From a virus, in the IMG/VR virus record IMGVR_UViG_3300034418_007766, positions 26,725 to 90,724 of that record: a DNA stretch of 64,000 nucleotides; one strand, 5' to 3'. The notes under the pieces were generated by a model that did no database searches, was not told the origin of the DNA, and was given only the letters and a program-made list of their open reading frames with translations. The translations under genes were made by a program, and so were the position numbers. Below are positions 1 through 64,000 of this stretch, piece by piece; positions within the stretch are counted from its first letter, which is position 1; the number at the start of each line of letters is the position of its first letter.

Positions 1-99
1 AAATTGCCTTTACGTTGCAATTCTGTTCTGAATATATGTGCCAATTGCGAACGCATTGAAACCTTATATAGATATTTGCCATAGTGTAATTTTTTTGTT
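1..99. other. Window edge, no gene seen
   Basis: These bases lie downstream of the clpA-like gene, which is transcribed leftwards. I see no convincing reading frame, hairpin or promoter. A gene continuing from outside the window cannot be excluded. Confidence 0.4.
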
Positions 100-2352
100 T
101 CAAATTTCTTCACAGATGTGTGCATTGGTTTCCAGTTCAATTTTATCTGTATATTTAATTGTAATACTACCACCGTTTTTCAAATCGCCAAACAGTAATG
201 ATCTACTTAATGGGCGTTTTATTTCTTCGTCAATTACACGTTGTAAAGGTCTTGCACCCATTTTAGGATCAAATCCTTTATCTACCAAGTAATCTAATGC
301 TTCGTCAGTAACACAAATTTTCACATTTTTATTCTTAACTTGATCACGTAATTCGGCAAGGAACTTACCAACAATTTTCATCATTACTTCTTTGCCAAGT
401 TTAGCAAATGTAATTACACCGTCAAGTCTATTTCTAAATTCAGGCTTGAAGTATTCTTTCATGCTAGTATCTTCGTATTCTTTTGCAAGTGATTGTGTAA
501 ATCCAATATTATTTTTTTCTGCTTCTTGCGCACCCAAGTTTGTAGTTAGGATAAGCACACAATTACGTGCATCTGCTTCTTTACCATTGCTGCCTGTCAC
601 CATACCATTATCCATAAGTTGTAGCAACACTGCTGCAACGTCTGGGTGAGCTTTTTCAATTTCATCTAACAGCAATACACAGTTAGGATTTTCTTGTAAT
701 TTTACAATCAACTGTCCTGCATCATCTTCAAAGCCAACATAGCCTGGAGGTGCACCAATAAACTTAGCAACTGAATGTTTCTCTTGATATTCTGTCATAT
801 CAAATCGCACTAGTTGCACTCCAAGATGATGTGCTAATTGTTTAGCTGTTTCTGTTTTACCTGTGCCTGTTGGACCCATAAACACAAAACTGCCAATTGG
901 TTTATTGTCTGGTTTTAATCCAGCTTGTGCTACAAGTATTTTATCCACTAGACTTTCGATTGCTTTGTCTTGTCCAAAGATGCTACCCTTCATATTCTTT
1001 TCAAGATGTGCAAGATTTTCTGTTTCTCTTTCAGCAACTTGTTCTTCAGGTATTTTAACCATTTTAGCAAGTTCATATTGAATGTTTTCTTCTTTAATAA
1101 TCAGATTTTCAGTTTGATTTTTGACCTTAAATCTACTTGCAGCAACATCAATCAAATCAATTGCTTTGTCTGGTAATTTTTTATCTGGTTGATACTTTAC
1201 ACTTAATTTAACACTTGAGTTGATTGCTTCATCTGTAATTTGCACATTGTGAAATTCTTCGTAATATCCCTTAATACCATGTAAAATTTCAATTGTAGTT
1301 TCTTCACTTGGTTCATCAATGCTTACACGTTGAAATCTACGCATCAATGCACGATCTTTTTCAAAGTATTTTCTATACTCTTCCCAAGTTGTGCTTGCAA
1401 CTACTTTTAGGTTACCTTTGCTCAATGCTGGTTTTAACAAGTTAGCAAGATCGTTTGAACTATTACTGCCACCGGCGCCAGCACCTGAAATCATATGTGC
1501 TTCGTCAATGAACATAATGGTCTTGCCTTTCTTTTGTAAACCAGCAAGCACTAATTTAAAACGTTCTTCAAAGTCCCCGCGATATTTTGAACCTGCAAGC
1601 ATGGCTCCAATGTCTAGTGCATAAACATTATACTCTTTTAGAAAGTCTGGTGTTTGTCCATTTACAATTTTCCATGCGAGGCCTTCTGCAATAGCAGTTT
1701 TACCAACACCTGGATCGCCTACCATAAGCACATTACTTTTAGTTCTGCGACCTAGTGCAAGTGCAACCATATCTAATTCGTCATGTCTACCAATCACAGG
1801 ATCAATTTTACCTGCTTTCACATCTGCATTTAAATCATAAGTAAATTGTCTAATAGCTTGATTTGCAGCACCAGCATTTTCCTGACTTTCGTAATCTTCT
1901 TCAGCATTTTCCGAAATGTTTACATATGCTTGGTAGTCTGATTTTTGTATGTTGGCTTGCTGCGCTAAGAAATATGCATAACTGCGCTTTTCACCGAGTA
2001 TGCTTAAAAATACGTCAGAAATTTCAATCCTGTTTCTACCTTGGAATAAAACTTGTGCAAATGCTCTATTCAAAACACGCTCAACTGTTTGTGTTTTCTT
2101 TGGTTTCCATTTTTTAGAAACATCATTCAAATCAATTTTGATAGTATCCAATTTTGTTTTAAGATAGTTTTCAAGATTATGTTTTAACAGTTTACTATCA
2201 GCACCAAAGTCTTCCATGTGTTGCTGAAAGTTTTCTTCGCAAAGCATTGCATATGTCAAATGCTCAAGTGTCACGTATTCGTGATTTAACTTTTTTGCAT
2301 CATTCACTGCTTTGTCAAAAACTGCTTGTAATTCTGTGCTAGGTTCTACCAT
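100..2352 (-). CDS. clpA: ClpA-like AAA+ unfoldase (Clp ATPase)
   Basis: A 750-residue double-AAA+ Hsp100 protein, close to the length of bacterial ClpA. It has an N-terminal Clp repeat domain (about residues 1-145), a first ATPase domain with Walker A GDPGVGKT (212-219) and Walker B FIDEAHM, and a second with GPTGTGKTET and LLDEIEKAHPDV. A NNIGF segment in the second domain matches the IGL/IGF loop by which ClpA and ClpX dock on ClpP, so the protein could supply a phage-chosen substrate selector to host ClpP. No ClpP or ClpS gene is nearby. Its start overlaps the deformylase gene by 14 nt, and deformylase and DnaJ follow upstream, forming a proteostasis cluster. The family is certain; use of host ClpP is inference. 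Confidence 0.95.
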   Translation of the reverse strand: MVEPSTELQAVFDKAVNDAKKLNHEYVTLEHLTYAMLCEENFQQHMEDFGADSKLLKHNLENYLKTKLDTIKIDLNDVSKKWKPKKTQTVERVLNRAFAQVLFQGRNRIEISDVFLSILGEKRSYAYFLAQQANIQKSDYQAYVNISENAEEDYESQENAGAANQAIRQFTYDLNADVKAGKIDPVIGRHDELDMVALALGRRTKSNVLMVGDPGVGKTAIAEGLAWKIVNGQTPDFLKEYNVYALDIGAMLAGSKYRGDFEERFKLVLAGLQKKGKTIMFIDEAHMISGAGAGGSNSSNDLANLLKPALSKGNLKVVASTTWEEYRKYFEKDRALMRRFQRVSIDEPSEETTIEILHGIKGYYEEFHNVQITDEAINSSVKLSVKYQPDKKLPDKAIDLIDVAASRFKVKNQTENLIIKEENIQYELAKMVKIPEEQVAERETENLAHLEKNMKGSIFGQDKAIESLVDKILVAQAGLKPDNKPIGSFVFMGPTGTGKTETAKQLAHHLGVQLVRFDMTEYQEKHSVAKFIGAPPGYVGFEDDAGQLIVKLQENPNCVLLLDEIEKAHPDVAAVLLQLMDNGMVTGSNGKEADARNCVLILTTNLGAQEAEKNNIGFTQSLAKEYEDTSMKEYFKPEFRNRLDGVITFAKLGKEVMMKIVGKFLAELRDQVKNKNVKICVTDEALDYLVDKGFDPKMGARPLQRVIDEEIKRPLSRSLLFGDLKNGGSITIKYTDKIELETNAHICEEI

Positions 2353-2878
2353 TTCTGATTGCCTTTTTTATATCTTTAAGTCTTTTTTCTTCAGCTCTTT
2401 TTACTTTAAATTTACTAACTCTGTCAATAAATTGTATGCCATGCAAATGATCATATTCATGTAAAAAGATTCTTGCATCGATGTCATCAAGTTTCATCTC
2501 TACATTTATAACATCTTTATAGTCATTTGTCAAGGTATCAAATTCAACAATGCAACTAATTGGACGTCTTACTTTGATTATTAAACCCGGATGGCTTAAA
2601 CACCCTTCTGGACCTTGTTCAATTTCTTTACTTAGTCCTTTTATAATTGGATTCATAACAACCAAAGGGGAACCATATTTTTTATTTAGATATGTTTTCA
2701 TAACAAAAATTTGTGCAGGAAATCCAACTTGGTTTGCACTTAAACCTACCCCGCCATATTTGTTCATAACATCAATCATGTCTAAAGCGGTAGGAGCAGG
2801 GTGCCCAAAATAACTAGCTTCGAATTTATCCACTCCTTTTTCCAACATAGGATCAGGAGCCATTATTAAGTTCATCAT
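2339..2878 (-). CDS. def: Peptide deformylase
   Basis: A 179-residue metalloenzyme that removes the formyl group from the N-terminal methionine of new proteins. All three family motifs are present: GVGLSANQ (residues 43-50), EGCLS with the metal-ligand Cys93, and HEYDH (140-144) with the two His ligands and catalytic Glu. Length is typical of bacterial and phage enzymes. It overlaps dnaJ by 26 nt upstream and clpA by 14 nt downstream, so the three are probably co-translated. Peptide deformylases are known cargo of marine phages. The gene looks intact and functional. Confidence 0.95.
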   Translation of the reverse strand: MMNLIMAPDPMLEKGVDKFEASYFGHPAPTALDMIDVMNKYGGVGLSANQVGFPAQIFVMKTYLNKKYGSPLVVMNPIIKGLSKEIEQGPEGCLSHPGLIIKVRRPISCIVEFDTLTNDYKDVINVEMKLDDIDARIFLHEYDHLHGIQFIDRVSKFKVKRAEEKRLKDIKKAIRNGRT

Positions 2879-3662
2879 ATAAACGTTTTACCTTTTCTTC
2901 TTGTATAGTATTTAATTTAGGAAGTATTCCTTTTAAGTGTATATATAGGTTGCCAGTTCTACCAGCTCTTGGGTCTGGCATACCGTGTCCAGCTACACTT
3001 AATACTGTTCCTGGATTGGTTCCTTTAGGTATTGTAACACGTAAAGGACCTCCTGTCAACTTATCTATAATCATTGTTGTGCCTAGCATTAGATCAAACA
3101 CATCTACATCTAAATTTGTTCTTAAATTTCTTCCGTCTCTTTCAAATCTATTATGTGATAACACTCGAATTTGGACTAGTAAATCTCCTCTTGGAAGTTG
3201 TGGATGAGTAGCATCTCCTAATCCTTGAAATCTTATAACTTCCATGTCATTTACACCTGGGTGTATTCTAATACTTGCACTGCTTTCTCTACCATTACGC
3301 AATTTGTAAGTTGCTAATATATCTTTTCCTGTTGCAGCATCAGCAAGTGAAATTCTAATACCAATTTTTACATCTTGATTTCTTTGTTGTTGAGGGCGTG
3401 GACCTCTTCCAAACATAGCTTCAAATATGGTGTTCATATCTCCAGCATCAAATGTTTTAGTATTCATCCTTACTTGCGGATTGTCATACGCTTGACGTTT
3501 GTTAGGATCTTTCAGTGTTTCGTATGCTTCGTTTATTTGCGCAAACTTGCCACTGTCACCGCCGCGGTCAGGATGGTTAGCCATCGCTTGTTTGCGATAT
3601 GCTTTTTTAATTTCATCCTGACTTGCTTGTTTGTTGATACCCAGTATGCTGTAATAGTCCAT
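2853..3662 (-). CDS. dnaJ: DnaJ-family co-chaperone (type II, no zinc finger)
   Basis: A 269-residue J-domain protein. The J domain covers about residues 1-65, with the HPD tripeptide in ANHPDRGGD that stimulates DnaK ATPase. It is followed by a short glycine-poor linker with FGRGPRPQ and two C-terminal substrate-binding beta domains (KIGIRISLADA; GTNPGTVLSVAGHGMP; GRTGNLYIHL). The CXXCXGXG zinc-finger repeats of classical DnaJ are absent, so it is a CbpA-like type II protein. It is first in a cluster with deformylase and ClpA and probably steers host DnaK. The start codon follows a short A+T-rich leader. Confidence 0.93.
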   Translation of the reverse strand: MDYYSILGINKQASQDEIKKAYRKQAMANHPDRGGDSGKFAQINEAYETLKDPNKRQAYDNPQVRMNTKTFDAGDMNTIFEAMFGRGPRPQQQRNQDVKIGIRISLADAATGKDILATYKLRNGRESSASIRIHPGVNDMEVIRFQGLGDATHPQLPRGDLLVQIRVLSHNRFERDGRNLRTNLDVDVFDLMLGTTMIIDKLTGGPLRVTIPKGTNPGTVLSVAGHGMPDPRAGRTGNLYIHLKGILPKLNTIQEEKVKRLYDELNNGS

Positions 3663-3685
3663 ACTATTACTTATTTACTCAGGTA

Positions 3686-4057
3686 TTACTTCTTGCTAGT
3701 TCCGGCGTAAAGTCCAAACCATGCTGCTCCAGCACCTACAACCACACTGATTAGCCCTGATTGTTCCAGTGTTGGATCTGGCAGTTCCATATACCAAACT
3801 ACACATCTGTATAACAAGTAAATGTATGTTGAGATAAAGATACGTGGAAAGATTCTCCAAGCATCTACAGCCCTTGCTAGGTGTATTACTTTAGCATAAG
3901 GATTAGGTCCTAGGTCTTTTACACTTGTATCTACTTCTAGGTCTAGTTTTACTTTTTTGGTAGCTGTTGTGCTACTTGCTGGAACTACAACTTCAGCGTC
4001 TGCTTCTGTTTCTTCTACTGGTGCTGCGTCCAAGTCTTCAAGTTTTCTTCTTGGCAT
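3686..4057 (-). CDS. Small membrane protein of the lysis region, holin candidate
   Basis: A 123-residue protein I do not recognise by family. The first 60 residues are charged and low in complexity (EETEADAE, VVVPASSTT). They are followed by a hydrophobic segment (about 75-90, IFISTYIYLLYRCVVWY) and a second one near the C-terminus (SVVVGAGAAWFGLYAG), ending in TSKK. It is the last gene of a run containing endolysin, spanin-like proteins and another small membrane protein, which makes a holin or holin regulator plausible. It overlaps its upstream neighbour by 20 nt. The function is inferred only from context and topology. Confidence 0.6.
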   Translation of the reverse strand: MPRRKLEDLDAAPVEETEADAEVVVPASSTTATKKVKLDLEVDTSVKDLGPNPYAKVIHLARAVDAWRIFPRIFISTYIYLLYRCVVWYMELPDPTLEQSGLISVVVGAGAAWFGLYAGTSKK

Positions 4058-4334
4058 TCTTACCCTCCAATTTGTCTAGTCTTGCCTCAATTGAATCTAT
4101 CTTTGCTGTGATCTTTGGATACTTTTTACGCCATGCGTCTTCGGGCTGTTCTAGCCATGTTAGTCCCCAACGTTCTACAAGATAATCTATCGCTTTGTCT
4201 ACTTGGGCATAACCCCATAGACCTATTCGTGTTGTGCTGATATATGCGACAAATATAGCACCAAATACGGAGCCTGCTAGTGCCGTGTAAATCCACAGCC
4301 TATCACTGGCCATCCTTTCTAACATTTCCCACAT
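4038..4334 (-). CDS. Small membrane protein with C-terminal coiled coil, holin candidate
   Basis: A 98-residue protein with one predicted membrane segment near the N-terminus (IYTALAGSVFGAIFVAYI) and a charged C-terminal half ending in a short coiled-coil-like stretch (IDSIEARLDKLEGK) and a lysine-rich tail. This single-span, charged-tail layout is common among holins, but no family motif identifies it. A perfect T4-type late box lies 26 nt upstream inside the preceding gene, with a GAGGG ribosome site between, so it can be expressed late on its own. It sits between the exported lipoprotein hydrolase and the 123-residue membrane protein. Confidence 0.6.
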   Translation of the reverse strand: MWEMLERMASDRLWIYTALAGSVFGAIFVAYISTTRIGLWGYAQVDKAIDYLVERWGLTWLEQPEDAWRKKYPKITAKIDSIEARLDKLEGKNAKKKT

Positions 4335-4869
4335 TTATTTCGCCCTCTATTAACTGTGTGTATTTATACCTACGTATGCCTAAAGCATCACTTGGATTGT
4401 AGAAGTCATATCTTACTTCGTTGCTTTGATTGCCGCCAAGTATTATCCAACGCCCGTCTTCTTCTGCTATAAAAAATCCAACGTGTCCTTTCCAACCTTC
4501 GTTGCCTCTTGGAAATATCACAACATCTCCACGTTGTATATCTTCTGGATTCACAGGTTCTCCCCACTCGAGAAAACTACGTGCCATAAGTGGAACATCA
4601 CTTACACTTTCACTACCTGGTATACCGTCTAGTTCGAGCACAGCATTAACAAATGCCGCACACCATTCCGTGTTTACAGGATCGACTCCTACAAACTCTC
4701 TTATTTGTTTTCTATTCTGATATTCATTAAGCCCAATATAATCATGAGCTGTGCTTACTGGATCTGGAAGTTGTGATGCGTTACATCCGACTAGGGTTGC
4801 AAAAAAACTAATTGTCCACAATGACTGCTTTATCAAGTGCTTGTTCTGCCTCCTTGTAGTAGCCTTCAT
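4303..4869 (-). CDS. Exported NlpC/P60-like (TIGR02594-type) lipoprotein, second peptidoglycan hydrolase
   Basis: A 188-residue protein with a basic N-terminus, a hydrophobic stretch and a lipobox (LVGC), so it is probably an exported lipoprotein. The mature part matches TIGR02594-type cysteine amidase or peptidase proteins: the catalytic Cys in TEWCAAFVN, the histidine in GWKGHVGFFI and a polar third residue near LGGNQSNE. The likely role is cleavage of peptide bonds in peptidoglycan during lysis, alongside the GH19 endolysin. It overlaps the spanin-like lipoprotein by 62 nt upstream and the small membrane protein downstream. The Cys and His are visible; the exact bond cut is not. Confidence 0.75.
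   Translation of the reverse strand: MKATTRRQNKHLIKQSLWTISFFATLVGCNASQLPDPVSTAHDYIGLNEYQNRKQIREFVGVDPVNTEWCAAFVNAVLELDGIPGSESVSDVPLMARSFLEWGEPVNPEDIQRGDVVIFPRGNEGWKGHVGFFIAEEDGRWIILGGNQSNEVRYDFYNPSDALGIRRYKYTQLIEGEINVGNVRKDGQ
4361..4368 (-). promoter_or_regulatory. T4-type late promoter box TATAAATA
   Basis: A perfect TATAAATA on the minus strand, 26 nt before the start of the 98-residue membrane protein. The leader holds a GAGGG ribosome site. It lies within the 3' end of the NlpC/P60-like gene, so it would give a shorter late transcript for the two downstream membrane proteins. Confidence 0.6.
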
Positions 4870-5200
4870 ATGCTGCTATGATTGCTTGCTGCTGCTGAAC
4901 CAATGCTCTAATGTCAGAGAAGTTCAAACTCAAATTACCATAACCATCACCTGTGAGTGCGTATAATGCAAATGCTTTACCTTCACTTTGTAGTTTAGCA
5001 ATAACTTGATCTACGTTTGCTTCGTTAATAACAATCCATTCAACTGTTTTCATGTTAAGTTCGTCAACTGGAGGTAAAACCAGTGTTGGTTTTTCAACAG
5101 GTTTTGTGCTAATTTCAATCTGCTGGGGTTGGGTCGAGCAGGCCGCGAGACTTATAAGTATCGTAAAGCCAAGGACACTCTTTGTTAAAAGCGATGCCAT
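4808..5200 (-). CDS. Lipoprotein, o-spanin-like (Rz1-like)
   Basis: A 130-residue protein with a clear lipoprotein signal: hydrophobic ILISLAAC followed by STQPQQ. It is anchored presumably in the outer membrane. The mature part is rich in Gln and Glu with a helical stretch (VQQQQAIIAAYEGYYKEAEQA). Its first 86 nt lie inside the 3' end of the upstream gene in another frame, which is the classic Rz/Rz1 arrangement, although this lipoprotein is longer than usual Rz1. It sits between the spanin-like inner-membrane protein and the NlpC/P60-like lipoprotein. The assignment as outer-membrane spanin rests on gene order and lipobox, not on sequence similarity. Confidence 0.6.
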   Translation of the reverse strand: MASLLTKSVLGFTILISLAACSTQPQQIEISTKPVEKPTLVLPPVDELNMKTVEWIVINEANVDQVIAKLQSEGKAFALYALTGDGYGNLSLNFSDIRALVQQQQAIIAAYEGYYKEAEQALDKAVIVDN

Positions 5201-5603
5201 TTTGTGCTGTCCTTTCTTTTTCAGTTAATTCTGCCCCCGATAGAAGTTCAAAACATCTACCAGCATTTAAAGTGCCTCTGTTTACTGCACGTTCAATGCC
5301 TTCAGCATTTGCGATTGCCGCTGCTGTCAAATCAATTTGTTGCAGTTTGTCTGCTAGTTGTTGATTTTGTCTGCGTATAGCAGTGTATGCTTCGTTTAAA
5401 CTTGCAAGTTCGCTAGATGCGTTTGCGTAATCCTTCTCTAGCGAACTTATAGTTTGTTCGTTTAATTCAACTGCGGTGTTTAGTTTTGCATTGTTTTCTT
5501 GTAGGATAGCCATACGTGCTTGTGTATCGTTATAATACCAATAACCTATACCTCCTGCTCCTAAGAGCAGCATAAACATAACAATAGCTAACTTGGCACC
5601 CAT
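5115..5603 (-). CDS. Membrane-anchored coiled-coil protein, i-spanin-like (Rz-like)
   Basis: A 162-residue protein with an N-terminal signal anchor (IVMFMLLLGAGGIGYWYY) followed by about 80 residues of coiled coil (ELNEQTISSLEKDYANASSE; QNQQLADKLQQID). The C-terminal region carries two cysteines (GRCFEL, KECPWL). An inner-membrane anchor with a periplasmic coiled coil, next to the endolysin and overlapping a lipoprotein gene by 86 nt, fits an inner-membrane spanin that fuses the two membranes at lysis. It starts 2 nt after the endolysin stop. It could also be a general cell-wall anchoring protein. Confidence 0.65.
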   Translation of the reverse strand: MGAKLAIVMFMLLLGAGGIGYWYYNDTQARMAILQENNAKLNTAVELNEQTISSLEKDYANASSELASLNEAYTAIRRQNQQLADKLQQIDLTAAAIANAEGIERAVNRGTLNAGRCFELLSGAELTEKERTAQNGIAFNKECPWLYDTYKSRGLLDPTPAD

Positions 5604-5605
5604 GC

Positions 5606-6463
5606 CTACCCCAATAACTTTCCCAATGTTTTTGGACCAACAATACCGTCAGCTGTTAAACCATTTCTTTCTTGCCATCTCATTACCTGACGTTCTGTGC
5701 CTGGTCCGAAGATACCGTCTGCTGGTGCTATGCCAAGTTTCTCTTGAACTTCGGCAACCAATGGTCCTTTACTGCCTTTGCGTATAGTTTGATTTAGATT
5801 AAGCTCTTTTTCTTCTGGTGCTTCAAAGTCACCACCTAATACATCCATAGCATGTAGGTAATGCTTCTTACGATCATCTAGTCCAATAGTTCCACCGTTA
5901 ATGCGTTTTGTAGCACCAACAATATCCATATCGTCACACCATTTGTTTAGATTGTTTGTATCCCAAAACCAACAAGCACTGTCTAACGCACCTTTTTTGG
6001 TGCGCACATAATCTACTGCTTCTTCAGCTGTCATTTCTACTGCTTCTGCAAATTTTGTGTAGTTGTATCTACCAGTAAGCTGAAGTATGCCGCCTCCGCG
6101 GAAACGCCAGCCATCACCGCTTTCTGGACCTCCGTTGTCCATACGGTTTGCATAAATGACATTAGCAATTTTTTCAGGTTGTCTGTGATATTCATTTGCG
6201 TCTCTTCCTGCTCTTTTAAAATACTTAGGGAAAATTGAATTAAGTGCTTGTGCGCTGTAATTTAAGTTTTCGCTTAAAACTCTAAATCCGCCACTTTCAT
6301 GTCCACACTGTGCAATAAACATTGCTACTCTTTCTACAGTATCAATTTCCCATAGTGGAAGTATTTCACACATTGCTTCATACCATTCTTTCCAATCGTT
6401 CCTATTGACAAGTTCTCTAGCCATGTCTGGCTCAAAGTTAAATTTGAAATGCTCTTTACCCAT
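5606..6463 (-). CDS. Endolysin: GH19 glycosidase domain plus peptidoglycan-binding domain
   Basis: A 285-residue lysis enzyme. Residues about 20-200 match the GH19 chitinase-like lysozyme fold: AQCGHESGGF with the catalytic Glu, LNYSAQAL, and FRGGGILQLTGRYNY. Residues about 220-285 form a PG_binding_1 domain (GPLVAEVQEKLG, ADGIFGPGT, RQVMRWQ, ADGIVGPKTLGKLLG). There is no signal peptide, so it needs a holin to reach the periplasm. It heads the lysis cassette. The domain order (catalytic first, binding last) is common in marine T4-like phages. Confidence 0.92.
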   Translation of the reverse strand: MGKEHFKFNFEPDMARELVNRNDWKEWYEAMCEILPLWEIDTVERVAMFIAQCGHESGGFRVLSENLNYSAQALNSIFPKYFKRAGRDANEYHRQPEKIANVIYANRMDNGGPESGDGWRFRGGGILQLTGRYNYTKFAEAVEMTAEEAVDYVRTKKGALDSACWFWDTNNLNKWCDDMDIVGATKRINGGTIGLDDRKKHYLHAMDVLGGDFEAPEEKELNLNQTIRKGSKGPLVAEVQEKLGIAPADGIFGPGTERQVMRWQERNGLTADGIVGPKTLGKLLG

Positions 6464-6632
6464 GTTGATGTTCCTTCTGTTGTGGGGTGCAGTTGTCGCA
6501 TCTGCAGGTGTTACATATTTTTGTTATAGTTGGCGACTCTTCTGATCCAGGTGTGCGTTCTAATGACATATATTGTGATTCACCACAATGTGACGTCCGA
6601 CCGCAATTTTGACAGTATATATATGGTATCAT
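6456..6632 (-). CDS. Small double zinc-ribbon protein (58 aa)
   Basis: This 58-codon frame runs from ATG at 6632 to TAA at 6456. Its start overlaps the upstream gene's stop as ATGA, and its end overlaps the endolysin start by 8 nt, which strongly suggests a real, coupled gene. The protein carries two Cys clusters: CQNCG with HCGE near the N-terminus, and CNTCRCDNC near the C-terminus, enough ligands for one or two zinc ions. A small Cys-rich protein beside the endolysin recurs, as I recall, in related marine phages, but I know of no established function. It may bind nucleic acid or protein. Confidence 0.75.
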   Translation of the reverse strand: MIPYIYCQNCGRTSHCGESQYMSLERTPGSEESPTITKICNTCRCDNCTPQQKEHQHG

Positions 6633-7342
6633 ATTCTCTCGACTACTAGTGTATATCCTCTATTTTCTAAAGTTATCGTTTTTGTGCCAAATTTTGTTAT
6701 ATTATAATTACCTAAATATTTTGTAAGATACATTGTTTCTGCAAAATCGTTAATATTAATTTTGTCTTCAATACTTTCTACAATATCTGTTGTTTTCCCA
6801 AAGTCTTTAACTTCAAATCCTAATGGATCTGCATAAATCTTTTTAATTACTAAGTCATTTTCATCCATAAAAATTTCTTCAACAAAACTATTGCTAAAAA
6901 AGTTTTTGAAATTATTCATATTAGATTCATTTACAAGTTCATCATAGGATTCTTTATCTACTGGGACGGTTGCTGTTAATGACTCTAGTGTAGCTGCTTG
7001 AGGCTTAAATGCTTTGTAGTATCTATAAGTAAACGGCTTACCAGTTAGCCTACTTACACCGTCTACCAATTCCATTATTTGTTCTGGAACTTTTTGATCA
7101 CGTTCAATTTCTACAAATACTCTATAGTAGCCATCACTCTGTTCACCAGAAGTTGCATCTGCATCTAAAACAAAGCTGTATCCGCCTTCAATAAATTTTA
7201 CCAAATCGTCTGCTGCTGCTTTTTCAGTTACATTAAAACTAACAACACAAATATCTTGATCGCTACCCATTTTGCTTTTGTAGCTATCTACTTCAAACAT
7301 AGGAACCACTAGGTCAATTAAATCTTTTTCTCTTAACCCCAT
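6629..7342 (-). CDS. Conserved phage protein of unknown function (237 aa)
   Basis: I do not recognise a functional family. The 237-residue protein is acidic, without signal peptide or membrane segment. It begins MGLREKDLIDLVVPMFEVD and contains mixed alpha/beta sequence (DQDICVVSFNVTEKAAADDL, FTYRYYKAF). The C-terminal half has repeated short beta stretches. It overlaps the next upstream gene by 1 nt (stop and start sharing a base) and the zinc-ribbon gene by 4 nt, so it belongs to a tight operon driven by the late box near 7880. A virion-associated role is possible because of the late box, but nothing in the sequence proves it. Confidence 0.7.
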   Translation of the reverse strand: MGLREKDLIDLVVPMFEVDSYKSKMGSDQDICVVSFNVTEKAAADDLVKFIEGGYSFVLDADATSGEQSDGYYRVFVEIERDQKVPEQIMELVDGVSRLTGKPFTYRYYKAFKPQAATLESLTATVPVDKESYDELVNESNMNNFKNFFSNSFVEEIFMDENDLVIKKIYADPLGFEVKDFGKTTDIVESIEDKININDFAETMYLTKYLGNYNITKFGTKTITLENRGYTLVVERI

Positions 7343-7851
7343 TATTCTAATTCCCCTGCTTCTGGTGCTTCTGCAGGCTGTGCTGCTGCATCAACTTGCT
7401 GAGTAGTATCTTTTACATCTAAATCCTCAAAACTAGCACCATAAAGATCAGCCAACAGTTTTTTGGGCATCTTTACTTCTACGACCCAAATAGGATGTCT
7501 ATCTAATTTGCCAAGTTTTGTTCCTGGACGAATATCTTCAGGCTTCATAATTTTTCTTGGTTTGAGCAAGCTGCTACGTTGGTAACCGATTTTACAATCA
7601 TAATCTAATAATCTTTTTGCTCCGTCTGGGTCTGGCATTTTTTCTTTTGGCCAAAAGAATTTAGCAGTTACCCAATGACGATCAATAGTCGGACCTTCAC
7701 CTAGTTCGCCATCTTCCCAATTTTTGTAAACATAGATGTCAAGCTCGTCTAAAACACGCTCAAAATCTTTAAGCACATTAAATGCATTATCACTTTCATA
7801 AATGCTTTCTATATTTTTAATTACATCTAGTTCGTCTAAAATATTGGCCAT
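7342..7851 (-). CDS. Conserved phage protein of unknown function (169 aa)
   Basis: A 169-residue soluble protein with no recognised domain. It is acidic, with a compact central region (HWVTAKFFWPKEKMPDPDG, YDCKIGYQRSSLLKP) and a disordered Ala/Glu/Pro-rich tail (QPAEAPEAGELE). It is the first gene behind a late-type box (7880-7887) and is followed with a 1-nt overlap by the 237-residue gene, so the two are probably made together late in infection. It is divergent from phoH. Confidence 0.7.
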   Translation of the reverse strand: MANILDELDVIKNIESIYESDNAFNVLKDFERVLDELDIYVYKNWEDGELGEGPTIDRHWVTAKFFWPKEKMPDPDGAKRLLDYDCKIGYQRSSLLKPRKIMKPEDIRPGTKLGKLDRHPIWVVEVKMPKKLLADLYGASFEDLDVKDTTQQVDAAAQPAEAPEAGELE

Positions 7852-7879
7852 GGTTTCCCCGTCTATAATTTGTTACAGT

Positions 7880-7887
7880 TATTTATC
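7880..7887 (-). promoter_or_regulatory. T4-type late promoter box GATAAATA
   Basis: GATAAATA on the minus strand, 28 nt upstream of the 169-residue gene, in the divergent gap to phoH. It matches the NATAAATA late consensus of T4-like marine phages. Confidence 0.55.
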
Positions 7888-7918
7888 GCTTTTTACTACT
7901 AATAACATGAGTTTGAGA

Positions 7919-7926
7919 CTAAATAC
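7919..7926 (+). promoter_or_regulatory. Late-like box CTAAATAC upstream of phoH
   Basis: CTAAATAC on the plus strand, about 60 nt before the phoH start. The same CTAAATA core precedes the other plus-strand operons (56911 and 58000), which supports a promoter role. A small hairpin GCAGG-GAGT-CCTGC follows in the leader, and a strong AGGAGG ribosome site sits before the start codon. Confidence 0.45.
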
Positions 7927-7985
7927 ATTTGCAGGGAGTCCTGCAAAGGTTATCCCTGTTGCATATCTCAATACAGGAGGACTTA

Positions 7986-8705
7986 ATGGGAAAAGCGAAA
8001 GCAAAGCGCCAAGCACATATCACTAACAACGTAGTTAAACTGAATAATTTCCTGCCTCAAAAGTCACGATACGTAAAAATACTTCCAAGAAATCGAAGCC
8101 AAGAACAATACATCCTTGAGTTAATGGACCGGAACAAAGACATAGTCTTCGGTATAGGTCCTGCCGGCACAGGTAAAACTCTATTGGCATGTCAGGCGGC
8201 TGTTAAAGAATTTCTTGATGGTAATGTAGAACGTATTGTTGTTACTAGACCAGCAGTTAGTGCTGATGAGGACCTTGGATTTTTACCAGGAACACTAGAA
8301 GAAAAAATGGCACCTTGGACAAGGCCTATATTTGATGTGTTTCGAGAATATTTTTATGCTAACGAAATTGAGGGCATGATACGTGAAGGTGTAATCGAAA
8401 TATCACCACTTGCATATATGCGTGGAAGAACTTTCAAAAATAGTTTCATAATTGCAGACGAAATGCAAAATGCTACACCAAACCAAATGAAGATGTTGCT
8501 AACTAGAATTGGCACAGGAAGTCAAATGGTAGTGACTGGTGATTTAGCACAAGCAGATAGACTGAAAGATAACGGACTAATTGACTTTATTAATCATTTA
8601 GAGTCACGTGAAAGTAAACATATTTCAGCTGTTAATTTTCATAAAGGAGATATAGAGAGACACGAAGCTGTAAAAGAGGTTTTAGAAGTTTACGGAGACG
8701 ATTAA
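7986..8705 (+). CDS. phoH: PhoH-family ATPase
   Basis: A 239-residue P-loop ATPase. The ATG at 7986 is preferred over the longer frame from 7929 because AGGAGG sits 6 nt upstream and the residues before it are not conserved in type. Walker A is GPAGTGKT, followed by the PhoH signature region IADEMQNATPNQMKMLLTR and VVTGDLAQAD. PhoH-like proteins occur in most marine T4-like phages; links to phosphate stress or RNA metabolism remain unproven. It is the only plus-strand gene in the left 34 kb and converges with the 86-residue gene, sharing 3 bases at the stops. Confidence 0.93.
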   Translation: MGKAKAKRQAHITNNVVKLNNFLPQKSRYVKILPRNRSQEQYILELMDRNKDIVFGIGPAGTGKTLLACQAAVKEFLDGNVERIVVTRPAVSADEDLGFLPGTLEEKMAPWTRPIFDVFREYFYANEIEGMIREGVIEISPLAYMRGRTFKNSFIIADEMQNATPNQMKMLLTRIGTGSQMVVTGDLAQADRLKDNGLIDFINHLESRESKHISAVNFHKGDIERHEAVKEVLEVYGDD

Positions 8706-8962
8706 ACTCTAACACTCTTAAAAGCGATAGGGTGAGAATTATATTTCTCACCCTGTTTTAACAACATCAAAAGATACTCATTTTTTGTATAAGTGAGTTT
8801 CCAACTACTTTCTTTAATAGGCGGGCGTCCCATTGCGTCATAAAATATTTCGCCTCGCCAATATGTCGTTAACCAAATACGCTTTTTACTCCAACTACTA
8901 CGTGTTGGCCACCATGCGTAATATTGATTCCATTCAATTTCTATTTCAACTGTTGGCGGCAT
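8702..8962 (-). CDS. Unknown phage protein (86 aa), Trp/Tyr-rich
   Basis: An 86-residue protein read from ATG at 8962, chosen because GGGAGG lies 4 nt upstream; a longer frame begins at 8989. It is rich in aromatic residues (YYAWWPTRSSW, WLTTYWRGEIFY) and otherwise without recognised motif. It overlaps the next upstream gene by 22 nt and converges on phoH. It probably belongs to the thyX operon. Unknown function. Confidence 0.6.
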   Translation of the reverse strand: MPPTVEIEIEWNQYYAWWPTRSSWSKKRIWLTTYWRGEIFYDAMGRPPIKESSWKLTYTKNEYLLMLLKQGEKYNSHPIAFKSVRV

Positions 8963-9162
8963 ACGTCCTCCCACCATCGAATAGTCCATACCATTGCTTC
9001 TTTTTCACAAGTAAAACTAAAGTATCCTTTGCCATCTTCGTGTCCCCAAGCCCACGGATGCTTACAATGTAATTCTGTCCATTTAAGAACATAATCCATA
9101 ATAGCATCACGTGGGAGAACTACATCGTGATCAAAGTGCTTATTATAATTTGGATAAGCCAT
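8941..9162 (-). CDS. Unknown phage protein (73 aa)
   Basis: A 73-residue protein, read from ATG at 9162 (MAYPNYNKHF), which overlaps the end of thyX by 20 nt. A longer frame starting inside thyX is unlikely. It is rich in Trp and His (HPWAWGHEDGKGYFSF, WTIRWWEDV). No domain is recognised. It sits between thyX and the 86-residue aromatic-rich protein and likely shares their transcript. Confidence 0.6.
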   Translation of the reverse strand: MAYPNYNKHFDHDVVLPRDAIMDYVLKWTELHCKHPWAWGHEDGKGYFSFTCEKEAMVWTIRWWEDVCRQQLK

Positions 9163-9817
9163 TTGCCATTGGAAAAATTTCTGCGATGACTTTAGCACAC
9201 TGGACAGCGATTTCCATGTGTTCTTTTTGTGTTCCATTTGCACCTCTTAATTCAATATAATGTATCCAGCTACGCAAACTACCATTCATATACAATCTTG
9301 TTTTTGTAAGTCCTTCCGGTAACACAGCTCTAGCTTGCTCTTTCGCAATGCCATTCTCAATAGCCCAGTTATAGGCATCTTGTGCTGCTCTAATGACTTC
9401 ACCTTGTTTGCTATCCCACATCATTTGTAGACGTTCGTCATCTGTTTCAATTGAATTTTGTCTATTTTTATTGTCTTGTAAACGTGCTTCACGCTTAACA
9501 AACATGTCGCCCATTTCTTGTGGATTTGCATAACGCTGACTAAACTCTTGGAACGCAAAACTACGATGACGCACAATTTGGTGTGCAATATCTCTTGTAG
9601 TATCAATCTCCATACATACGTTAACCATTTCCAGTGGGCTCCAGTGGGCATGTTTGATCAAATACTTAACAAGTTTTTCACTTGTTTCTGAATTCATTTG
9701 ATTTGCAGGATTTGAAACCCTAGCACAATATGCTACAAGATCTAGCAGATTATTATCTTTAATGCCTTCTTTTACAAATTCTTCTGTTGCTTTTGTGTAA
9801 CTTACTAATCTAATCAT
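9143..9817 (-). CDS. thyX: Flavin-dependent thymidylate synthase ThyX
   Basis: A 224-residue enzyme that makes dTMP from dUMP using FAD and methylene-tetrahydrofolate. The signature RHRSFAFQEFSQRY matches the ThyX RHRX7S motif, and flanking segments (THEVSRHR-type region DIAHQIVRHR, ARAVLPEGLTKTRLYMNGSLRSWIHYIELR) are typical. The start at 9817 is preferred over 9829 because GAGGAAAATA precedes it. ThyX replaces host ThyA-type synthesis in many marine phages and supplies thymidine for phage DNA. It overlaps its upstream neighbour by 8 nt. Confidence 0.95.
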   Translation of the reverse strand: MIRLVSYTKATEEFVKEGIKDNNLLDLVAYCARVSNPANQMNSETSEKLVKYLIKHAHWSPLEMVNVCMEIDTTRDIAHQIVRHRSFAFQEFSQRYANPQEMGDMFVKREARLQDNKNRQNSIETDDERLQMMWDSKQGEVIRAAQDAYNWAIENGIAKEQARAVLPEGLTKTRLYMNGSLRSWIHYIELRGANGTQKEHMEIAVQCAKVIAEIFPMANGLSKL

Positions 9818-10505
9818 TATTTTCCTCATATAGTTTGTTTGCGTTAAGTATATACCTACCTGCTTTAATTTTTATAAACAATTGATCATTTATGTAAATG
9901 CCTTTCTTTTTTACGTTTATTTGTAATTTTTGTTGTCTGCATTTATTTAAATAATCTTGGTTTACAGCATGTCTATAGATACCAAAACATTGTTCGTTTT
10001 CGTTTGTATGTAGTTTTTTTGCATAGTAACCTAAATTTAAAATACTATCAAAATCAATTTTGTATTCACTGGGCAAATAATCTTCAATATTAAACACCGC
10101 AATTTTCACTTTTTGATTGGGCAGATAAGGCAATAATGTATGCCTTAGTTTACCTGGTTCTAAATAGGTTTGTGGATCATTAATTGGACGTTTACTGTAG
10201 GAAATACTAAAAGGATCTATAATAATTTTTTCTTGTAGCAAAAAATAAGTTGATAAAATCGTTTTATACCCATTTGAATTGGGGATATCTGATAGTGTCC
10301 ATTTGCTTGTATCTACATTTGGTAAAGGGCCAGTGTCGTATAAATCTCTAAAAAGAATATTAAAACGATTCTCTATGTGATTAAGTTCTTTTGGATAAAT
10401 TGATAGCCATTTATAACTATCAATTTCATATAAAGCCCTATTTGTAGGCAATGAGTCTAATTTTCTATGGGTATCTAAATCAAACATTTTCAAAAGGCCA
10501 CTCAT
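9810..10505 (-). CDS. Unknown phage protein (231 aa)
   Basis: A 231-residue soluble protein I do not recognise. It starts MSGLLKMFDLD, with AAAGG upstream of the start, and has an internal segment rich in aromatic and basic residues (YKWLSIYPKELNHIENRF) and a C-terminal beta-rich part (KKKGIYINDQLFIKIKAGRYILNANKLY). There is no signal peptide or membrane segment. It overlaps thyX by 8 nt and the small coiled-coil gene by 26 nt. Base composition is more A+T-rich than its neighbours, hinting at an accessory gene. Confidence 0.6.
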   Translation of the reverse strand: MSGLLKMFDLDTHRKLDSLPTNRALYEIDSYKWLSIYPKELNHIENRFNILFRDLYDTGPLPNVDTSKWTLSDIPNSNGYKTILSTYFLLQEKIIIDPFSISYSKRPINDPQTYLEPGKLRHTLLPYLPNQKVKIAVFNIEDYLPSEYKIDFDSILNLGYYAKKLHTNENEQCFGIYRHAVNQDYLNKCRQQKLQINVKKKGIYINDQLFIKIKAGRYILNANKLYEENND

Positions 10506-10668
10506 TATATTTGCCTTTTAAATTATTAATTCTATTTTGTAAGAAATTAATTGTAGTGTTAATATGACCTGTATCATGTGGTTGTAGTAACGTCTTGTAA
10601 TACGCTATTTCTTCTTCTAATACGCTAATGCGCACAATATCATTTATCAGTTTCTTGTGTTCTTTCAT
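10480..10668 (-). CDS. Small coiled-coil protein (62 aa)
   Basis: A 62-residue, mostly helical protein with heptad-like spacing (VRISVLEEEIAYYKTLLQPH, TTINFLQNRINNLKGKY). No domain is recognised. It overlaps both neighbours (26-29 nt) and is therefore translated as part of the ferredoxin-to-thyX operon. It may be a small structural or adaptor protein. Confidence 0.55.
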   Translation of the reverse strand: MKEHKKLINDIVRISVLEEEIAYYKTLLQPHDTGHINTTINFLQNRINNLKGKYNEWPFENV

Positions 10669-10849
10669 TTAGCATTTTCCTCATTGCGTTGGTTGCTGTT
10701 TTTGTAAAAAATCTTGGCGCAACACTATGAATAATTACTGCTGGCACAAGTAATTGTAATTTTAGTGCAATTAAAAGTGCTTTACCCATGTGTTGTAAAC
10801 CTGTTTCGTTTACCTCTGCTAAATGTGCTTTGCATTGTTTGCTAAACAT
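10640..10849 (-). CDS. DUF6356-like small membrane protein
   Basis: A 69-residue protein whose layout matches the small alphaproteobacterial DUF6356 family as I recall it: an N-terminal AHLAEVNETGLQHMGKAL (family pattern HP-x-S-V-x-E-T-Y-x-E-H), a central hydrophobic helix (LKLQLLVPAVIIHSVAPRFF) and FTKTATNAMRKML. One membrane helix is predicted. The cellular function is unknown. Its start codon shares one base with the ferredoxin stop (TGATG), so translation is coupled. It supports an alphaproteobacterial host, but the family call is from memory of the motif. Confidence 0.6.
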   Translation of the reverse strand: MFSKQCKAHLAEVNETGLQHMGKALLIALKLQLLVPAVIIHSVAPRFFTKTATNAMRKMLNERTQETDK

Positions 10850-11190
10850 CAGTCTCCCTTTCCTGGGGCTTCGCTAAAATATTGCATTTTGCCTTCAACA
10901 CCTTGCCATTGTTCCGCATCCTCAGGAACATCTTCTGGACGAGCAGTTGTAATATTAGGCCATACATCTGCCCACTTATTATTGAACTCTACCCATTGGT
11001 GCGCTCCATCTACTGTGTCAGGTAAAATAGCATCTGCAGGACATTCAGGTTCACATACTCCACAGTCGATGCATTCATCTGGTTTGATTACCAACATGTT
11101 TTCACCTTCATAAAAACAGTCCACAGGACAAACCTCAACGCAGTCCATATGTTTACATTTAATACACTGATCATTTACGATATATGTCAT
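10849..11190 (-). CDS. fdxA: 7Fe ferredoxin, FdxA type
   Basis: A 113-residue ferredoxin. The N-terminal half has the cluster ligands [14 protein letters not shown] (3Fe-4S plus one 4Fe-4S ligand) and [12 protein letters not shown] (4Fe-4S). The C-terminal extension with [11 protein letters not shown] is typical of alphaproteobacterial and other FdxA proteins, which carry electrons for a range of reductases. The length fits the family. Marine phages commonly carry plant-type 2Fe-2S ferredoxins; a bacterial 7Fe type is less usual. It overlaps its neighbours by 1 and 20 nt. Confidence 0.93.
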
Positions 11191-12250
11191 TAAATACCTC
11201 TTCTAAATTTTTTATATGATTTGTATTATGCTGTAACACTTCTTTCATTTCATTAAGCATAATTTTACATTCATTATAAGATAGATTTGCAATTTTGTCT
11301 ATCTGATTTTTTATCTTTATTATTCTTTTGCGATGATCGTGCTCTGTGTCGTAGCTTTCGTCCCACCATTTTTCAAATGTTTTAAATCCTAATTTTCGCA
11401 ATAAATCTAAAGTTAATGGAGGTGCTGCAAGTATAAACGGTCTATGACAAAGCATTGGATCCAAAGTTTTTTCACTAAAATTTGCAAATTGGCTATCATA
11501 AAAAGTTTCGGTTACAATGCTACAAAAAGCATTTTGATAATTACTATGCATATCCTCTGTTTGAATTTCTTGATTATTTGGATACAAAGGAATTTTAAGT
11601 TCAAGCAATTTATTTTGATAAAAATCTAATTCGTTTGCAGTATAGTTTCTACTATAATCTTGGTCTTTATTGTAATAAGATATAATGCTAATGTCTTTAT
11701 GATTTGCATATAAATGAGAAGCTAGTATTCTTCTGTGTATTTTATCTTTAAAATTTGGACAGAAAAATTTGAAATCAAATTCTTTTTTGAAATCTACTGT
11801 TATTTGTGATAAATTAGAAGATTCATACCAAAGATATGCATCTAAATAAGTCATATTGTCAAAGTATCTTTCTAACCCTTGATTTGGCATATACTGATGA
11901 AATAAAATACCAAGACTATTGATAAATTCATATTCATTACAATACTTCTCAGGCATTCTTCCTAGATAAACTCTTTCAAAGTCTATAGCATCTTTAGGAA
12001 GAATATTTACAGGTTCAAAATTAAACCAACTTACTTTATATGGTCCTAAGTGTTGTAAAATTTCACTAAAATCGTGTTCTTCATCATCAGGTGGATCTTG
12101 AATAGTATCAAATTGAACTGCTATAGGAAGTTTAGCATTTTTTGCTAGAAATTTAACACCTTCGTGCCTATAGTCATCAAATGGATCCATAGGCTGTAAA
12201 TTTTGATCGACTACTAGATATTGGTTGTGTAAATTAACAAAGTAAATCAA
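11171..12250 (-). CDS. Possible GT-B-type glycosyltransferase (359 aa)
   Basis: A 359-residue soluble protein. The start is TTG at 12250, overlapping the clamp-loader stop as TTGA; the next ATG is 20 codons further in. The C-terminal third ([46 protein letters not shown]) resembles the pattern, common in phage and polysaccharide gene clusters, of proteins annotated as glycosyltransferase-like. The N-terminal two thirds are not recognised. It lies between the clamp loader and ferredoxin genes. The enzyme class is a weak inference; a surface- or DNA-glycosylating role is possible. Confidence 0.5.
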
Positions 12251-13173
12251 AGTTGTCCCAGTCTAATTAATGTTGCTGCAAGATTGATTTCAGGATCAAC
12301 AACTAATGTGTGATCAACTAAACCTTGCTTAATAATTAGCACTGCTTTGTCTTGTTGTTCGTCTGTTCCGAACAGTTCAATGTTGTCATACAACCAACGA
12401 TAAATTTCTTCCATTTCTTCTGCTCGCACAGTGCCACACAACAGTTTTCTAGCATCGTGGATCTTGCCTGCTTTGAACAGTTCTACCATATCCAGTTTCC
12501 AGTCGCTTTCACCTGTGTCGCCTTCTTGCGGACTAACAAGTTTGCCTTCAACTGAATTCATTTGCACCATATTGATACATTTTCTTAAATCAGGATACGT
12601 TGCTTTGACATAAGTGTCGAGAGTATCCAAATCCGGAGTAATACCTTCAGTGATGAGAATTTCAGCGACCCTAGCAGTAAATTCAGTTTGATCGATCTTG
12701 GCAATATGGAAACCTTGGCACCTGCTGTGAATAGCCGGAATAATACGGTTAGGATAGTTACAAGTAAGTATGAACCTAGCAGTAGTATGATATTCTTCCA
12801 TAACACCACGCAGTGCGGCTTGTGCATTAGGTGACAGATAGTCTGCCTCATCAAGTAATACAACTTTAAAATCTCCAAATGGAATCATTTGCACAAATGA
12901 CACAATCTTGTCTCGAACATCATCTACTGAGTTTGTGCGACTTGCGTTGATTTCTAATATGTCTAATGGATTTACATCCAGCTCATTAAAAAGTAGTTTA
13001 GCAAGAGTAGTTTTACCAATCCCAGCATTGCCACTAAAAAGCAAATGCGGAATAGTTTTGTCTTTGATCCATGTTTTGACTTGATTTCGTTGTGCGTCAT
13101 CTCTAAATACATATCCATCAACGGTTTTTGGACGATACTTTTCTACCCATAATTCTTTCAAGTTCTTCTCCAT
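12247..13173 (-). CDS. 44: Sliding-clamp loader ATPase subunit (T4 gp44-like)
   Basis: A 308-residue AAA+ protein of the replication factor C small-subunit type, close in length to T4 gp44 (319). It shows the RFC box near the start (ELWVEKYRPKTVDGYVF), Walker A GNAGIGKTT (about 48-56), Walker B LLDEADYL and the SRC arginine-finger motif HSRCQGF. With a gp62-type partner it would open and load the gp45 clamp onto primed DNA; neither partner is in the window. The start at 13173 lies within a 60-residue upstream frame that holds a duplicated copy of its N-terminal codons. Confidence 0.95.
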   Translation of the reverse strand: MEKNLKELWVEKYRPKTVDGYVFRDDAQRNQVKTWIKDKTIPHLLFSGNAGIGKTTLAKLLFNELDVNPLDILEINASRTNSVDDVRDKIVSFVQMIPFGDFKVVLLDEADYLSPNAQAALRGVMEEYHTTARFILTCNYPNRIIPAIHSRCQGFHIAKIDQTEFTARVAEILITEGITPDLDTLDTYVKATYPDLRKCINMVQMNSVEGKLVSPQEGDTGESDWKLDMVELFKAGKIHDARKLLCGTVRAEEMEEIYRWLYDNIELFGTDEQQDKAVLIIKQGLVDHTLVVDPEINLAATLIRLGQL

Positions 13174-13300
13174 ATTGCTGTTCGAATTTTTTAATTAGTT
13201 GTGCCATCATGGGGCTGTAGTCGTCTTCCATGATTTCTCTGAGACTTACTTTACGCTTCTTCGTCATTGGACGATACTTTTCTACCCATAATTCTTTCAT
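13118..13300 (-). CDS. Small protein (60 aa) starting with a duplicated clamp-loader N-terminus
   Basis: A 60-residue frame from ATG at 13300, whose start overlaps the upstream stop as ATGA. It begins MKELWVEKYRP, the same peptide as near the start of gp44, encoded by a 33-nt exact repeat. It then continues with unrelated sequence (MTKKRKVSLREIMEDDYSPM, IKKFEQQYGEELERIMGR) and runs 56 nt into gene 44 in another frame. A second possible start is ATG at 13267. It may be a small basic regulator or simply a passenger created by duplication. Translation coupling argues it is expressed. Confidence 0.5.
   Translation of the reverse strand: MKELWVEKYRPMTKKRKVSLREIMEDDYSPMMAQLIKKFEQQYGEELERIMGRKVSSKNR
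13128..13160. repeat. 33-bp direct repeat, copy 1 (in gene 44)
   Basis: The 33 bases are identical to 13267-13299 in the same orientation, 139 bp apart. This copy encodes the RFC-box peptide ELWVEKYRP in gene 44. Confidence 0.9.
13267..13299. repeat. 33-bp direct repeat, copy 2 (upstream small gene)
   Basis: Exact second copy of 13128-13160. Here it encodes KELWVEKYRP at the start of the 60-residue frame. The 139-bp spacing is not a multiple of three, so the two copies are in different frames relative to each other's genes. Confidence 0.9.
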
Positions 13301-13485
13301 TCTTCTTCCTGTTCCCAATAACGAACGTAAAAGTGTTTGCCACATGCATCAATTTCTGACTGTGGATAACCTTCGCTCAACAGCCAAGGAAAGATACTTT
13401 CATCTTCGCCCAAGTCTGCAGGTAAAGGTTTAGGAAAGCCATATTTCCATCCGCTGGGCGGATCACACATTGTTACTTTAGCCAA
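13297..13485 (-). CDS. Unknown phage protein (62 aa)
   Basis: A 62-residue acidic protein. The likely start is TTG at 13485 because GGAGG lies 6 nt upstream; the next ATG is 5 codons in. It has a CDPPSGWKYGFPKPLP proline-rich N-terminus and a WLLSEGYPQSEIDACG middle. No domain is recognised. It is downstream of a sigma70-type promoter at 13520-13548 and overlaps the 60-residue gene as ATGA, so it leads the clamp-loader transcription unit. Confidence 0.65.
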   Translation of the reverse strand: MAKVTMCDPPSGWKYGFPKPLPADLGEDESIFPWLLSEGYPQSEIDACGKHFYVRYWEQEEE

Positions 13486-13723
13486 AACGAGCCTCCGATA
13501 GCTTTTCTCTTACTCTACGAGTATACCATGTTTGCGGGTTCTTGTCAATCATTTCAATTAAAAACTGCCAATCTTCTCGTTCGAACACTTTAACAACATC
13601 TGCATCTTTTGTCACAGTGTATCCACGGCTGTTGAGTTCGTCAATAAGTTCTTGATCATCCATTTCGTTGATAACATCATCAACATAAACGTCTACATCT
13701 ACAGTTACAGTCTTATAGCCCAT
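13478..13723 (-). CDS. Unknown phage protein (81 aa)
   Basis: An 81-residue acidic protein with a regular strand-helix start (TVTVDVDVYVDDVINEMDDQ) and a DDQELIDELNSRGY motif of a type I recall in several marine T4-like phages, without known function. AAGGAGG lies 7 nt before the ATG. Its 3' end contains a sigma70-type promoter for the downstream genes. It overlaps the following gene by 8 nt. Confidence 0.7.
   Translation of the reverse strand: MGYKTVTVDVDVYVDDVINEMDDQELIDELNSRGYTVTKDADVVKVFEREDWQFLIEMIDKNPQTWYTRRVREKLSEARFG
13520..13548 (-). promoter_or_regulatory. Sigma70-type promoter (TTGACA-N17-TATACT)
   Basis: On the minus strand, -35 TTGACA (13548-13543) and -10 TATACT (13525-13520) are 17 bp apart. 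Transcription would begin near 13513, about 28 nt before the TTG start at 13485, and run into the clamp-loader gene. The promoter lies inside the 81-residue gene. Confidence 0.6.
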
Positions 13724-13834
13724 CTGTGTCCTCCTTGACTTTTTTAGCGATGGTTTTGTGAATACCAGGGTTAACTTTCATTAGTTTTCCATTTCGGTCT
13801 TCACTCCGTGATAGTTTTCTCTGCTAAACTTCAT
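13713..13834 (-). other. Two overlapping minicistrons (17 and 22 codons)
   Basis: Between the 60-residue and 81-residue genes there are two tiny frames: ATG at 13834 to TAA at 13781 (17 residues, MKFSRENYHGV...) and ATG at 13781 to TAA at 13713 (22 residues, MKVNPGIHKTIAKKVKED...). They overlap each other as TAATG, and the second overlaps the 81-residue gene by 11 nt. They may be real small genes or coupling leaders; the stretch contains nothing else I recognise. Confidence 0.3.
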
Positions 13835-13845
13835 ACGACTATCCT

Positions 13846-14028
13846 TTATCTCGGCAAGATTTTCATCCAAAGAAAATCAATAAACCACATTTCATCTTTT
13901 TTACCAATACTAAACAAACTTCGACCAACATCATACTCAAAATCATTTTCAAGGTAACAAATACTAAAGTGCCATTCACTATCATAATAGTGACGATAGA
14001 AGCTGACCAATTCAAACTTTAGCATCAT
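13846..14028 (-). CDS. Unknown phage protein (60 aa)
   Basis: A 60-residue protein, rich in aromatic residues (FELVSFYRHYYDSEWHF, YLENDFEYDVG) with a C-terminal WFIDFLWMKILPR. Two adjacent ATG codons could start it; the first overlaps the stop of a 20-residue upstream frame. No family is recognised. It lies in a run of small genes before the clamp loader. Confidence 0.5.
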   Translation of the reverse strand: MMLKFELVSFYRHYYDSEWHFSICYLENDFEYDVGRSLFSIGKKDEMWFIDFLWMKILPR

Positions 14029-14087
14029 GTAAACTTCTCCACATCTCTTGCTAACAATAGCAGCCTTTTCTTACGAAGTCTAGTCAT
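14025..14087 (-). CDS. Possible 20-residue basic peptide
   Basis: A short frame from ATG at 14087 to TGA at 14025, encoding a strongly basic, leucine-rich peptide (MTRLRKKRLLLLARDVEKFT). Its stop overlaps the start of the 60-residue gene (CATGATG), so it could couple translation of that gene. It starts 3 nt after the stop of the 156-residue gene. Size makes it uncertain. Confidence 0.35.
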   Translation of the reverse strand: MTRLRKKRLLLLARDVEKFT

Positions 14088-14090
14088 TTT

Positions 14091-14561
14091 TTAATCCCAC
14101 AAATTTTCATAATATTTGCCAAACAGTCTAAAACCATTTGACATACGGTCTTGGTGTGCCTTTGCGCCTTCTTGATCCCACTTGTTGTAGTGATAATCTT
14201 CCATCCAATCATCACGACACTTTTGTTCAAATGCCCAGATCATTTCGTCCATAACCCAATCCCACCGCTTAAAAAATTTGTCAGGAGCAGAACCGTCCTT
14301 GTCGAACGCTGACTGTTCTTTTTTAGTCATATGCAATTCTTTAGGCACATGGCTATCGTCTACTATAGGAGCACCGTGTTTGGTTTCCTTCAACTGTTTT
14401 AGCATGGGCAAGATAATAGGAGCAAGTGTATGATCCATACTCCATGTATCATAGTTGTGTATTTTTATCCGCGTCTTTTGTTTTGGTGAATAACCAAACC
14501 ATTTGTAAAGCCAATTGTGATAAAACCTATGATTAGGATATGGTCCTATATACACTTTCAT
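14091..14561 (-). CDS. Conserved marine-phage protein of unknown function (156 aa)
   Basis: A 156-residue soluble protein. The start (MKVYIGPYPNHRFYHNWLY) and the segment IHNYDTWSMDHTLAPIILPML are of a type I remember from many T4-like marine phages, where no function is assigned. Its second half is acidic and Trp-rich (WDWVMDEMIWAFEQK, DDWMEDYHYNKWDQ). It overlaps the MazG-like gene by 4 nt. No catalytic motif is evident. Confidence 0.75.
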   Translation of the reverse strand: MKVYIGPYPNHRFYHNWLYKWFGYSPKQKTRIKIHNYDTWSMDHTLAPIILPMLKQLKETKHGAPIVDDSHVPKELHMTKKEQSAFDKDGSAPDKFFKRWDWVMDEMIWAFEQKCRDDWMEDYHYNKWDQEGAKAHQDRMSNGFRLFGKYYENLWD

Positions 14562-14836
14562 TTAATCAGCGAGCTCCATACTTTTAGTTTTTCTAATTTT
14601 ACGTCTGCTCGATTCTGTAATTCGATCCAGTCTGTGATTCCATGTTCAACCATCAGTTCCATCATACAAAATACATCACCTAGTTCTTCTACTAGTTTAA
14701 CACGCTGTTCCTCTTCAATCAAGTCTAAAGTTTCATACTTGCGCATTATTTTACTACAACGTTGTGTAAGTTCACCACATTCTTCCATTGTGATTGTCAT
14801 CAACTGCTGTAGTGTGTTTATAGGATTATTTTGCAA
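14558..14836 (-). CDS. MazG-like nucleotide pyrophosphohydrolase (92 aa)
   Basis: A 92-residue all-alpha NTP pyrophosphatase-like protein. The metal-binding pattern is visible as TMEECGELTQR near residue 17 and VEELGDVFCMMEL near residue 50 (EExxE...ExxxD). Such enzymes hydrolyse (d)NTPs or ppGpp-like nucleotides to monophosphates. It overlaps neighbours by 4 and 11 nt. A second MazG-type protein lies at 16297-16656; the two are only distantly similar. Confidence 0.8.
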   Translation of the reverse strand: MQNNPINTLQQLMTITMEECGELTQRCSKIMRKYETLDLIEEEQRVKLVEELGDVFCMMELMVEHGITDWIELQNRADVKLEKLKVWSSLIK

Positions 14837-15353
14837 TACCTAACTCCTTGTAAACCATTTGCACACCTTTAGCTTGGAAGTATGCATCTGCTAGTGCATT
14901 GTGTAAATCACTTTGCATTGCTTTACGTGGATCAACTTTTGCCATAGCAAACAATGTTCTACTATCTCGCACCTGCCAAAACTGCCAAGGGATATTTTTG
15001 TTACGTTGTCTTAGCATGTCTTCTATAATTGTAATATCAAAGCCATAGCCATGTCCCCAAAGCACATCAACATTGCTCATCCATTTAGGCAAACTATCAA
15101 GAAAAGTATCGATATGATCTCGTCCTTCTGTGCCAAATGCTTCTTCTTGCACTTTTGCATCTTGTGTTGCCCACCAAGCAATAGTATCATCATTTACACT
15201 GCGATCTTGGCTATCTAAGTCTAGTTTATAGTAAAACTCACTGTGAGGTTCGCTATCATTGTTTGGGTCAAACTTTACACCGCCTACAGTTAATACAGAT
15301 GCTCTAGGAGTTACATCAAGTGTTTCTAAGTCAATCATTGCGTGAGTAGCCAT
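14826..15353 (-). CDS. dexA: 3'-5' exonuclease, DexA-like (RNase H-like fold)
   Basis: A 175-residue exonuclease of the DEDD superfamily. Exo I is MIDLETLDV (Asp and Glu) followed by the VLTVGGVKFDP beta hairpin typical of T4 DexA and Rv2179c-like enzymes. Exo II is near GHGYGFDI and exo III is HNALADA (His and Asp). T4 DexA is longer (227), so this is a minimal version. It probably degrades single-stranded DNA or RNA 3' ends during host DNA breakdown or replication. It overlaps both neighbours (1 and 11 nt). Confidence 0.83.
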   Translation of the reverse strand: MATHAMIDLETLDVTPRASVLTVGGVKFDPNNDSEPHSEFYYKLDLDSQDRSVNDDTIAWWATQDAKVQEEAFGTEGRDHIDTFLDSLPKWMSNVDVLWGHGYGFDITIIEDMLRQRNKNIPWQFWQVRDSRTLFAMAKVDPRKAMQSDLHNALADAYFQAKGVQMVYKELGIAK

Positions 15354-15550
15354 TAAAAGTTTTCCTCTATTTGTTTAATGTGTTTACACTTTTTAAAAGC
15401 AGGACAATCACAACTAAAGCCTGCGTTTTGCATTTCGATTTTATATTCAGTGCCTTTGCTGCCGACAGCAGACCACACTGTGCCTACTGCCCAGTGATTT
15501 TTAGTGTTTATAATTTCGCTTGGATAAACTTTTAGTCCGTATTTAGACAT
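15353..15550 (-). CDS. SWIM zinc-finger protein (65 aa)
   Basis: A 65-residue protein with a SWIM-type zinc finger, CDCPAFKKCKH (CxC-x6-CxH), in its C-terminal third. The N-terminal part (WAVGTVWSAVGSKGTEYKIE) is a short beta unit. SWIM domains bind DNA or protein. It is the first gene behind a sigma70-type promoter with a striking palindrome (15556-15605), and its stop overlaps the exonuclease start by 1 nt. It is probably expressed early with the exonuclease and MazG-like genes. Confidence 0.8.
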   Translation of the reverse strand: MSKYGLKVYPSEIINTKNHWAVGTVWSAVGSKGTEYKIEMQNAGFSCDCPAFKKCKHIKQIEENF

Positions 15551-15555
15551 AGCCC

Positions 15556-15600
15556 ACTCTGTGTTGTTACAATACTTTTATAGCACAAACAACACAGAGT
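15556..15600. promoter_or_regulatory. Perfect 13-bp inverted repeat straddling a promoter
   Basis: ACTCTGTGTTGTT (15556-15568) and its exact reverse complement (15588-15600) are separated by 19 bp. The right arm fills most of the -35/-10 spacer of a sigma70-type promoter and abuts the -35 box; the left arm lies at the predicted transcription start. Arm centres are 32 bp apart, about three helical turns, as expected of a paired operator. In RNA it could also form a hairpin, but no U-tract follows, so a terminator is less likely. Confidence 0.7.
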
Positions 15601-15605
15601 GTCAA
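15577..15605 (-). promoter_or_regulatory. Sigma70-type promoter (TTGACA-N17-TATAAA)
   Basis: Minus strand -35 TTGACA (15605-15600) and -10 TATAAA (15582-15577), 17 bp apart, with the start expected near 15570. It would drive the SWIM, exonuclease and MazG-like genes. The inverted repeat around it suggests repression or activation by a dimeric protein. Confidence 0.7.
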
Positions 15606-15608
15606 CCA

Positions 15609-16295
15609 TTATTCCCTATTTCCAAGTAGTGATAATAACAATTGGAAAAGGTTTACAAAATCTAAGTATAAACTTAATGCCATTTGCACACCATACTTTT
15701 CTGCTACTTCCATGCTGGGTGCAGAAAGGTATAAGTTCTTTGCAGTTTGTGTATCCCATGCTGTCATACCTACAAAAATAAGCACACCAATGATACTGAT
15801 AGCAAAAGCAAATGCACTACTTGCTAGAAAGATATTTACAATACTAGCAATAATAATGCCAATCAAGCCTACAATGAGAAAACTACCTATTGTGGTGAGG
15901 TCACGTTTTGTAGTGTATCCGTAGAGACTGGCGGCTGCGAATGTTGCTGCTGTGATAAAAAATACTTGAGCTATACTCATCGCTGTATACACCACAAAGA
16001 TAGTGCTCATACTTACACCCATTACTGCTGTAAATGCATAGTAAAAACGTGTAATGCCCTGTAGGCTCCAGTTTTGTCCTGCAAAGCCATAATATAAAAT
16101 CATACCTAGCGGGGCAAACATAAACAGCCACATAAGGCTGCCCATACTATATACCATACCTGTTGTATAAACAAGGTAGGCAATAAAACCACTCACTGCT
16201 AATCCTGTAGCGGTGTGGTTATACATATTGATCATAAATTTACGCAAGCCTTCGTCGTATGCTTGACTTGCAATATTTGCGGTTCTTGCTACCAT
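15609..16295 (-). CDS. Bax-inhibitor-1 family membrane protein (YccA/TMBIM-like)
   Basis: A 228-residue integral membrane protein with about seven hydrophobic helices (TATGLAVSGFIAYLVYTTGM; LMWLFMFAPLGMILYYGFAG; STIFVVYTAMSIAQVFFITA; SFLIVGLIGIIIASIVNIFL; ISIIGVLIFVGMTAWDTQTA). The order and the GMTAWDTQTAKNLY, AALSLYLDFVNLFQLLLSLL-type ending match the bacterial BI-1/YbhL/YccA family, known as pH-sensitive calcium-leak channels or FtsH-binding proteins. The best resemblance is to alphaproteobacterial members. Few phages are known to me to carry this family. It is followed by the operator-like palindrome and preceded by mazG with a 1-nt gap. Host membrane protection is inference. Confidence 0.9.
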   Translation of the reverse strand: MVARTANIASQAYDEGLRKFMINMYNHTATGLAVSGFIAYLVYTTGMVYSMGSLMWLFMFAPLGMILYYGFAGQNWSLQGITRFYYAFTAVMGVSMSTIFVVYTAMSIAQVFFITAATFAAASLYGYTTKRDLTTIGSFLIVGLIGIIIASIVNIFLASSAFAFAISIIGVLIFVGMTAWDTQTAKNLYLSAPSMEVAEKYGVQMALSLYLDFVNLFQLLLSLLGNRE

Positions 16296-16296
16296 A

Positions 16297-16656
16297 TTAG
16301 TCTCCTATAAACTGTGCAAGTTCTGGAGCCTTCCATCCTTCTGGCTTCAATACCTTGCCATCTTCACGCTTACGAACTTTGCCTGTTTCTGGATCAATCT
16401 TAGCAAAGTTTGTATCCATTACTTCTTTCCAAGCACCTTCGCCATCGTAGCCACCAGCACGTATAGCACCCATAGTAACAACAAGAATATCGATTAGTGC
16501 ATCTAGTTGTTCTACACGATCATCTGCTGCAATAGCATCTGCAAGTTCGTTGTATTCTTCTGCAATAAGACTGAGATACATATCATAGTTTGCTTCTGAT
16601 GGCTCTTGATCACACGCTGAGCCAAAGCGTTCAATATCTGCAAATGGATTTGTCAT
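16297..16656 (-). CDS. mazG: MazG-type nucleotide pyrophosphohydrolase
   Basis: A 119-residue protein with the phage MazG pattern: LIAEEYNELADAI (EExxE) and QLDALIDILVVTMG (DxxxD), then a VMDTNFAKIDPETGKVRKREDGKV tail typical of phage homologues that act on dNTPs or other nucleotides. It is flanked by groES (0 nt gap) and the Bax inhibitor (1 nt gap). MazG enzymes are commonly carried by marine phages. The substrate cannot be told from sequence. Confidence 0.88.
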   Translation of the reverse strand: MTNPFADIERFGSACDQEPSEANYDMYLSLIAEEYNELADAIAADDRVEQLDALIDILVVTMGAIRAGGYDGEGAWKEVMDTNFAKIDPETGKVRKREDGKVLKPEGWKAPELAQFIGD

Positions 16657-17013
16657 TTACACCTCATCGGCCATATATACATCTTCAGGCTTATCTACAC
16701 TAAACGCAAGAATACAATCTGCATCAATCATACGCAATTCAGTCTCGCCTTCGCCTTCGTTAATGTTTACACCTCTTGTCCAACGACCGTGTTCGACTAA
16801 AATCCAATCGCCAACATTATATTCATCCTTGTTATTAGGACCTTTACTATGCACTTGTCCCCAACGTGGATAAATGCCTCGTGATTGACCGTTGTCGTCT
16901 ACAATGATCAAGCCACTTTTTGTTTTTTGTTCACCAAAATACATATTTTTTACAATTACCCTATCTCCAATAGGAGTTAGCTTACCGCTAATAGTATTTA
17001 GATTGATAGCCAT
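16657..17013 (-). CDS. groES: GroES-like co-chaperonin
   Basis: A 118-residue Cpn10-fold protein. The start LTPIGDRVIVKNM matches the conserved GroES beginning (LRPLGDRVLVK-type) and the mobile loop follows as EQKTKSGLIIVDD. The central KGPNNKDEYNVGDWILVEHGRW and ADCILAFS close the barrel. It is about 20 residues longer than bacterial GroES, as in phage co-chaperonins such as T4 gp31. It would cap host GroEL for folding of phage proteins. It overlaps its upstream gene by 1 nt. Confidence 0.9.
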   Translation of the reverse strand: MAINLNTISGKLTPIGDRVIVKNMYFGEQKTKSGLIIVDDNGQSRGIYPRWGQVHSKGPNNKDEYNVGDWILVEHGRWTRGVNINEGEGETELRMIDADCILAFSVDKPEDVYMADEV

Positions 17014-17417
17014 TATTCACCTTTTCTAATAAAATTTCCATCTTCGTCTTCGATCCATTCTGGTTCTTCAGATTTGGTTTCAGTTTTAGTTTTTGTTGTT
17101 GTAGTAGCTTTAGGTTTTGGTGCAGGATCTTCTACAACTGGTTCTGCATCAAATTCTTCAAATTCTTCAACTTCACTTTTAGATAGTGCAGTTTCCTTAA
17201 CAACTACTTCGTTTCTCATACCAGTAGTAGACTTGTAGTAGTCTTTAAGCACGTCTTCCCTTTTTCTAATGATTTTGCCACCTGGACCTAACATATCACC
17301 ACGTGCATTGACTTTTGCATTTCCTACAGCAGGTGTTAGTTCGTTTCGACTAATCAGTAGATCAAGGTCAACTTGTTTACCTCTAGCTGTCCTGTATATC
17401 TTGCGACCTTGAGCCAT
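17013..17417 (-). CDS. Conserved phage protein with disordered tail (134 aa)
   Basis: A 134-residue protein. The N-terminal 60 residues (GRKIYRTARGKQVDLDLL, NELTPAVGNAKVNARGD, GPGGKIIRKREDVL) are of a type I remember in many T4-like phages without assigned function. Residues 75-134 are acidic, Pro/Thr/Lys-rich and probably disordered (EEFEEFDAEP, KATTTTKTKTETKSEEP). There is no catalytic motif. It overlaps groES by 1 nt and is 14 nt after the radical SAM gene's start. Confidence 0.75.
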   Translation of the reverse strand: MAQGRKIYRTARGKQVDLDLLISRNELTPAVGNAKVNARGDMLGPGGKIIRKREDVLKDYYKSTTGMRNEVVVKETALSKSEVEEFEEFDAEPVVEDPAPKPKATTTTKTKTETKSEEPEWIEDEDGNFIRKGE

Positions 17418-17431
17418 TTTATCTCCTTTTG

Positions 17432-19306
17432 TTAATTACTTATCACTGGTTTTGCTTTGCAACGCCAGTATCGACTTTTTCTATCCCAATGATAAGCCTT
17501 TTGATACCATAGGACTGGATCCATTTTTTCAGTGTCATGATGATCAATTTCTATAACATCATTATTTATACCCAACATATTTTGTGCCACTGCTTTTTTA
17601 ACATTTACCTGTATTGGATATTGTGTATCTCTATCACGGGTCATTAACACATTAAGCTCTACAATGTCTTCTACATGGTCTAAATCATAACAATCATTTA
17701 AAAATTGTATTAGATCTTTCTTATATTGCTCTTTGTTATCATGTAGCACACAACTACTTGCACCTTTATATTCCCAGTAAATATCGTCGTCTCCTAAAAC
17801 TTTTCTGCCCCAAAGTTTTTGATTGTTATATGTATCAATATGATGTTGTTCTGTTAATCTATATTCTTTGTGCAATAGTGTGTTTGGATTTTGCACAATC
17901 CAACTGCGCAAGTCTTCAAAGAAGTCTGTTTCACGAATGCCTTTAGTTGCAAGATATTTTGCTAGGTAATGTCCCCATCCATAGTAATACATTAATATTG
18001 CAACCCAACTAAACATAAAGCCTTGTAACACAGTTTCCCAGTCTGCCGTTCTTGTGCTAACCACTGCACCTGTGTATTCAAAGATATAATTTTCAATATC
18101 ATCTTCACGCAAATAAAAAGTATCTAATGGTATTTCTTTTACACCCATGTCATAACGTTTTTGATATTCTGCATTACCCATTGTAGCATTGTAAGTAATT
18201 ACAAGTGGATGTATCATCAAGTAACTGTCTTGGCCTAAGTCTATTAGCTTTTGCACATTTTCTTTTAAACTGTCATAGGTTTCTTCTGGCATTGGCCAAA
18301 TAAGTTCACTATATGTAGGAATATCTTCTGCTTTATATTTTTCTAAATATTGTGCGACTTGATCGTCATTGATGTTAAAACGTTCACTTGCTGCCAGTGT
18401 TGGATCATTGAAACTTTGCATAGCAAATGTAACACCTTTGAAAATATTTACTGGCGCACGTTTGTTCATCATTGCTATTTCAAAGTTTCTATCTACATTG
18501 TTTTTTGCCCATGTTGCATCAAACCATTTAGGATAACCATACTTTGCTTTGGTGTCTAAAACTATTTGAGTAAGTTCTACATCACGTTTAAGCAATCCCC
18601 AGTTGCTATCACATACACTTACATACTCTATTTTATTTTTGCCCATCCATTCTATTTCTTGACGACAGCGTTCCATATCAAACAGGGTTAATTTGTTCCA
18701 ATAACTGTCTCCAATATCACAAAATGCACAGTGATACGGACAACCACGTAAACTTTCCCAAGTAACTTGCCAAAGTGTATCTTCTGGATACTTTGCCATA
18801 ATAGGCTCGTAAAACCCTTCTAGTATAGGACTAGGAATATCTGCTACACTTTTTCTACGTATTGCAGGATTTGGCATGTGTGTTCTTGTTTGGGTATGCA
18901 CAATACAGTCATACTCGCCAAGTGGTCTAGCAAGTATTTCTTTCATGGCATCTTCACCTTCACCATGCACTGCTACATCAAAGTCAGGATATTTTTCAAA
19001 AAAGTTTTTATCTCTTTTATCAATCTGTGGTCCACCAGTAACAATAATACAATCTGGATGCAAGCTCTTTACTGCTTTTGCAAGTTGTAGATTATATTCC
19101 CAATTCCAAATATAACTACTCATGACAACCATTTTAGGATTTATCATTCTTAGTGCATATTCATTAGGCTTTGGTTTTTCAATCAAAACATCCATTAAGT
19201 TCCAATTGTCATTTTTTCCATAACACCATTGATATCCAACAGCAAGAGGTAAGAATTTATTAGGACCGTAGGCATCACTTGCTTGAACTAAGTAAATGTT
19301 ATTCAT
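17432..19306 (-). CDS. Radical SAM protein with N-terminal Rossmann (B12-binding-like) domain
   Basis: A 624-residue protein. Residues about 1-130 resemble a cobalamin-binding-type Rossmann domain (VVMSSYIWNWEYN, CIIVTGGPQID, VHGEGEDAMKEIL), but I see no DxHxxG motif for B12 base-off binding. The radical SAM core begins around residue 185 with RGCPYHCAFCD (CxxxCxxC for the 4Fe-4S cluster). A long C-terminal region of about 250 residues has no recognised fold. Its start overlaps the PolIII-alpha-like gene by 4 nt. The substrate is unknown; similar proteins modify natural products, lipids or RNA. Confidence 0.85.
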   Translation of the reverse strand: MNNIYLVQASDAYGPNKFLPLAVGYQWCYGKNDNWNLMDVLIEKPKPNEYALRMINPKMVVMSSYIWNWEYNLQLAKAVKSLHPDCIIVTGGPQIDKRDKNFFEKYPDFDVAVHGEGEDAMKEILARPLGEYDCIVHTQTRTHMPNPAIRRKSVADIPSPILEGFYEPIMAKYPEDTLWQVTWESLRGCPYHCAFCDIGDSYWNKLTLFDMERCRQEIEWMGKNKIEYVSVCDSNWGLLKRDVELTQIVLDTKAKYGYPKWFDATWAKNNVDRNFEIAMMNKRAPVNIFKGVTFAMQSFNDPTLAASERFNINDDQVAQYLEKYKAEDIPTYSELIWPMPEETYDSLKENVQKLIDLGQDSYLMIHPLVITYNATMGNAEYQKRYDMGVKEIPLDTFYLREDDIENYIFEYTGAVVSTRTADWETVLQGFMFSWVAILMYYYGWGHYLAKYLATKGIRETDFFEDLRSWIVQNPNTLLHKEYRLTEQHHIDTYNNQKLWGRKVLGDDDIYWEYKGASSCVLHDNKEQYKKDLIQFLNDCYDLDHVEDIVELNVLMTRDRDTQYPIQVNVKKAVAQNMLGINNDVIEIDHHDTEKMDPVLWYQKAYHWDRKSRYWRCKAKPVISN

Positions 19307-19860
19307 CTTAAAAACTCTCTCCAGTCGAGATTATATTTAATTGAATCTATACGATGCACGCCTATCAAATACAGCACATAACTTGCTACACTTGATCCAC
19401 GTCCTACACCCCATACAATGTTATTCTCACGCATAAAGTCTACAAGATAAACCATATAGCGTAGCAAGTCTGTCATACCACGATCTAAAAACGCTTTCCA
19501 TTCTTCAGTAACTCGTTTCCATTCTTCAGTATGTCTAAGTTCGTCATTTGGTTCTACTTGTAAGTTCTCTGCAAGTTTTGCAAATAGATAAACTGTAATA
19601 TCTAAGTTCTTGTATTCATCAGGCATAAACCATTCACTTTGACATACACCGTCAAAAGTCTTTTGATCTACATCCAGTGGAATATATTTTTGCAATGGAC
19701 TCAAACCTTGCGCTTCCATTGCACTATTAAATTTTTCTATCTCGTCATTAGGATTACACAATACCACATGAATCTTGTCTGATTGACCTGAATAAATCAT
19801 ATCAATCAAGTCTCGATTTGTAAATCGTGGGATACCTAGTTCGTCTGTCTTCATTAGCAT
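19303..19860 (-). CDS. DNA polymerase III alpha-like fragment (C-family palm motif)
   Basis: A 185-residue protein whose C-terminal 45 residues match the C-family polymerase palm entry motif: VWGVGRGSSVASYVLYLIGV (family GPGRGSAAGSLVAYxLGI) and IDSIKYNLDWREFL. The PHP domain, the catalytic PDxDxD aspartates and the tau-binding part are all missing, so it cannot be a polymerase on its own. The N-terminal part (FTNRDLIDMIYSG; LCNPNDEIEKFN) is unrecognised. Similar short proteins exist, as I recall, in other T4-like marine phages. It lies behind a weak sigma70-type promoter and overlaps the radical SAM gene. Confidence 0.75.
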   Translation of the reverse strand: MLMKTDELGIPRFTNRDLIDMIYSGQSDKIHVVLCNPNDEIEKFNSAMEAQGLSPLQKYIPLDVDQKTFDGVCQSEWFMPDEYKNLDITVYLFAKLAENLQVEPNDELRHTEEWKRVTEEWKAFLDRGMTDLLRYMVYLVDFMRENNIVWGVGRGSSVASYVLYLIGVHRIDSIKYNLDWREFLR

Positions 19861-19866
19861 TAAGTA

Positions 19867-19895
19867 ATATTACGATACATTGATTAATTTGTCAA
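19867..19895 (-). promoter_or_regulatory. Possible sigma70-type promoter (TTGACA-N17-TAATAT)
   Basis: A perfect -35 TTGACA (19895-19890) and a poorer -10 TAATAT (19872-19867) are 17 bp apart, directly upstream of the PolIII-alpha-like gene. The expected start falls inside or at the first codons, so downstream ATGs may be used. Confidence 0.4.
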
Positions 19896-20097
19896 GATCG
19901 GATTTAGGTTCTTCTATGCTTTTCTTTTGCTGTAATCTACGTTCTTCGAGCTCAAGTTTGTATGTGTCTAATAATAATATCATTTGTTGACGCACATGGG
20001 CATCGTTCGTCATAAAATACATGCCATTTAATTTAAGAATTTTCTTTTCTAACTCTTGGTTAGATAGTTCGCTTAAAGATTTAGCATTTGGGTGCAT
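19870..20097 (-). CDS. Small helical phage protein (75 aa)
   Basis: A 75-residue, largely helical protein with the pattern LSELSNQELEKKILKLNGMYFM, HVRQQMILLLDTYKLELEERR. I recall this pattern as conserved in T4-like marine phages, but no function is known to me. It follows the 203-residue virion-type gene by 9 nt, so it may be a late structural or assembly protein. Confidence 0.7.
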   Translation of the reverse strand: MHPNAKSLSELSNQELEKKILKLNGMYFMTNDAHVRQQMILLLDTYKLELEERRLQQKKSIEEPKSDLDKLINVS

Positions 20098-20106
20098 ATG
20101 ATATCC

Positions 20107-20718
20107 TTATGGAATAGATGTAAAACGATCAACGTAGTCAAAGAATAGGGTATTACCAGAATCGTATGTGAACACATCAACAATAGTTTTTTCACCTATA
20201 TTTCCGCTAAGTGTTAATATGCTTGTACCATTCCAAGTATCTACATTAGTCCTATCATTAAGTTTCGCATCGCCTGCTCCTGCACTAAGAGTAATTTGGG
20301 TATCATTATTGCCTGGATTATCGACACTCATAATCAACCTGAGGCTTGCATATCTGTCAGTAGGCCAGCCTGTAAAAGTCACTGTAGCTATATTACCTGG
20401 ACTACCAAAATCCCAATTTATAACGTGAACATGTGCATCTCTATAGTCAACTTCGTGGTCGCCAGTTAATGTATTGAATGCTTTGTTGAATTTTGGAGTC
20501 ACTTGAAGTAGTTCAGCATTTTGTATTTCGTTACCAGAATGATCGTTGTCTGCATCAATACGTGCTCTGTTTGCTTGCAATGTTGTAATTTCTGTGCCTG
20601 CTGTTGTCAAGTTCGTTTTGATACTAGCAAAGTTATCGCGGAATCCCTGGCTATCATTATCAATACCAGCTACCGGATAATTTTCATCTATTGTTGTTGT
20701 ATTAATGTTACTTGCCAT
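20107..20718 (-). CDS. Tail-fibre or virion structural protein (203 aa)
   Basis: A 203-residue protein. The N-terminus (YPVAGIDNDSQGFRDNFASI, KTNLTTAGTEITTLQANRA) belongs to the same family as the fibre-associated N-terminal units in this region (NDG-GD-R-x-AF-KVN-NF type). The C-terminal half is beta-rich (HVHVINWDFGSPGN, VTFTGWPTDRYASLRLIM) and ends DVFTYDSGNTLFFDYVDRF. It lies behind a late box (20738) and next to large fibre genes. A role in the distal fibre or baseplate is inferred from position and motif. Confidence 0.75.
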   Translation of the reverse strand: MASNINTTTIDENYPVAGIDNDSQGFRDNFASIKTNLTTAGTEITTLQANRARIDADNDHSGNEIQNAELLQVTPKFNKAFNTLTGDHEVDYRDAHVHVINWDFGSPGNIATVTFTGWPTDRYASLRLIMSVDNPGNNDTQITLSAGAGDAKLNDRTNVDTWNGTSILTLSGNIGEKTIVDVFTYDSGNTLFFDYVDRFTSIP

Positions 20719-20737
20719 TTGTTTTCCTTTGTTATAC

Positions 20738-20745
20738 TATTTATT
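20738..20745 (-). promoter_or_regulatory. T4-type late promoter box AATAAATA
   Basis: AATAAATA on the minus strand, 19 nt upstream of the 203-residue structural gene, in the gap after the 1169-residue protein's stop. Confidence 0.55.
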
Positions 20746-20749
20746 CCAT

Positions 20750-23700
20750 TCAACTGTTAAATTGATAATTACCGAACACAATATATTGATCATTATTGCT
20801 TTCATTTGTTGCGTTAATTATATACCTATCTATGTCGTAATTAATTTGATTAAAATCAAAATTTTGTTCGTTGCTTTTCAAATAATTTTTTACATTTGCT
20901 AATATTTGGTCGCCTTGGCCTGGTTTAGTATAGGCAAGTGGTATTGCAAAAGTATAGCCTAATTCTTTCAAGCTACCTTTTTGTGCAGTTTGCATCCAAA
21001 GCGGCAAGAAATCCTTACTGCTTTCTCCTATATTGGAAATATTAGTCCTCATTTTTTCAATATTGCTTATGTAAGTTTTTCTGTCTTCAGCTTCGCTCAC
21101 ACTTATAGCATTACTATCGATAGTGATTGTAGTCCAATCTGGTCTTAGACGCCAAGTCTCTTCCAATCCGTCAATTGTAGTTGTGCTTGCGATTGTTATA
21201 CCTACATTGCTTCCTGAACGAGAACCTACTTGCAAAATGCCAACAGCTGGAATATTTACAGTGCCGCCACCTCTTTTTACAACTTTTAGCTGCCCCGATC
21301 TCAAATCAATTTTAAAAACTGTGTTGTCTTTTTTTGTAATTGCTAAATCAACACCGCCTGCACCTCCACCATACTCGTCATCAATTGGCTCAAACCTTAC
21401 ACTATCTACAGTGATTTTTTTGCCCCCGTTAGGAGATAAGAAACTATCTCTTGTTTCTCCTTTAGATGGTAGTGCAGGATCTACTAATTCTATATAAATT
21501 ACTTCGTAAATTTCTTCTTGGGTTCCTACTGTTTTTGCAGTGGCTTTTTTTACATCGCCAAAATTAAATTTCTTTCTTTTAACCCCTTTAACACTTGCAC
21601 TAACATAATTAGACAAGTTTTTTTGTTCTATTCCTGCAAACACCAAACTACGTAGCTCTTTTTGCACACCAAATTCAGGATCACTTGGTCTATATAAACT
21701 TACTGGATCAAACACTGTAGTATTGTTTAGGAAATTATTGATTTTACTGCGTTGAGATGTAGGTAAAAATGGTTTCATGTATATATTACTATACAGATTT
21801 GTATCAGTAGTATCTATCTTAATTGTGAATTCTTGTGTTATATTTGTATTTGCAAATCTATCTCTTGCTAAAACTGTAAATTTGAATGTTCTATCAAAAC
21901 TTTGTGTATTACCATCAAAGGTTGTATTAGCATTATCGATTTGTGTTAAACCAAGAGCAGATAAACTACCTACACTTGGAAATCTTCCAGTTATTTCTCC
22001 GGTTGATTTTAATGTCATGCCAAACGGTAAAGCACCTGATAATACACTGTATGTTAACACTGCATTTGCATATGTAGATTTTGCTTTAACAGCAAATACA
22101 CTATCTCTATTAGGTTTAATAGTGCCTAATTGTGCAGGAGATTCCCAACTCAAGACACTGTCAATTTCACCTAATGTTTGTATTTTAAACGTTTTTATTT
22201 TTTCTAGTAAATTACTTTCGTCTCTTGCAAAATCTTTTTGGAAAGAAAGTCCTCTAATTACTCCAAGGCTTATGTTTCTTCCTATATTAAAAGTTCTGAT
22301 AAGAGTTGTGCTCAATCCTATTCTTTGATATTGATTATTTTTTACAATATTAACAGTAGCACTATCAGCTGTATGGAAAAGGTCTTTAACATAAGCTGAA
22401 CTACTTGTATTTGCTGTAAGAGGAATAGTAAGTGTTACTGTATGTATACCTGCACTACCGCTAATTGTGGTGATATAAGCTGGAAGGTCCCCTACATCTA
22501 AAAATTGTTCTAATATACCAACTATGCCTGGACCGCCTGCAGTGCCTGTGGTGTTGGTATTTAATTCAAGACTATTAGTGATATCAACACTAACTGTGTA
22601 TTTTACATAATCTGCAATACTGGTAATGTTATATTTTTCTGTATCGCTAAAGATCAAGTCTTGTCCATTGTAAAACAACTGATCAGCTGTGCTCAAAGTT
22701 TCTACAAAGAAATAATCTGCAGAAGGTAGTGTTGATTCTTTGACAACTAACGGTTCATGTTTGTAATATCTATCAAGTCCTCTATCTAACGTTATTGTAT
22801 CGTAATCTGGGGAAAGACTACTAACACTAGTTATTGTATAATTTCTACCTTCAATTTCAACATCTTGGTCAACAAGTGCAGCCAAGTCGTCAATACCATC
22901 AATAAGTGTGTCATCTAATTTTGCAATTTTTATAGTTTGTGTGCCACTTAGTGTATCCTCATAATATGTTCCAAATACAGTAACAATACCAGTATCTTCG
23001 TTGTATCTAATAGCACCGATTGTAAATTTATAATCTTTTGTGACAGCAGGTTGATATGGAATAATACCAGCAAGCTCGCCTGTTGCAGGATCTAAGTCTA
23101 ATCCTGGAGGTAGCTCACTGACACTTTCTGCTTCTACAACTTCAAATTCAGCTGTAGTGATAGGATCAGGTGCAAAAAATTCGTCTAAACTGTTTGGTCC
23201 TCTTTTTGCAATAGGAAAATAAGGAAGTGCACCACTTAATTCATAATACCCAGTTGTGATTTCTCCTGTTGATTTTAATTTATACACACCAGGATTTCTT
23301 TGTTTTTTACTATAATAAAGAGCGCCACTTACATCAGGTTGCGCCACTGTTTCTAGAAATATAGTTTGATAGTTGTTTGCTCTACGCTTACCAAGATCTT
23401 CAGGAGTGATCCAAATTGGTAATCTTTCAAAAGTAATGTCCGCTGTAAACACACCATTACTAACCTGCATAATGGTGTTGTCAGCTCTTGTAAAATCATC
23501 ACCAACAACATAAATTGTAAATTGTCTTTGTTTTGTAGCGTAACCATCAGAAACAGTTACTACAAACGTATAACGTCTATTTAACTTTCTTGGAGGACGC
23601 ACAAGGTCCAAGTTACTTACATCTACATCACCATAATAATAACTGTTTATTCTATCATCAGATGCTGCGCCCCAGTCAAACACATTGGTTCCGTATCTGC

Positions 23701-24259
23701 CTGCGTCATATCCTAAAACTATTTCATTGATATCTAATGCACGTAATGGATCAACAATACCAGTTATTTTTCCTGTAGAAGACATACTCAGCCCAGGTGG
23801 TAATGTGCTTTCACCTTGACTGCTGCCATCTCCTAAAATAAACTCCAATGGCTCCTCGCCTGCTGTGGTATCAAGATCGTATGCCTCAAGTTGAAAATCA
23901 ATAGGAGTGCTATCCAAAACAAAATACACACCATTTGGGCCTACAGGAAGATCTCCTGCTGGAGTGACCCAAACAGGTTCATCGTAACCATCAACAGTCA
24001 AAGTTAACGTTCTGTCTGCAATACCGTCGCTGTTTGTTGCTCTAATGCAAAATACATTTCTTACAATTTGCTTGACATTATAAGGCGTTCCTACAATCTG
24101 TGTTCCAGAAATTCTAAGACCGTCTGGCAAAGCACCACTAATTACTTTGGCTGTTACACCATTAGTGTCTACTAAAGGTAAATCGATTGCAATAGTTTCA
24201 CGTTCTTGTAGGATACCTAGACTGGTATTATTAATTACGCTCCATTGTGGTGCAGCCAT
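20750..24259 (-). CDS. Large virion structural protein with Ig-like (He_PIG) repeats
   Basis: A 1169-residue protein. It contains several copies of the putative-Ig (He_PIG) type repeat: GALPDGLRISGTQIVGTP, LPPGLSMSSTGKITGIV, LPPGLDLDPATGELAGIIP and LPFGMTLKSTGEITGRFP, separated by cadherin-like beta stretches. Such domains decorate phage tails and fibres and bind host surfaces. The C-terminal 250 residues are not recognised. It lies in the tail-fibre run, 10 nt before the 249-residue fibre protein in transcription order. Host-recognition or tail-tip role is inferred. Confidence 0.82.
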   Translation of the reverse strand: MAAPQWSVINNTSLGILQERETIAIDLPLVDTNGVTAKVISGALPDGLRISGTQIVGTPYNVKQIVRNVFCIRATNSDGIADRTLTLTVDGYDEPVWVTPAGDLPVGPNGVYFVLDSTPIDFQLEAYDLDTTAGEEPLEFILGDGSSQGESTLPPGLSMSSTGKITGIVDPLRALDINEIVLGYDAGRYGTNVFDWGAASDDRINSYYYGDVDVSNLDLVRPPRKLNRRYTFVVTVSDGYATKQRQFTIYVVGDDFTRADNTIMQVSNGVFTADITFERLPIWITPEDLGKRRANNYQTIFLETVAQPDVSGALYYSKKQRNPGVYKLKSTGEITTGYYELSGALPYFPIAKRGPNSLDEFFAPDPITTAEFEVVEAESVSELPPGLDLDPATGELAGIIPYQPAVTKDYKFTIGAIRYNEDTGIVTVFGTYYEDTLSGTQTIKIAKLDDTLIDGIDDLAALVDQDVEIEGRNYTITSVSSLSPDYDTITLDRGLDRYYKHEPLVVKESTLPSADYFFVETLSTADQLFYNGQDLIFSDTEKYNITSIADYVKYTVSVDITNSLELNTNTTGTAGGPGIVGILEQFLDVGDLPAYITTISGSAGIHTVTLTIPLTANTSSSAYVKDLFHTADSATVNIVKNNQYQRIGLSTTLIRTFNIGRNISLGVIRGLSFQKDFARDESNLLEKIKTFKIQTLGEIDSVLSWESPAQLGTIKPNRDSVFAVKAKSTYANAVLTYSVLSGALPFGMTLKSTGEITGRFPSVGSLSALGLTQIDNANTTFDGNTQSFDRTFKFTVLARDRFANTNITQEFTIKIDTTDTNLYSNIYMKPFLPTSQRSKINNFLNNTTVFDPVSLYRPSDPEFGVQKELRSLVFAGIEQKNLSNYVSASVKGVKRKKFNFGDVKKATAKTVGTQEEIYEVIYIELVDPALPSKGETRDSFLSPNGGKKITVDSVRFEPIDDEYGGGAGGVDLAITKKDNTVFKIDLRSGQLKVVKRGGGTVNIPAVGILQVGSRSGSNVGITIASTTTIDGLEETWRLRPDWTTITIDSNAISVSEAEDRKTYISNIEKMRTNISNIGESSKDFLPLWMQTAQKGSLKELGYTFAIPLAYTKPGQGDQILANVKNYLKSNEQNFDFNQINYDIDRYIINATNESNNDQYIVFGNYQFNS

Positions 24260-24268
24260 CTGCCCTCC

Positions 24269-25018
24269 TTAAATTGCTCCTAGATCTATGCTACCAATAG
24301 ATGGCGAATTAAAAGTTCCTAAATCAACAGTAGATGTTCCTAAAATAAATTGAAGTATACCGGTGTAGGTATTATCAACACCCCCAAAATCAAATGTTAA
24401 AAATTTGCCCAAGTTATTTTCGTAGTCAACTGTGTCAGTGCCTTTGCTTTTGATATTTGTTGGAACAAGTGTGCCTATAGTCCCTGTAGTAGATACAGTA
24501 AGAGTTCCAGTCAAAGAACTAGTTGCACTAAAGTTATTTACACCGGTAATATTTTGGCTATTGGCATCTAGTCCTGCTACAAGTCTAGGGCTTTGGTCTC
24601 TTTCTAATCCTGCATCAATAATAATTTGTGGATTTGGACTAGCATTATTATCAGATCTAGTCTCTACGCCGTCTCCGCCATATAGTGCCCATGCTGCTCC
24701 ATTGCCTACTGTAATACTACCTGTGTCACTAATAATTGGATTAGACTGATCTGGCACTGTTCCGTCTAGCACAATGGTGCTATCAAGTTCTGTAACATTT
24801 ATATTTGTTCCACCAACTATTGTTCTAAATCTCAAAGTATTGCTAGTTACATCTGCTAAAACTTTTCCTCCAGAACTTCCAAGGTTAACCCCTGCAGGAC
24901 CTTGTGCTAAATTCAATGCGTTAAAGTTTGCGTTAACTTTTACAAATGCTTCACGTAAATCATCGCCTGTTCCGTCATTTGCTGCTGATCCTATGTTAAT
25001 TGTTTGTATATCTGCCAT
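24269..25018 (-). CDS. Tail-fibre-like structural protein (249 aa)
   Basis: A 249-residue protein opening with INIGSAANDGTGDDLREAFV and KVNANFNALN, the N-terminal unit shared by three or four neighbours. The remainder is Gly/Ser/Thr/Asn-rich beta sequence (GGKVLADVTSNTLRFRTIVG, TGVNNFSATSSLTGTLTVST) as in fibre shafts. It starts 11 nt after the 542-residue fibre stop. It is likely a fibre subunit or an adaptor. Confidence 0.78.
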   Translation of the reverse strand: MADIQTINIGSAANDGTGDDLREAFVKVNANFNALNLAQGPAGVNLGSSGGKVLADVTSNTLRFRTIVGGTNINVTELDSTIVLDGTVPDQSNPIISDTGSITVGNGAAWALYGGDGVETRSDNNASPNPQIIIDAGLERDQSPRLVAGLDANSQNITGVNNFSATSSLTGTLTVSTTGTIGTLVPTNIKSKGTDTVDYENNLGKFLTFDFGGVDNTYTGILQFILGTSTVDLGTFNSPSIGSIDLGAI

Positions 25019-25029
25019 TTATATCTCCA

Positions 25030-26658
25030 TTATGCTTCAGCCATTGCCGACCATGCGCCGTTTATGAATACCATTAGTGCTTGAGATCCATCCCCAAGAG
25101 GATCCCAAGATGTTCCATCAGCAATCGCCAGCATACCTGGATATGTATCATCATTATTAGGCTGTCCGCCAATTGGTGGAACTATTGTTAACCAACCGCC
25201 TGTAACAGTTCCTGTTCCACCTGCATTAACAAAGTCTCTACCACCGTCATAAAGTTGATGGTAACCATGTGTGCTGTTATACATGAAAGTGCCTGTGACC
25301 GGGGATGATGGTCTGTCACCGTCTGCTGCGCCTCCAGAGGGTGCTAATTGCACATAATCGGATGTCATTATCACACCAGTAGAATTTAAAGTAATAGTGC
25401 TTCCTGTGGCGTTAATAGTTACCGTTGATGTTGATGAGAGTGTTGTAGAATTAATTGTGGTTGCATATACGTTCGCATAAGGATTACCACTATTGCCAAT
25501 ATTTATAGTTCCACTGCTTGGCACCAAACTAGATTGAACTGATATAGTTCCTGCACTGTTAAGTATTAGATTACTAACACCACCTACTGTCAAATCAAGT
25601 CCAGCCTGTCCGTCAATAGTTGTAGCAGTTGTATGGTTAAAATTAATACCACCAGTTGACAATTGTATATCAGTGGCAGTTACTCTACCACTACTTGTAA
25701 AAGCACCAGCTTGAAAACTCAGTGTAGTTGTTGAACCGATTGTTAAAACATCATCCAATGAACCAACACTTGTGATGTATCCATCTGGGTTTGCTGCATC
25801 ATATGGCGTAAATCCTAATGCGTCTGTAACATTTCCAGAGTTAATAGCTGTTAAAAATCCTAAGCTGTTGGCTGCGCCATCATAAGGTGTGTATCCTAAT
25901 GCACCTGTAACATCGCCACTGGTAATACTGGTAAGAAAACCCAACGGATTAGAAGCATCATAAGGTGTATAACCTAACGCATCTGTGATACCTACTGAGT
26001 TATTGATATATCCATCTGGGTTGGTTGAGTTGTATGGTGTAAATCCTAAAGCACCAGTGACCTGTGCAGATGTCAAACCATTTAAAATACTGGCTGTTGA
26101 AATTGTAGCAAGATTTGTTTCTGTTGCATTTACGACTACAATTTGTTCCGCTTTACCATCAAAAGTAAATGCATCTGATAAACTTTCAAATGTTCCACCT
26201 ACAAGCAAATTTGTGTTATCAGTTAGATCACTAATATCAGTTGGAATTATACCATCATTATCGCCAAGTTGATTAATATCAGATGGAATAACCGGTGTGT
26301 TAAACAAATCATTGTAGTCACCACTAAATCCACCGCCTAACAATCCATCAGTATCATTCAATTGGTTAACATCAATAGGAATAAATGGTTGGTTTAACAA
26401 GTCGTTAAAATCAATAGACTCCAACAAGTTTGTTCCGCCAACTGTATATGTAAGTGCTTCTACGTTTCCACTTACAGTAGCATTTGTGGCAAGTAATAAT
26501 GGTGTTGTAACACTGCCACCTGCGGTAATAGTGCTTGTTGTTGTAATACTAGTCAATCCAGTGATGTTATTGCCTGTTAAATCTAAGTCATCACCAACGG
26601 GCAACTCTCTAAGTTGACTGTTATCTTCATCTAATACTAGTGGAATTCTACTTGCCAT
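25030..26658 (-). CDS. Tail fibre with tandem ALG-TPYD repeats (542 aa)
   Basis: A 542-residue fibre. The first 100 residues carry RELPVGDDLDLTGNNITGL and low-complexity beta sequence. Then come DINQLGDNDG-type units and four tandem units with the core ALGYTPYDA-NP-GYI or GFL (25728-26073), typical of phage fibre shafts. The C-terminus (SGGAADGDRPSSPVTGTFMY, NSTHGYHQLYDGGRDFVNAG) resembles a collar or tip domain. A late box lies 25 nt upstream. Host-binding is inferred. Confidence 0.85.
   Translation of the reverse strand: MASRIPLVLDEDNSQLRELPVGDDLDLTGNNITGLTSITTTSTITAGGSVTTPLLLATNATVSGNVEALTYTVGGTNLLESIDFNDLLNQPFIPIDVNQLNDTDGLLGGGFSGDYNDLFNTPVIPSDINQLGDNDGIIPTDISDLTDNTNLLVGGTFESLSDAFTFDGKAEQIVVVNATETNLATISTASILNGLTSAQVTGALGFTPYNSTNPDGYINNSVGITDALGYTPYDASNPLGFLTSITSGDVTGALGYTPYDGAANSLGFLTAINSGNVTDALGFTPYDAANPDGYITSVGSLDDVLTIGSTTTLSFQAGAFTSSGRVTATDIQLSTGGINFNHTTATTIDGQAGLDLTVGGVSNLILNSAGTISVQSSLVPSSGTINIGNSGNPYANVYATTINSTTLSSTSTVTINATGSTITLNSTGVIMTSDYVQLAPSGGAADGDRPSSPVTGTFMYNSTHGYHQLYDGGRDFVNAGGTGTVTGGWLTIVPPIGGQPNNDDTYPGMLAIADGTSWDPLGDGSQALMVFINGAWSAMAEA
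25728..26073 (-). repeat. Four tandem ~28-residue fibre repeats
   Basis: In the 542-residue fibre, four consecutive units share ALGxTPYxxxNPxGxxxx (ALGFTPYNSTNPDGYI, ALGYTPYDASNPLGFL, ALGYTPYDGAANSLGFL, ALGFTPYDAANPDGYI). DNA of the units is similar but not identical, so they are old duplications or have been kept by selection. Confidence 0.85.
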
Positions 26659-26683
26659 TCTCGTGTCCTTGTATTGTTATACA

Positions 26684-26691
26684 TATTTATC
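26684..26691 (-). promoter_or_regulatory. T4-type late promoter box GATAAATA
   Basis: GATAAATA on the minus strand, 25 nt before the 542-residue fibre gene, in the 40-bp gap after the 99-residue gene. Confidence 0.55.
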
Positions 26692-26698
26692 GCATTAA

Positions 26699-26998
26699 TT
26701 ATAATGCTGCTATTCGTGCTTGGAAGTCTGCAAAATCTGTTGCTGCTGCTACTTCTGTTTTGAGTGTTGCTAAACTTACATAACCCGGAATAACACCATT
26801 TACAGCATCTACTAATAATGTACTATCATCAGCAAACACACTGCCTTTGATATCTGTTACAACATTACCATCAGCTAATGCTGCAATATCAGTATATACT
26901 TCTGTAAAGTTTTCATTGACTTTGGTAAAGGCTACACGTAGTGGATCTCCGTCGCCGCTGTTATCATTTGTGCCTGTGTTTATAATTAACTGTGTCAT
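26699..26998 (-). CDS. Short fibre-family protein (99 aa)
   Basis: A 99-residue protein containing essentially the fibre N-terminal unit alone (INTGTNDNSGDGDPLRVAFT, KVNENFTEVYTDIAAL) plus a short beta tail (KGSVFADDSTLLVDAVNGVI). It shares 1 base with the 2307-residue fibre stop. It may be an adaptor that joins fibre parts, or the remnant of a fibre after its shaft moved elsewhere. Confidence 0.75.
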   Translation of the reverse strand: MTQLIINTGTNDNSGDGDPLRVAFTKVNENFTEVYTDIAALADGNVVTDIKGSVFADDSTLLVDAVNGVIPGYVSLATLKTEVAAATDFADFQARIAAL

Positions 26999-29900
26999 TA
27001 TACTCTCCCTACCACTACTTCAATTGTTCCGTAGCCATCATCCTGTTTGGATTGTAGTGCTTTACCAATGACTGTGCCCATTTTAGGATTGTTATCAACT
27101 ATTGCATAACCAGCTTTAGCTGCTGTAACAAGCAGGTCGCCTTTTTCCACCCGACCAAGCACTTTTGTAGGAACTCTACCTTGAAGTGCTACACCAACCA
27201 CATGTTCACCTTTAAGCTCACTGTTCATGATATGCGCTGGATTTGTAGTTACAACACCAGCTACTCTTCTGTCACCTTTGGTGTTTGTTGTAGTTACTTC
27301 TTCGTCACCGCCAAACACTAGAACTGTGCCTGGTTCATAGTCTGTATCGCCTTTGTAGTTTTCAGCTAAGTCAGCGTAAAGAGCTTTTGTAGCAACACCA
27401 GCAAATGTAGTTGCATACACTGTGTTGAATATATCACCTGAAGTGCCGATAGTCTGACCATTGTCAGCACCACTACCATTTCCTGGTCCTCTAAATCCGC
27501 CAGGCGCAGTGATAGTTGAGGCAGAGCCAGCTGTAATAGTGCCGCCTCCGCTGATTGCACCGCCTACTGTTAGTAAATTTGTGTTTGGATTGTATGTAAT
27601 ACCAGTATCGGTTCTAAGAGTTTCTGCTGTTGCAGAAGCATTGTTATCAGCAACAAAAGTCAAATATTGTGTGGAGTTGGCGCTGTTTGATATTGTTTTT
27701 ATTGTATCAGCACTATCTGCATTGCCTGTTAATTCGCCTGTGCTTACATCAAGTATTACATCTGTGCCATTGTATATATCACCGTCAACATTTGCTGATA
27801 TTTTGCTTGGTAAGCCAATAACAAATGTAACATTTCCTGTGCTTGGTTCTGTAGTTGTGATACTTACTTCATTGGCTGTGCCTTGTATTCTAACAGCATT
27901 TCCTAGTGGAACATCAACATTGGCAGTCCCATCTCCGACACTAATAGAGCTATTGGATAATTTTGCGTTGGTAATGCTACCTGCTAGTTCATCGTTTGAA
28001 ATGCCAAGTGCTTTAATTCTAACACGACCAGTTAGTGTAGCACTATCTAGTTCTACTTCAAAGTTTTCGTCACTGTAGATACTCATTCCAAGGGTGCTTT
28101 GGACAAAAGTTCCATTTCCCCAACCAGTTGATCCATCATCTTCATCAAATGTCGTTGCGGCTTGTAAAGAAAGTTTGCTTTGAGCTATTCCTGCTGTATT
28201 ACTTACATCGGCATTTTCAATAGCACCTGCATTTATCTGTCCTTCCATCAAGCCTGAAGTAGCATCAAATGTCATTGAAAAGTCACTGTTTGCAACATTT
28301 GTATCAAATCCTGTGTTTATCCATCCATCTGTAGCGTCTTTGTAAATTAAGAATTCGCCAGCAGCTGGTGATGAAATAGTGGTATCTTCTAACTCACTGA
28401 GTTCATCTTGATTTGCTAATCCAGTATCAACATAATCTTTTGTGACAGCATCACTCGGTGATGTAGGTGTCGCTAAGTCGATAATTTGATTATTACCCAT
28501 ACGCAAATTGCCTGCTAAAGGCAAAATACCACTCAGTGGCAAGAAACCACCTGTGGTTTGTGGAATTAATTCTGCACCAGCAAGTGCAGTGCCGTTTCGA
28601 TCCATACCCAAACGTCTGTCGATATAACCTTCAACTGCTGTTTCAACTGGCACTGCATCAGCAGTAGCATTTGTAAATGTATCATCAGCACTAAATTCGT
28701 TGACACGCACACCTCGTTTAAAGCCAATACCGTCAATGTTTGTAAGAACAAGTGCAGCGTTAAATGTAATACGTCCTGTGCCTTGGTCAACTGTAAAGAA
28801 TCTACCAACACGGAAGAAACCATCTTGGTCTGTTGAAGCAAAGAACACTCTACCTCTATTACGTTCTTGAACTTGCGCTTTGCTTGCAAAACCTTCACTG
28901 TCTAAACTTTCTTCATCGGTAACGGCTGCAATTTTTGGACCACCAAAAATTCTATCTGGATAGTTACTGGTATTGTAACCACCTGTTCCTATGTCTAGGA
29001 AGTCATGTGAAGTAGCACGACAAGTTGAAATGTTTACAGTAACACTACCTGATTCTGCTTCTTGTAAGCCTACTTGCAAAGTAATATTGTTACCAGCTGC
29101 ATTACTTGCTCTTGCAGCAAGTCCTGAGCCCACATAAGTATCACTGATATTATATTTGTCGCTAAAACTAATGATACCAAAATCTGTGCCTGTTCCGCTA
29201 TCTGTTACCACTTGATATCCTGTTATAACATGCACTTTGCCTTGCCATGCAAAAATCATATCAGCTGTAGCATCGTCACCAAGATTTATACGATTCTGAT
29301 CTGCTGCGCTCAATATTGTTGACACAGCAATGTGTTGGTCACCTTGTGTATCGCCTAGTGTAGTGCCGCCAGTTAGACTGTATGTTGCTGGTGATTGTCC
29401 AGCAAAATCATTACTTACAACCAAATCTATGTAATCAAAGTTATCATCAATGGTCACTCTTGTTTGAGCGCCAATTGCTGGAACACCAGCTGTTAGTGTG
29501 TTTTCAAATGCAAGTGTTCTATACGTTACAGTTTCCTGCTCATCAAAAATCAAAGCAGTTGATGGTCTTGTAAGTGTTGCACTTGTAATACCGTTTAATA
29601 TTATGTTTTGTTGACTTGTCAACACAGCATTTGTAGCGTGAGCTACGTTGAATTGCAAACCTGTTGTTTCTGTAGAAACTTCACCGCCTGTGCCTGATGT
29701 AAATTCTAATCTCCAAATCTTTTTACCAATTAATCCTGGAAAGGATCCAATATCGTCATCAATTGTTCCGTCTACATAATCTGATGGTATTTCTCTTCCA
29801 GTATCGCTTACGTTAATTACTTCATATGGCTGGAATGTTGTTTCACTATCATTATGGTGAATTTCAAGTTGAGAAGCGTTTAATGGATAATTAGTGGCAT

Positions 29901-32900
29901 CGTAAATAAATGCACGTTGCGCACCTTTTGTTCCACCAAAATCTCTATTAACCAAACTCACTGGAACACCATAACTTTGGTAAACTGTTCCGCTACCTCC
30001 GGCGTTTGTTCCTGTTGCGGTAAATGCTAAACCAATCGTATTACTTGCTGCACCGACAGTAGTCCAATCAGATCCGTTAATACTACCAATAACATATCTT
30101 GTAGTAGCAAGAAGACTACCATCATTTGTTACGCTATTAAGTGTAATTTCGTCTGTGTCATTGAATGCATAATCATATCTTGTGGTTGCAGATACGTGTC
30201 TATTCACACTGATAATACTATTTGTTGCATTATCATCGTTAAAAATTACATTTGCATTTGCAATATTACCTGTTACAGTATCATATTGACGTAAAATATC
30301 ACCTCTTGCAATACCCGAACTATTACCAGTGATTTCAACTTCTTGATCAACATTAAATATTTTTACAGGCTGTGTTAAGTCTTGACCAATTGTAACTAAT
30401 TTTGCAACTTCGTCTGGGTCGCTACCCTCAGCAACCATGCCGTAATTACCATAGCTGTTGTTACCTGTCAAACTACGTATTTGAGAACCATTGCTTGATA
30501 AGTAACCAGTATGACAATAATATGTAAACACCGACACAAGTTCTGAAAGTGCGTTGTTACGTGCTATAACACCATAACCTAAATCGTTAATTTGTGTATA
30601 GTCGTTTGCAAGCATGGATTTATTACCAGCACCTTGTAAAATAATTGGTATTGGGCCGCCGGCACTATCAGTTTCATCGTCTAGTCCATTGCCGCCATTT
30701 GCTCCTGCATCAAGCACTAGTGTAGCTGTTGCCTTGCCTGCACCGTTATCGGGCACATAATCAACAATAGCATTAACTTGATAGCGTCTACCAAATTCAA
30801 AGAAACTACACGGCACTGTTGGCTTTCTAAATCCAAGGATGCTTGTAGTAGGAGCTTCTACTTGAATTCTGAATGGATCGCTGTTGCCGCCCTGTATAAC
30901 AGTCATAGGAACATTATAGCAATAGCCATCTATAAACATGCCGCCTGCAAATATTTTTTGAGTAACACCGCTTTTTGCAAAGCTAGAGCAGGTTTGTGCG
31001 TAAGGAGATCGTGTAAAGATAGCACCTTCAGGGTCAAGCACCATCATAAAACCGCCTTGTCTTTGTGCTGTGACATTTCTAATAATGGTGTTATCGCTAC
31101 AAAGGAACATGTCCATTTGGTTATTATCTAATGGTGGATTATAACTTGCATCAAATGCATATGCAACAAAACTAACAAGTGCGCTTGCGTTTGTATTTGC
31201 ATTGGTTTCTGCTACTAAATTATTATTAGATACTCTGCCTGTGTCGCCGCCCGCACCGCCGTAAGCTGTTTGTGCCAACACACTGGTAATAATAGTAGCA
31301 ATATTGTTGATTGCTGCTTCTGTTTCAGTCTCCTGTCCGGGAACAACATTTGCAGCATAGGCTTTTTGGTTTATACCACTTTGTATTCTTCCGCCAGTTC
31401 TTAAATCAGATTCAATACCGTCAACAATATATCCAGTGTCTCTACGACATTTTGTTTCATTATAAACCAAAGCAGGATATGCATCATTGATAAAACTAAT
31501 GGTTCTATCAATAATAAATTGTCTGTTTAAACTAATCAAGTCAGCAGCTTCGCTAAACTTACCTGGATTTGTAGCACCAAAGCTACTGATATCCATTTCG
31601 CTAGTAGGATCGGTTAGATAATGCCTACCAAAATAGCCATCGGTGTCGCCAGTTAAATCATTTACATATGCTTCACCTGCTGTTGCAGTTGTGTTTCCGT
31701 CAATGGTAGCATCTCTATAGAAATATGTATTTGCTGCTGGTGACAAACTCATGCCTGCTGCTGGTCGAATAATTACACGTCTAAATTCATCACCTTTGAT
31801 ACTTACGTTAGGTGGTAATCTAATTGGAAGTTGTTCTTCGTATACTCCAGTTTCGATTCTAATACTAATTTGCTGTTTCTTAACAAACGCACCATATTCA
31901 ATTTCTTCTTCGTCATCGAACTCAATAGGCAATAACAACTTTAATGAAATTGTGTCGTGTGTTGGAAAGCCATTTGCACTGTCGTCGATACCACGAGTAT
32001 AATCTTCTATAAATCCTACTGCACCAGAACGTTTACCTCTAACAATTTTGCCAGGAAAAATATCTGTATTTGGTTCATCTTCAGCTGGATCTCCTGCTTG
32101 TGTTAGGAATTTATTATTTCCGCTATACACATATAATTTGTAGTTGTTGCTTGCTTCAACAAATGCAGGGTCTGCTGTTGCAGTGTTAATTGTGTCTAAA
32201 ACATCATCAAATCTAGCTGCTGCGGTTAGATACCAAACGTTTCCTGTAGCACTGCCACCTAGAGCTGTGTTTACTGCTGCAAGCATGGTTACTTTTGCAA
32301 ATTGAAGTGCGCTGACAGTTTCTGTGTATTGTCCGCCGCCACCGGTATCAATTGCAATTTCGCCACTTGCGTTAGAGAAATATCTAAGTCCAGCGTAAAC
32401 ACTTAGGTAATTATGTTTGATACTACTAGTGCTTGCAAGAATATCAAGTCTGATACTTTGGTGTATCAGGGCTAAATCTCGTCTACAAATAGATTCATCG
32501 TAAACAAAATTAGGAAATGTTGATTCTATATGAGCAACAGTTTGATCGATTACACTTTGTAAATTAGCAGTGAATGCGGCTGCTACTGTAGCAGCATCTG
32601 CGGTAGAAGCTGTATATCCAGTGTTTAAATAATTTGTTACATATCCTGGATTTGTTCCTGTGCCGTCTGTAAATTGTAGAGTCTGAACATAAGGTCCAAC
32701 ATCAGGCATTGCAGCTTCTTGTAGTCTTGCTGCTCTTGCACATGCTGCTGCAATAGTTCTATAGGCATATTTTTCACTACGTCCTGCTCTACCAGGAGGT
32801 GTTTGTGATTGTGTATCATCGCCTGAAATGTTTACATATATGTTTTCGCTTAAACTATATTGTTGGGCATCAACATAATATTTTGTTGCTGCTTGTAGAT

Positions 32901-33921
32901 CGTCTTCTGAAGTTGGAGTTCCTGCACCTTGGAACGGCGAGGGATGATCGTGCAATGTAAGTGCACCAGTCATGGTATCGCCTTCTCTACGGACTATACT
33001 TTTTCTTGGAAGTATTGCATTGCCTTTCCAAAATCCTGACAAAGCACCATCACTATCGTCCCAGTTTGCATCCTTGAATGTTTGCGAGCCTGTTCCGCCG
33101 GTAGCAATAATCTGGTTTGTGTTGTTTAATGCATCGTTAGCAGTTGGGTGAATAGTAACTTGATTAGAAGTAGATCTACGCAAATAATAAGTATCACCAC
33201 TTGTAAGATTGGTTGCATCAGTTCCATCTGAATTATATAACCATGGACTACCTGTTACTGCTTCAGTCCATCCATGGGACACAATATTAGCTGCTCCATT
33301 AGTATAGCTTGCAATAGTTTTGGTATAATCTGCTGCATCAACTGGCTCATCTGCTACTGTAGGGCCAACTCCAAAATGATTGCGTGGAACATATTTTCTG
33401 TCAGCCAACCCAACACTTGGAACAACATGATCAATGTCAACATCTGGATCATGCACGGTATTCCAGCTGTCAACAAGTTGCTGGCGAGTAGCATCTCCTA
33501 GTATTAGTGGGTGTGTAGTATCACTGTAAGCAATAGCTGCACCCATTTTCAATGGAGATGAAATAGTAGGACTATTGTCAGTTTCGATGTTTACGTTTAT
33601 AACACGTAATTTGAGTTGATTGCCTTCAACAGTGAATGCAATTGTATTATCAGGATCATTAGGATCAGCATTGTTAGCATCAGAAACTAGGTCGTAAAAA
33701 TCAATACCAGTTCCAGCTTGATTGACTAATAAAACTTTACCTTCGTTTCCAACTGTGCTATTTGGTGTATCGTTAAGTGTGGTGAAACTAATTTGTCCAC
33801 CTAATCCAAAAACAGCATAGAGTTCATTAAAATTTTCGTTTACCTTTTTGAAGGATTCACGGATACTATCGCCTGTGCCGTCATTACCCTCTACACCAAT
33901 ATCTACTTCTTGTTTAGCCAT
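26998..33921 (-). CDS. Giant tail fibre protein (2307 aa)
   Basis: A 2307-residue protein, the largest gene here. It opens with the fibre unit VDIGVEGNDGTGDSIRESFK, KVNENFNELY. Long beta-rich, Asp/Gly/Asn/Thr-rich stretches and several mixed helical sections follow (SICRRDLALIHQSIRLDIL and a second copy, ETKCRRDTGYIVDGIESDL). The C-terminus (ADLAENYKGDTDYEPGTVLV, GDRRVAGVVTTNPAHIMN, EVVVGRV) resembles the intramolecular-chaperone or G2-like tip found in marine phage fibres. The duplicated CRRD segments mark an internal repeat. It probably forms the long tail fibre that binds the host. Confidence 0.85.
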   Translation of the reverse strand: MAKQEVDIGVEGNDGTGDSIRESFKKVNENFNELYAVFGLGGQISFTTLNDTPNSTVGNEGKVLLVNQAGTGIDFYDLVSDANNADPNDPDNTIAFTVEGNQLKLRVINVNIETDNSPTISSPLKMGAAIAYSDTTHPLILGDATRQQLVDSWNTVHDPDVDIDHVVPSVGLADRKYVPRNHFGVGPTVADEPVDAADYTKTIASYTNGAANIVSHGWTEAVTGSPWLYNSDGTDATNLTSGDTYYLRRSTSNQVTIHPTANDALNNTNQIIATGGTGSQTFKDANWDDSDGALSGFWKGNAILPRKSIVRREGDTMTGALTLHDHPSPFQGAGTPTSEDDLQAATKYYVDAQQYSLSENIYVNISGDDTQSQTPPGRAGRSEKYAYRTIAAACARAARLQEAAMPDVGPYVQTLQFTDGTGTNPGYVTNYLNTGYTASTADAATVAAAFTANLQSVIDQTVAHIESTFPNFVYDESICRRDLALIHQSIRLDILASTSSIKHNYLSVYAGLRYFSNASGEIAIDTGGGGQYTETVSALQFAKVTMLAAVNTALGGSATGNVWYLTAAARFDDVLDTINTATADPAFVEASNNYKLYVYSGNNKFLTQAGDPAEDEPNTDIFPGKIVRGKRSGAVGFIEDYTRGIDDSANGFPTHDTISLKLLLPIEFDDEEEIEYGAFVKKQQISIRIETGVYEEQLPIRLPPNVSIKGDEFRRVIIRPAAGMSLSPAANTYFYRDATIDGNTTATAGEAYVNDLTGDTDGYFGRHYLTDPTSEMDISSFGATNPGKFSEAADLISLNRQFIIDRTISFINDAYPALVYNETKCRRDTGYIVDGIESDLRTGGRIQSGINQKAYAANVVPGQETETEAAINNIATIITSVLAQTAYGGAGGDTGRVSNNNLVAETNANTNASALVSFVAYAFDASYNPPLDNNQMDMFLCSDNTIIRNVTAQRQGGFMMVLDPEGAIFTRSPYAQTCSSFAKSGVTQKIFAGGMFIDGYCYNVPMTVIQGGNSDPFRIQVEAPTTSILGFRKPTVPCSFFEFGRRYQVNAIVDYVPDNGAGKATATLVLDAGANGGNGLDDETDSAGGPIPIILQGAGNKSMLANDYTQINDLGYGVIARNNALSELVSVFTYYCHTGYLSSNGSQIRSLTGNNSYGNYGMVAEGSDPDEVAKLVTIGQDLTQPVKIFNVDQEVEITGNSSGIARGDILRQYDTVTGNIANANVIFNDDNATNSIISVNRHVSATTRYDYAFNDTDEITLNSVTNDGSLLATTRYVIGSINGSDWTTVGAASNTIGLAFTATGTNAGGSGTVYQSYGVPVSLVNRDFGGTKGAQRAFIYDATNYPLNASQLEIHHNDSETTFQPYEVINVSDTGREIPSDYVDGTIDDDIGSFPGLIGKKIWRLEFTSGTGGEVSTETTGLQFNVAHATNAVLTSQQNIILNGITSATLTRPSTALIFDEQETVTYRTLAFENTLTAGVPAIGAQTRVTIDDNFDYIDLVVSNDFAGQSPATYSLTGGTTLGDTQGDQHIAVSTILSAADQNRINLGDDATADMIFAWQGKVHVITGYQVVTDSGTGTDFGIISFSDKYNISDTYVGSGLAARASNAAGNNITLQVGLQEAESGSVTVNISTCRATSHDFLDIGTGGYNTSNYPDRIFGGPKIAAVTDEESLDSEGFASKAQVQERNRGRVFFASTDQDGFFRVGRFFTVDQGTGRITFNAALVLTNIDGIGFKRGVRVNEFSADDTFTNATADAVPVETAVEGYIDRRLGMDRNGTALAGAELIPQTTGGFLPLSGILPLAGNLRMGNNQIIDLATPTSPSDAVTKDYVDTGLANQDELSELEDTTISSPAAGEFLIYKDATDGWINTGFDTNVANSDFSMTFDATSGLMEGQINAGAIENADVSNTAGIAQSKLSLQAATTFDEDDGSTGWGNGTFVQSTLGMSIYSDENFEVELDSATLTGRVRIKALGISNDELAGSITNAKLSNSSISVGDGTANVDVPLGNAVRIQGTANEVSITTTEPSTGNVTFVIGLPSKISANVDGDIYNGTDVILDVSTGELTGNADSADTIKTISNSANSTQYLTFVADNNASATAETLRTDTGITYNPNTNLLTVGGAISGGGTITAGSASTITAPGGFRGPGNGSGADNGQTIGTSGDIFNTVYATTFAGVATKALYADLAENYKGDTDYEPGTVLVFGGDEEVTTTNTKGDRRVAGVVTTNPAHIMNSELKGEHVVGVALQGRVPTKVLGRVEKGDLLVTAAKAGYAIVDNNPKMGTVIGKALQSKQDDGYGTIEVVVGRV

Positions 33922-33932
33922 TTTTTATTCCT

Positions 33933-34298
33933 TTACCATTGTGGTATATCTAATCTATCCATATCAAAATTTACACTCACTCCACAACCACACGAACTTT
34001 GTGCATTTGGATTGCGTATTTCAAAGTTTGCTCCAACCAAACTTCTAACATAATCTACTTCGGTCCCAATTAAGAACATCAAACTATGTGAACCTACTAC
34101 AAAAGCACTGCCGTTGGCTGTTTTTACTACTTCATCACCTTCTTCTAAATCTACTGGGCTTGCAATAGTGCCCCAATCATACTCAAAACCTGCACAACCA
34201 CCGCCTTTGATGTTAAGAGTAATGCCGTAGCAATTGTTCTCCTTGCTCAAAAGGTCTATCTGTTTCTCTGCTGCTGGTGTTAAAGTTAGTATGCTCAT
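33933..34298 (-). CDS. HesB/IscA-like A-type iron-sulphur carrier
   Basis: A 121-residue A-type carrier. The three conserved cysteines are present: Cys35 in GGGCAGFEY and Cys103/Cys105 in SSCGCGVSV. The fold segment TLTPAAEKQIDLL starts as usual. In bacteria such proteins deliver Fe-S clusters to apoproteins. HesB/IscA-like genes are often found in T4-like marine phages. It has a late box 15 nt upstream and lies 11 nt after the giant fibre start. With the ferredoxin at 10849 it suggests phage attention to Fe-S supply. Confidence 0.92.
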   Translation of the reverse strand: MSILTLTPAAEKQIDLLSKENNCYGITLNIKGGGCAGFEYDWGTIASPVDLEEGDEVVKTANGSAFVVGSHSLMFLIGTEVDYVRSLVGANFEIRNPNAQSSCGCGVSVNFDMDRLDIPQW

Positions 34299-34313
34299 AG
34301 TGATCCTTTCTAA

Positions 34314-34321
34314 TATTTATG
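34314..34321 (-). promoter_or_regulatory. T4-type late promoter box CATAAATA
   Basis: CATAAATA on the minus strand, 15 nt before the IscA-like start. It overlaps the first possible ATG of the plus-strand gene that diverges here. Confidence 0.5.
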
Positions 34322-34354
34322 GCTAGTTTTTATAATCTTAATGTAAATATAGTT

Positions 34355-34642
34355 ATGTATATAAAAGAATATTTGATAGATACTTGGCATATGCGCCGTA
34401 GTAAACTTGGTAATCAACATACCTATAATCGCAAAAAAACAATGGTAGTTTTACGTTGTGATTCATGTGATAAGGAATTTTCACGTGAAAGAGGTAGTAT
34501 GGACCCAAAACGTTTGAGTAATAACTATTTTCACGTTTGTGAAAACTGTGATGCAAAACGATTTGCACAACAAAAGGGAGTAGATAAACGTATGGTTTGG
34601 CAACTAAAAGCCAGCAGTGATTTACCCATTAACAAATTTTAG
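34355..34642 (+). CDS. Zinc-ribbon protein of unknown function (95 aa)
   Basis: A 95-residue protein read from ATG at 34355 (MYIKEYLIDTW...), where the typical start of this type of phage protein lies; longer and shorter starts at 34319 and 34391 exist and no strong ribosome site decides. It carries two CxxC knuckles, CDSCDKEF and CENCDAK, spaced for one zinc, and a basic region (TYNRKKTMVVLR). The tail FAQQKGVDKRMVWQ is typical of a family I recall in marine phages. It is isolated on the plus strand and overlaps the convergent sulfotransferase-like gene by 21 nt. Confidence 0.7.
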   Translation: MYIKEYLIDTWHMRRSKLGNQHTYNRKKTMVVLRCDSCDKEFSRERGSMDPKRLSNNYFHVCENCDAKRFAQQKGVDKRMVWQLKASSDLPINKF

Positions 34643-35182
34643 CGTTCGGAAAAAATCAAAATCAAGTTGATATAACTCGGTTAGATGAGCCATAACTTTG
34701 TATTTGTCTTTTTCAATAAAATCAAGTATCATTTTTTTGTATTTTTTCCTAAATGGTTCTTGATGAGTTTGCAAAATTCTATCAAAGCAGTTATAATCTT
34801 GATTGATTTCTTCTAACACATTTTTGTGATACCAATATGGTTTGATATTCAACCCATGGTAATTGTAAAATGATGATTGTAATGAAGTATGAAAGTCCCA
34901 AGGTTGCGGTTTATTTGTTAACCATTTTTGTAAATTTAATTTAATACCTTTATCACTCATAGGCTTCCATGGCGGACCTTCAGGATAAGCAAAATATTCA
35001 ACTGTGCCGCTAATCCATCTGTTCACAGGATCTCTAAATATAACAATTGCGTCTGTATTCTGAGGTAGTCCTATTTTATCGTTAAGCACAAACTGTTTGT
35101 TTAGTCCAAGCATTATGCTTTCGCTGCAATTTTTTGCAATAGTCAAAAAGGCTAGATTTCTAGCCTCATTATAAAAAATCAT
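34622..35182 (-). CDS. Sulfotransferase-like protein 1 (186 aa)
   Basis: A 186-residue protein with the two hallmark regions of Sulfotransfer-type proteins: an N-terminal phosphosulfate-binding-like loop LAFLTIAKNCSESI and a 3'-phosphate-binding-like IVIFRDPVNRWISG. The loop lacks the usual Lys-x-Gly-Thr-Thr/Ser, so PAPS binding is uncertain. It is one of four such genes in the window (also 35576, 36234, 51792), only weakly similar to one another. It converges with the zinc-ribbon gene and overlaps the 53-residue gene as ATGA. A role in modifying surface sugars is a guess. Confidence 0.65.
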   Translation of the reverse strand: MIFYNEARNLAFLTIAKNCSESIMLGLNKQFVLNDKIGLPQNTDAIVIFRDPVNRWISGTVEYFAYPEGPPWKPMSDKGIKLNLQKWLTNKPQPWDFHTSLQSSFYNYHGLNIKPYWYHKNVLEEINQDYNCFDRILQTHQEPFRKKYKKMILDFIEKDKYKVMAHLTELYQLDFDFFRTLKFVNG

Positions 35183-35340
35183 TCAGCTTTCCAAATTGTC
35201 CATGCGCCATAAGCAATAGCTGCATATGCAGCAAGTTTTGCAAACGGGCCAGCAATCAAAACAACTAGTCCAACTGCTATCAATGCTGCTCCATCCCAGG
35301 ATGTGCGTTCATCTAGTCTTTTTGTGATCCATTTTTTCAT
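35179..35340 (-). CDS. Small membrane protein (53 aa)
   Basis: A 53-residue frame from ATG at 35340 to TGA at 35179. Both ends overlap neighbours by 4 nt as ATGA, so it is almost certainly a translated gene. It has a charged start (MKKWITKRLDERTSWDG) followed by one long or two short hydrophobic helices (AALIAVGLVVLIAGPFA, AAYAAIAYGAWTIW). The family is unknown; it resembles small phage membrane proteins. It lies between sulfotransferase-like protein 1 and the 80-residue coiled-coil gene. Confidence 0.75.
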   Translation of the reverse strand: MKKWITKRLDERTSWDGAALIAVGLVVLIAGPFAKLAAYAAIAYGAWTIWKAE

Positions 35341-35579
35341 GATAGTTTCCTTACCTTCTTCTCAAGCATTTCAATACGCAGATCTTGAGCACGTAATTTT
35401 TCTTCTAATCCTTGCACGTAGGCTCTAGTAGGAACTTCACGTTCCATTCCATCCTCTCCCAACATGCTGTAATGATCAGATCCTTGTCCTCTCAGACCTC
35501 CTAAAACTCTGTTAGGGTTTTTATCTTTTATAACACCTTGTGGTGTTTTAGATCCATACATTTTTTCCAAGTAGTTCAT
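35337..35579 (-). CDS. Small phage protein with C-terminal coiled coil (80 aa)
   Basis: An 80-residue protein with a Gly-rich N-terminal half (RVLGGLRGQGSDHYSMLGED, GMEREVPTRAYV) and a heptad-like C-terminus (QGLEEKLRAQDLRIEMLEKK). The HYSMLGEDGMEREVPT segment is of a type I recall in other marine T4-like phages, function unknown. It overlaps both neighbours by 4 nt. Confidence 0.7.
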   Translation of the reverse strand: MNYLEKMYGSKTPQGVIKDKNPNRVLGGLRGQGSDHYSMLGEDGMEREVPTRAYVQGLEEKLRAQDLRIEMLEKKVRKLS

Positions 35580-36250
35580 AAGGTATTTACCTCCCTTTCC
35601 ACCTTGACATATGAAATAATATCATCAATAGCAGAAATTACTTCAGGCGTAATTTCTGATTTTATGTCGTCTTGTGTAATATCATTATTTTTATTTAAAT
35701 TAAATAGTTCTAAACTTTCATCAACTGTTTTAATTGCCTTTACATGCTGTTGTTGATTTTCTATATCTACTATATAACATTTGGCTCTTAAACTAAGAGG
35801 AATGATATAGTTGTAGGTAAAATATGGACTAAAAACACAGTGTGATTTCCACTGTGAATCACTATAGCCTGTTCTGTTTTGGGCATACATCATAGAAACA
35901 TCAAAATTAAATGTTTGAACGTATTTGTTACGAAAATGCCATGTCCATGCTTTAACATAATTTACATGTTCTAACACGCTGACCGATTTAGGATAATCAA
36001 AACCTCCTGGTAATTTTCCAGCCTTCATCCATCTATATCCACTGATATACCAATCATATGGATTTCTACTTAATAGTATGCATTTATCAAAGCGAGATAT
36101 GCGATCATTGATAAATTTCAAATCCTCTCTGCCATACAATCCCAGAGCACCGTTAGTTCCTTTACGATAGCTGTGTTCTAAACTTGTGCTTGCTGTTTTA
36201 CAAGGTGCACAAATTATCACTTTATTATCTGAATTATATATCCATAACAT
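35576..36250 (-). CDS. Sulfotransferase-like protein 2 (224 aa)
   Basis: A 224-residue protein with a PAPS-loop-like start VIICAPCKTASTSLEHSY and a second motif CILLSRNPYDWYISGYRW (family R-x-P-x-x-R/W-x-x-S). The rest is helical with many aromatic residues. Gene order (next to sulfotransferase-like protein 3, 17-nt overlap) suggests tandem duplication. The target is unknown; in other phages similar proteins are thought to alter envelope polymers. Confidence 0.68.
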   Translation of the reverse strand: MLWIYNSDNKVIICAPCKTASTSLEHSYRKGTNGALGLYGREDLKFINDRISRFDKCILLSRNPYDWYISGYRWMKAGKLPGGFDYPKSVSVLEHVNYVKAWTWHFRNKYVQTFNFDVSMMYAQNRTGYSDSQWKSHCVFSPYFTYNYIIPLSLRAKCYIVDIENQQQHVKAIKTVDESLELFNLNKNNDITQDDIKSEITPEVISAIDDIISYVKVEREVNTL

Positions 36251-36830
36251 AATGAAACCTTTTACAATAATCAGCAGATATTTTATATAATAAATCTTTT
36301 GATAGAGTATTTAAACGAGGATATGGTATCCGAGAACTAGTTTTGTTTAATAATGGAATGTTGTATATATCAAAAGTTTTAAAAAATTCATCAATATTTT
36401 CTAACTTTATAGGTATAGCATTTTCGTCACAATATTGATCTGGCATAACACTGCAATGATCGCTCCAGAAACCATCAAATGCTTGATAATTTTGTGTTCT
36501 TTCTAAATATACATCATGTAGATGCTTTTCAAAATTAGTATGATACTTAAAATGTTTTGGATTCTTTTGTAGACTTTGTAAGAACCTAAATCCACTTACA
36601 AGCCATTTTACAGGATGTCTTACAATTACATAATGCGTATAATCGTTTAGATTTCTATTTGTAAGTTCACATACTTTTAGAGTTTTTTCTAATGCTGATA
36701 AAGGTATCTCATCAAATTTTGGGTTTGCGTAAATATCTATCCAGTCTTTTGGTAAAGCTGTTGCAAAAGTTTCAGTGCCACATTTCATTGGCACTGATAT
36801 GATTATACCTTTTTCGTCATTTACAAACAT
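36234..36830 (-). CDS. Sulfotransferase-like protein 3 (198 aa)
   Basis: A 198-residue protein with IIISVPMKCGTETFATAL as phosphate-loop-like motif (Lys-Cys-Gly-Thr) and HYVIVRHPVKWLVSGFRFL as second motif, both good fits to the sulfotransferase pattern. It overlaps uvsE by 1 nt and sulfotransferase-like protein 2 by 17 nt, in one operon. Catalytic base candidates are not obvious. Substrate unknown. Confidence 0.72.
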   Translation of the reverse strand: MFVNDEKGIIISVPMKCGTETFATALPKDWIDIYANPKFDEIPLSALEKTLKVCELTNRNLNDYTHYVIVRHPVKWLVSGFRFLQSLQKNPKHFKYHTNFEKHLHDVYLERTQNYQAFDGFWSDHCSVMPDQYCDENAIPIKLENIDEFFKTFDIYNIPLLNKTSSRIPYPRLNTLSKDLLYKISADYCKRFHYVMDI

Positions 36831-37933
36831 TATGCTGCGTTAGGTATACCTATAAACGGATCTTTACTTATGTAATACCTTTGTAATAATTGATCACTTG
36901 CCAAGTTCTTCATCTTAGCTTCTACCATGATGTCAGCCCATTCCCAATGGGACAATGCCCAGTCGTTACACGCATCATTCCAGCAGTAGTCTGAATGTGC
37001 TCTAAGTTTTTGTTTTTTGTAGCCTGCTTCTAAAAGTCTTTCCATATCTGGTCTAACATTTGATCTATGTCCTTCGAGATACTCCGGACGGCAAAGGCTG
37101 TAATGCATAGCAGGACGAACACCACGCCAGCTATCAATAATACGCTTGATCCTATCGTCATTTGCTTCTATATACTCTCCTGTGTTTACCCAGTGATGGT
37201 GTATGTCTAATACCAATGCACAATGATCTGCTAGTTCTAGGCTTGCTTCGAGACCCCACTTGTTTTCGTCATTTTCGATAGTAATACAGTTTCGTGCTTC
37301 TGGAGACAGTCTTGGAAGGACGTCGATGATACCGGCTGGACCTTTGCGTCCTGAGATGTGGACGTTACATTTGAAGTCTTGCCAGTTTTTACCGTAGCCC
37401 ATCCACCTCGCGAGATTGATGTGATATTCGAACTCATCTATTGACCTTTCTACAATTTCCTCGTTATCGGAGGCGAGCACCGTAAATTGTCCTGGGTGCA
37501 TTGATAATCTGACATCCAAAAGCCTTGCGGCCTCACCAACCTTTGAATATTCTCTTTCGCAGTATTCAACAACGTCAGGCTTAGACCAAAAATACATCCA
37601 GCTAGACTCGGTAGCACAAGGAAGCTGATTGCTACCCAATCGGACCATACGAAGTTCTGGAGGAAGGCTTCCCACATATTCTACTAACCTCTTTGCTGCC
37701 GCTGCGTTATGGACCATAATGTCCCATAGTCGTTGTTCTGCAACATCCTTACTCTGTCTATTTAGCCATGCTACTGTTGTGCATTTCTCAGTTAGTGGGC
37801 GTTGTAGTTCTTCTAGTATCTTAGGCTTTTGTGTTTGGTCATGATGCAAATACTTACACGCAAAGCCTATACGTTTAGGAGTTTCTAAACTTTTCATGTA
37901 ATCGCCTGCGGTTGTAAATTTAAGATCATTCAT
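36830..37933 (-). CDS. uvsE: UV damage endonuclease UvsE (UVDE)
   Basis: A 367-residue TIM-barrel repair nuclease that nicks DNA 5' of UV photoproducts. Family features are clear: an RIGFACKYLHHD start, RLGSNQLPCA, LSMHPGQFTVL, TIENDENKW, VLDIHHHW and RAHSDYCW, containing the His, Glu and Asp metal ligands. It is longer than many bacterial UVDEs but consistent with phage versions. It has a sigma70-type promoter about 60 nt upstream inside the previous gene, so repair can be expressed early. Fits sunlit surface water. Confidence 0.95.
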   Translation of the reverse strand: MNDLKFTTAGDYMKSLETPKRIGFACKYLHHDQTQKPKILEELQRPLTEKCTTVAWLNRQSKDVAEQRLWDIMVHNAAAAKRLVEYVGSLPPELRMVRLGSNQLPCATESSWMYFWSKPDVVEYCEREYSKVGEAARLLDVRLSMHPGQFTVLASDNEEIVERSIDEFEYHINLARWMGYGKNWQDFKCNVHISGRKGPAGIIDVLPRLSPEARNCITIENDENKWGLEASLELADHCALVLDIHHHWVNTGEYIEANDDRIKRIIDSWRGVRPAMHYSLCRPEYLEGHRSNVRPDMERLLEAGYKKQKLRAHSDYCWNDACNDWALSHWEWADIMVEAKMKNLASDQLLQRYYISKDPFIGIPNAA

Positions 37934-38106
37934 TTATATTTTCCATCTAATGTGGTGTGCTTACTGTTATACCATGCCCAACAAACACAATTAAACATAT
38001 TATACTTGACATACCAAGCTAAGTCAACCTGATTATCGCCATACATACGTCTACCTTCTTTGCGTAAATGTTTATACCAAAGTAAAAAATCCTGCATTCT
38101 ATTCAT
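37930..38106 (-). CDS. Small phage protein (58 aa)
   Basis: A 58-residue frame from ATG at 38106 to TGA at 37930. Both ends overlap neighbours by 4 nt as ATGA, so it is very likely real. It is rich in Trp, Tyr and Cys (MNRMQDFLLWYKHLRKEG, NQVDLAWYVKYNMFNCVCWA). No family is recognised with certainty. It contains a sigma70-type promoter for uvsE in its coding sequence. Confidence 0.75.
   Translation of the reverse strand: MNRMQDFLLWYKHLRKEGRRMYGDNQVDLAWYVKYNMFNCVCWAWYNSKHTTLDGKYK
37999..38027 (-). promoter_or_regulatory. Sigma70-type promoter (TTGACT-N17-TATAAT) for uvsE
   Basis: -35 TTGACT (38027-38022) and a perfect -10 TATAAT (38004-37999), 17 bp apart, on the minus strand inside the 58-residue gene. 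The expected start near 37992 gives a leader of about 60 nt for uvsE. Confidence 0.65.
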
Positions 38107-38930
38107 CGCCAGTTCTCAATCACCCAAGGATCTTTGCAATCCTCTGGATTTGGTCTACCATGAAATACTGCAATACTTTGTTGTTTTTCTACTTTTGGAT
38201 AGCCAATATTTTTGAATACTCTAACACCGTTACGCAATTCTAAATCTCGCCTATCACGCATTTCCCATTTATAACTACGCACCCATTCATCTGGCCAAAA
38301 TGTAAAAGGTCTTGCACCTCTATACATCCAATCTTGGTCCCCTGGTAAACGTCTTATGTTGTGATCTTTGTTATCTAAAAAATCTTGATATTGATGAGCT
38401 CTACTGCCAATGCGTAATCTAAATACACTGCTGTTGACTCTATCCCATGTTGCTCTAATACTTCTATTGAAGTCTCTAATTATCACAAAATCTTTTTCTG
38501 GTTCGAAGTTAAAAAATCTATCTATATTGTTACATATGACTACATCGAGATCTAAAAACAATAGTGTTCCTCTAATAGGCAACTCGGTGCTAAAAAACCA
38601 TGGCTTAAACCACCATCCTTGTATCTTGTCTATATTGGGCAAAGGATGAATACATACACCATTTTGTATACCGGCAGCATTATCTGTAAAACAATGAAAC
38701 TGGTAAGTTTGTTGGCTATGTCGATTACACATGTTATAGAGTTTGTTTACATAGTCTGCAGAATACTTGGTTCCCCATTTCAAACACACAATATGTTTAT
38801 CTAGTTTAGGTGTTTCAGCAATCTTGGTAGCATCCTCAAAAACTGCATTGCAGTCTTTAGCTGTTTTTTCTATTGCTTTGCGAGCTTTGCGTTGTGCTTT
38901 AGTTTCGCCCGGATTGTATTTCTTAGCCAT
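38103..38930 (-). CDS. GT8-like glycosyltransferase
   Basis: A 275-residue protein. After a basic, disordered N-terminus (ETKAQRKARKAIEKTA) comes a GT-A fold: HIVCLKWGTKYSADYVNKL, the DxD metal motif in LFLDLDVVI, GDQDWMYRG and the C-terminal AVFHGRPNPEDC. Pattern and order match GT8-like glycosyltransferases that occur in marine T4-like phages. It may glycosylate phage proteins, DNA or host surface sugars. It overlaps the QueD-like gene by 8 nt and the 58-residue gene by 4 nt. Confidence 0.82.
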   Translation of the reverse strand: MAKKYNPGETKAQRKARKAIEKTAKDCNAVFEDATKIAETPKLDKHIVCLKWGTKYSADYVNKLYNMCNRHSQQTYQFHCFTDNAAGIQNGVCIHPLPNIDKIQGWWFKPWFFSTELPIRGTLLFLDLDVVICNNIDRFFNFEPEKDFVIIRDFNRSIRATWDRVNSSVFRLRIGSRAHQYQDFLDNKDHNIRRLPGDQDWMYRGARPFTFWPDEWVRSYKWEMRDRRDLELRNGVRVFKNIGYPKVEKQQSIAVFHGRPNPEDCKDPWVIENWR

Positions 38931-39399
38931 CTACAAAAGACATCTTCTGCACTTGAAAAGGTGTATAAATTGCGCTGTTAGCACCATGCTCTGCACATTC
39001 TACACTTTCGCACCAGCAACGATTATCTGTCATTTCTTTGACAAGATCATTAGCAAACTTCCATGCATGATAAGCAAACTTTTCTACTCCTACACCATCT
39101 AAGAGTGTAAGTTCTGCTAGTCCTTTTTCTTGTAGCAATTCAAATGTTGCCATTTCCGGATCATCATTATCCAATACAACTTTGTGATCAAATGTATCTT
39201 CAAGCCATGCCTTCAATGGTTTTAATCCACCAAAGTCCACAACCCAGTTGCGTTCATCTAATTCACTTGCTCCAAACGTAAATTTAAATTGTAAACTGTA
39301 TCCATGTAAAAATTTACAATGGCTATGTGCTTTAGGTTGTCTAAAGCAGGCACTCAATCCAATGTTGTGCCCATATGTTTTCGTGCTATAGTAACTCAT
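38923..39399 (-). CDS. queD: 6-pyruvoyl-tetrahydropterin / QueD-like synthase
   Basis: A 158-residue T-fold enzyme. It contains CKFLHGYSLQF (family C-x3-HGH), WVVDFGGLKPLK, DTFDHKVVLD (DHxxLD) and the short C-terminal segment. The first zinc histidine region reads SACFRQ rather than AAH, and the third ligand of HGH is Tyr, so the zinc site is altered or rearranged. Alphaproteobacterial and phage variants of this type exist. QueD makes 6-carboxy-tetrahydropterin for 7-deazaguanine (queuosine or DNA modification), but no QueC, QueE or FolE gene is in the window. A sigma70-type promoter lies upstream. Confidence 0.75.
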   Translation of the reverse strand: MSYYSTKTYGHNIGLSACFRQPKAHSHCKFLHGYSLQFKFTFGASELDERNWVVDFGGLKPLKAWLEDTFDHKVVLDNDDPEMATFELLQEKGLAELTLLDGVGVEKFAYHAWKFANDLVKEMTDNRCWCESVECAEHGANSAIYTPFQVQKMSFVDG

Positions 39400-39470
39400 A
39401 TTATACTCCTCGGCTACTGGAGTGTGCGGAATGTTTATAGAGGGGCGAACACATTAGTCCTCTTAGTTTA

Positions 39471-39499
39471 ATAATACTAGTTATCAGATTGGTTGTCAA
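39471..39499 (-). promoter_or_regulatory. Sigma70-type promoter (TTGACA-N17-TATTAT) for the QueD-like gene
   Basis: -35 TTGACA (39499-39494) and -10 TATTAT (39476-39471), 17 bp apart on the minus strand. A further TATAAACA late-like sequence (39432-39439) and GAGGAG ribosome site precede the start codon at 39399. Confidence 0.65.
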
Positions 39500-39791
39500 C
39501 CTTTAGTTCTTCTCGAATATTTTTAAGTTCATTGCTTACTTCTTTGATACCGATGTTTGTGCTAGATAAAATCTTTACTAACATATGAATACTTTTCATT
39601 GTCCACCACCACCAAATCACTGCTGTGACAAAATACAATCCACAGGCAATGAAGAACAGTGTTTGTGTGCTACAAAAACTGAATAGCCAAGCCAACATAA
39701 GAAGGCCAGTAAAAAAAATGGGCGCCAGTATTGCTGCTCTGTTCCATAACAATACTTGACGCTCCAATGCTTCAAGTGTAATATTTTTCAT
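39477..39791 (-). CDS. Two-helix membrane protein (104 aa)
   Basis: A 104-residue protein with two hydrophobic helices (AAILAPIFFTGLLMLAWLFS; FFIACGLYFVTAVIWWWW) and a charged C-terminal coiled-coil-like tail (EVSNELKNIREELK). No family is recognised. A late box ends 4 nt before the ATG with no Shine-Dalgarno sequence. It may be an envelope or holin-type accessory protein. Confidence 0.6.
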   Translation of the reverse strand: MKNITLEALERQVLLWNRAAILAPIFFTGLLMLAWLFSFCSTQTLFFIACGLYFVTAVIWWWWTMKSIHMLVKILSSTNIGIKEVSNELKNIREELKVDNQSDN

Positions 39792-39795
39792 ACAG

Positions 39796-39803
39796 TATTT
39801 ATT
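39796..39803 (-). promoter_or_regulatory. Late box AATAAATA abutting a start codon
   Basis: AATAAATA on the minus strand with only 4 nt (CTGT) before the ATG of the 104-residue membrane protein. See the finding on leaderless late starts. Confidence 0.5.
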
Positions 39804-39830
39804 ATGTCATATTAGAGTTTATCTATATAT

Positions 39831-40166
39831 TTAATAGTTGGCACCATCCTCATGTCCGTTGCCATACTGGTGATCTACTTCTACTGCTGTAACTCTGTCA
39901 TAGCGGAAACTGCGCCAAGCACTGCGATCCACACACCAAACCACAAATACCTTTTCTTCTAAGTTGCGAATTTTGGTTTGGCTGAGCTTGTCATCTCGTT
40001 GTGCTGGAGGCAACATGCTTGGAACAAGTGTGCTTTGCATTCTACGTTCTTCGCCGTTTAGTTTTTTAAAAGTTATGTAAACCACTTCTTCTACCAGTAG
40101 TTTTTGTAATTCTTCTCGTGTGGGTATGCCTTTTAGAGCTGCTACTGTATCTGCTACTTTGTTCAT
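39831..40166 (-). CDS. WYL_2/DUF2693-like Sm-fold protein
   Basis: A 111-residue protein whose C-terminal two thirds match the WYL_2 (DUF2693) pattern: VVYITFKKLNGEERRMQSTL, VPSMLP and VVWCVDRSAWRSFRYDRV. In other T4-like phages such small beta proteins are common and of unknown role, probably nucleic-acid or protein binding. It overlaps the 392-residue gene by 4 nt. Confidence 0.75.
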   Translation of the reverse strand: MNKVADTVAALKGIPTREELQKLLVEEVVYITFKKLNGEERRMQSTLVPSMLPPAQRDDKLSQTKIRNLEEKVFVVWCVDRSAWRSFRYDRVTAVEVDHQYGNGHEDGANY

Positions 40167-41341
40167 TGTGTTGCCTTTAGAATAATTGTGTCTGCGTTAA
40201 GCCTACCGTTTAGTTTAATATCTGTCGTTTTAATCTCATCCATGAATTTACGCAATTGGACCTTGCCCGCTTTTTTGAACTCTTTGAGTGTTTCGTCAGG
40301 TTTGCGAAGTGTTTTTTGGATACTGGTTTTTTCATTGTAGTGTAAAAGTGTGGTGCCTTTAACTTGTATAGTGGCATGTTCATCTGCTATGTATTTGCCC
40401 AGTTTGCGTGTCTTGATGTTATACACCCAAATTTCTGTAGCACCAATCAATTCCAACGGATTAACACTAACCAATTGTAGTTTGTCGTCTTTTTCGCAAT
40501 ACTTGACTTTTGCTACTAACTTCTCTTTGCTTGGCGCTACTTTCTTGCGTGGTTTACGTGTTGCTTTAGCAGCGTCTATAACCACGCTACAAGCGCCGTG
40601 TAGCAGCTCTAATGCTGTCAAGTATGCTTTAGCGTCTTTTTTAGTAAGGTGGCTGTAGCCTTCGCGTAGCTGCTGTAATTGGTCTTTTTCAAACTCGTCC
40701 TTACAGCGATTGATTTCACCAGGTGTGGGCAGTTTTTGTATTACCCTTGCTTCTTCAAGTTCGCCAGCATAAAAGCTCATGATTTTTCTAGCATGTGCTT
40801 GTGTGACTTTGTGCTTGGCAAAATGTCTAGCAAAGTCAAAACCTTTTGGATCAAAGTTTTTCTTGTCGGTGATAAAACCATCCATCCATGTGTCTATGTC
40901 TTCGCACACATCAATTGCTTGTTCACGAATACGTTCTTGTATGCTTGGCACATACACATTCTTTTTGGTTTTTTCTTCTGCTTTCTTTTCTTCTACAACT
41001 TTGGCACCTTCTTCTGCCAATCCTATTATCCAACGATCAAGTGCGCCTTTGTATCCTTCAACAACTCGATCTGGCCAATGTGTTTCAAAATGTGCTGCTG
41101 TAGCATAGTGACTTTTGCCGCCTACTTTCCAGTCCGGCAGCTTGTTGATATTAGCAACCACTTTTTTATCATAGTTTGCTTTGATATATTCTTTGACTTT
41201 TACTAACCATTGTTTACTGTCGATTTCATAATGGATATAGTAATGAGCTTTTTGCCAACCCCAGTCGTCTTTGATTAGGTCCCATTCGTTAGACTTACGT
41301 GCTGCCCTAGTTTTTTTACGTTTAACTACACCTTTTGCCAT
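40163..41341 (-). CDS. Large conserved phage protein of unknown function (392 aa)
   Basis: A 392-residue basic protein read from ATG at 41341, chosen because GGAGG lies 5 nt upstream; a longer frame to 41464 overlaps the upstream gene. It has an N-terminal WDLIKDDWGWQKAHYYIHYE, a Lys/Arg-rich middle (KATRKPRKKVAPSKEKL) and beta-rich C-terminus (VSVNPLELIGATEIWVYN, VKGTTLLHYNEKTSIQKTLR). No family function is known to me; high charge suggests nucleic-acid binding. Followed by the WYL_2-like gene. Confidence 0.7.
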   Translation of the reverse strand: MAKGVVKRKKTRAARKSNEWDLIKDDWGWQKAHYYIHYEIDSKQWLVKVKEYIKANYDKKVVANINKLPDWKVGGKSHYATAAHFETHWPDRVVEGYKGALDRWIIGLAEEGAKVVEEKKAEEKTKKNVYVPSIQERIREQAIDVCEDIDTWMDGFITDKKNFDPKGFDFARHFAKHKVTQAHARKIMSFYAGELEEARVIQKLPTPGEINRCKDEFEKDQLQQLREGYSHLTKKDAKAYLTALELLHGACSVVIDAAKATRKPRKKVAPSKEKLVAKVKYCEKDDKLQLVSVNPLELIGATEIWVYNIKTRKLGKYIADEHATIQVKGTTLLHYNEKTSIQKTLRKPDETLKEFKKAGKVQLRKFMDEIKTTDIKLNGRLNADTIILKATQ

Positions 41342-41375
41342 GTTACCTCCTGTAAACTTATATATACTTGTTTTA

Positions 41376-41702
41376 TCAAACTTGTTGTATAAGGGGCTTT
41401 TTTCTGACTGTTCCGTTTTTTGTGAAGTATGCTTCACGCAAACTTTGTAACGCACCTTCAACACGACTTGGATACTTTCCTAGGAAAGTGCCTGCTTCCA
41501 AATCGTCTAAAGTGATATGTTCTTTATGGAAGTGTTCAATGTCATCCCAAACTGCCAACATTGTTTTACCCATATTGTCAAAGAAGCCATCTGAGAAAAT
41601 TGGATCACCTTGTTCATAGTATGCGTATGATGCCATGAGATACCATGGCACCATCATGTTTATATTTTTAGCAAATAATTTTGCTGCATGATCATCTAGC
41701 AT
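41376..41702 (-). CDS. Phage protein resembling the DNA-ligase Ia domain pattern (108 aa)
   Basis: A 108-residue protein with VPWYLMASYAYYEQGDPIFS followed by DGFFDNMGKTML. The YYEQGDPIFSDGFFDNM stretch resembles the NAD-dependent ligase Ia motif (YYxxDxPxISDxxYDxL). The rest is not ligase-like, so it is at most a distant relative. The tail (LDDLEAGTFLGKYPSRVEGA) is of a type I recall in marine T4-like phages. It overlaps the 76-residue gene by 7 nt. Confidence 0.6.
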   Translation of the reverse strand: MLDDHAAKLFAKNINMMVPWYLMASYAYYEQGDPIFSDGFFDNMGKTMLAVWDDIEHFHKEHITLDDLEAGTFLGKYPSRVEGALQSLREAYFTKNGTVRKKPLIQQV

Positions 41703-41926
41703 TTGACACCTATACCAGCCAACATATTACGTGCTACCACTGTGTTGTTTGGATCGTTATCTTTTTCAACAATTTCATCAAGCATCATCTGATGTAGTGT
41801 CAATGCCATGTTAAATTTGTCTGCGTCAAGTGTTTGGAACATATCATAGATTTCTTCAACAGTATCACATGCCCAAAGTCGGTCCAACATGTCGCACTGT
41901 TCTTCTGTGAGATCATATATCTTCAT
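41696..41926 (-). CDS. Small helical phage protein (76 aa)
   Basis: A 76-residue acidic, mostly helical protein (EEQCDMLDRLWACDTVEEIY; KFNMALTLHQMMLDEIVEK). No domain is recognised. It overlaps its neighbours by 4 and 7 nt, so it is part of the operon running from the radical SAM gene to the WYL_2-like gene. Confidence 0.6.
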   Translation of the reverse strand: MKIYDLTEEQCDMLDRLWACDTVEEIYDMFQTLDADKFNMALTLHQMMLDEIVEKDNDPNNTVVARNMLAGIGVKC

Positions 41927-42111
41927 GATGCCAATGCCTCTTTGTAACCAGCATATACAAGGCTTTGAAAATAGCTCTCAGCTTTTTTGCGATCGTGAAA
42001 CTCTTTGCTGGTTTCAAAATCCAACATATCATATTCGTTGAATACAGCACCGTTTTTGGTTACATCTACTGTGATTGATCGTTTGTTACGTTGTAAGACA
42101 CATGTTTTCAT
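41923..42111 (-). CDS. Small phage protein (62 aa)
   Basis: A 62-residue protein (MKTCVLQRNKRSITVDVTKN; EFHDRKKAESYFQSLVYAGY) without recognised family. It overlaps the radical SAM gene by 26 nt and the 76-residue gene by 4 nt. A weak sigma70-type promoter (TTGACA, 16 bp, TATAAG at 42183-42210) lies upstream inside the radical SAM gene. Confidence 0.55.
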   Translation of the reverse strand: MKTCVLQRNKRSITVDVTKNGAVFNEYDMLDFETSKEFHDRKKAESYFQSLVYAGYKEALAS

Positions 42112-43291
42112 TTGCGTTCACCAGTTTTGCTATTACAGGGTTGACATCCATAAGAGACACTTTGCTCTTACTGTCTAGCTTACTTATAACATACTTACGC
42201 AAGTTGTCAAGTTCTTTTCTTGAATTTATTCGCCAATTTTTGTTTTTTATTTCTTCTAGATGCTGTGTTTCCATGAACTTTCGCACTTCGTTATCTATTA
42301 CACCAGTGCCTAAATGTTCTAACAAATAGTTTTTTTGCTGCCTATCAAGTAAACTGATATTGTAAAAAATTGGGTCATGCAAAAAATTACACACAAGATT
42401 ATCTATATCAAATCCTATGCTATCACACCATTTCTCCATGTTTGTGCCGCTCAAACTGTTAAGCAATCCTACTGTGTATGTAATTTTAACATCAACATCT
42501 TGTTGCATAGCGTGTTTGAAATTTTCTTCAAGTCTTCTCCATTTTGCAGGAGGACGTTGATATTCATAATTAGCACCTACATCATCTATACTGTAATGTA
42601 ATTGTATACTTTGAAACTTTGAAAATATTTCAAGCAGCCTATTTGTAAGTTTGAATGAGCCATTGGTGTGGAATTTGATCCAAATATTTTTTGCTCTATC
42701 GGTTTCAATCAAATGATCTAATAGCGTGTAGTGATCGTTGATCAAAAAAGGTTCGCCACCGCTGAGATACAACACTTCTAAGTTTTCACTGATGTTTACA
42801 ATGCTATCCCAGTTTTGTTTTTGTGTTACCCAATCTTTACCGTAGCTAGGATTAATAACTTGTCCAAAAATTTCTAGTTCAGTTTGTTCCCATTTTTTTG
42901 TAAATTCGCTATTGCAAATTTTACATTGTAGATTACAGTGATTGCCCAATTTAACATCAAACAACACAGGGTTAGGTGCATCTAATGAGTTCATAAGGTG
43001 CAAGTGTTTGCCATGCACCTGCATTTCTCTTTGACGTCTACTCAATATTCCTTGTGATTCTTGCGTAAAGCATTTACTACAACCATCGGGTTCTTCGCCG
43101 TTGATATACTGTTGTCTTAACCTAGTATATTCATGATTGTTCCATACACTTTCTAGTGTGGTGTTTGCATCATTTAAGTCAGTTTTACTGCCATCTTCAT
43201 TTACAAAGTCATACTTGTATTCTGCACAAGGTCTAACAAACCCTGTTGCACACACTTCAATTTGTGTCCATGGCACAATACATTTACGCAT
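42086..43291 (-). CDS. Radical SAM protein with SPASM/twitch-like cysteines (401 aa)
   Basis: A 401-residue radical SAM enzyme. The cluster motif is HCNLQCKICNS (CxxxCxxC) near residue 125. N-terminal cysteines (CIVPWTQIEVCATGFVRPCAE; CSKCFTQESQG) suggest an auxiliary Fe-S cluster domain, and later LSGGEPFL and FHTNGSF are typical. Twitch-type radical SAM proteins make RiPPs or modify sugars. It overlaps the next radical SAM gene by 8 nt, so the two are co-expressed. No precursor peptide is evident. Confidence 0.82.
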   Translation of the reverse strand: MRKCIVPWTQIEVCATGFVRPCAEYKYDFVNEDGSKTDLNDANTTLESVWNNHEYTRLRQQYINGEEPDGCSKCFTQESQGILSRRQREMQVHGKHLHLMNSLDAPNPVLFDVKLGNHCNLQCKICNSEFTKKWEQTELEIFGQVINPSYGKDWVTQKQNWDSIVNISENLEVLYLSGGEPFLINDHYTLLDHLIETDRAKNIWIKFHTNGSFKLTNRLLEIFSKFQSIQLHYSIDDVGANYEYQRPPAKWRRLEENFKHAMQQDVDVKITYTVGLLNSLSGTNMEKWCDSIGFDIDNLVCNFLHDPIFYNISLLDRQQKNYLLEHLGTGVIDNEVRKFMETQHLEEIKNKNWRINSRKELDNLRKYVISKLDSKSKVSLMDVNPVIAKLVNANENMCLTT

Positions 43292-44771
43292 CTAATTTTT
43301 CCATCAATTGTTTATAATAAAACTTATCATAAAAATATTTAAACTTTTCGTTTTCTGATCCTTCTATGTCATTGCAATATGCATCATATAAACTCCAATA
43401 TTTCCAAACTTTAGGAGGAAATGTGTTGTGTTCAGCAACTGCTTGATTAGCAAAGTCTGCTATCTTTTGTGCTTGTAAAGAGTTTGAGATATCTCCGCTG
43501 TCATTTCTTGTCCATGTCAAGCCATCTATTGTATAGTTGTAATGGTTAGGATTGCGATCTATAGCACTGTCAAACATAAAATTATTTAGGTCGCCAAGAT
43601 CCTTTAATAACAAAGCATTGAAACTCAGCGCATCTATATAATTGTTACCTTCTTTGCTATACCAATTTACCATGTCAAGCACATCTTGCTCGTTATCATA
43701 AGGCAATCCTACAACATAGCCTGCATTTACATACACATCGTCTGCCCAAACCTGTTTACAATTTTTCATGCCTTGTATTTTAATATCTTTATTATCACCT
43801 TTGCCTACAATTTTGCTGGTTTTGTTGTTCCAAGTTTCTAGTCCATAATAAATTCTACGCAATCCAATATCATACATTAACTGTGCTTGATGCTTTTGTT
43901 TTGCAACCAAGTCCATGCGAACATATGCTTCAAAATAAGGTTGGTAATCTAAACTTTGTATTACCTCATTTACAAGTTCTAATTTTGGCGTGTAATCATT
44001 GAAAGTGTCGTCAACGATATAATACTGATATACACCCCATTTTTTATAATTTTCACTGAGCTCTTTGAACAACACATCTTGATATTTGGTGTAGTCTTTG
44101 GTATTTTGTCCGATGTGTGGATAACTACAAAATGCGCAATTAAATATGCATCCTCTGCTAATTTCTATTGTAAGTATTTCTTCACTGTTTATGCAATCAG
44201 TATCTTCATAAGAAACCGATGTATTAGCAAAATTATGATTTGGACCATGCCCACGTGGATCGTAGTTATAGATGTGTTCACGCTTGCCTTGTAGATAGTC
44301 TACAAATTGATTTTCACAAAAGCCAACAAAAATTCTATCCCATTCTGTATCTCGAACGTATTCAAAAACTTTACTGCCTCCAACAATGCATTCTGTGCGA
44401 TTATTAACTTGCTTGACATAATCTATGTAGCGGTTTTGATTGCCCAAGAAAATTTGCCAACTCATGCCTTCGTTGAAGTTAACTGTTCTTGTGTCTCTGC
44501 TTTCAGGTCCAAGTAAATATTGATTTCCGCCAAATGTTCTCCATGGAAACCATGTAATACTCCAGCCAACACAAACAGTATTTGATCCAACTGTTTTGTC
44601 TATTATTGTTTGGTATTGTTCCCAAGTAATACAACTTGAAAAGTCGATAACAATTGCACTGTGCCCTTGCGCTCTAGCTAGATTGGCAATTTTATAGGCA
44701 CCTAATCCTCTTTGCGGTGAAAGTTTATCTGCAATGTCAGTAAAAATTACAACATCATAGGTCATTTTCAA
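43284..44771 (-). CDS. B12-type radical SAM protein (495 aa)
   Basis: A 495-residue protein with an N-terminal Rossmann domain (RGLGAYKIANLARAQGHSAI, VCVGWSITWF) and a radical SAM core with RGCIFNCAFCSY (CxxxCxxC) around residue 200. No DxHxxG is visible, so cobalamin binding is doubtful. It is a paralogue of the 500-residue protein at 48145 (both share G-AY-x-x-A-N-x-x-R-x-x-G-x-x-x-x-V-I-D-F and the same core order). It overlaps the SGNH-like gene by 17 nt. Substrate unknown. Confidence 0.82.
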   Translation of the reverse strand: MKMTYDVVIFTDIADKLSPQRGLGAYKIANLARAQGHSAIVIDFSSCITWEQYQTIIDKTVGSNTVCVGWSITWFPWRTFGGNQYLLGPESRDTRTVNFNEGMSWQIFLGNQNRYIDYVKQVNNRTECIVGGSKVFEYVRDTEWDRIFVGFCENQFVDYLQGKREHIYNYDPRGHGPNHNFANTSVSYEDTDCINSEEILTIEISRGCIFNCAFCSYPHIGQNTKDYTKYQDVLFKELSENYKKWGVYQYYIVDDTFNDYTPKLELVNEVIQSLDYQPYFEAYVRMDLVAKQKHQAQLMYDIGLRRIYYGLETWNNKTSKIVGKGDNKDIKIQGMKNCKQVWADDVYVNAGYVVGLPYDNEQDVLDMVNWYSKEGNNYIDALSFNALLLKDLGDLNNFMFDSAIDRNPNHYNYTIDGLTWTRNDSGDISNSLQAQKIADFANQAVAEHNTFPPKVWKYWSLYDAYCNDIEGSENEKFKYFYDKFYYKQLMEKLDA

Positions 44772-45465
44772 TCCAAGGCACTAATACTTCAGCAGCAAAT
44801 CGTTTGTGTTGGTAATTGCCGGGATGTGGATCATCATTTTTTGGGAAATCATTTGGATAATTTTTTATACACCAATTGTGCATACTTTTGACTGGAAGAA
44901 ATCTATTCCAATCAATCAGATCTTTTAAATGATCAACAAACACTGCACTATCTTTTGGGTCTTTTAGCACTTCGTCTGTATAGGTTGAAAAAAAGTATTT
45001 TATTCTATAACTCTTTAAAAATAATTGCAATCTCAACATATGCTCATAGGTTTCTATTTGATCTTGGATTGAATTATTATAAGTTCTGTAATATCCCATT
45101 GCAAATTTGTTATCAAAAAAAGGATTTATCAAAACCCATCCGTGCTTTGATCCTTCAGGCCATATATGAGGACTGGTATCACTGATGTAAGGTTTGCATA
45201 ACTTTAATGTATCATCTGATTCAACATAGAAAGCCTTTCTGCCAGGGCCGCTCCACATAACGCCTACATACATTTCTTCAGGAGACATTCCTGCTTGTAA
45301 ACAATCATATACCTGTCTTATTACTTTGCGAGAAATCAAATCATTGCCACTGCTTCCTACACCTGTTTGATCATGAGTGACTTTTAGCTGATTTTCTAAA
45401 TGCACGGGCCAGCAAAACATATCAGCACTGAAGCTGCAACCTCCAGTTATCAAATGTGTTATCAT
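44755..45465 (-). CDS. SGNH-like hydrolase or esterase
   Basis: A 236-residue protein read from ATG at 45465, which overlaps the zinc-ribbon stop as ATGA. Block I is TGGCSFSADMFCWP (GxSxS-like) and a late NDDPHPGNYQH resembles block V (DxxH), with a glycine/asparagine pair (GVGSSGNDLISRK) as block II/III. SGNH enzymes remove acyl groups from sugars, lipids or peptides. It forms an operon with two radical SAM genes. The catalytic identity is likely, the substrate unknown. Confidence 0.65.
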   Translation of the reverse strand: MITHLITGGCSFSADMFCWPVHLENQLKVTHDQTGVGSSGNDLISRKVIRQVYDCLQAGMSPEEMYVGVMWSGPGRKAFYVESDDTLKLCKPYISDTSPHIWPEGSKHGWVLINPFFDNKFAMGYYRTYNNSIQDQIETYEHMLRLQLFLKSYRIKYFFSTYTDEVLKDPKDSAVFVDHLKDLIDWNRFLPVKSMHNWCIKNYPNDFPKNDDPHPGNYQHKRFAAEVLVPWIENDL

Positions 45466-45617
45466 TTTTTTACTTCGCAACCTCCTTTGTGTCCACAATG
45501 CGGGCAGTGAAAAGTATATCTATCAATACACATTTTTTCCATTGTTGCATAAGTGAACCAGTTCTTGCATTTACCACAAGTGAGATGCCAAATAGTTTCT
45601 TTAACAGCTTTGAACAT
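45462..45617 (-). CDS. Small zinc-ribbon protein (51 aa)
   Basis: A 51-residue protein from ATG at 45617 with two CxxC pairs, LTCGKCKNWF and FHCPHCGHKGGC, typical of one zinc ribbon. A perfect late box TATAAATA ends 4 nt before the ATG. Its stop overlaps the SGNH-like gene as ATGA. Longer frames upstream run into the tRNA cluster and are not credible. Function unknown; small zinc ribbons often modulate translation or transcription. Confidence 0.65.
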   Translation of the reverse strand: MFKAVKETIWHLTCGKCKNWFTYATMEKMCIDRYTFHCPHCGHKGGCEVKK

Positions 45618-45621
45618 AAAA

Positions 45622-45629
45622 TATTTATA
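45622..45629 (-). promoter_or_regulatory. Perfect late box TATAAATA abutting a start codon
   Basis: TATAAATA on the minus strand, 4 nt (TTTT) before the ATG of the 51-residue zinc-ribbon protein, and it would also drive the SGNH/radical SAM operon. Confidence 0.6.
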
Positions 45630-45690
45630 AAGAGAAATGGTAGTCCTAACAGGATTCGAAAAAGACAATTAATGCAAAACACAGTAAAGT

Positions 45691-45783
45691 TGGTAGACGC
45701 CCTGGGGATCGAACCCAGCCGTGAACAGTAATCTGCTGCCTAAGGGGATATAAGTCCCTCCCGCACAACCAGTGCTGACGTCC
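45691..45783 (-). tRNA. Class II tRNA, anticodon reads UAU (identity unclear, Leu- or Ile-like)
   Basis: The acceptor stem pairs (GGACGTC with GGCGTCT, two wobbles), the T arm is CTGGG-TTCGATC-CCCAG, and ACCA is encoded. The D arm is GCAC-TGGTT-GTGC. The anticodon loop reads CTTATAT with anticodon TAT, but position 31-39 is A-C mismatched. A long variable arm (about 20 nt) is seen, as in tRNA-Leu or -Ser, which conflicts with an Ile anticodon. It could be an odd tRNA-Leu or a degenerate gene. Confidence 0.6.
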
Positions 45784-45805
45784 ATTTATGGTGCTCCAAC
45801 GGTTT

Positions 45806-45895
45806 TGGCGGAAAGGGTGGGATTCGAACCCACGGTAGAGTCTCCCCTACTTCGGTTTTCAAGACCGACGCCTTAAGCCTCTCGGCCACCTTTCC
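45806..45895 (-). tRNA. tRNA-Ser (TGA)
   Basis: Acceptor GGAAAGG, D arm, anticodon stem TCGGT/ACCGA with loop CTTGAAA (anticodon TGA), a long variable arm and T arm GTGGG-TTCGAAT-CCCAC, ending GCCA. Well-formed class II tRNA with encoded CCA. Confidence 0.93.
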
Positions 45896-45899
45896 TTGT

Positions 45900-45973
45900 T
45901 GGAGCGGGTAAGGAGAATCGAACTCCTATCATCTGCTTGGAAGGCAGAGGTCTTACCATTACACAATACCCGC
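45900..45973 (-). tRNA. tRNA-Gly (TCC)
   Basis: Acceptor GCGGGTA/TACCCGC, anticodon stem TCTGC/GCAGA with loop CTTCCAA (anticodon TCC), T arm AGGAG-TTCGATT-CTCCT and TCCA encoded at the end. Confidence 0.93.
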
Positions 45974-45977
45974 GATA

Positions 45978-46054
45978 TGGTCCGGGTGGAAGGATTTGAA
46001 CCTCCGACATCTACGCCCCAAACGTAGCGGTCTACCAGACTGACCTACACCCGG
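45978..46054 (-). tRNA. tRNA-Pro (TGG)
   Basis: Acceptor CCGGGTG/CACCCGG, anticodon stem CTACG/CGTAG with loop TTTGGGG (anticodon TGG), T arm GGAGG-TTCAAAT-CCTTC and ACCA encoded. Confidence 0.93.
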
Positions 46055-46058
46055 AATA

Positions 46059-46133
46059 TGGTGGGCCCGGAGGAAGTCGAATCCCCAATCGATGCGTTAT
46101 GAGCGCACTGCTTTACCATTAAGCTACAAGCCC
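46059..46133 (-). tRNA. tRNA with CAT anticodon (elongator Met or Ile2)
   Basis: Acceptor GGGCTTG/CGGGCCC (with two G-U), anticodon stem GTGCG/CGCAT and loop CTCATAA. The first pair is G-C, so it is not an initiator. T arm GGGGA-TTCGACT-TCCTC and ACCA encoded. Met versus Ile (lysidine) cannot be separated by eye. Confidence 0.85.
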
Positions 46134-46145
46134 TATGTTACATAT

Positions 46146-46230
46146 TGGCACAGGTGGCGAGATTCGAACTCGCTCAGCTAACGCACTGGTTTTGGAGACC
46201 AGCCTACCTCTCCGACTGTAGCGCACCTGC
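46146..46230 (-). tRNA. tRNA-Trp (CCA) with an enlarged variable region
   Basis: Acceptor GCAGGTG/CACCTGT, D arm CTAC/GTAG, anticodon stem CTGGT/ACCAG with loop CTCCAAA (anticodon CCA) and T arm GCGAG-TTCGAAT-CTCGC, then GCCA. The variable region is about 12 nt (TGCGTTAGCTGA) instead of 4-5, giving 85 nt in total. Confidence 0.85.
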
Positions 46231-46247
46231 ATAAAACTTTTTTTAAA

Positions 46248-46321
46248 ACTACACTATCTTTAGCCCTTTCAAAGCCTCTGTCTCTGCAACGACACCTTAT
46301 TGCAGTAAGGTGTAGTGTAGT
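46248..46321. ncRNA. Pseudoknot-like structured element upstream of tRNA-Trp
   Basis: Outer stem ACTACACT (46248-46255) pairs with AGTGTAGT (46314-46321). Inside, ACACCTTA (46292-46299) pairs with TAAGGTGT (46306-46313) around the six-base loop TTGCAG, which is exactly complementary to CTGCAA at 46284-46289, two bases from the stem. Thus an H-type pseudoknot stacked against the outer stem is possible on either strand. It lies between the terminator and tRNA-Trp. Confidence 0.6.
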
Positions 46322-46324
46322 CAT

Positions 46325-46359
46325 AAAAAAAGCCCCTAACATTATTAGTGCTAGGGGCT
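46325..46359 (-). terminator. Rho-independent terminator (minus strand)
   Basis: AGCCCCTA (46331-46338) pairs with TAGGGGCT (46352-46359), 8 bp around a 13-nt loop, followed on the minus strand by seven T's. It would end transcripts coming from the 46.4-46.7 kb region before the pseudoknot and tRNAs. Confidence 0.85.
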
Positions 46360-46470
46360 GTTGAAATAACTTTTTTATAAAGTCACGTCAAGACATACCC
46401 CACTTTCGTGATGGCCAATATATTATACCTATTGTGTTAGTCTTGATCATGTAAAAAATTCCTTCATTGT

Positions 46471-46478
46471 TATTTATC
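46471..46478 (-). promoter_or_regulatory. T4-type late box GATAAATA inside the RNA locus
   Basis: GATAAATA on the minus strand; a transcript from here would run about 140 nt to the terminator at 46325. A short frame (ATGAAGGAATTT..., 6 codons) follows it. Confidence 0.4.
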
Positions 46479-46694
46479 TGTGATAGGTTGGATTAAGGAT
46501 TACCAACAACCGCCTCAACAGATCCTGTCAATCAATTCAGCGGAGCCTAGCATCGGATAGTTACTTCCAAAATACGCATCTTCATGTCTCCATGCTCATG
46601 CGCTGCCACTACAGCTACTAGCCAAGTTACTGCCTCTGTAAAGCAGCGTTTCCTTGCACTATCTAACTCGGACCGTCGTCTTTGTTATGTTTAT

Positions 46695-46723
46695 AATATA
46701 GCAAAAGAATCACCAAAGGTCAA
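46695..46723 (-). promoter_or_regulatory. Sigma70-type promoter (TTGACC-N17-TATATT)
   Basis: -35 TTGACC (46723-46718) and -10 TATATT (46700-46695), 17 bp apart on the minus strand, just after the stop of the 214-residue gene. No coding gene follows, so it most likely drives the non-coding RNA. Confidence 0.65.
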
Positions 46724-46728
46724 CCTTT

Positions 46729-47373
46729 TTATTGCCAAGAAACAAAAAAATCTTCATCTTTTTTGTAAAATTTTTCAATATATTCTTCATAGGTAATAAT
46801 TCGCGGACCCCAGTCCTGTAATGTATATCCATTGCTTTTATACATTACATTTTGATAACAACTTTCTTGTTCGTCTGGATATATTCTAACAAGGCCGGCA
46901 TCAAATGCTTGCCATTTGTCTGTGACACTCATCCAGCTACGTTTCACATTTTCCCACCAAGGTTGTTTTTCAATTTGATATCCACGCTTGCGTCTTTGCA
47001 TACTAAAAAACAATAAATCGTATTCAAATCCTAATACTTGTTCTACCAATGGAATTACATGATTAGCTAGTTGATCATGATGATACGTAATTTTTCTTGG
47101 ACTACGCCATTCAGGAAACATATAAGTTCTGTTGAGTATTCTAGCAACGTGTGGAGATAATTCAAGCAACCCGCTAAAGTGCCAAAGTTTATCGTCTAAG
47201 TATGCAATCCAAAAAAGTTTATGATCCTCAACTACACAGCGTTCTTTTGTATAATTTTCTCGTAGCCAATTATCTTCTTCTAAGCACTTTTGTCTTACTT
47301 TTTCAAATTCAACATTGTCATGATCAAATACATGTAATCTTACTCTACCTGAAGATACAATTTCATTTATCAT
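46729..47373 (-). CDS. Unknown phage protein (214 aa)
   Basis: A 214-residue protein I do not recognise. It is rich in Trp and aromatic residues (FWIAYLDDKLWHFSGLLELS, RNTYMFPEWRS-type NRTYMFPEWRSPRK, WWENVKRSW). The middle part (VLGFEYDLLFFSMQRRKRGY) might belong to a GNAT-like fold, but no acetyl-CoA motif is seen. It overlaps the desaturase by 11 nt, so it may act in the same pathway. Confidence 0.55.
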   Translation of the reverse strand: MINEIVSSGRVRLHVFDHDNVEFEKVRQKCLEEDNWLRENYTKERCVVEDHKLFWIAYLDDKLWHFSGLLELSPHVARILNRTYMFPEWRSPRKITYHHDQLANHVIPLVEQVLGFEYDLLFFSMQRRKRGYQIEKQPWWENVKRSWMSVTDKWQAFDAGLVRIYPDEQESCYQNVMYKSNGYTLQDWGPRIITYEEYIEKFYKKDEDFFVSWQ

Positions 47374-48148
47374 AATAATTTACACCTTTGAGTGAATCAG
47401 GTTTTGCTAGTTTTTCAATCAACCATTTACCAAAGTCAGGTTGTCCGCGGTTCCATCCAAACGCATAACTCCAAGGTGCCGCATGGTGATTGTTGTGCCA
47501 GCCTTCTCCCCAAGAGTATAATCCCATAATAAATGTGTTCTTAGAATCATCGTTTGTGTCAGTATCTTTATGTCCAAACATATGGGCACCTACAGTAATC
47601 CAGGATATAGTATGTAAACAAAACATTGTGCTTACTAGGTATCCATACATAAACAAGTCAGGATTGATAGCAAACAATAACAATCCCCAGCCAACTAATA
47701 TATGAAAATAGTATTTGTTAAAAAATCTATGATACGGATCTTTTAGTAAATCAATGACTATCCTTGGACTTACATGATGATAAGGCACAAAATTATGCCA
47801 TAATTTAAACTTTTGCCACAAGGTAGAATTTCTAATGCAGTGCGGATCTTTATCAGTGTCTGAATACTTATGGTGTATTCTATGCGTAGCAGTCCATGGA
47901 ATAGTAGGACCAACTGTGTTAATTACAGATAAAAAATGTAATATAATTAATATAAAATTATTTTTTGGTTCCCAAGATTTATGAGAAAAACAACGATGTA
48001 ACCCCATACTGATTCCAACATGCACTACTATCCAAGAAAATAACCACGAGCCAAATAGGTATGCTGCATTAAAGTTAAAAATTAACACCAAGGGTCCGCC
48101 TACATAACAAGCCAATTGAAACATATTTGTTTTTTGATCAACTCTCAT
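47363..48148 (-). CDS. Membrane fatty-acid desaturase (delta-9 type)
   Basis: A 261-residue membrane di-iron enzyme. All three histidine boxes are present: HRCFSH, HRIHH and HNNHH, with WGEGWHNNHHAAPWSYAFGW typical of acyl-CoA or acyl-lipid delta-9 desaturases. About four transmembrane helices can be seen (YLFGSWLFSWIVVHVGISMG; FILIILHFLSVINTVG; HILVGWGLLLFAINPDLFMY). Fatty-acid desaturases are known as cargo of some marine phages. It probably introduces a double bond into host lipids and so changes membrane fluidity. It overlaps the radical SAM gene by 4 nt. Confidence 0.93.
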   Translation of the reverse strand: MRVDQKTNMFQLACYVGGPLVLIFNFNAAYLFGSWLFSWIVVHVGISMGLHRCFSHKSWEPKNNFILIILHFLSVINTVGPTIPWTATHRIHHKYSDTDKDPHCIRNSTLWQKFKLWHNFVPYHHVSPRIVIDLLKDPYHRFFNKYYFHILVGWGLLLFAINPDLFMYGYLVSTMFCLHTISWITVGAHMFGHKDTDTNDDSKNTFIMGLYSWGEGWHNNHHAAPWSYAFGWNRGQPDFGKWLIEKLAKPDSLKGVNYYDK

Positions 48149-49647
48149 TGGTTGTGTTTGCTTTCTATTTTTTTAGTCACATATAAATCTAACGGATCAG
48201 GATCTGTGTCCGTATCTATTTTTTTGTCATCCCATATATTAACATTTAATTTTAATGCATCTCGTAGGTTTTCCACACTGTATAGTCTGTTCATAATATA
48301 AAAGTTTGGCTCTACTGTAAAGATGTTTTCAGGAGAAAACATTTTGCTACACCACATGCTTGCTTCATAAAAGTTGGTTTGATCGTTTTGCCAAAAGAAA
48401 TAGTGATCGTCAAGTCTATGATGTGCAAGTTTACCAAACTGTTCGTATTCATTTTTTAATGCGTCAATAGTTGATTGATCTGATATTTTGCTGTATCCAT
48501 ACTTGGCCGGATCGTCGCTGAATAAACTATTTGTGTTATCGTTGCTACTGTCGTTGGTTATATCCAAAGGCCACCAATGCCATGTTTCAGTGCGCCAGTT
48601 CTTCTTCATCCATTTTTGAGTTTTATGCCAACTTTTTTCATCTTCTCCTGGTAATCCAGCAATCAATCCAATACTACCTCGATATAAACCTAAATGATCT
48701 AAAAAATACTTTCGAATATTAATTAAACAACGTTTTATTTTACTAGGTGACATACCTTTGCCTATCGCTTTCGCAGCCACAGGATGGAAAGTTTCTACAC
48801 CATAAAAGTGTGCCCATATTCTAGCACGTTTCAATAATTCTTTTTGATATGGCCTAACCACTACTAGGTCAACTCTAACAAAAGCACTGAAGTTTGGTTT
48901 GAATGGCAAACTTTCAACAACGTCTGCTATCATACGCAATTTGTCATCATCATCGTTTACTGTGCTATCAGCAATGATATAATTTTTTACACCATATAAA
49001 TTGTAATTGTTTATTAACTCTTCTCTAACATTTTCAGGATCGCGAAACACACTTTTTTTAAATCCTAAAAAAGCATAACTGCAATATTTACATTTGAATC
49101 TACAGCCTCTACTGAGTTCAATGGTTAGTGCTTCAAACGGTTGTATATGGTCGCTGTGATTGTATGTAACTGTGAGATCTCTGATGCTGTGTGCAGGATA
49201 ATCTGTGTCTGCATTCACCAGCATTGTCATACCATTGTGTATCATAGTATGTTTTGGAGGTGGTCCGTTGTTGAACAGATAATCAATGATAGGGTCAGCT
49301 GCATGTTCAAAAAATCCTGTGCAAACTAAATCAAACCCTTCGTATTTTTGGAATGGTTGTTGTCCACCTGCGAAATATTTTCTACCAGGAAAAGTTTTTT
49401 TGAGCCATTGCACATATTCTCCAATAATGTCTTGAAGCATCCATGTATAACTAAATGCAAATGCAACAGTGTCTGGTGTAACAATTTTACTTACATACTC
49501 TTTGAGTTTTTGGATATCCCATTGCTCAACAAAGTCTATCACTTCTACTTCAAAACCCATATCACGCAGAATGTTTGCAGTCCTATAAGCACCACTTGAT
49601 CTACGTTGAAACTGACTTGCATTGAATAAAACTATGTGGCCGTGCAT
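48145..49647 (-). CDS. B12-type radical SAM protein (500 aa), paralogue of 43284
   Basis: A 500-residue protein with an N-terminal Rossmann domain (RSSGAYRTANILRDMGFEVE, VIDF; FAFSYTWMLQD) and RGCRFKCKYCSYA (CxxxCxxC) at about residue 185. Layout and motifs match the protein at 43284-44771, so the two are paralogues. It precedes a fatty-acid desaturase and an unknown gene. A late box ends 5 nt upstream of the ATG. Substrate unknown; no DxHxxG cobalamin motif is visible. Confidence 0.82.
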   Translation of the reverse strand: MHGHIVLFNASQFQRRSSGAYRTANILRDMGFEVEVIDFVEQWDIQKLKEYVSKIVTPDTVAFAFSYTWMLQDIIGEYVQWLKKTFPGRKYFAGGQQPFQKYEGFDLVCTGFFEHAADPIIDYLFNNGPPPKHTMIHNGMTMLVNADTDYPAHSIRDLTVTYNHSDHIQPFEALTIELSRGCRFKCKYCSYAFLGFKKSVFRDPENVREELINNYNLYGVKNYIIADSTVNDDDDKLRMIADVVESLPFKPNFSAFVRVDLVVVRPYQKELLKRARIWAHFYGVETFHPVAAKAIGKGMSPSKIKRCLINIRKYFLDHLGLYRGSIGLIAGLPGEDEKSWHKTQKWMKKNWRTETWHWWPLDITNDSSNDNTNSLFSDDPAKYGYSKISDQSTIDALKNEYEQFGKLAHHRLDDHYFFWQNDQTNFYEASMWCSKMFSPENIFTVEPNFYIMNRLYSVENLRDALKLNVNIWDDKKIDTDTDPDPLDLYVTKKIESKHNQ

Positions 49648-49652
49648 TACTC

Positions 49653-49660
49653 TATTTATT
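49653..49660 (-). promoter_or_regulatory. Late box AATAAATA abutting a start codon
   Basis: AATAAATA on the minus strand with a 5-nt gap (GAGTA) before the ATG of the 500-residue radical SAM gene. Confidence 0.5.
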
Positions 49661-49669
49661 TGGGGAGTA

Positions 49670-49702
49670 TGGTGGAGATAACCGGGATCGAACAGCTTCT
49701 CC
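49670..49702 (-). pseudogene. tRNA remnant with D and anticodon arms missing (33 nt)
   Basis: GGAGA (5') and TCTCC (3') would form a 5-bp acceptor end; between them is a T-loop-like TTCGATC with poorly pairing flanks, and ACCA follows. D and anticodon arms are absent, so it looks like a deleted tRNA gene. Confidence 0.55.
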
Positions 49703-49707
49703 TTTAT

Positions 49708-49782
49708 TGGTGGAGCCTAGGGGGGTCGAACCCCTGACTTCGGAATGCAAATCCGATGTTTTCCCAACTATACTAAGGCCCC
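49708..49782 (-). tRNA. tRNA-Ala (TGC)
   Basis: Acceptor GGGGCCT/AGGCTCC with the G3-U70 wobble that specifies alanine, anticodon stem TCGGA/TCCGA with loop TTTGCAT (anticodon TGC), T arm AGGGG-TTCGACC-CCCCT and ACCA encoded. The D stem pairs poorly. Confidence 0.85.
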
Positions 49783-49786
49783 TTTA

Positions 49787-49861
49787 TGGTGCTGCTGGAG
49801 AGAATCGAACTCCCAATCTACTGATTACAAGTCAGTTGCCTTACCATTCGGCCACAGCAGC
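49787..49861 (-). tRNA. tRNA-Thr (TGT)
   Basis: Acceptor GCTGCTG/CAGCAGC, anticodon stem ACTGA/TCAGT with loop CTTGTAA (anticodon TGT), T arm GGGAG-TTCGATT-CTCTC and ACCA encoded. Confidence 0.93.
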
Positions 49862-49897
49862 GTTATTCCTTTGCTCTACCAACTGAGCTAGTCCAGC
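49862..49897 (-). pseudogene. tRNA 5' half (acceptor strand and D arm only)
   Basis: Reads GCTGGAC-TA-GCTC-AGTTGGTA-GAGC followed by AAAGGAATAA and then directly the tRNA-Thr gene. It is a clean acceptor-plus-D-arm half without anticodon, variable or T arm. Confidence 0.7.
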
Positions 49898-49899
49898 TT

Positions 49900-49939
49900 T
49901 GGCGGTCGGACTGGGAATCGAACCCAGTCAACCCTTTTA
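49900..49939 (-). pseudogene. tRNA 3' half (T arm, acceptor strand and CCA only)
   Basis: Reads GGTTGA, then CTGGG-TTCGATT-CCCAG, TCCGACC and GCCA. It starts right after the tRNA-Ser (GCT) 3' end and lies upstream, in transcription order, of the 5' half at 49862. The acceptor strands of the two halves pair at only about five of seven positions, with a register shift. Confidence 0.7.
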
Positions 49940-50031
49940 TGGCGGTGACGCAGGGATTCGAACCCTGGGAACGCTTAATCACGTTCAACTCCTTAGCAGG
50001 GAGCCGCTTTCGACCACTCAGCCACATCACC
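49940..50031 (-). tRNA. tRNA-Ser (GCT)
   Basis: Acceptor GGTGATG/CGTCACC, anticodon stem CTCC/GGAG with loop CTGCTAA (anticodon GCT), long variable arm and T arm CAGGG-TTCGAAT-CCCTG ending GCCA. Its 5' five bases overlap the stop of the nuclease gene. Confidence 0.93.
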
Positions 50032-50392
50032 AAATCTCTTCTACTTCTCCTGGTTTAATATAATGAACGCCTTTGCCTTCCATTATAGTAACTGGCAAAT
50101 AAGTAACTTTCTTTTCTTCCTCTAAGTAAACAGCCCATCCATCAATAAGTGTTCTATCAATATCTTTGCTTACTTTGTTTACCATACTACGAGCGGCAAG
50201 TTCGTATGTGCCTTTGCTCGGAAGTAATGAACGATACTTTACTTGTAATCTTTTAATATTACCTTGTTTATCCATCGCAATCAAGTCCACAGGACTAAAA
50301 TCATCAAATGGTGTAAAGCAATGGTAACCTTTGTCATACAAGTCTGACATTACTTTTATTAAACCAACATTTCCTTTCTCGTTTACATTCAT
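50027..50392 (-). CDS. PD-(D/E)XK nuclease, group-I-intron endonuclease type (PDDEXK_11-like)
   Basis: A 121-residue protein. SPVDLIAMDKQGNIKRLQVK gives the PD-(D/E)XK core (Asp in VDLI, Gln/Lys in LQVKYR), and EKGNVGLIKVMSDLYDKGYH plus CFTPFDD resemble the N-terminal part of the family that includes I-Ssp6803I, which lies in a tRNA intron. Here it sits beside a broken tRNA cluster and overlaps the tRNA-Ser gene by 5 bp, so it may be a homing-type endonuclease that has rearranged this locus. A late box precedes it. Confidence 0.7.
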   Translation of the reverse strand: MNVNEKGNVGLIKVMSDLYDKGYHCFTPFDDFSPVDLIAMDKQGNIKRLQVKYRSLLPSKGTYELAARSMVNKVSKDIDRTLIDGWAVYLEEEKKVTYLPVTIMEGKGVHYIKPGEVEEIW

Positions 50393-50410
50393 AACCTATC
50401 TCCTATACTT

Positions 50411-50418
50411 TATTTATC
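50411..50418 (-). promoter_or_regulatory. T4-type late promoter box GATAAATA
   Basis: GATAAATA on the minus strand, 18 nt before the nuclease ATG, with AGGAGA as ribosome site between. Confidence 0.6.
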
Positions 50419-50422
50419 AAAG

Positions 50423-50445
50423 TTAGCAGATAGGCTCTCTGCTAA
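50423..50445. repeat. Perfect 8-bp hairpin between genes
   Basis: TTAGCAGA and TCTGCTAA around a 7-nt loop. On the minus strand it lies downstream of the 72-residue gene and just before the late box of the nuclease gene. No U-tract follows, so it could be a weak terminator or processing site. It shares CTCTGCTAAAGG-ATT-ACCA with a gap at 62585-62605. Confidence 0.5.
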
Positions 50446-50470
50446 AGGCATTACCATCCTGCCCCCCGAC

Positions 50471-50689
50471 CTATCTTGGTGTAAACTCAAAAACGTTTGT
50501 GTCTTTTTCGTCTTTTACCACAGTTAAGTTTGGTTTCTTTGGAGCAGGTCTACTTAGTTCTTCTTCTAAATCTTTTAGAATATCTTCAAGTTCCTGCTCA
50601 TCCATCCCCATTTGATCTTCAATGCGTTTAAGACGTATATTGATTTGATAAAGCAATGAAATTACTTCATCAATTTTGTATCCACTCAT
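50471..50689 (-). CDS. Small phage protein with coiled coil (72 aa)
   Basis: A 72-residue acidic protein with a helical N-terminal half (DEVISLLYQINIRLKRIEDQ) and a Pro/Lys-rich middle (RPAPKKPNLTVVKDEKDT), ending EFTPR. No family function is known. It overlaps the glycine-zipper gene by 4 nt. Confidence 0.6.
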   Translation of the reverse strand: MSGYKIDEVISLLYQINIRLKRIEDQMGMDEQELEDILKDLEEELSRPAPKKPNLTVVKDEKDTNVFEFTPR

Positions 50690-51192
50690 TGTGCTACAAT
50701 ACTCACTGATACTGGAATACGATCTCCTACATTATATTTGTTGTAGGTATAACTACGTGCGCTGATACCATCCCACTGATATGTGATACGATAGTTTTTA
50801 ATCTGTGTGGTTGTGGTATAGCGATTTTCTTGTCTACATTGACGTTCAATTTTGTATCCAGTGATTACCCGCTGGCTTTGGTTACCTTTGTCGGCAGCAA
50901 TAATACCACCAATTACAGCACCTGCGGCAGCGCCGTTGTCTTTCCCTGTAGCACCTTTACCTAGTAAACCACCAATAATCATTCCAGTAAGCACATCACC
51001 GCCAGACGCACCTCCGCCTTGAACATTGCCATAAATTGGCACTTCAACATCACTACAAATTTTTACTGGTTGATTGCTTGTAACTTCTTGATAATTAGGT
51101 TGAATATGTGTAATAGTAGCATACCTAGTTTCAGCTGATGCTGAGGTAGCCATAAGTGCTACTGCTGCTACTGTAGAAAGTGACCTTTTCAT
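50686..51192 (-). CDS. Exported glycine-zipper protein (17-kDa surface-antigen-like)
   Basis: A 168-residue protein with a Sec signal peptide (VAAVALMATSASAE) and a Gly-zipper segment (GGDVLTGMIIGGLLGKGATG, AAAGAVIGGIIAADKG) as in the bacterial Gly-zipper 2TM/17-kDa surface antigen family, which sits in the outer membrane. The C-terminal part is beta-rich and Tyr-rich (YRITYQWDGISARSYTYNKY). It may alter the host envelope, for example superinfection exclusion. A combined early/late promoter precedes it. Confidence 0.75.
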   Translation of the reverse strand: MKRSLSTVAAVALMATSASAETRYATITHIQPNYQEVTSNQPVKICSDVEVPIYGNVQGGGASGGDVLTGMIIGGLLGKGATGKDNGAAAGAVIGGIIAADKGNQSQRVITGYKIERQCRQENRYTTTTQIKNYRITYQWDGISARSYTYNKYNVGDRIPVSVSIVAQ

Positions 51193-51222
51193 TTGCCTAT
51201 CCTTAGATGTTTATACATGATT

Positions 51223-51253
51223 TATTTATAACAAAGATTAATTAATTTGTCAA
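51223..51253 (-). promoter_or_regulatory. Combined sigma70 and late promoter (TTGACA-N17-TATAAATA)
   Basis: On the minus strand, -35 TTGACA (51253-51248) and -10 TATAAA (51230-51225), 17 bp apart; the -10 is part of a perfect late box TATAAATA (51230-51223). The gene for the glycine-zipper protein could thus be read both early and late. AAGGATAGG is its ribosome site. Confidence 0.65.
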
Positions 51254-51795
51254 CCTAAATTTGGATATTCAGTAAACAATTTCATTTGTGGTTCTTTAGG
51301 CACGCCAGTTATTTGTATGCCATAGCGCCATACAGTGCTGAAGTTGTATACAGCATGAGGATCATCATTGTCCCAGCCAAACCAATCACCAGCTCGCCAA
51401 TAACCATATGTTTCATGGCACACTTGCGAGATTTGTCCTGGCACACTGTCTTCTAGCATTACAACAAAGCGTCTAATGTTTTGATTTTTCAATCCGTGAA
51501 ATGTTTTATACTTGCCATACAAATCTCCGTGTAGCGGTAGATATTGACCAGGTGTGAACAAGTTGATTGCTACACTGACATTAGTAATTTCAAACTGCGG
51601 AACTATATAATCAAACACCACTGGTGGGAAAGGATTTGGTTGGAAGTAATTGTATAATGTCATATACATTTTACTATGCCCAACACTGGCAAACTTGTTT
51701 AACAAGTCATTGTCCTTGTGAGTATCAAACTTGTAGTCTAAAGTTTTAAACTCTTCGATGTCCCAAGAGGGTTTAATGTGTCCTTTGTGTATCAT
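51250..51795 (-). CDS. 2OG-Fe(II) oxygenase, aspartyl/asparaginyl hydroxylase-like
   Basis: A 181-residue dioxygenase. Iron ligands fit HGD in LPLHGDLYGK and His in DPHAVYN, with the 2OG-binding Arg/Trp region (RRFVVMLEDSVPGQ; HETYGYWRAGDWFGW; STVWRYGIQITG). Such proteins are common in T4-like marine phages; substrates (proteins, lipids or small molecules) are unknown. It overlaps the sulfotransferase-like gene by 4 nt. A perfect late box sits 4 nt before the ATG. Confidence 0.82.
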   Translation of the reverse strand: MIHKGHIKPSWDIEEFKTLDYKFDTHKDNDLLNKFASVGHSKMYMTLYNYFQPNPFPPVVFDYIVPQFEITNVSVAINLFTPGQYLPLHGDLYGKYKTFHGLKNQNIRRFVVMLEDSVPGQISQVCHETYGYWRAGDWFGWDNDDPHAVYNFSTVWRYGIQITGVPKEPQMKLFTEYPNLG

Positions 51796-52421
51796 ATGGT
51801 ATTTATAATGTCTAATATTTTACCTGTTTCTTCACGGTTTATATCATATGGCGAATGTAAACTTTTGTTACTATGCAACAGGCGCAAATGAGGACTAATT
51901 TCCTTCAAAGCCTTGACTAAGTTTTCTGTGTCCTGCAATGAAATTAATTCTACTTTAGGATCTTCTTTCAGCTTGTGTTTGTAAATCCATGTAGGACTGA
52001 AGATACAATGGTTAAAGTATTGTTCCATTCCAGGAAATTGGACGCCAAGTTCTATCAAGTTGTTGTCATTTGCCAAATCTGTAGCGATTTTTGTATAATG
52101 TTTCACTATTTCTAAATGTTGTAAAAATGTTTGGCGTTTAGGTTTATATTTTCCAAACCTTACTTTATTTCCATAAGCGTTGGCAATCATTCCCATATGC
52201 CATCCGCTTCTATACCAATGTTCAATTTGTCTAGTAAACAGATATATCTTGCTGTAAGGTTCTAAAATTATTTCATCACTAATAGCTGACTTTTCACTTT
52301 TTTTTACCAAAGGACGCAGTGGTCTTGGCAAGCCCATAAAGGCAGTTTCTAAACTTGTTGAACCACATTTACAAGGCGCAAAGACTGCAATTTTATTTAC
52401 TTGGTTTTTTAATATTATCAC
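51792..52421 (-). CDS. Sulfotransferase-like protein 4 (209 aa)
   Basis: A 209-residue protein with KIAVFAPCKCGSTSLETAF (phosphosulfate-loop pattern P-x-x-x-G-S-T-S) and KIYLFTRQIEHWYRSGWHM as second motif. It is the best-fitting of the four sulfotransferase-like proteins. It overlaps the 2OG oxygenase and the 83-residue gene by 4 nt each. It may work with the oxygenase on one substrate; that is inference. Confidence 0.7.
   Translation of the reverse strand: MIILKNQVNKIAVFAPCKCGSTSLETAFMGLPRPLRPLVKKSEKSAISDEIILEPYSKIYLFTRQIEHWYRSGWHMGMIANAYGNKVRFGKYKPKRQTFLQHLEIVKHYTKIATDLANDNNLIELGVQFPGMEQYFNHCIFSPTWIYKHKLKEDPKVELISLQDTENLVKALKEISPHLRLLHSNKSLHSPYDINREETGKILDIINTI
51800..51807 (-). promoter_or_regulatory. 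Perfect late box TATAAATA abutting a start codon
   Basis: TATAAATA on the minus strand with a 4-nt gap (CCAT) to the ATG of the 2OG oxygenase. It is inside the sulfotransferase-like gene. Confidence 0.6.
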
Positions 52422-52669
52422 CGATGTAACTTTATATTCAAAACAAAATTTTCAACCAAGAGCTTTACAATAGTTGACATCATGATAGGCTCTTTATATT
52501 TTTCTTCAACTGATCCAAATTGATCTAAAACACTGTTTGCCATCAGTTCGTATGCATCTTGTTCTGTGATGTTCAGAGTTTTCCAATCAATTGGGTCTGT
52601 AATTTCAACTTCTTGTGCTAGATTTGCAAGTTGGGCAACTGCTTCTGTTCTTGTAATTTTTGGGTCCAT
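52418..52669 (-). CDS. Unknown phage protein (83 aa)
   Basis: An 83-residue acidic, mostly helical protein (RTEAVAQLANLAQEVEITDP, EEKYKEPIMMSTIVKLLVEN). No domain is recognised. It ends 4 nt inside the sulfotransferase-like gene and begins 7 nt after the 77-residue gene; probably in the same early operon. Confidence 0.6.
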   Translation of the reverse strand: MDPKITRTEAVAQLANLAQEVEITDPIDWKTLNITEQDAYELMANSVLDQFGSVEEKYKEPIMMSTIVKLLVENFVLNIKLHR

Positions 52670-52676
52670 GTTACTC

Positions 52677-52910
52677 TCATTGATTTACAAATTTAGGCCA
52701 TTGTGTTTCGAACTGTTTTCCATGAACTTCTTTTTCAAAATGAAATGTATGTTCGTAAACATTTGTGTAGGTGCTCATACTCCATTCATGACGGTCGCAG
52801 TTACGTCTACACCAAGTCTTGCCTTCGTTAACAAGATCGCTATGAAGCCTTACAGTGTAGCCTGGCTTCCAACGTTGTTTATATTCAAATATTTCTGCAG
52901 GTGTCATCAA
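52677..52910 (-). CDS. Conserved marine-phage protein (77 aa)
   Basis: A 77-residue protein with the pattern MMTPAEIFEYKQRWKPGYTV, RLHSDLVNEGKTWCR, TNVYEHTFHFE. I recall this pattern from other T4-like marine phages, with no known function. Its start overlaps the 67-residue gene by 4 nt. Confidence 0.7.
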   Translation of the reverse strand: MMTPAEIFEYKQRWKPGYTVRLHSDLVNEGKTWCRRNCDRHEWSMSTYTNVYEHTFHFEKEVHGKQFETQWPKFVNQ

Positions 52911-53110
52911 TGTATCGTCGGAAAGGTAGCTGGGTCATTAGCATCGATACCCCAGTATTTTTTAAGAAAATAACAAACTGATTCTGGAACTTCAGCTTCT
53001 TCATCTGTCGTTGGAATATACAGTCCTTTTAGACTGCCGTCTTTTCCAATAACTACAGCATAATCGTCTTCGTCTAAAGTATCTTCAATACCTAGATAAT
53101 CATGACTCAT
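52907..53110 (-). CDS. Small acidic protein (67 aa)
   Basis: A 67-residue acidic protein (MSHDYLGIEDTLDEDDYAVV; IPTTDEEAEVPESVCYFLKK) read from ATG at 53110; a start two codons earlier is also possible. It has no recognised domain. It overlaps the 63-residue gene by 11 nt. Confidence 0.6.
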   Translation of the reverse strand: MSHDYLGIEDTLDEDDYAVVIGKDGSLKGLYIPTTDEEAEVPESVCYFLKKYWGIDANDPATFPTIH

Positions 53111-53291
53111 TTTCATTCCACTTCATAATTTCTACTTCGCCATCTTTATTTTTTTTGTGCCGCAAAAAACCATTGTTAATCAATGAATCAATAGTTAAAT
53201 CAATTGCGTCTTCAAGTTTACCACGTCCTAATAAAAATCCCGCATAAGAACCTGCTATATACGTGAGCCCAATCCACATCATCATATTCAT
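53100..53291 (-). CDS. Small protein with N-terminal membrane helix (63 aa)
   Basis: A 63-residue protein with a hydrophobic start (MNMMMWIGLTYIAGSYAGFL) that could be a membrane anchor, then a charged tail (FLRHKKNKDGEVEIMKW). It overlaps the 67-residue and 58-residue genes. Unknown function. Confidence 0.6.
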   Translation of the reverse strand: MNMMMWIGLTYIAGSYAGFLLGRGKLEDAIDLTIDSLINNGFLRHKKNKDGEVEIMKWNENES

Positions 53292-53464
53292 GCTACTTCC
53301 GCCTTAAAGTTATCTCTACCCCATCCACTGTATTTACTCGCGGAACCATAGCGCATAAAGCACTGCTGTTCCGCAGTGCTTTTGCTTAGACATTTGACTG
53401 TGTCGATGTGCTTAATTTTGCGTCCATCGGCATCAACTAACCAAATATTGTAGTAATTAAACAT
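53288..53464 (-). CDS. Small phage protein (58 aa)
   Basis: A 58-residue protein read from ATG at 53464 (MFNYYNIWLVDADG...), with IKHIDTVKCLSKSTAEQQ and KYSGWGRDNFKAE segments that I recall in other marine phages. It overlaps the 81-residue gene by 8 nt. No function known; an earlier TTG start at 53473 is possible. Confidence 0.6.
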   Translation of the reverse strand: MFNYYNIWLVDADGRKIKHIDTVKCLSKSTAEQQCFMRYGSASKYSGWGRDNFKAEVA

Positions 53465-53702
53465 TACTTTCAATATCTCTTAGTAAGTCTCTATCTTCCC
53501 ATTCCACTTCACGTTTAGCATCTTTCCATGATTCATAGAACATGTAACCAAAAAGTGGCACTAGTAAAAATACAATTGGAATACCAATTTGTAATGCTAG
53601 TGTTGGTGCCATAGTGCTTAAGGTCATTACAACCATTACATAACCCATAATACCAAATGGAGGCAATACTTTGCCTAAGAATTTTTTTGTAACTCGATTC
53701 AT
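53457..53702 (-). CDS. Two-helix membrane protein (81 aa)
   Basis: An 81-residue protein with two hydrophobic segments (FGIMGYVMVVMTLSTMAPTL; ALQIGIPIVFLLVPLFGYMF) and a charged tail (ESWKDAKREVEWEDRDLL). It starts 1 nt after the next upstream stop. Possible early membrane protein; function unknown. Confidence 0.6.
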   Translation of the reverse strand: MNRVTKKFLGKVLPPFGIMGYVMVVMTLSTMAPTLALQIGIPIVFLLVPLFGYMFYESWKDAKREVEWEDRDLLRDIESNV

Positions 53703-53703
53703 A

Positions 53704-54384
53704 TTAGATCTCCTGTTTTCTGAGTTTAACGTAGTTTAAGCGTGTCATTGGTGTTTTTGAATCACGCTCGAGATCCTCCCCTTTTATACGTGCGACAATG
53801 TCATACGTATCCCCAACAGCATACATTTGTTTTACAGTAAAGCACACCAAGTCTTTACCAATAGCACCAAAGTGCAAGTATGCTGGCTCACCATAAAAGT
53901 CATTGTTTAGAGGAATGACTTTAAGGATTTCTACCTCACTAGGTTCAATACGATCTCCAACAAGATGTTTACTTTCTGCAAACTCTGTTTTGATACGTTG
54001 TTTATAAACCTTTTCGGCTACCTGGCGTTCAATGAATGCAGGTAGATACGCAACTAATCCTACTCGCCCAATTGGCATTTCGCTGCTACTGTAGGCAGCA
54101 AATAAATCTGCCTCAAAGTCGGGCAAGTTGCCCATTGCAAGCATTGTGTAACGGCGCATGTGTTTATCGCCTGCTACCTTTGCTGCACGATCTGCATCAG
54201 TTACTTTAAGTGGAACAAAGTCTTCTGGTTTCCAATCACTGTGTGCAGTGAAAGTAATCATTTCTTTGTTGCTAAAAGTTGTTGGCTGTCCTTCGCTGTA
54301 TCGACGAGTTTGCTTGATATAGCCTTTGTTGATGCGATATGCTGCATAAGCCAATTCGATCAAGTGTTGTGTAGGATAAGTAGT
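53704..54384 (-). CDS. Unknown phage protein (226 aa), early
   Basis: A 226-residue protein read from ATG at 54384. A longer frame to 54480 exists, but a sigma70-type promoter with start near 54427 lies inside that extension, so the shorter start is preferred. The sequence has LIELAYAAYRINKGYIKQTR and a C-terminal beta-rich part (YAVGDTYDIVARIKGEDLER) that might be an OB-like fold. No clear family. It lies with the nuclease-like and zincin genes in an early operon. Confidence 0.6.
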   Translation of the reverse strand, partial: TTYPTQHLIELAYAAYRINKGYIKQTRRYSEGQPTTFSNKEMITFTAHSDWKPEDFVPLKVTDADRAAKVAGDKHMRRYTMLAMGNLPDFEADLFAAYSSSEMPIGRVGLVAYLPAFIERQVAEKVYKQRIKTEFAESKHLVGDRIEPSEVEILKVIPLNNDFYGEPAYLHFGAIGKDLVCFTVKQMYAVGDTYDIVARIKGEDLERDSKTPMTRLNYVKLRKQEI

Positions 54385-54433
54385 CATTTGCTTTATCTGT
54401 GCCTTTATCTTGCCTAACTGCGCTTTATAACTT

Positions 54434-54462
54434 ATAATAGCAGGACTATTGTCCATTGTCAA
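54434..54462 (-). promoter_or_regulatory. Sigma70-type promoter (TTGACA-N17-TATTAT)
   Basis: -35 TTGACA (54462-54457) and -10 TATTAT (54439-54434), 17 bp apart on the minus strand. It lies just after the nuclease-like gene's stop and drives the 226-residue gene. Confidence 0.65.
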
Positions 54463-55070
54463 CCAAAAAGCATTTTGCAAGCATAAACATTTTTGTCATT
54501 GCCTTGTTGCAGTGCTTCGCTCACATACTGCATGCCGTTCAAATCAAATACCTTATGGCGCCCTGTAAGCACCCCAGGACCGTTATGATGAAACTTAAAC
54601 AAAATATGCATACCGTCTTGCAAATTTTTAATCTTCTTTGTGCGTTCTGCTGGAACACTTGTGTAGAAACTACGCATAGAACCTACTTCGTCGATGTTGC
54701 TACTAATTTTACATTCTGGGTATAAAAAGTATCCGCCTAATTTTGTTCTAACATCAGGATAACCTACGCCTAAATTCTTTGCTTCAGTTCCGTCTACATC
54801 TTCAATAGCTTGACAAAGCACATCCTCTACATGATTTCCATATTCATTTATGCGTCTGTTAGGAGCATAGTAATATTCATGCTGTGGATTATCAAATGCT
54901 TCTTTAGTTATTTCATATACTCTATCAATAACTTTTTGTAGAATAGGATTAAGCGAAATATCATATGGAAGAATTTCAACATCGTAATATGCTTTTACAT
55001 AATCGTTAAGAGTAATGCTACGCTTTCCTAACCCACGTAAGAAGTCTACATTTTCTTGTGTCCAACTCAT
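54459..55070 (-). CDS. Possible PD-(D/E)XK nuclease-like protein (203 aa)
   Basis: A 203-residue protein. The stretch GVGYPDVRTKLGGYFLYPEC followed by KIS gives a PD...(x13)...E-x-K arrangement typical of restriction-nuclease folds. The flanking helices (TKEAFDNPQHEYYYAPNRR; EVGSMRSFYTSVPAERTKKI) are unrecognised. The ATG at 55070 is chosen because it overlaps the upstream zincin stop as ATGA. It is next to a zinc protease. A DNA-cleaving role is plausible but rests on this short motif. Confidence 0.55.
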   Translation of the reverse strand: MSWTQENVDFLRGLGKRSITLNDYVKAYYDVEILPYDISLNPILQKVIDRVYEITKEAFDNPQHEYYYAPNRRINEYGNHVEDVLCQAIEDVDGTEAKNLGVGYPDVRTKLGGYFLYPECKISSNIDEVGSMRSFYTSVPAERTKKIKNLQDGMHILFKFHHNGPGVLTGRHKVFDLNGMQYVSEALQQGNDKNVYACKMLFG

Positions 55071-55459
55071 ACTTGTGTCCATTTCTTATGTGCTAGTTTG
55101 TTTTGTTCAGCCCAGGTTATAAACAACCCTGTTTCTCTACCATGGGCTTCGATCTCACTAGGTTTGTCCCAATAACCAAATTCTTCTTCGTTTTTGTATT
55201 GTCCTAATTCGTATTGCTTTACATGGACCAATTCGTGTGCCAATGTTGTAAGCATATCACGTAAACGCAAACTCCGTTTGATGTCAATTTCATATTCGTG
55301 ATTGTCAATTTGCACACAGCCACCAATGCTGCGATCGTTGGTCAAACGACGAAATGAAATTTCTACATCAGGGTCAATGTTAAATTTGTTACAAACAAAC
55401 TCCGCCATGCTGTAAGCATACATTCTTTGTGCTTTTGTGCCGCCTTGAACATATATCAT
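55067..55459 (-). CDS. Zinc metallopeptidase (HExxH, SprT-like)
   Basis: A 130-residue zincin. LAHELVHVKQYELG has the HExxH zinc motif and the third ligand may be Glu or His in KPSEIEAHGRE. The N-terminal part (RMYAYSMAEFVCNKFNIDPD) is mixed. Small phage proteases of this type occur in marine phages. It may process phage or host proteins early. It overlaps neighbours by 4 nt on both sides. Confidence 0.75.
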   Translation of the reverse strand: MIYVQGGTKAQRMYAYSMAEFVCNKFNIDPDVEISFRRLTNDRSIGGCVQIDNHEYEIDIKRSLRLRDMLTTLAHELVHVKQYELGQYKNEEEFGYWDKPSEIEAHGRETGLFITWAEQNKLAHKKWTQV

Positions 55460-55743
55460 ATTTGCCTCGGTGATTTGCCAGTTAAAAAATACATTTTCTT
55501 TATAATAGTGTCAACAGCAGCTTCTGTCAAGTAGCCTTTTACAGTATCATGTTCTTCTGTGATGCCAGGCATGTTAACCATTTGGCCATTCTTGAATGGA
55601 GCAATCTCATACAAGCCTTTTTGGCCACCATAGCTGCCACTATGACTAACGATGCTCAGTTCGTAATCACCAAAATTCAACATAACCTGTGTGCCATCTA
55701 AAACTGGCATAGGTTCAAAACTTTTATATGCTAATACGGCCAT
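55456..55743 (-). CDS. Unknown phage protein (95 aa)
   Basis: A 95-residue protein read from ATG at 55743 (MAVLAYKSFEPMPVL), where AAGGAGG precedes the start by 6 nt; a longer frame to 55794 would run through the promoter. It has a beta-rich middle (LSIVSHSGSYGGQKGLYEIA) and helical end (AAVDTIIKKMYFLTGKSPRQ). No domain recognised. A sigma70-type promoter (55766-55794) drives it. Confidence 0.6.
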   Translation of the reverse strand: MAVLAYKSFEPMPVLDGTQVMLNFGDYELSIVSHSGSYGGQKGLYEIAPFKNGQMVNMPGITEEHDTVKGYLTEAAVDTIIKKMYFLTGKSPRQI

Positions 55744-55765
55744 CTTGCCCTCCTTTGTTATATAC

Positions 55766-55794
55766 TTTATAGCAAAGGCTTGGGCTTTTGTCAA
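55766..55794 (-). promoter_or_regulatory. Sigma70-type promoter (TTGACA-N17-TATAAA)
   Basis: -35 TTGACA (55794-55789) and -10 TATAAA (55771-55766) 17 bp apart on the minus strand, directly after the IF-1 gene stop. It serves the 95-residue gene and the zincin/nuclease genes. Confidence 0.7.
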
Positions 55795-55795
55795 C

Positions 55796-56014
55796 CTATA
55801 ATCGTCTGGTTATCCGGCCTTTTTCTAAATCATAAGGTGTCATTTCAATCCTTACTCTGTCGCCTGCTACTAGTCTAATCTTAAACTGGCGCATCTTTCC
55901 GCCTGTATAACATGTGACTAAATGTTCGTTGTCTAATTTGACTTTAAACATTTGATTAGGCAATACCTCTACGATATCGCCTTCAAATTCTATAATATCG
56001 TTATTTTTGGTCAT
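55796..56014 (-). CDS. infA: Translation initiation factor IF-1 homologue
   Basis: A 72-residue protein, the same length as bacterial IF-1. The OB-fold pattern is complete: [40 protein letters not shown] and [15 protein letters not shown], close to bacterial GKMRKxxIRIxxGDxVxxELTPYDLxKGRIxxR. IF-1 binds the 30S A site during initiation. It lies in an early operon behind a consensus sigma70 promoter, overlapping the AbrB-like gene by 14 nt. It could bias initiation to phage mRNA. The identity is strong; the role is inference. Confidence 0.9.
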
Positions 56015-56186
56015 TCTCTACTTTTTCTAACACGATGCTTCCTTCCTCTACTTTAATTTTAAGCACATCGCCTGGTTCCCATCCCATCTGTTCTCTAATT
56101 TCAGGTGGAATATTCATTAGAACATTATCAGGATTGTCTGGATCATCCTCAAAAATGTCCTCTACTTTATACTCTTTATTTACCAT
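56001..56186 (-). CDS. AbrB/MazE-like DNA-binding protein (61 aa)
   Basis: A 61-residue protein read from ATG at 56186 ([15 protein letters not shown]). Its C-terminal 40 residues have the swapped-hairpin AbrB pattern [32 protein letters not shown]. Such proteins are common transcription regulators or antitoxin-like factors in T4-like marine phages. It sits between the 223-residue gene and IF-1 and overlaps IF-1 by 14 nt. Confidence 0.8.
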
Positions 56187-56188
56187 AA

Positions 56189-56860
56189 CTAGTTTTCCCA
56201 AAAATAGCAACTTGTGCCTTTGCCGTTTGTATCGCCGCCGTTATTGTCGATGTCTTGGCCGTTATATTCAATATTTACAACTGTATCATCGCCGTTCCAA
56301 TATTCAGTTGTATAAATTTTCAACTTCTTAGGATCAAATGGACCATATGTTTCGATTAATCCATCAAAGAAGCCGCCTTTTTCGCTGTTGAAAATTTGCA
56401 TAACATATGCTGGTTCTTCAGTGTCATCTACACCCATTTCAACTTCAACTTCATTTTCGTCTGTCCATGCAGATAAACTTTCACCATCAACCACAGTTTC
56501 TACAACACTAGCACCCCATTCTTCACTGCTTACTTGTTCTACAGTGAGATAACTGCTACCAAAGTCTGCGCCATATTGATGCACAGTTAAGTTAGGTGCA
56601 TCATACCATTGTGTTCTATAATCATCTTGTGCAAGAAAATCTAAATCCTCTGTGATTTCTTCTTCAAAATCATCTGGATCCAACATATAATTGATCAAAG
56701 TTCCTTCATCATTTTCATTCAAGTCTTTCCAGTAATTGTATTGTTTTTCTGTCAATGCAAAATATCCAATCTCTCCGCCGTAACCAGAAAGTGAAATTCT
56801 ATAATATCTTGGACCTTTTAGATCCTCAACTAGTTCCTGTTTTTCTTCAGTTGTAGCCAT
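56189..56860 (-). CDS. Acidic conserved phage protein (223 aa)
   Basis: A 223-residue very acidic protein (NENDEGTLINYMLDPDDFEE; EVEVEMGVDDTEEPAYVMQI) starting MATTEEKQELVEDLKG, without recognised domain. I recall acidic proteins of this type in other marine T4-like phages. It is the first gene behind a consensus sigma70 promoter and GGAGG ribosome site, so it is expressed early with AbrB-like and IF-1. Possibly a DNA mimic, but that is speculation. Confidence 0.7.
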   Translation of the reverse strand: MATTEEKQELVEDLKGPRYYRISLSGYGGEIGYFALTEKQYNYWKDLNENDEGTLINYMLDPDDFEEEITEDLDFLAQDDYRTQWYDAPNLTVHQYGADFGSSYLTVEQVSSEEWGASVVETVVDGESLSAWTDENEVEVEMGVDDTEEPAYVMQIFNSEKGGFFDGLIETYGPFDPKKLKIYTTEYWNGDDTVVNIEYNGQDIDNNGGDTNGKGTSCYFWEN

Positions 56861-56880
56861 TTTTTCCTCCGATAATACTT

Positions 56881-56909
56881 ATTATATATCCACTTTATGT
56901 CTTTGTCAA
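56881..56909 (-). promoter_or_regulatory. Consensus sigma70 promoter (TTGACA-N17-TATAAT)
   Basis: Perfect -35 TTGACA (56909-56904) and perfect -10 TATAAT (56886-56881), 17 bp apart on the minus strand, before the 223-residue gene, AbrB-like and IF-1 genes. The strongest promoter in the window. Confidence 0.8.
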
Positions 56910-56910
56910 G

Positions 56911-56918
56911 CTAAATAT
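56911..56918 (+). promoter_or_regulatory. Late-like box CTAAATAT
   Basis: CTAAATAT on the plus strand, about 27 nt before the ATG at 56945, in the divergent gap. Same core as before phoH and the 85-residue gene. Confidence 0.45.
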
Positions 56919-56944
56919 GTTTGTAGCAGAGCGTGAGGGCGCAC

Positions 56945-57223
56945 ATGGATTTTTTAACACTAGTAGGTGATGTAGGGTTTCCAATAGCAGGAGCATTAGC
57001 AGCAGGTGGCTTTGTTTTCCTAACATTGAAGTTTATTTTAGCAGGTGTTACTGGAGGAGTAACTACTCTAAAAAACATAATCGGACAATTAGACAACAGA
57101 GTTCAAACCATGAACAACGATCTAGTTAAGATCGATGCTTTGTTGAGCTATACATTAAACATTAGACCTAACGTAGATAGGTTAGCAGCAAATGAAGGAA
57201 AAGAAGATGCCAGACGTGATTGA
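56945..57223 (+). CDS. Small membrane protein, YvrJ/holin-like family A (92 aa)
   Basis: A 92-residue protein read from ATG at 56945, 6 nt after GAGGG. One membrane helix (VGFPIAGALAAGGFVFLTL) is followed by GVTGGVTTLKNIIGQLDNRV, QTMNNDLVKIDALLSYTL. The protein at 57402 shares the same GFPI...helix...L-x-x-L-x-x-R-V-x-x-x-N-D layout, so they are paralogues. Such small proteins occur in several marine phages and could be holins, but the evidence is only topology. Confidence 0.65.
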   Translation: MDFLTLVGDVGFPIAGALAAGGFVFLTLKFILAGVTGGVTTLKNIIGQLDNRVQTMNNDLVKIDALLSYTLNIRPNVDRLAANEGKEDARRD

Positions 57224-57401
57224 TGATAAAGGTAAATTAGAAGTAAGTGTGCGGATACTAGGAAATGAACTAGTAGCACTGCGCATGGATGTAGATGATT
57301 TTAAAATGAAATGGCTTGTTATGGGTGTGATTGCTATTGTAGCACTAGGTTGGGCTGCTGGCAATTTTGGACCAGAACTCATAAACATGTTTGGAGAGTA
57401 A
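57207..57401 (+). CDS. Small membrane protein (64 aa)
   Basis: A 64-residue protein read from ATG at 57207 with GAAGGAAAAG upstream. It has an acidic N-terminus (MPDVIDDKGKLEVSVRILGN) and one membrane helix (WLVMGVIAIVALGWAAGNFG). It overlaps the first gene by 17 nt and is 0 nt from the third, so they form one unit. Unknown function. Confidence 0.6.
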   Translation: MPDVIDDKGKLEVSVRILGNELVALRMDVDDFKMKWLVMGVIAIVALGWAAGNFGPELINMFGE

Positions 57402-57749
57402 ATGGATATTGCTGCCGCAGTAAGTGAATATGGTTTTCCAATCATTGCCGCAATGGGCATGGGATATTTCATTTATTTTATTTGGAAATGGGTGACTGAA
57501 ACTATTGATCCTGTTATAGGAGAAACCATGGGCACACTAATTAAATTGGTTGATCGTGTGCGTATGTTAGACAATGACATGATCAGACTAAACCAAAAAC
57601 TATCAATGGTTTTAGAATATAGGGCAAAATTAAATCCACAGAGGCAAGACGAATTACAACGTCTAGTGGATGAATATAAATCTGCTAATAAGCAGTTTGA
57701 TAGCACAGGAGGGAAAAAAGATGTTCCAAAAGGGGATGCCGATAGCTGA
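57402..57749 (+). CDS. Small membrane protein, paralogue of the 92-residue gene (115 aa)
   Basis: A 115-residue protein with an N-terminal membrane helix (YGFPIIAAMGMGYFIYFIWK) and a charged coiled-coil-like part (TLIKLVDRVRMLDNDMIRLN, LQRLVDEYKSANKQ). It parallels the protein at 56945 in arrangement and motifs. Its start follows the preceding stop directly. The C-terminal tail GGKKDVPKGDADS is disordered. Confidence 0.65.
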   Translation: MDIAAAVSEYGFPIIAAMGMGYFIYFIWKWVTETIDPVIGETMGTLIKLVDRVRMLDNDMIRLNQKLSMVLEYRAKLNPQRQDELQRLVDEYKSANKQFDSTGGKKDVPKGDADS

Positions 57750-57882
57750 CGTATTGCCAGCTGACACAGAAATGGTAGGCACAGCCATGCCGTTGAATAC
57801 AAAAGAAAACAACGACCATATAAAAGAGTTCTTGAAGGGAAAAGAATATCTAAAAAAAGAACTATTAAAGGCATTAACATAA
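57721..57882 (+). CDS. Small soluble phage protein (53 aa)
   Basis: A 53-residue protein read from ATG at 57721, after GGAGGG about 10 nt upstream, overlapping the 115-residue gene by 29 nt. It has FQKGMPIADVLPADTEMVGT and a lysine-rich helical end (KEFLKGKEYLKKELLKALT). Its stop overlaps the Cys-rich gene start as TAATG. Unknown function. Confidence 0.65.
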   Translation: MFQKGMPIADVLPADTEMVGTAMPLNTKENNDHIKEFLKGKEYLKKELLKALT

Positions 57883-58007
57883 TGCAAGGCTCGCCCAGAA
57901 CTTGTAAGAGTTGTGGGCACAAGTGTCATTGTTACGCTCCAGACTGTAAGGATTGTATCAATGATGTATGTGTCAAATGTGATTGTAGGGACACAAAATC
58001 TAAATAA
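57882..58007 (+). CDS. Metallothionein-like Cys-rich mini-protein (41 aa)
   Basis: A 41-residue frame from ATG at 57882 to TAA at 58007, coupled to the previous gene by TAATG. Nine cysteines and two histidines occur in CKSCGHKCHCY, CKDCINDVCVKCDC (spacing C-x2-C-x3-C-x-C-x4-C-x2-C-x4-C-x2-C-x-C). This is typical of a multi-metal-binding mini-protein or a compact zinc ribbon. No family is known to me. It could bind Zn, Cd or Cu, or Fe-S clusters. Confidence 0.6.
   Translation: MQGSPRTCKSCGHKCHCYAPDCKDCINDVCVKCDCRDTKSK
58000..58007 (+). promoter_or_regulatory. Late-like box CTAAATAA
   Basis: CTAAATAA on the plus strand at the end of the Cys-rich gene, 8 nt before the ATG at 58016. Third instance of the CTAAATA core before a plus-strand gene. 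Confidence 0.4.
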
Positions 58008-58015
58008 GTATCTAC

Positions 58016-58273
58016 ATGGAGCTCTATTTAGGCAGTTGTGAATACAAGTGGACTCACAAAGATACACATATGGAACGTATGTGGGTCCAACGTGAAGTTG
58101 GCACAGATGTTTACAAAACAGTAGAAGAAAATGGTTGGGATTGGGTGCTTTATCGTAGTAACAGTCGTAGTCTTCCTGGTGACATTTATTGTAGATGTGA
58201 TATAAAGGTGTTACTGCCCGAATCAAAAGCAGCCACACATTTTATTCTCAAACATTCTGAGACAGTTAAATGA
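58016..58273 (+). CDS. Unknown phage protein (85 aa)
   Basis: An 85-residue protein, MELYLGSCEYKWTHKDTHME, with aromatic residues (GWDWVLYRSNSRSLPGDIYC) and three cysteines. No domain recognised. It overlaps the 73-residue gene by 4 nt and starts 8 nt after the Cys-rich gene's stop. Confidence 0.6.
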   Translation: MELYLGSCEYKWTHKDTHMERMWVQREVGTDVYKTVEENGWDWVLYRSNSRSLPGDIYCRCDIKVLLPESKAATHFILKHSETVK

Positions 58274-58491
58274 TTTGGATGGACTATGTTATAGAACAGG
58301 CAGGTGCTAACTTTAGAGTCAAAGGCGACTGGCCAGGAGAAGTAATGGGTAAACAACAAGACGGGTCACAAAAAGAACATTATCTTTACAAACCAGGTGA
58401 TGTGTTTATTGTAAATGAAGCTGGCTGGCTTATGAAATCAGATGAAGTCAATGCTCTTTTGTTAAAGCATGAGAGCAAGGCAAATGACTGA
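58270..58491 (+). CDS. Unknown phage protein (73 aa)
   Basis: A 73-residue protein (MIWMDYVIEQAGANFRVKGD; YKPGDVFIVNEAGWLMKSDE). It begins with ATGA overlap to the previous gene and ends 8 nt inside the DUF3307-like gene. No family is recognised; a KOW- or OB-like fold is possible from the GDVFIV segment but unproven. Confidence 0.6.
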   Translation: MIWMDYVIEQAGANFRVKGDWPGEVMGKQQDGSQKEHYLYKPGDVFIVNEAGWLMKSDEVNALLLKHESKAND

Positions 58492-58855
58492 GTTACTATT
58501 TTTCTTTGCCTTAATAATAAAACATGCCTTTGCTGATTTGTTTTTACAAACATATATTAAAAAACCACATAGCAAAATAAGATACTTTGACAACGGACAC
58601 AGACACTATGCACACCACGCTGGTGTAAACTTTGTAGTATGTTTATTTTTTGTATCACCTGCTTGGGCAGTGATCTATAGTTTGTTTGATTACATAATAC
58701 ATTGGCATGTTGATTGGGGCAAAACTGTATTTTATACAAAGTTCAATTGGAAACGTGACGAAGGTAGATTTTGGCGATTACAAGCATTAGACCAAGCACT
58801 ACATTACACTACTGCTTTCTTGATTGTGTTACACTCTCATATGTTTGTTTTATAA
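58484..58855 (+). CDS. DUF3307-like membrane protein (123 aa)
   Basis: A 123-residue protein read from ATG at 58484 with GCAAGG upstream. It has three or four hydrophobic segments and conserved-looking polar residues: KHAFADLFLQ, HRHYAHHAGVNF, DYIIHWHVDWGK and LDQALHYTTAF, matching the His/Asp/Gln pattern of DUF3307 proteins, whose function is unknown. It converges with the alpha/beta hydrolase gene and overlaps it by 47 nt. Confidence 0.7.
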   Translation: MTELLFFFALIIKHAFADLFLQTYIKKPHSKIRYFDNGHRHYAHHAGVNFVVCLFFVSPAWAVIYSLFDYIIHWHVDWGKTVFYTKFNWKRDEGRFWRLQALDQALHYTTAFLIVLHSHMFVL

Positions 58856-59471
58856 TATCGCCAACTTTATCACTTACCATGGTTTCATAATGTGTATTTG
58901 CAACATCTACATGCTTCATGTCTGTTCTGTGACGCATTGATTCAAGTGTGCAAACGCCATCGTTAGGTCCATTGTGATAAGGCACAGAACCTGTAGTGCT
59001 TACAATTTGTGTCCAAGGGATATTCAATTCAATTTCATTTGCTCTACGTATAGGATCTGCTCTGCGTCCTATATCTTTAAACAGTGGATAGCTTGGAACA
59101 ATATACTTTGCCCAGTCTGCTGTGCTGCTGCCACGGAAAGGTGTGCTTATACTTACACCTCCCAGCACTCTAACATACTGTGTAAGATGTAGTGCATACA
59201 AACCGCCCATGCTGTGTCCTATAACAAAGTGTGGGCCTTTGCCTTTGCATTTATCCGCAATCATTTCTATGTTATCTTCAAATCTATTCATGCTAGAATA
59301 GTTTACTAATATCTCATTTGAAAACTGTGTTTTTGTTTGCAGGTATTTAAAACTCAATGAAGTTTGGTTCGCACCATGTATCCAAATAACATTAATGTCA
59401 TCTGTCGTGCGTTTTTCATAGGTTCGACGCAAACCAAACCAATTATAAAAGTATTCTCTTATAGGCTGCAT
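58809..59471 (-). CDS. Alpha/beta hydrolase (lipase/esterase-like)
   Basis: A 220-residue alpha/beta hydrolase. The nucleophile elbow is IGHSMGGLYA (GxSxG, Ser in GHSMG), the oxyanion region is WIHGANQTS, and candidate Asp and His are in GPNDGVCTLES and ANTHYETMVS. No signal peptide. It could act on lipids or acyl esters; phage function unknown. It lies 4 nt after the cyclase stop and converges with the DUF3307-like gene. Confidence 0.8.
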   Translation of the reverse strand: MQPIREYFYNWFGLRRTYEKRTTDDINVIWIHGANQTSLSFKYLQTKTQFSNEILVNYSSMNRFEDNIEMIADKCKGKGPHFVIGHSMGGLYALHLTQYVRVLGGVSISTPFRGSSTADWAKYIVPSYPLFKDIGRRADPIRRANEIELNIPWTQIVSTTGSVPYHNGPNDGVCTLESMRHRTDMKHVDVANTHYETMVSDKVGDIIKQTYESVTQSRKQ

Positions 59472-59475
59472 ACAA

Positions 59476-61521
59476 TTATTTAGTTTGCGCTATGAAGGTG
59501 CCGTTCCAATCTTGTGGCAACTCTTGTGTTTTCATATATTCACAACGTTCCATCCACATTTTGTAGTAGCCTGTCATTTTAAAATCAAAACAATTTGCTA
59601 ATGCTGCGCTCATTCTATATGCTTCGTCAAAGTTTTGTGCTTTATATGCTTTCATCATTTTTACATGTCTGTCTTGATCTTTTTTCCAAGCATGTTGTGG
59701 ATTATCTAACACAGTGTAAATGCTGAGTCCTACACTCTTACCTTTAACTTGTAAGTCGTCTACTTTTAGATAGAAGAAATCGTCCTTTGTTTGTTCGTAT
59801 GTGGCTTCTCCAACAAGAAGTAAGCATCCATATTCTTTACATTTTGATTCGACTCTAGCTGCTGTTGAAACAGCATCTCCAAGCACATCATAACTGTGAC
59901 GCATAGTGCTGCCCATTTCTCCCAAATAACCAAGTCCTGTATTAATACCAGCACCCATACCAACAGGTGGCCTGCCTTCTGGAATAATAACTTCTTCATT
60001 GAACTTCTCTACTGCTTGCAACATATCTAGTCCACACTGCACGGCTGATCTAGCATGATTAGGATCATCAATGGGTGCGTTGTGTATGTGCATACTAGCA
60101 TCACCGATATACTTGATTATCATTCCGTCTGCGTTTAGCACAGGCTGCGTAATGGCATCCATATAGCCATTCATTATGCGAGTGAGTCCTTGCACGTCAT
60201 CGCCAAAAGATTCACCTAATGGTGTAAAGCCACGCAAGTCTGAGAATACTATACTAACTTCTCGCTTGGTGCCTTTTTTGATTAGGTCTGGATTTTCTTG
60301 TAATAGTCTAACCACAGTAGGAGATGCATATCCTGCAAACTGTTTTTTAATTGCTTGCTTTTGTAAAAATTCATCTAAGAATTTAAGTATGTAACGCTTG
60401 AGTCCTACTAGCAATAAAAATGCTGCTGGTGTAAATCCGTCGACGAGCATTCCGTATTGATTAAAGGCGTAGTAACTTATACTAATGCTACCACCAACTG
60501 CAATCACAAAAAAGGCTATACCTAAATACGTCCATCGTGCGCCTAAAATAAGAATTATACCAGCAGCAACAAAGAATGCAAGTTCACCCCATATTTCGGC
60601 ATCAGAATGTCTTGCAATGTTTGATTCGTTAAATACTGTTCCAAGCATTGTTGCTTGTATTTCATGTGGGAATACTGAACCTGCTGCTGTTGCTAAAGGC
60701 TGTGTTACACCTGCTGCGGTTGGTCCTACAAATACTATACCACCTCCAAAGTCGTCTGGCAATTCTACTGCACTATATGACTTTGATTTTTGACTCCAGT
60801 CTATCCATACTTCACCTGTTGGGCTTGTTTGTATAACACCAAACTGCGGTATGCGTAACTTGTCAACTCCAAGTGGAGATAGCTTAATTTGGAAACTCGG
60901 ATCTCCTGCTAATACCCTTAGCACTTCCATTGTAACATTTGGATATAACACCCCTCCACTTTCTACTACAAGTGGTATGCGTCTAGTAACACCGTCTATT
61001 TCTGGCCATGAATTTGTAAGGCCTGATCCAACTGCTGAATTTTCAATATCAGGGACGTTGGCAATGATTCCTGGAACACTAGGAATAGTGTGAAGGTAAT
61101 CACTGTTAACGATAGTAGCACCAGGATTAATTGGTTCATTTTTATTCTCCTCCGCACCCAGCATTGTGACTATAACTGGTAGGTCATTCATTATCAGGGC
61201 AAGTGTAAAATCCTCGCCCTGACGATCTGTTTCAGACATCAACACATTGAATACAACTAGTCCAGCGCCTCTGGCATAAATTTCCTCTATAAGGCTACCA
61301 TAATCACCTCTCGGCCACGGCCATTGTCCGTATGCCTCTAAACTTGGCTCATCAATATTCACTGTGTAAATGTTGTTTTCAATTGGCTCTTGATTGACAA
61401 TAAGTGAGTCAAAGTATCGTAATTTGAGACTTTCTAAAAACGGAGGGTTGATATACATAATCCAGGCTAGAATACCTAAAACTATCATGCTCCAAAGCGG
61501 CGAAAACAATACTTTTCTCAT
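59476..61521 (-). CDS. CHASE2-domain class III adenylate/guanylate cyclase
   Basis: A 681-residue membrane receptor cyclase. An N-terminal helix (MIVLGILAWIMYINPPF) precedes a CHASE2 sensor (NIDEPSLEAYGQWPWPRGDY; ARGAGLVVFNVLMSETDR), then three helices (WGELAFFVAAGIILILGARW; LGIAFFVIAVGGSISISYYA; FTPAAFLLLVGLKRY) and a class III catalytic domain: FSDLRGFTPLGE (metal Asp), IKYIGDASMHIH (second Asp), SYDVLGDAVSTAARVES. Both metal aspartates and the transition-state Asn/Arg region seem present, so it should make a cyclic nucleotide. Such proteins are typical of bacteria, not phages. It overlaps the 108-residue gene by 4 nt. Confidence 0.93.
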   Translation of the reverse strand: MRKVLFSPLWSMIVLGILAWIMYINPPFLESLKLRYFDSLIVNQEPIENNIYTVNIDEPSLEAYGQWPWPRGDYGSLIEEIYARGAGLVVFNVLMSETDRQGEDFTLALIMNDLPVIVTMLGAEENKNEPINPGATIVNSDYLHTIPSVPGIIANVPDIENSAVGSGLTNSWPEIDGVTRRIPLVVESGGVLYPNVTMEVLRVLAGDPSFQIKLSPLGVDKLRIPQFGVIQTSPTGEVWIDWSQKSKSYSAVELPDDFGGGIVFVGPTAAGVTQPLATAAGSVFPHEIQATMLGTVFNESNIARHSDAEIWGELAFFVAAGIILILGARWTYLGIAFFVIAVGGSISISYYAFNQYGMLVDGFTPAAFLLLVGLKRYILKFLDEFLQKQAIKKQFAGYASPTVVRLLQENPDLIKKGTKREVSIVFSDLRGFTPLGESFGDDVQGLTRIMNGYMDAITQPVLNADGMIIKYIGDASMHIHNAPIDDPNHARSAVQCGLDMLQAVEKFNEEVIIPEGRPPVGMGAGINTGLGYLGEMGSTMRHSYDVLGDAVSTAARVESKCKEYGCLLLVGEATYEQTKDDFFYLKVDDLQVKGKSVGLSIYTVLDNPQHAWKKDQDRHVKMMKAYKAQNFDEAYRMSAALANCFDFKMTGYYKMWMERCEYMKTQELPQDWNGTFIAQTK

Positions 61522-61844
61522 TTTTTCTTTCCCATTAGTTTTGCTCGCATTGCATCTAGCTCTGCTGTTTTTGCTGCTTTTGCTATTGCGGCTTGATCGG
61601 GCGAGGTCGATAGTTTGGATTCTTCACTCCCCGTTCGTACTCTACTACTGGATTGTAGTTTGTGTTGTTCTTCTTTCGAAACCCTTGATGTTTTATTATC
61701 AAGGGTTTCTCTGACTCGGGCAATTCTTGCTTTGTGTTCTTGTTGGCGCTGGTGAAGGTAGGTTTCAAGCAATTTCTCCTGAAACTTTTCCTCCACCATA
61801 TTTTCTATATGCTCTTTGAACAACCATTCGCTTATCCATTTCAT
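61518..61844 (-). CDS. Basic coiled-coil protein (108 aa)
   Basis: A 108-residue basic, helical protein (EKFQEKLLETYLHQRQQEHK; KAAKTAELDAMRAKLMGKKK) with a central Ser/Arg-rich section (SRVSKEEQHKLQSSSRVRTG). No domain recognised. A late box ends 4 nt before its ATG, and its stop overlaps the cyclase start, so this gene leads the cyclase operon. Confidence 0.6.
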   Translation of the reverse strand: MKWISEWLFKEHIENMVEEKFQEKLLETYLHQRQQEHKARIARVRETLDNKTSRVSKEEQHKLQSSSRVRTGSEESKLSTSPDQAAIAKAAKTAELDAMRAKLMGKKK

Positions 61845-61848
61845 ATAG

Positions 61849-61856
61849 TATTTATT
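61849..61856 (-). promoter_or_regulatory. Late box AATAAATA abutting a start codon
   Basis: AATAAATA on the minus strand with a 4-nt gap (CTAT) to the ATG of the 108-residue gene and the cyclase operon behind it. Confidence 0.5.
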
Positions 61857-62074
61857 TAATGATCGTATACGTAAGGCCCGTCTTGCACTTTTACAGGCTT
61901 ACAATAAGCAGTTATTCTATGTTCCTTGGGTACTAGATACTTTGATCCGTAGTTTCCGTACTGTCTTGGTATACGTTTTGCATAGTATTGACAAACGTCT
62001 ATACTTCTAAAATACATAGGCGACGGTTGTTGTGCGTCTGCTATTAACACTACTAGCATAAATGCGTGTATCAA
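61856..62074 (-). CDS. Small exported protein (72 aa)
   Basis: A 72-residue protein with a short hydrophobic start (MIHAFMLVVLIADAQQ), probably a signal peptide, then two cysteines (DVCQYYAKR, AYCKPVKV). The likely start is TTG at 62074, directly after the upstream stop and with AAGGAA upstream. Its stop overlaps the late box of the cyclase operon. Unknown function; possibly periplasmic partner of the cyclase sensor. Confidence 0.55.
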   Translation of the reverse strand: MIHAFMLVVLIADAQQPSPMYFRSIDVCQYYAKRIPRQYGNYGSKYLVPKEHRITAYCKPVKVQDGPYVYDH

Positions 62075-62557
62075 TTATACTATTCCTTTGGCTTTTAGAA
62101 TAAAATAAAATATTCCACCAAGCATACTAGTCAATGCTCCTAGTAATAAAGTAATAGCAACACCATTTATTAATGCTTGTTTTGCTTCTGCTTGTCTGTA
62201 TACTTCTCGTTCACGTTGAGCTCTAATTTTACGTTGCATTTCTTTTAGCTCGTCCCAAGTTCCAAATCCAAAACGAAAGTTAAGTAATTCTCGTAGTTCC
62301 ATTTCCATTTCCATAATCTTCTTTTCGTGAATAAGGAGATTAAGTGCTTCTTCTTCAACTGAACCTGCTGCTAATAGTTTTCTAAATATTGGAGGTTTCT
62401 TTTGCATCTGCTGACCTTTACGGAAATCAGATACACTAGTGTACCACTTGCCCATTTGGCCCATAACATTTTCGAATTCTTGACCAGCGTGTACGAATTT
62501 CTTAACGGTATTAAATGCCGTAGTTGCTGCTGCAACGGCTGTGAATGGATCTATCAA
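62075..62557 (-). CDS. Phage protein with C-terminal membrane helix (160 aa)
   Basis: A 160-residue protein with a long charged helical middle (LIHEKKIMEMEMELRELLNF, KEMQRKIRAQREREVYRQAE) and a C-terminal membrane helix (GVAITLLLGALTSMLGGIFY). It begins MIDPFTAVAAATTAFNTVKK, of a type I recall in phage structural regions. Unknown function. It precedes the exported protein directly. Confidence 0.6.
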   Translation of the reverse strand: MIDPFTAVAAATTAFNTVKKFVHAGQEFENVMGQMGKWYTSVSDFRKGQQMQKKPPIFRKLLAAGSVEEEALNLLIHEKKIMEMEMELRELLNFRFGFGTWDELKEMQRKIRAQREREVYRQAEAKQALINGVAITLLLGALTSMLGGIFYFILKAKGIV

Positions 62558-62584
62558 TACACCCTCTCTTCCAGCAGGTTTGCC

Positions 62585-62605
62585 CTCTGCTAAAGGTATT
62601 TACCA
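62585..62605. repeat. Intergenic motif shared with 50437-50456
   Basis: CTCTGCTAAAGG followed by TATTTACCA; the copy at 50437 reads CTCTGCTAAAGG then CATTACCA. Both lie between minus-strand genes. On the minus strand here, AGCAG/CTGCT can form a short hairpin after the beta-barrel gene's stop. Confidence 0.4.
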
Positions 62606-62615
62606 CGGCTACACT

Positions 62616-64000
62616 TTAAAATCTTATTTTAAATCCTACACTCAACGAATTTGTTGCTGCGTCATCTGACATGCTTCTACTAAAGTCACCTGCAAATGAT
62701 ATCTTCTCGTTGATGTGATGATCAACTCCAATACCAATGCGTGTTGTGCCTTCTGTGCTTCTGCTGATGTGTGCTGTTCCAAGATCAAAATCAAAGTTAG
62801 CACCTAGTGTAGCATAACGATATGATTCGTCAGTTGCTTCGTGAGCAATAGCACTTTGTATGCTACCTGTTTCAGTGTAAGCATCTGTTGAACGCTTGCC
62901 TGCTACAATACCCATTACTGGACGAATTTTACCAGTGTTTGGTTCAACTTCAACATTTACCCAAGTATCACTTGTAGAATATTCACCTTGGTTAGTGAAG
63001 TCGCCAATGTGTCTTTCGTATGTAATATCTTGACTAGCACGATTTATTGTTCCACGAACAGTAAACTTTTCTAGTGCCTTACTTGCGCCAACGCCCATAT
63101 GTAGTGTTGTCATATCACCCGTGCTACATGCGTCAGCACTAGTAGTGATTCTGTTGATACCACCTTCAATAGTGACTAGATCATCTGTGGTAGTTGATCC
63201 ACCAATGCCTAGCACACGACTTTCAGCACTACATCCATCTCCTAAGTCACTGGTAATGCGGCTACCTGCTACATAATCAGCAAAACCTAAACTGTGTAAG
63301 TCAACTGCACGACCAATCTTTTTGCCTGTGTCCATACGACCTGTAAATGAGCCTGGGTCTGTAACTGCTGAAGTTATAGCACTATCTGCTACCGCACTTG
63401 ATGTTTCTACACCATCTGTGTATGTTACAGTTTTCATAGGTGTAGTTGTAGTTGTAGTTTTTTCTCTATCAATAGTTTGTACACCGTCTGCTACACTTGA
63501 TTCGTGTGTTGTAATACTTGCTGTAAGTATTGGACGACTTGTGTCAACTACGGTTTCAGTTGTAATAACTGGATCAGCACCTCCAGCGTCGGCTTCTGCT
63601 GCATCTGTAGCACTACCAACATCTTCTAGTGTTCCCCAACTGTCTGTTGTTGTAGTGTCACCACCACCTGCACCGCCAGTGATAGCATCTTCTGCTGCAT
63701 CAAATGCACTTGGACCAAAGATATAAGCGTAGTTTGCTTCTAAGATGTCACCTGTTGTAACACCTGTCCAAGTCCAACTGATACCAATAGTATCGTCACC
63801 GTTACCATATTTTACAGGATTTCCGTCGGCATCTGTATAAGTTGTACCATCGTATCCGTCTGCTTGGGTACTCCAACCATTAATACCTGCTGTGACGTTT
63901 GTATCTGTTGTGTAGATACCTAGTGCATAACGGCTAACCGTTGCTTCTGAGAATGCAACGTTTGTATCTGGAATGACACCATAACCTAGCACGTTGTCTG
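62616..64000 (-). CDS. Outer-membrane beta-barrel protein, 5' end cut by window
   Basis: At least 461 residues; the reading frame is open to the window edge, so the true start lies outside. The first 200 residues are Asp/Thr/Gly-rich (TDADGNPVKYGNGDDTIGIS; TTTTPMKTVTYTDGVETSSA). The last 260 alternate like beta strands and end SLSVGFKIRF with a terminal Phe, the outer-membrane barrel signature (autotransporter or porin type; TTRIGIGVDHHINEKISFAG, FSRSMSDDAATNSLSVGF). Cellular in type, unusual for a phage, and upstream of the cyclase operon. It may be a surface display or receptor-mask protein. Confidence 0.75.
   Translation of the reverse strand, partial: DNVLGYGVIPDTNVAFSEATVSRYALGIYTTDTNVTAGINGWSTQADGYDGTTYTDADGNPVKYGNGDDTIGISWTWTGVTTGDILEANYAYIFGPSAFDAAEDAITGGAGGGDTTTTDSWGTLEDVGSATDAAEADAGGADPVITTETVVDTSRPILTASITTHESSVADGVQTIDREKTTTTTTPMKTVTYTDGVETSSAVADSAITSAVTDPGSFTGRMDTGKKIGRAVDLHSLGFADYVAGSRITSDLGDGCSAESRVLGIGGSTTTDDLVTIEGGINRITTSADACSTGDMTTLHMGVGASKALEKFTVRGTINRASQDITYERHIGDFTNQGEYSTSDTWVNVEVEPNTGKIRPVMGIVAGKRSTDAYTETGSIQSAIAHEATDESYRYATLGANFDFDLGTAHISRSTEGTTRIGIGVDHHINEKISFAGDFSRSMSDDAATNSLSVGFKIRF

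Follow-up and report, generated by a model that had tools for sequence, protein, structure and literature searches.

A divergent manA-type RNA of T4-like marine phages, probably a free-standing gene

The minus strand of the window (the whole stretch of 64,000 nucleotides analysed, part of a viral contig 90,724 bases long with T4-type replication genes, e.g., a clamp loader) carried at 46690-46479 a conserved structured RNA core that is a distant relative of manA RNA (RF01745) rather than a new type of RNA. This folded domain, which is under selection, lay close behind a conserved promoter, and promoter, RNA and terminator were conserved as a whole while the neighbouring genes changed. On balance, the favoured reading is that the core belongs to a divergent manA clade in T4-like marine phages and is a free-standing gene, which would act in trans. 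A structured RNA gene of about 360 nt had been proposed in an earlier note; its own promoter and terminator were upheld, and its conserved part was reduced to about 210 nt.

Structure and covariation of the core

Three stretches of the window RNA served as exact search patterns for variant loci and gave 102 further viral contigs, all of them also found by blastn with the window core (about 76-100% identity). Because of this selection conservation is inflated in those stretches, and invariant pairs within them prove nothing. Alignment A1 comprised the 52 distinct cores of the variant clade. RNAalifold on A1, blind to manA, gave 50 pairs, 21 of them with compensatory changes, and its main helices were those of the mapped Rfam manA model minus the inner hairpin. 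With the pseudoknot added to the consensus, 99.2% of 2860 cells in A1 were paired. Changes on both sides occurred in 24 of 55 pairs (shuffles 14.3, sd 1.7; slid controls 1-4); the measure based on further pair types showed no clear excess over shuffles (reached by 100 of 500).

The 5' hairpin (46680-46671, minus strand as for all elements of the core; loop GACG; helix 1) had both-side changes in 3/3 pairs, and the hairpin with a GAGA tetraloop (46595-46583; helix 8) in 4/4 pairs. The closing helix (helix 2), formed by GATAG (46663-46659) and CTATC (46486-46482), was 100% paired yet nearly invariant in the variant clade. Where Rfam puts the inner hairpin, five bases (AGGAT, 46526-46522) formed pairs with ATCCT (46500-46496) in the last hairpin's loop. 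The strands of this pseudoknot (helix 11) changed in step across the clade (AGGAT/ATCCT, ATGAT/ATCAT, GAGA/TCTC), with both-side changes in 3/5 pairs, and in 4/5 pairs at the same place in ordinary manA (alignment A2). In the covered part of Weinberg 2010 (PMC2864571), the manA pseudoknot carried a question mark.

Folding-energy z was -3.6 with the terminator, -1.5 without it and -0.76 for the core alone; folding energy by itself is weak evidence and was rejected as proof of structure. Support for the structure is covariation, not stability. Protein coding was rejected on either strand: in each of the 52 distinct copies every frame was interrupted within the core, and an antisense ORF of 70 aa (46584-46796, plus strand) was kept (≥31 aa) in just 14 of them. 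GC content was 46% in the core, 32% in the 3' part and 37% in the whole window. The GNRA-type loop on the minus strand, the less A+T-rich core and the lack of coding potential, all described in the earlier note, were thus borne out, the loop with covariation behind it; comparison with related phages, set there as the test of the candidate, gave compensatory changes and no conserved protein. The RNA was somewhat better conserved than the capsid gene, with means of 88% and 83% and the higher value on the RNA side in 434 of 561 pairs; this difference was given no weight because the loci had been selected by RNA patterns. With model R1, built from the variant clade, each of 10 long records had one RNA copy.

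Kinship with manA

The Rfam scan at gathering thresholds returned tRNAs only. Below the threshold, RF01745 matched 46682-46477 (minus) over model positions 1-192 with 37 bits (gathering 55.2; E 5.6e-8 with 601 bases searched). A search of the phage's own record gave E 2.0e-9, and 14 control genomes gave 0 matches. The same place was matched in 9 of 10 further variant records (25.4-46.5 bits; none in one), with E 8.5e-11 in L071. All remaining sub-threshold matches, to other Rfam families, were at E 0.06 or worse and were discarded. The sub-gathering match over the full length, with the same helices and pseudoknot, replaces the new RNA class claimed earlier with manA. Model R1 missed ordinary manA in S-CREM1 and ACG-2014f (L104, L105), which speaks against the family assignment. 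With the match under the gathering cut-off and the reciprocal R1 search negative, the RNA was filed as a divergent clade beside RF01745 and not as a plain member.

By its structure the variant RNA appears to share descent with manA and to work like it. It has in common with manA the helix order, the closing helix, a GACG-like first loop, the last hairpin GGUA...UCC, the loop-loop pseudoknot, a GNRA-capped hairpin (GAGA also in S-CREM1), a sigma70-type promoter just upstream and T4-like marine phages as carriers. It differs in scoring under gathering, in the unformed inner hairpin of the Rfam model, in the bases of the closing helix (GATAG/CTATC in the variant clade; mostly GGGAG/CTCCC, or GGATG/CATCC, in ordinary manA), and in having a terminator next instead of a gene, mostly beside a capsid gene.

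ARAGORN found no tmRNA, and Rfam gave no match at the locus for GOLLD, ROOL, RNase P RNA or 6S RNA, in agreement with the previous exclusion of tmRNA, RNase P RNA and 6S RNA. In phage records, blastn with the RNA as query gave just chance-like matches of 25-27 nt, and the exact pattern AGTAACTTGGCTAGTAGYTGTAGTG was absent from all bacterial and archaeal species genomes searched. By both R1 and RF01745 the RNA was absent from PA5oct, Vibrio phage 2.275.O and Sinorhizobium phage Phosso, the isolated phages whose capsids are nearest. Stable RNAs C and D are non-tRNA stable RNAs within the tRNA cluster of phage T4; the window RNA is likewise a non-tRNA RNA in a T4-type tRNA array, a likeness of description. 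GOLLD and ROOL, described in the covered part of PMC12286853 as phage RNAs without assigned function, often near tRNAs, resemble it in these respects and differ in being much larger and having other structures. The contrast in size with them drawn in the earlier note stood; its candidate turned out to be manA-type.

Promoter, terminator and neighbours

The promoter (46723-46695, minus) consisted of TTGACC (-35, 46723-46718), a 17-nt spacer and TATATT (-10, 46700-46695) preceded by TG, with 10/12 matches. In the window alone such a promoter was at chance level (2 sites in 601 nt vs. 1.4 in shuffles). Across the clade the offsets of both hexamers were conserved, and a promoter with at least 9/12 matches, ending 4-5 nt before the RNA start (ACATAA), was present in 45/45 distinct 45-nt upstream segments vs. 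9% of shuffles. From the promoter position, the RNA would start at about 46690.

Of 47 distinct downstream segments, each 67 nt long, 35 had a terminator-like hairpin, vs. 2% of shuffles. A terminator lay within 60 nt of the closing helix in 64 of 89 copies (the window counted three times, with L001 and L022), and within 170 nt, always ahead of any ORF, in 69 of the 83 copies with enough flank, an arrangement unlike that of a 5' leader of a gene, the position ascribed to manA. These counts are low estimates, since the scan misses some hairpins (L049 and L096 type). Between the terminator arms (20 distinct sequences) and the core ends (9 distinct), the longest alternative pairing averaged 6.45 vs. 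5.90 in shuffles and reached 8 or more in 1/20; with no surplus, an attenuator acting by alternative pairing was rejected.

In the window, unlike in the relatives, the terminator (46359-46331, minus; an 11-pair stem-loop, then TTTTTTT) lay 120 nt beyond the core, and a T4 late-promoter-like site, GATAAATA (46478-46471, minus), touched the 3' end of the core. The sigma70-type promoter and the strong terminator reported from the first inspection were both confirmed. No terminator directly followed the core in the window, which counts against the free-standing reading. The stretch from core to terminator, present only beside identical cores (L001, L022), held a 20-aa ORF (46450-46388, minus) with an SD-like AAGGA upstream, its coding unsupported. 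Five tRNA genes (Trp, Met, Pro, Gly and Ser; 46230-45806, minus) began 100 nt past the terminator. Nearness to a tRNA cluster, as claimed before, is true of the window; in the relatives the RNA was usually not close to tRNAs and in most followed a T4-type major head (capsid) protein gene (PHROG 138). In L022 (4690-5108) the RNA and tRNAs were as in the window, with an additional tRNA-Leu(tag) between tRNA-Thr and tRNA-Ala that was absent at window 49708-50031.

A gene starting MGRP lay farther downstream in most relatives. Neighbours other than capsid were found in, e.g., L004 and the window, where the neighbouring protein (46729-47373) had no useful match in phage records and none in PHROGs. 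Beyond the terminator, most copies shown had GATAAATAC, also T4 late-promoter-like; the T4 late promoter consensus is the basis for this naming. The window has 10 occurrences of [GT]ATAAATA on its minus strand and 0 on its plus strand, and several sites were by eye 20-40 nt ahead of gene starts (51230, 50418, 26691, 7887, 4368); given this strand bias and placement, T4-type late promoters are probably in use by the phage. Freshwater-2 (RF02980) was found above cut-off downstream of the RNA in 7 of 25 variant loci scanned (L069, L071, L038, L041, L061, L064, L085) and was not among the Rfam matches listed for the window. Its model ends at the SD and start codon, and the element is separate from the variant RNA; in L071 the match took in the SD as well as the start codon of the gene that follows. 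Glutamine riboswitch aptamers were seen about 140 nt upstream of the variant RNA in L041 (2508-2555) and L064 (2024-2070).

Ordinary manA and the mode of action

Ordinary manA was collected with one degenerate pattern in at least 120 contigs, or at least 122 places with S-CREM1 and ACG-2014f; at least 2 of the 122 listed were by eye chance hits (L121, L190). For alignment 106 of the 122 were kept, with flanks and the exact closing-helix complement demanded; thinning by similarity left 71 (A2), and helix 1 as numbered for A2 is accordingly paired by construction. Among the matches listed, a tRNA abutted manA in 12/122: on both sides in 3 (L104, L105, L140), upstream only in 3 and downstream only in 6. 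In some cyanophages about 1 nt separated manA from the tRNA gene on either side; in ACG-2014f tRNA-Arg ended at 2479, manA occupied 2481-2691 and tRNA-Asn began at 2693. The GenBank record of L105 (KJ019037.1) has no RNA annotation at 2406-2764, where two tRNA genes and a 90-bit manA RNA were found. Also among the matches listed, 61 of the 103 ordinary copies with enough flank were followed within 120 nt by an ORF start, with no terminator; the others had a terminator first (15), a tRNA (10) or neither (17). A promoter of at least 10/12 was upstream of 89/103 copies among the matches listed, a figure without shuffle control. In several contigs (L120, L134, L209, L220 and others) the recurrent element GACCTAAGATGCAACT...GGGCAGATGGTCT, which we take to be perhaps PhotoRC-II-like, stood right after ordinary manA; in L120 it had no Rfam match at gathering.

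First described in 2010 as a candidate riboswitch, manA is cis-regulatory according to Rfam and Weinberg 2010 (PMC2864571); in the portions covered of PMC2864571, PMC9964418, PMC10665884, PMC7779021, PMC7657543 and PMC12286853, no ligand is reported and manA is not treated as a free-standing or tRNA-array RNA. The strongest rival follows this classification: a riboswitch or other cis-acting leader would sense something and control whether transcription continues beyond the terminator to the next gene, i.e., the MGRP gene in relatives, and the tRNAs or the 20-aa ORF in the window. The 61/103 leader-like copies among the matches listed are the strongest fact for it and against the free-standing reading; they suit the published 5' leader view for the majority of ordinary copies and not for the rest. 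A terminator straight after a structured RNA is also a trait of transcription-attenuating riboswitches, and counts against the free-standing reading too. In the variant clade, however, the following gene seems to have a start of its own, since GATAAATAC and, in 7/25 loci scanned, freshwater-2 sit beyond the terminator; the terminator arms had no alternative pairing to the core, the downstream genes differed, and tRNA arrays offer no adjacent gene for regulation. A cis-acting leader is considered unlikely.

Less probable still is a 5' module of a longer transcript, either that of the tRNAs or that of a late mini-gene containing the 20-aa ORF, which the RNA would help to stabilise or process. 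The position of the window terminator 120 nt past the core, the adjoining late-promoter-like site and the SD-like AAGGA point that way; against it, the 3' part was present only beside identical cores and the tRNAs sit past the terminator. That promoter, stems and terminator arose by chance in an intergenic gap is hardly credible: the unremarkable folding energy of the core agrees with it, and it is refuted by the covariation in 52 distinct copies, with the conserved promoter and terminator also opposed to it.

The conserved promoter, the terminator, the differing neighbours and the occurrence of manA in tRNA arrays are read as a free-standing, trans-acting phage RNA. For such an RNA, host RNA polymerase with a sigma70-type factor would transcribe it early, and the transcript would take the shape of a compact junction that GATAG/CTATC closes and the pseudoknot locks. 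It would stop at the terminator and act in trans through its folded surface, its most likely partner being a protein or ribonucleoprotein of host or phage. The window transcript may either extend as far as the terminator (46331), carrying about 120 nt that are not conserved, or be trimmed back. Ordinary manA has this domain at mRNA 5' ends as well, and within tRNA arrays, from which tRNA processing would release it. A wider proposal, made tentatively and with less confidence than the reading of the window RNA, is that manA is no riboswitch; it may act in trans in T4-like phages, with a gene that takes different forms (a promoter and terminator of its own, the leading end of an early mRNA, or excision from a tRNA array by tRNA processing), perhaps modifying host RNA polymerase, the ribosome or the tRNA machinery.

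The variant RNA adds to manA a large clade that the Rfam cut-off omits. With its own promoter and terminator in this clade, and cyanophage manA wedged between tRNA genes, the question of cis or trans action is directly testable in isolated phages (S-CREM1, ACG-2014f).

Follow-up and report, generated by a model that had tools for sequence, protein, structure and literature searches.

A phage-borne CHASE2 receptor cyclase of class III, which closes a curli-type operon in related phages and is a candidate sensor of the infected cell's envelope

The window analysed here is a stretch of 64,000 nucleotides of marine phage DNA (positions 26,725 to 90,724) of the IMG/VR virus record IMGVR_UViG_3300034418_007766, which is 90,724 bases long and ends at the right edge of the window. 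Its minus strand carries a frameshift-free open reading frame with an ATG start, coding for a protein of 681 aa in which a CHASE2 sensor domain is followed by a class III nucleotide cyclase domain (Table 1). Genes for a clamp loader, a baseplate lysozyme-like protein, tail-fibre proteins and an exonuclease as well as eight tRNAs are located elsewhere in the window. A predicted tail-fibre protein of 2307 aa (PHROG 9851) is encoded at 26998-33921 (minus strand). An ATP-dependent protease-like gene (PHROG 4871) is found at 100-2878 (minus strand), with a peptide deformylase gene adjoining it.

Table 1 Features of the cyclase locus (positions in the window)
Feature	Position	Strand	Basis
Alpha/beta-hydrolase-like protein, GHSMGG motif, 4 nt past the cyclase	58809..59471	-	Abhydrolase_6, E 9e-6
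CHASE2 - class III nucleotide cyclase gene, 681 aa	59476..61521	-	ORF call, Pfam, PHROG 35576, AlphaFold2 model
Class III cyclase catalytic domain, aa 417-596	59734..60273	-	PF00211, Foldseek
S552 codon, usual transition-state asparagine site of class III cyclases	59866..59868	-	Residue comparison of relatives
D474 codon, second metal-binding aspartate	60100..60102	-	Asp in all 38 phage and all 38 bacterial relatives compared
D428 codon, first metal-binding aspartate	60238..60240	-	Asp in all 38 phage and all 38 bacterial relatives compared
Periplasmic CHASE2 sensor (aa 18-327), including its flanking membrane helix	60541..61470	-	Pfam PF05226, model
108-aa ORF, overlapping the cyclase start by 4 nt (ATGA)	61518..61844	-	ORF call; conserved in part of the family
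AATAAATA, best match to a T4-type late-promoter-like box, 12 nt ahead of the start codon (ATG) of the 108-aa ORF	61849..61856	-	Motif match
72-aa ORF, TTG start, small predicted operon gene	61856..62074	-	ORF call; relative in L028
160-aa ORF, PHROG 32327 (unknown function), C-terminal hydrophobic stretch	62075..62557	-	ORF call, PHROG
Outer-membrane protein, C-terminal part, cut by the contig end	62616..63998	-	Alignment A3, model of the L016 relative, Foldseek

The sensor domain matches PF05226 (CHASE2) with an E-value of 3.1e-33 and 115.9 bits (cut-off 26.3), and the catalytic domain matches PF00211 (Guanylate_cyc) with an E-value of 6.4e-18 and 65.4 bits (cut-off 21.9). PHROG 35576 covers aa 1-661 of the protein (E 6.9e-166). 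The AlphaFold2 model has a mean pLDDT of 88.4 and predicts helices at residues 8-24, 306-327, 331-356 and 363-395, a mixed alpha/beta periplasmic domain at about 25-304 and a cyclase core at 418-605, followed by a short helical tail. In Foldseek comparisons the core resembles CyaB (3r5g, TMt 0.88), CyaC (1wc0, TMt 0.85) and Cya2, with values ranging from 0.82 to 0.88. By Pfam and model the protein thus has the layout of a CHASE2 receptor, i.e. an N-terminal helix, CHASE2, three more membrane helices and an output domain, and homology in sequence and fold (PF00211, Foldseek) places the latter among the class III nucleotide cyclases. The earlier note, made from the sequence alone, had described such a bacterial-type receptor, and Pfam, AlphaFold2 and Foldseek agree with it; its three helices are correct for the part C-terminal of CHASE2, but not for the whole protein, which has a fourth helix at the N-terminus. 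The dN/dS ratio of the gene is about 0.04-0.12 in close pairs with unsaturated dS, indicating a maintained gene instead of a chance open reading frame.

Both metal-binding aspartates claimed in the earlier note are present, as D428 and D474, and are invariant across the 76 sequences compared (38 phage and 38 bacterial). The positions of the ATP-specifying Lys and Asp/Thr are occupied by K470 and D545, the standard ATP-specifying pair of class III cyclases. Residue 545 is Asp in 36 of the 38 phage proteins, and Ser or Thr in 37 of the 38 bacterial ones, with Asn in one. The transition-state arginine is present as the invariant R556. The transition-state asparagine, which is usual but not strictly defining for the class, is absent from the window protein and replaced by Ser552. 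A missing catalytic residue had been named beforehand as an argument against the cyclase reading; the metal ligands are in place, and the gap concerns this asparagine. Serine occupies position 552 in 36/38 phage copies, while all 38 bacterial CHASE2 cyclases have Asn; the bacterial active-site pattern is kept by phage HTVC008M and by locus L068. The DNA pattern for GD[AS]VSTAAR was found in 55 of 151 loci compared, all of them phage, and in 0/385 alphaproteobacterial genomes, in a search for the exact pattern that close variants would escape.

As judged from these residues, the exchange of Asn for Ser could lower or abolish catalysis. The Ser552 proteins of the main clade might then be weakened or dead enzymes, acting as ligand-controlled scaffolds or as low-output cyclases, and the occurrence of the serine and its surrounding motif in phage copies, but not in the bacterial sequences compared, is consistent with this explanation. 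However, none of the other catalytic residues, Arg556 among them, varies, and purifying selection on the domain is strong. Rv1900c is active with His at the same site, and several established cyclases lack the asparagine (PMC4886424); Ser552 is therefore no proof of inactivity. In PMC2447327 no text on the catalytic Asn was found. We consider a weakened or dead enzyme rather improbable. A Ser-for-Asn cyclase constitutes a natural variant for enzymology.

The contig ends inside the outer-membrane protein gene upstream of the cyclase, and the order of the genes beyond it is read from relatives. Of the related loci with enough upstream DNA, 45/45 have csgF-csgG-curlin-FecR upstream of the cyclase on the same strand, a count that allows for loci whose stored stretch starts inside the operon. 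A second curlin gene (curlin-2) is usual and the outer-membrane protein is frequent in these operons; the identities of FecR, CsgG and CsgF are supported by Pfam. In HTVC008M and in phage Melnitz the order is csgF, csgG, curlin repeat, FecR, curlin repeat and cyclase, with the cyclase last. Because the contig ends within it, the curli/FecR operon was missed in the earlier note. The lineage of the window is distinguished by the outer-membrane protein gene and small open reading frames inserted before the cyclase and by the alpha/beta-hydrolase-like gene after it, which adjoins the cyclase in many relatives from one part of the phage family.

Full-length relatives of the outer-membrane protein carry a signal peptide, and their C-terminal part is predicted to form a beta-barrel (alignment and model of the L016 relative). 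The barrel of the L016 relative was matched to the autotransporter NalP (1uyo) with a TMt of 0.69. Outside the barrel the model is weak (mean pLDDT 64), and the protein is therefore designated autotransporter-like as a prediction.

Two paralogous small membrane/coiled-coil proteins (PHROG 18771) are encoded on the plus strand at 56933-57223 and 57402-57749, and a relative of this PHROG is located directly 5' of csgF in Melnitz. A 'histidine kinase' upstream of phage csgF has been reported in the literature. Neither the small genes before csgF nor the PHROG 18771 pair gave a Pfam match to a kinase domain.

In the earlier note the cyclase had been described as part of an operon behind a late box. 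A box of this type is indeed present, but it precedes the 108-aa ORF and not the ATG of the cyclase directly. NATAAATA occurs 15 times on the minus strand of the window and 0 times on the plus strand, and the box at 61849-61856 is one of these copies. Within the family, the box is located a short distance before 9/27 distinct csgF starts and before 9/38 starts of the cyclase (chance 0.6%), and also before 4/11 starts of the 108-aa ORF and 5/30 curlin-1 starts. None was found upstream of the csgG, FecR, curlin-2, outer-membrane protein or hydrolase starts of the family. Counts of the exact TATAAATA in the window show no enrichment (6 copies, compared to 7.6 expected), nor do those of a loose TAAATA, and the late-type boxes become visible only through strand and position relative to gene starts. 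Late transcription of the operon is supported by these sequence features. Several boxes of the family begin 11-13 nt before an ATG, and such transcripts would have almost no leader.

The phage context, also claimed beforehand, has been confirmed. The independent contig L001 matches the window with 1 mismatch in the 12,522 bases compared, and the neighbouring genes are the same in dozens of phage contigs. A search of IMG/VR yielded 61 loci or contigs with relatives of 52-100% identity, while a near-DNA search of the phage collection gave no useful match. Among isolated phages, relatives are present in four Melnitz isolates (OM43 host) and in HTVC008M (Pelagibacter host), where they carry cyclase annotations. 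Phylogeny of the two domains, a check proposed with the original claim, groups the phage sequences together with SH-aLRT values of 100 for CHASE2 and 79 for the cyclase domain, in quick trees with some long branches.

An assembly chimera or bacterial contamination would be in line with the contig end 2.5 kb upstream of the gene and with the presence of certain related loci in contigs binned with bacterial metagenome-assembled genomes (MAGs). The agreement with L001, the same phage gene order in the MAG contigs L065-L067 and, decisively, the presence of the gene in complete genomes of isolated phages speak against it. A chimeric join near the gene is ruled out on these grounds, leaving this explanation with next to no probability. 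The window cyclase is a real, maintained phage-borne gene, the identity and context of which are secure. Phage curli/FecR/cyclase genes were observed in species-representative bacterial MAGs, namely in L065 and L066 (Rhodobacteraceae) and L067 (Pirellulales); these, and possibly L068 (Flavobacteriaceae), look like phage contigs binned with bacteria. A csgG relative is also found in the 1.5-kb phage record OR851715.1 (Salmonella phage S.Kent 1-2-1, 1,499 bases), where it is probably host DNA in the deposit.

Comparison of the two domains with the window protein yielded different identity values. For Melnitz they are 33% in CHASE2 and 83% in the cyclase domain, and the corresponding values are 33 and 87% for L060, 53 and 90% for L054, and 33 and 38% for HTVC008M. 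L055 and L033 show the reverse pattern (88% in CHASE2, 58% in the cyclase domain). On average, conservation is highest in the cyclase domain (77%, compared to 66% for CHASE2). Nucleotide identity jumps from about 0.40-0.47 to 0.72-0.80 near residues 370-381, where the membrane helices end. As a consequence of this mosaic the two trees disagree. Melnitz, HTVC008M, L060, L067 and L068 form a clade separate from the remaining 33 phage sequences in the CHASE2 tree, whereas in the cyclase tree Melnitz, L060 and L067 fall within the main clade, with HTVC008M and L068 branching outside it. A stronger constraint acting on the cyclase only would not account for the pattern of L055 and L033. Recombination between phages at the junction of sensor and output domain is the simplest reading of these alignments.

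In bacteria, CHASE2 lies near FecR more often than expected at random. Of 31 bacterial genomes examined, 27 were drawn evenly from the class of genome G002 and four were obtained via related loci; 20 of their 77 CHASE2 genes are located within 5 kb of a FecR gene, compared to 0.8 expected, although this is only about a quarter of the sampled genes. No CsgG was found near CHASE2 in the same sampled bacteria, and the pairing with curli therefore looks phage-specific. A biofilm operon of Burkholderia combines FecR-LysM with a CHASE2-kinase (PMC5192318), and MtxA is followed by a CHASE2 cyclase in another case (PMC4439547). This distribution suggests that CHASE2 receptors may watch the export of surface proteins, and that phages may have joined the module to a curli pore. 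Co-evolution of FecR and CHASE2 was rejected, as no co-variation beyond the operon background was observed (partial correlation 0.20, compared to 0.18 for the cyclase). Annotation by eye places bacterial CHASE2 cyclases at the end of a two-partner secretion operon with FhaC-like, FecR and large haemagglutinin-like genes (L075) and of an operon with repeat adhesin, ABC exporter and HlyD-like genes (L073), which points to a broader connection of CHASE2 with export.

Taken together, the reading that we favour, and hold to be somewhat more probable than all others combined, is that of a late phage receptor cyclase making cAMP as a sensor of the envelope or of fibre export. The cyclase would be the last core gene of a late operon building a curli-type (type VIII) secretion pore, to which the operon would add curlin-repeat proteins of amyloid-like surface fibres, a periplasmic FecR and, in the lineage of the window, the predicted autotransporter-like outer-membrane protein. 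The receptor would reside in the inner membrane as a dimer. Its periplasmic CHASE2 domain could sense the condition of the envelope or of the machinery exporting the fibres, probably via FecR, and the membrane helices would relay this to the class III domain in the cytoplasm. This membrane sensor probably makes cAMP, given its ATP-specifying residues; the cAMP formed from ATP would act on host cAMP receptors late in infection, and an alteration of host cAMP signalling by the phage cyclase is plausible. This reading is weakened by Ser552, by the lack of a recognisable cAMP-binding domain in 15 phage records, by the missing extra co-variation of FecR with CHASE2, by the distance between these two in most of the sampled bacterial genes and by the absence of CsgG near CHASE2 in the same bacteria. 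A 16S probe for SAR11 genomes gave 0/58 matches, for which a fault of the probe or missing 16S genes may be responsible.

Another explanation is a plain host-takeover enzyme, the cAMP of which shifts host metabolism or expression, with the curli genes being neighbours merely through a shared late transcription slot. The intact ATP-specifying and metal residues, the higher conservation of the cyclase domain and the late-type box of its own at some of the cyclase starts are compatible with it. A constitutive enzyme, however, would have no use for a periplasmic sensor that is kept conserved by purifying selection (dN/dS about 0.1). The order csgG-curlin-FecR ... cyclase in every locus that could be scored and the independent occurrence of FecR-CHASE2 proximity in bacteria argue in the same direction, and we regard host takeover alone as unlikely, though deserving consideration.

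Production of another cyclic nucleotide, or of cAMP as a decoy, which disturbs host defence of e.g. the Pycsar type, would agree with a class III cyclase in a phage whose active site is altered compared to all sampled bacterial relatives. This is opposed by the ATP-type residues and by the neighbouring genes, which belong to envelope and export and not to defence or counter-defence. In addition, no PF00027 cNMP-binding domain was found in the 90.7-kb record or in 14 related phage records. Interference with defence is accordingly given a very low probability, and a Pycsar-like system was rejected as no PF00027 effector was found in these 15 records.

Beyond the favoured sensor reading, the phages may possess a transmembrane pathway of their own, in which CHASE2 and FecR monitor phage-built fibre export with cAMP as output, and a common, phage-specific cyclase with an altered active site receives different sensor halves by exchange between phages. 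We put this forward tentatively and with some doubt. The association of CHASE2 with FecR raises a testable question, namely whether a phage perceives the envelope of the cell it has infected and responds by making cAMP. Very abundant marine bacteria (SAR11 and OM43) are the hosts of the isolated phages that carry the cyclase.

Two articles deal with curli genes of phages, those of Wittmers et al. 2022 (PMC9599517) and Buchholz et al. 2022 (PMC9004378). The former describes curli (T8SS) clusters of podo- and myophages that include FecR and an adenylate cyclase, proposes an alphaproteobacterial origin with subsequent transfer between phages, and names aggregation, superinfection defence or uptake as possible roles (PMC9599517). 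The latter proposes a lysis pore role for phage CsgG, and a search of it for cyclase or FecR gave no matches (PMC9004378). The two articles thus assign different functions to the phage curli genes, aggregation fibres (PMC9599517) and a lysis pore (PMC9004378), and the sensor is left unexplained by both. With such cyclases published in 2022 and the HTVC008M and Melnitz relatives already annotated as cyclases, the window gene belongs to an already known kind, and the suggestion that phage genes of this kind were unreported is not supported. A search of PMC9599517 for CHASE2 gave no matches. Four points appear to be undescribed, namely the CHASE2 identity, the domain swapping, the phage-specific active site and the autotransporter-like partner; no earlier reports of them were found in the searchable literature, the scope of which leaves out most subscription journals.

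Among known systems, the clusters of PMC9599517 match the operon seen in the relatives and include the cyclase family of HTVC008M, with acquisition by phages and exchange between them already proposed; in its accessible text they are presented without the Ser-for-Asn site, the swapping of sensor and cyclase or the autotransporter-like outer-membrane protein. Bacterial CHASE2 adenylate cyclases (e.g. L071, L075, L122) have the same domain order and are often located near FecR genes. They differ in an identity of at most 45% in the cyclase domain and in keeping the Asn (38/38 sampled), and none of the sample lies in a csgG operon. The Burkholderia operon (PMC5192318) shares the periplasmic FecR and the CHASE2 receptor with the lineage of the window, but it is bacterial, its output is a histidine kinase and no curli genes are described in it. 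Among the phages, HTVC008M gp019 (YP_007517885.1) is also a CHASE2 cyclase (33% identity by tblastn) and is encoded at the end of a csgF-csgG-curlin-FecR operon, with TATAAATA 13 nt before csgF. Its cyclase domain is only 38% identical to that of the window protein and conforms to the bacterial type, with Ser in the second specificity position and the Asn retained; a C-terminal tail is absent. The Melnitz cyclase (MZ577095, QZI94387.1) is a full-length homologue with 49% identity (tblastn), which is encoded at the end of its operon and shares the Ser variant in the cyclase domain. It is distinguishable from the window protein by its CHASE2 half, which is 33% identical with a sharp step near residues 370-381, and by the absence of the outer-membrane protein and hydrolase neighbours that characterise the lineage of the window.
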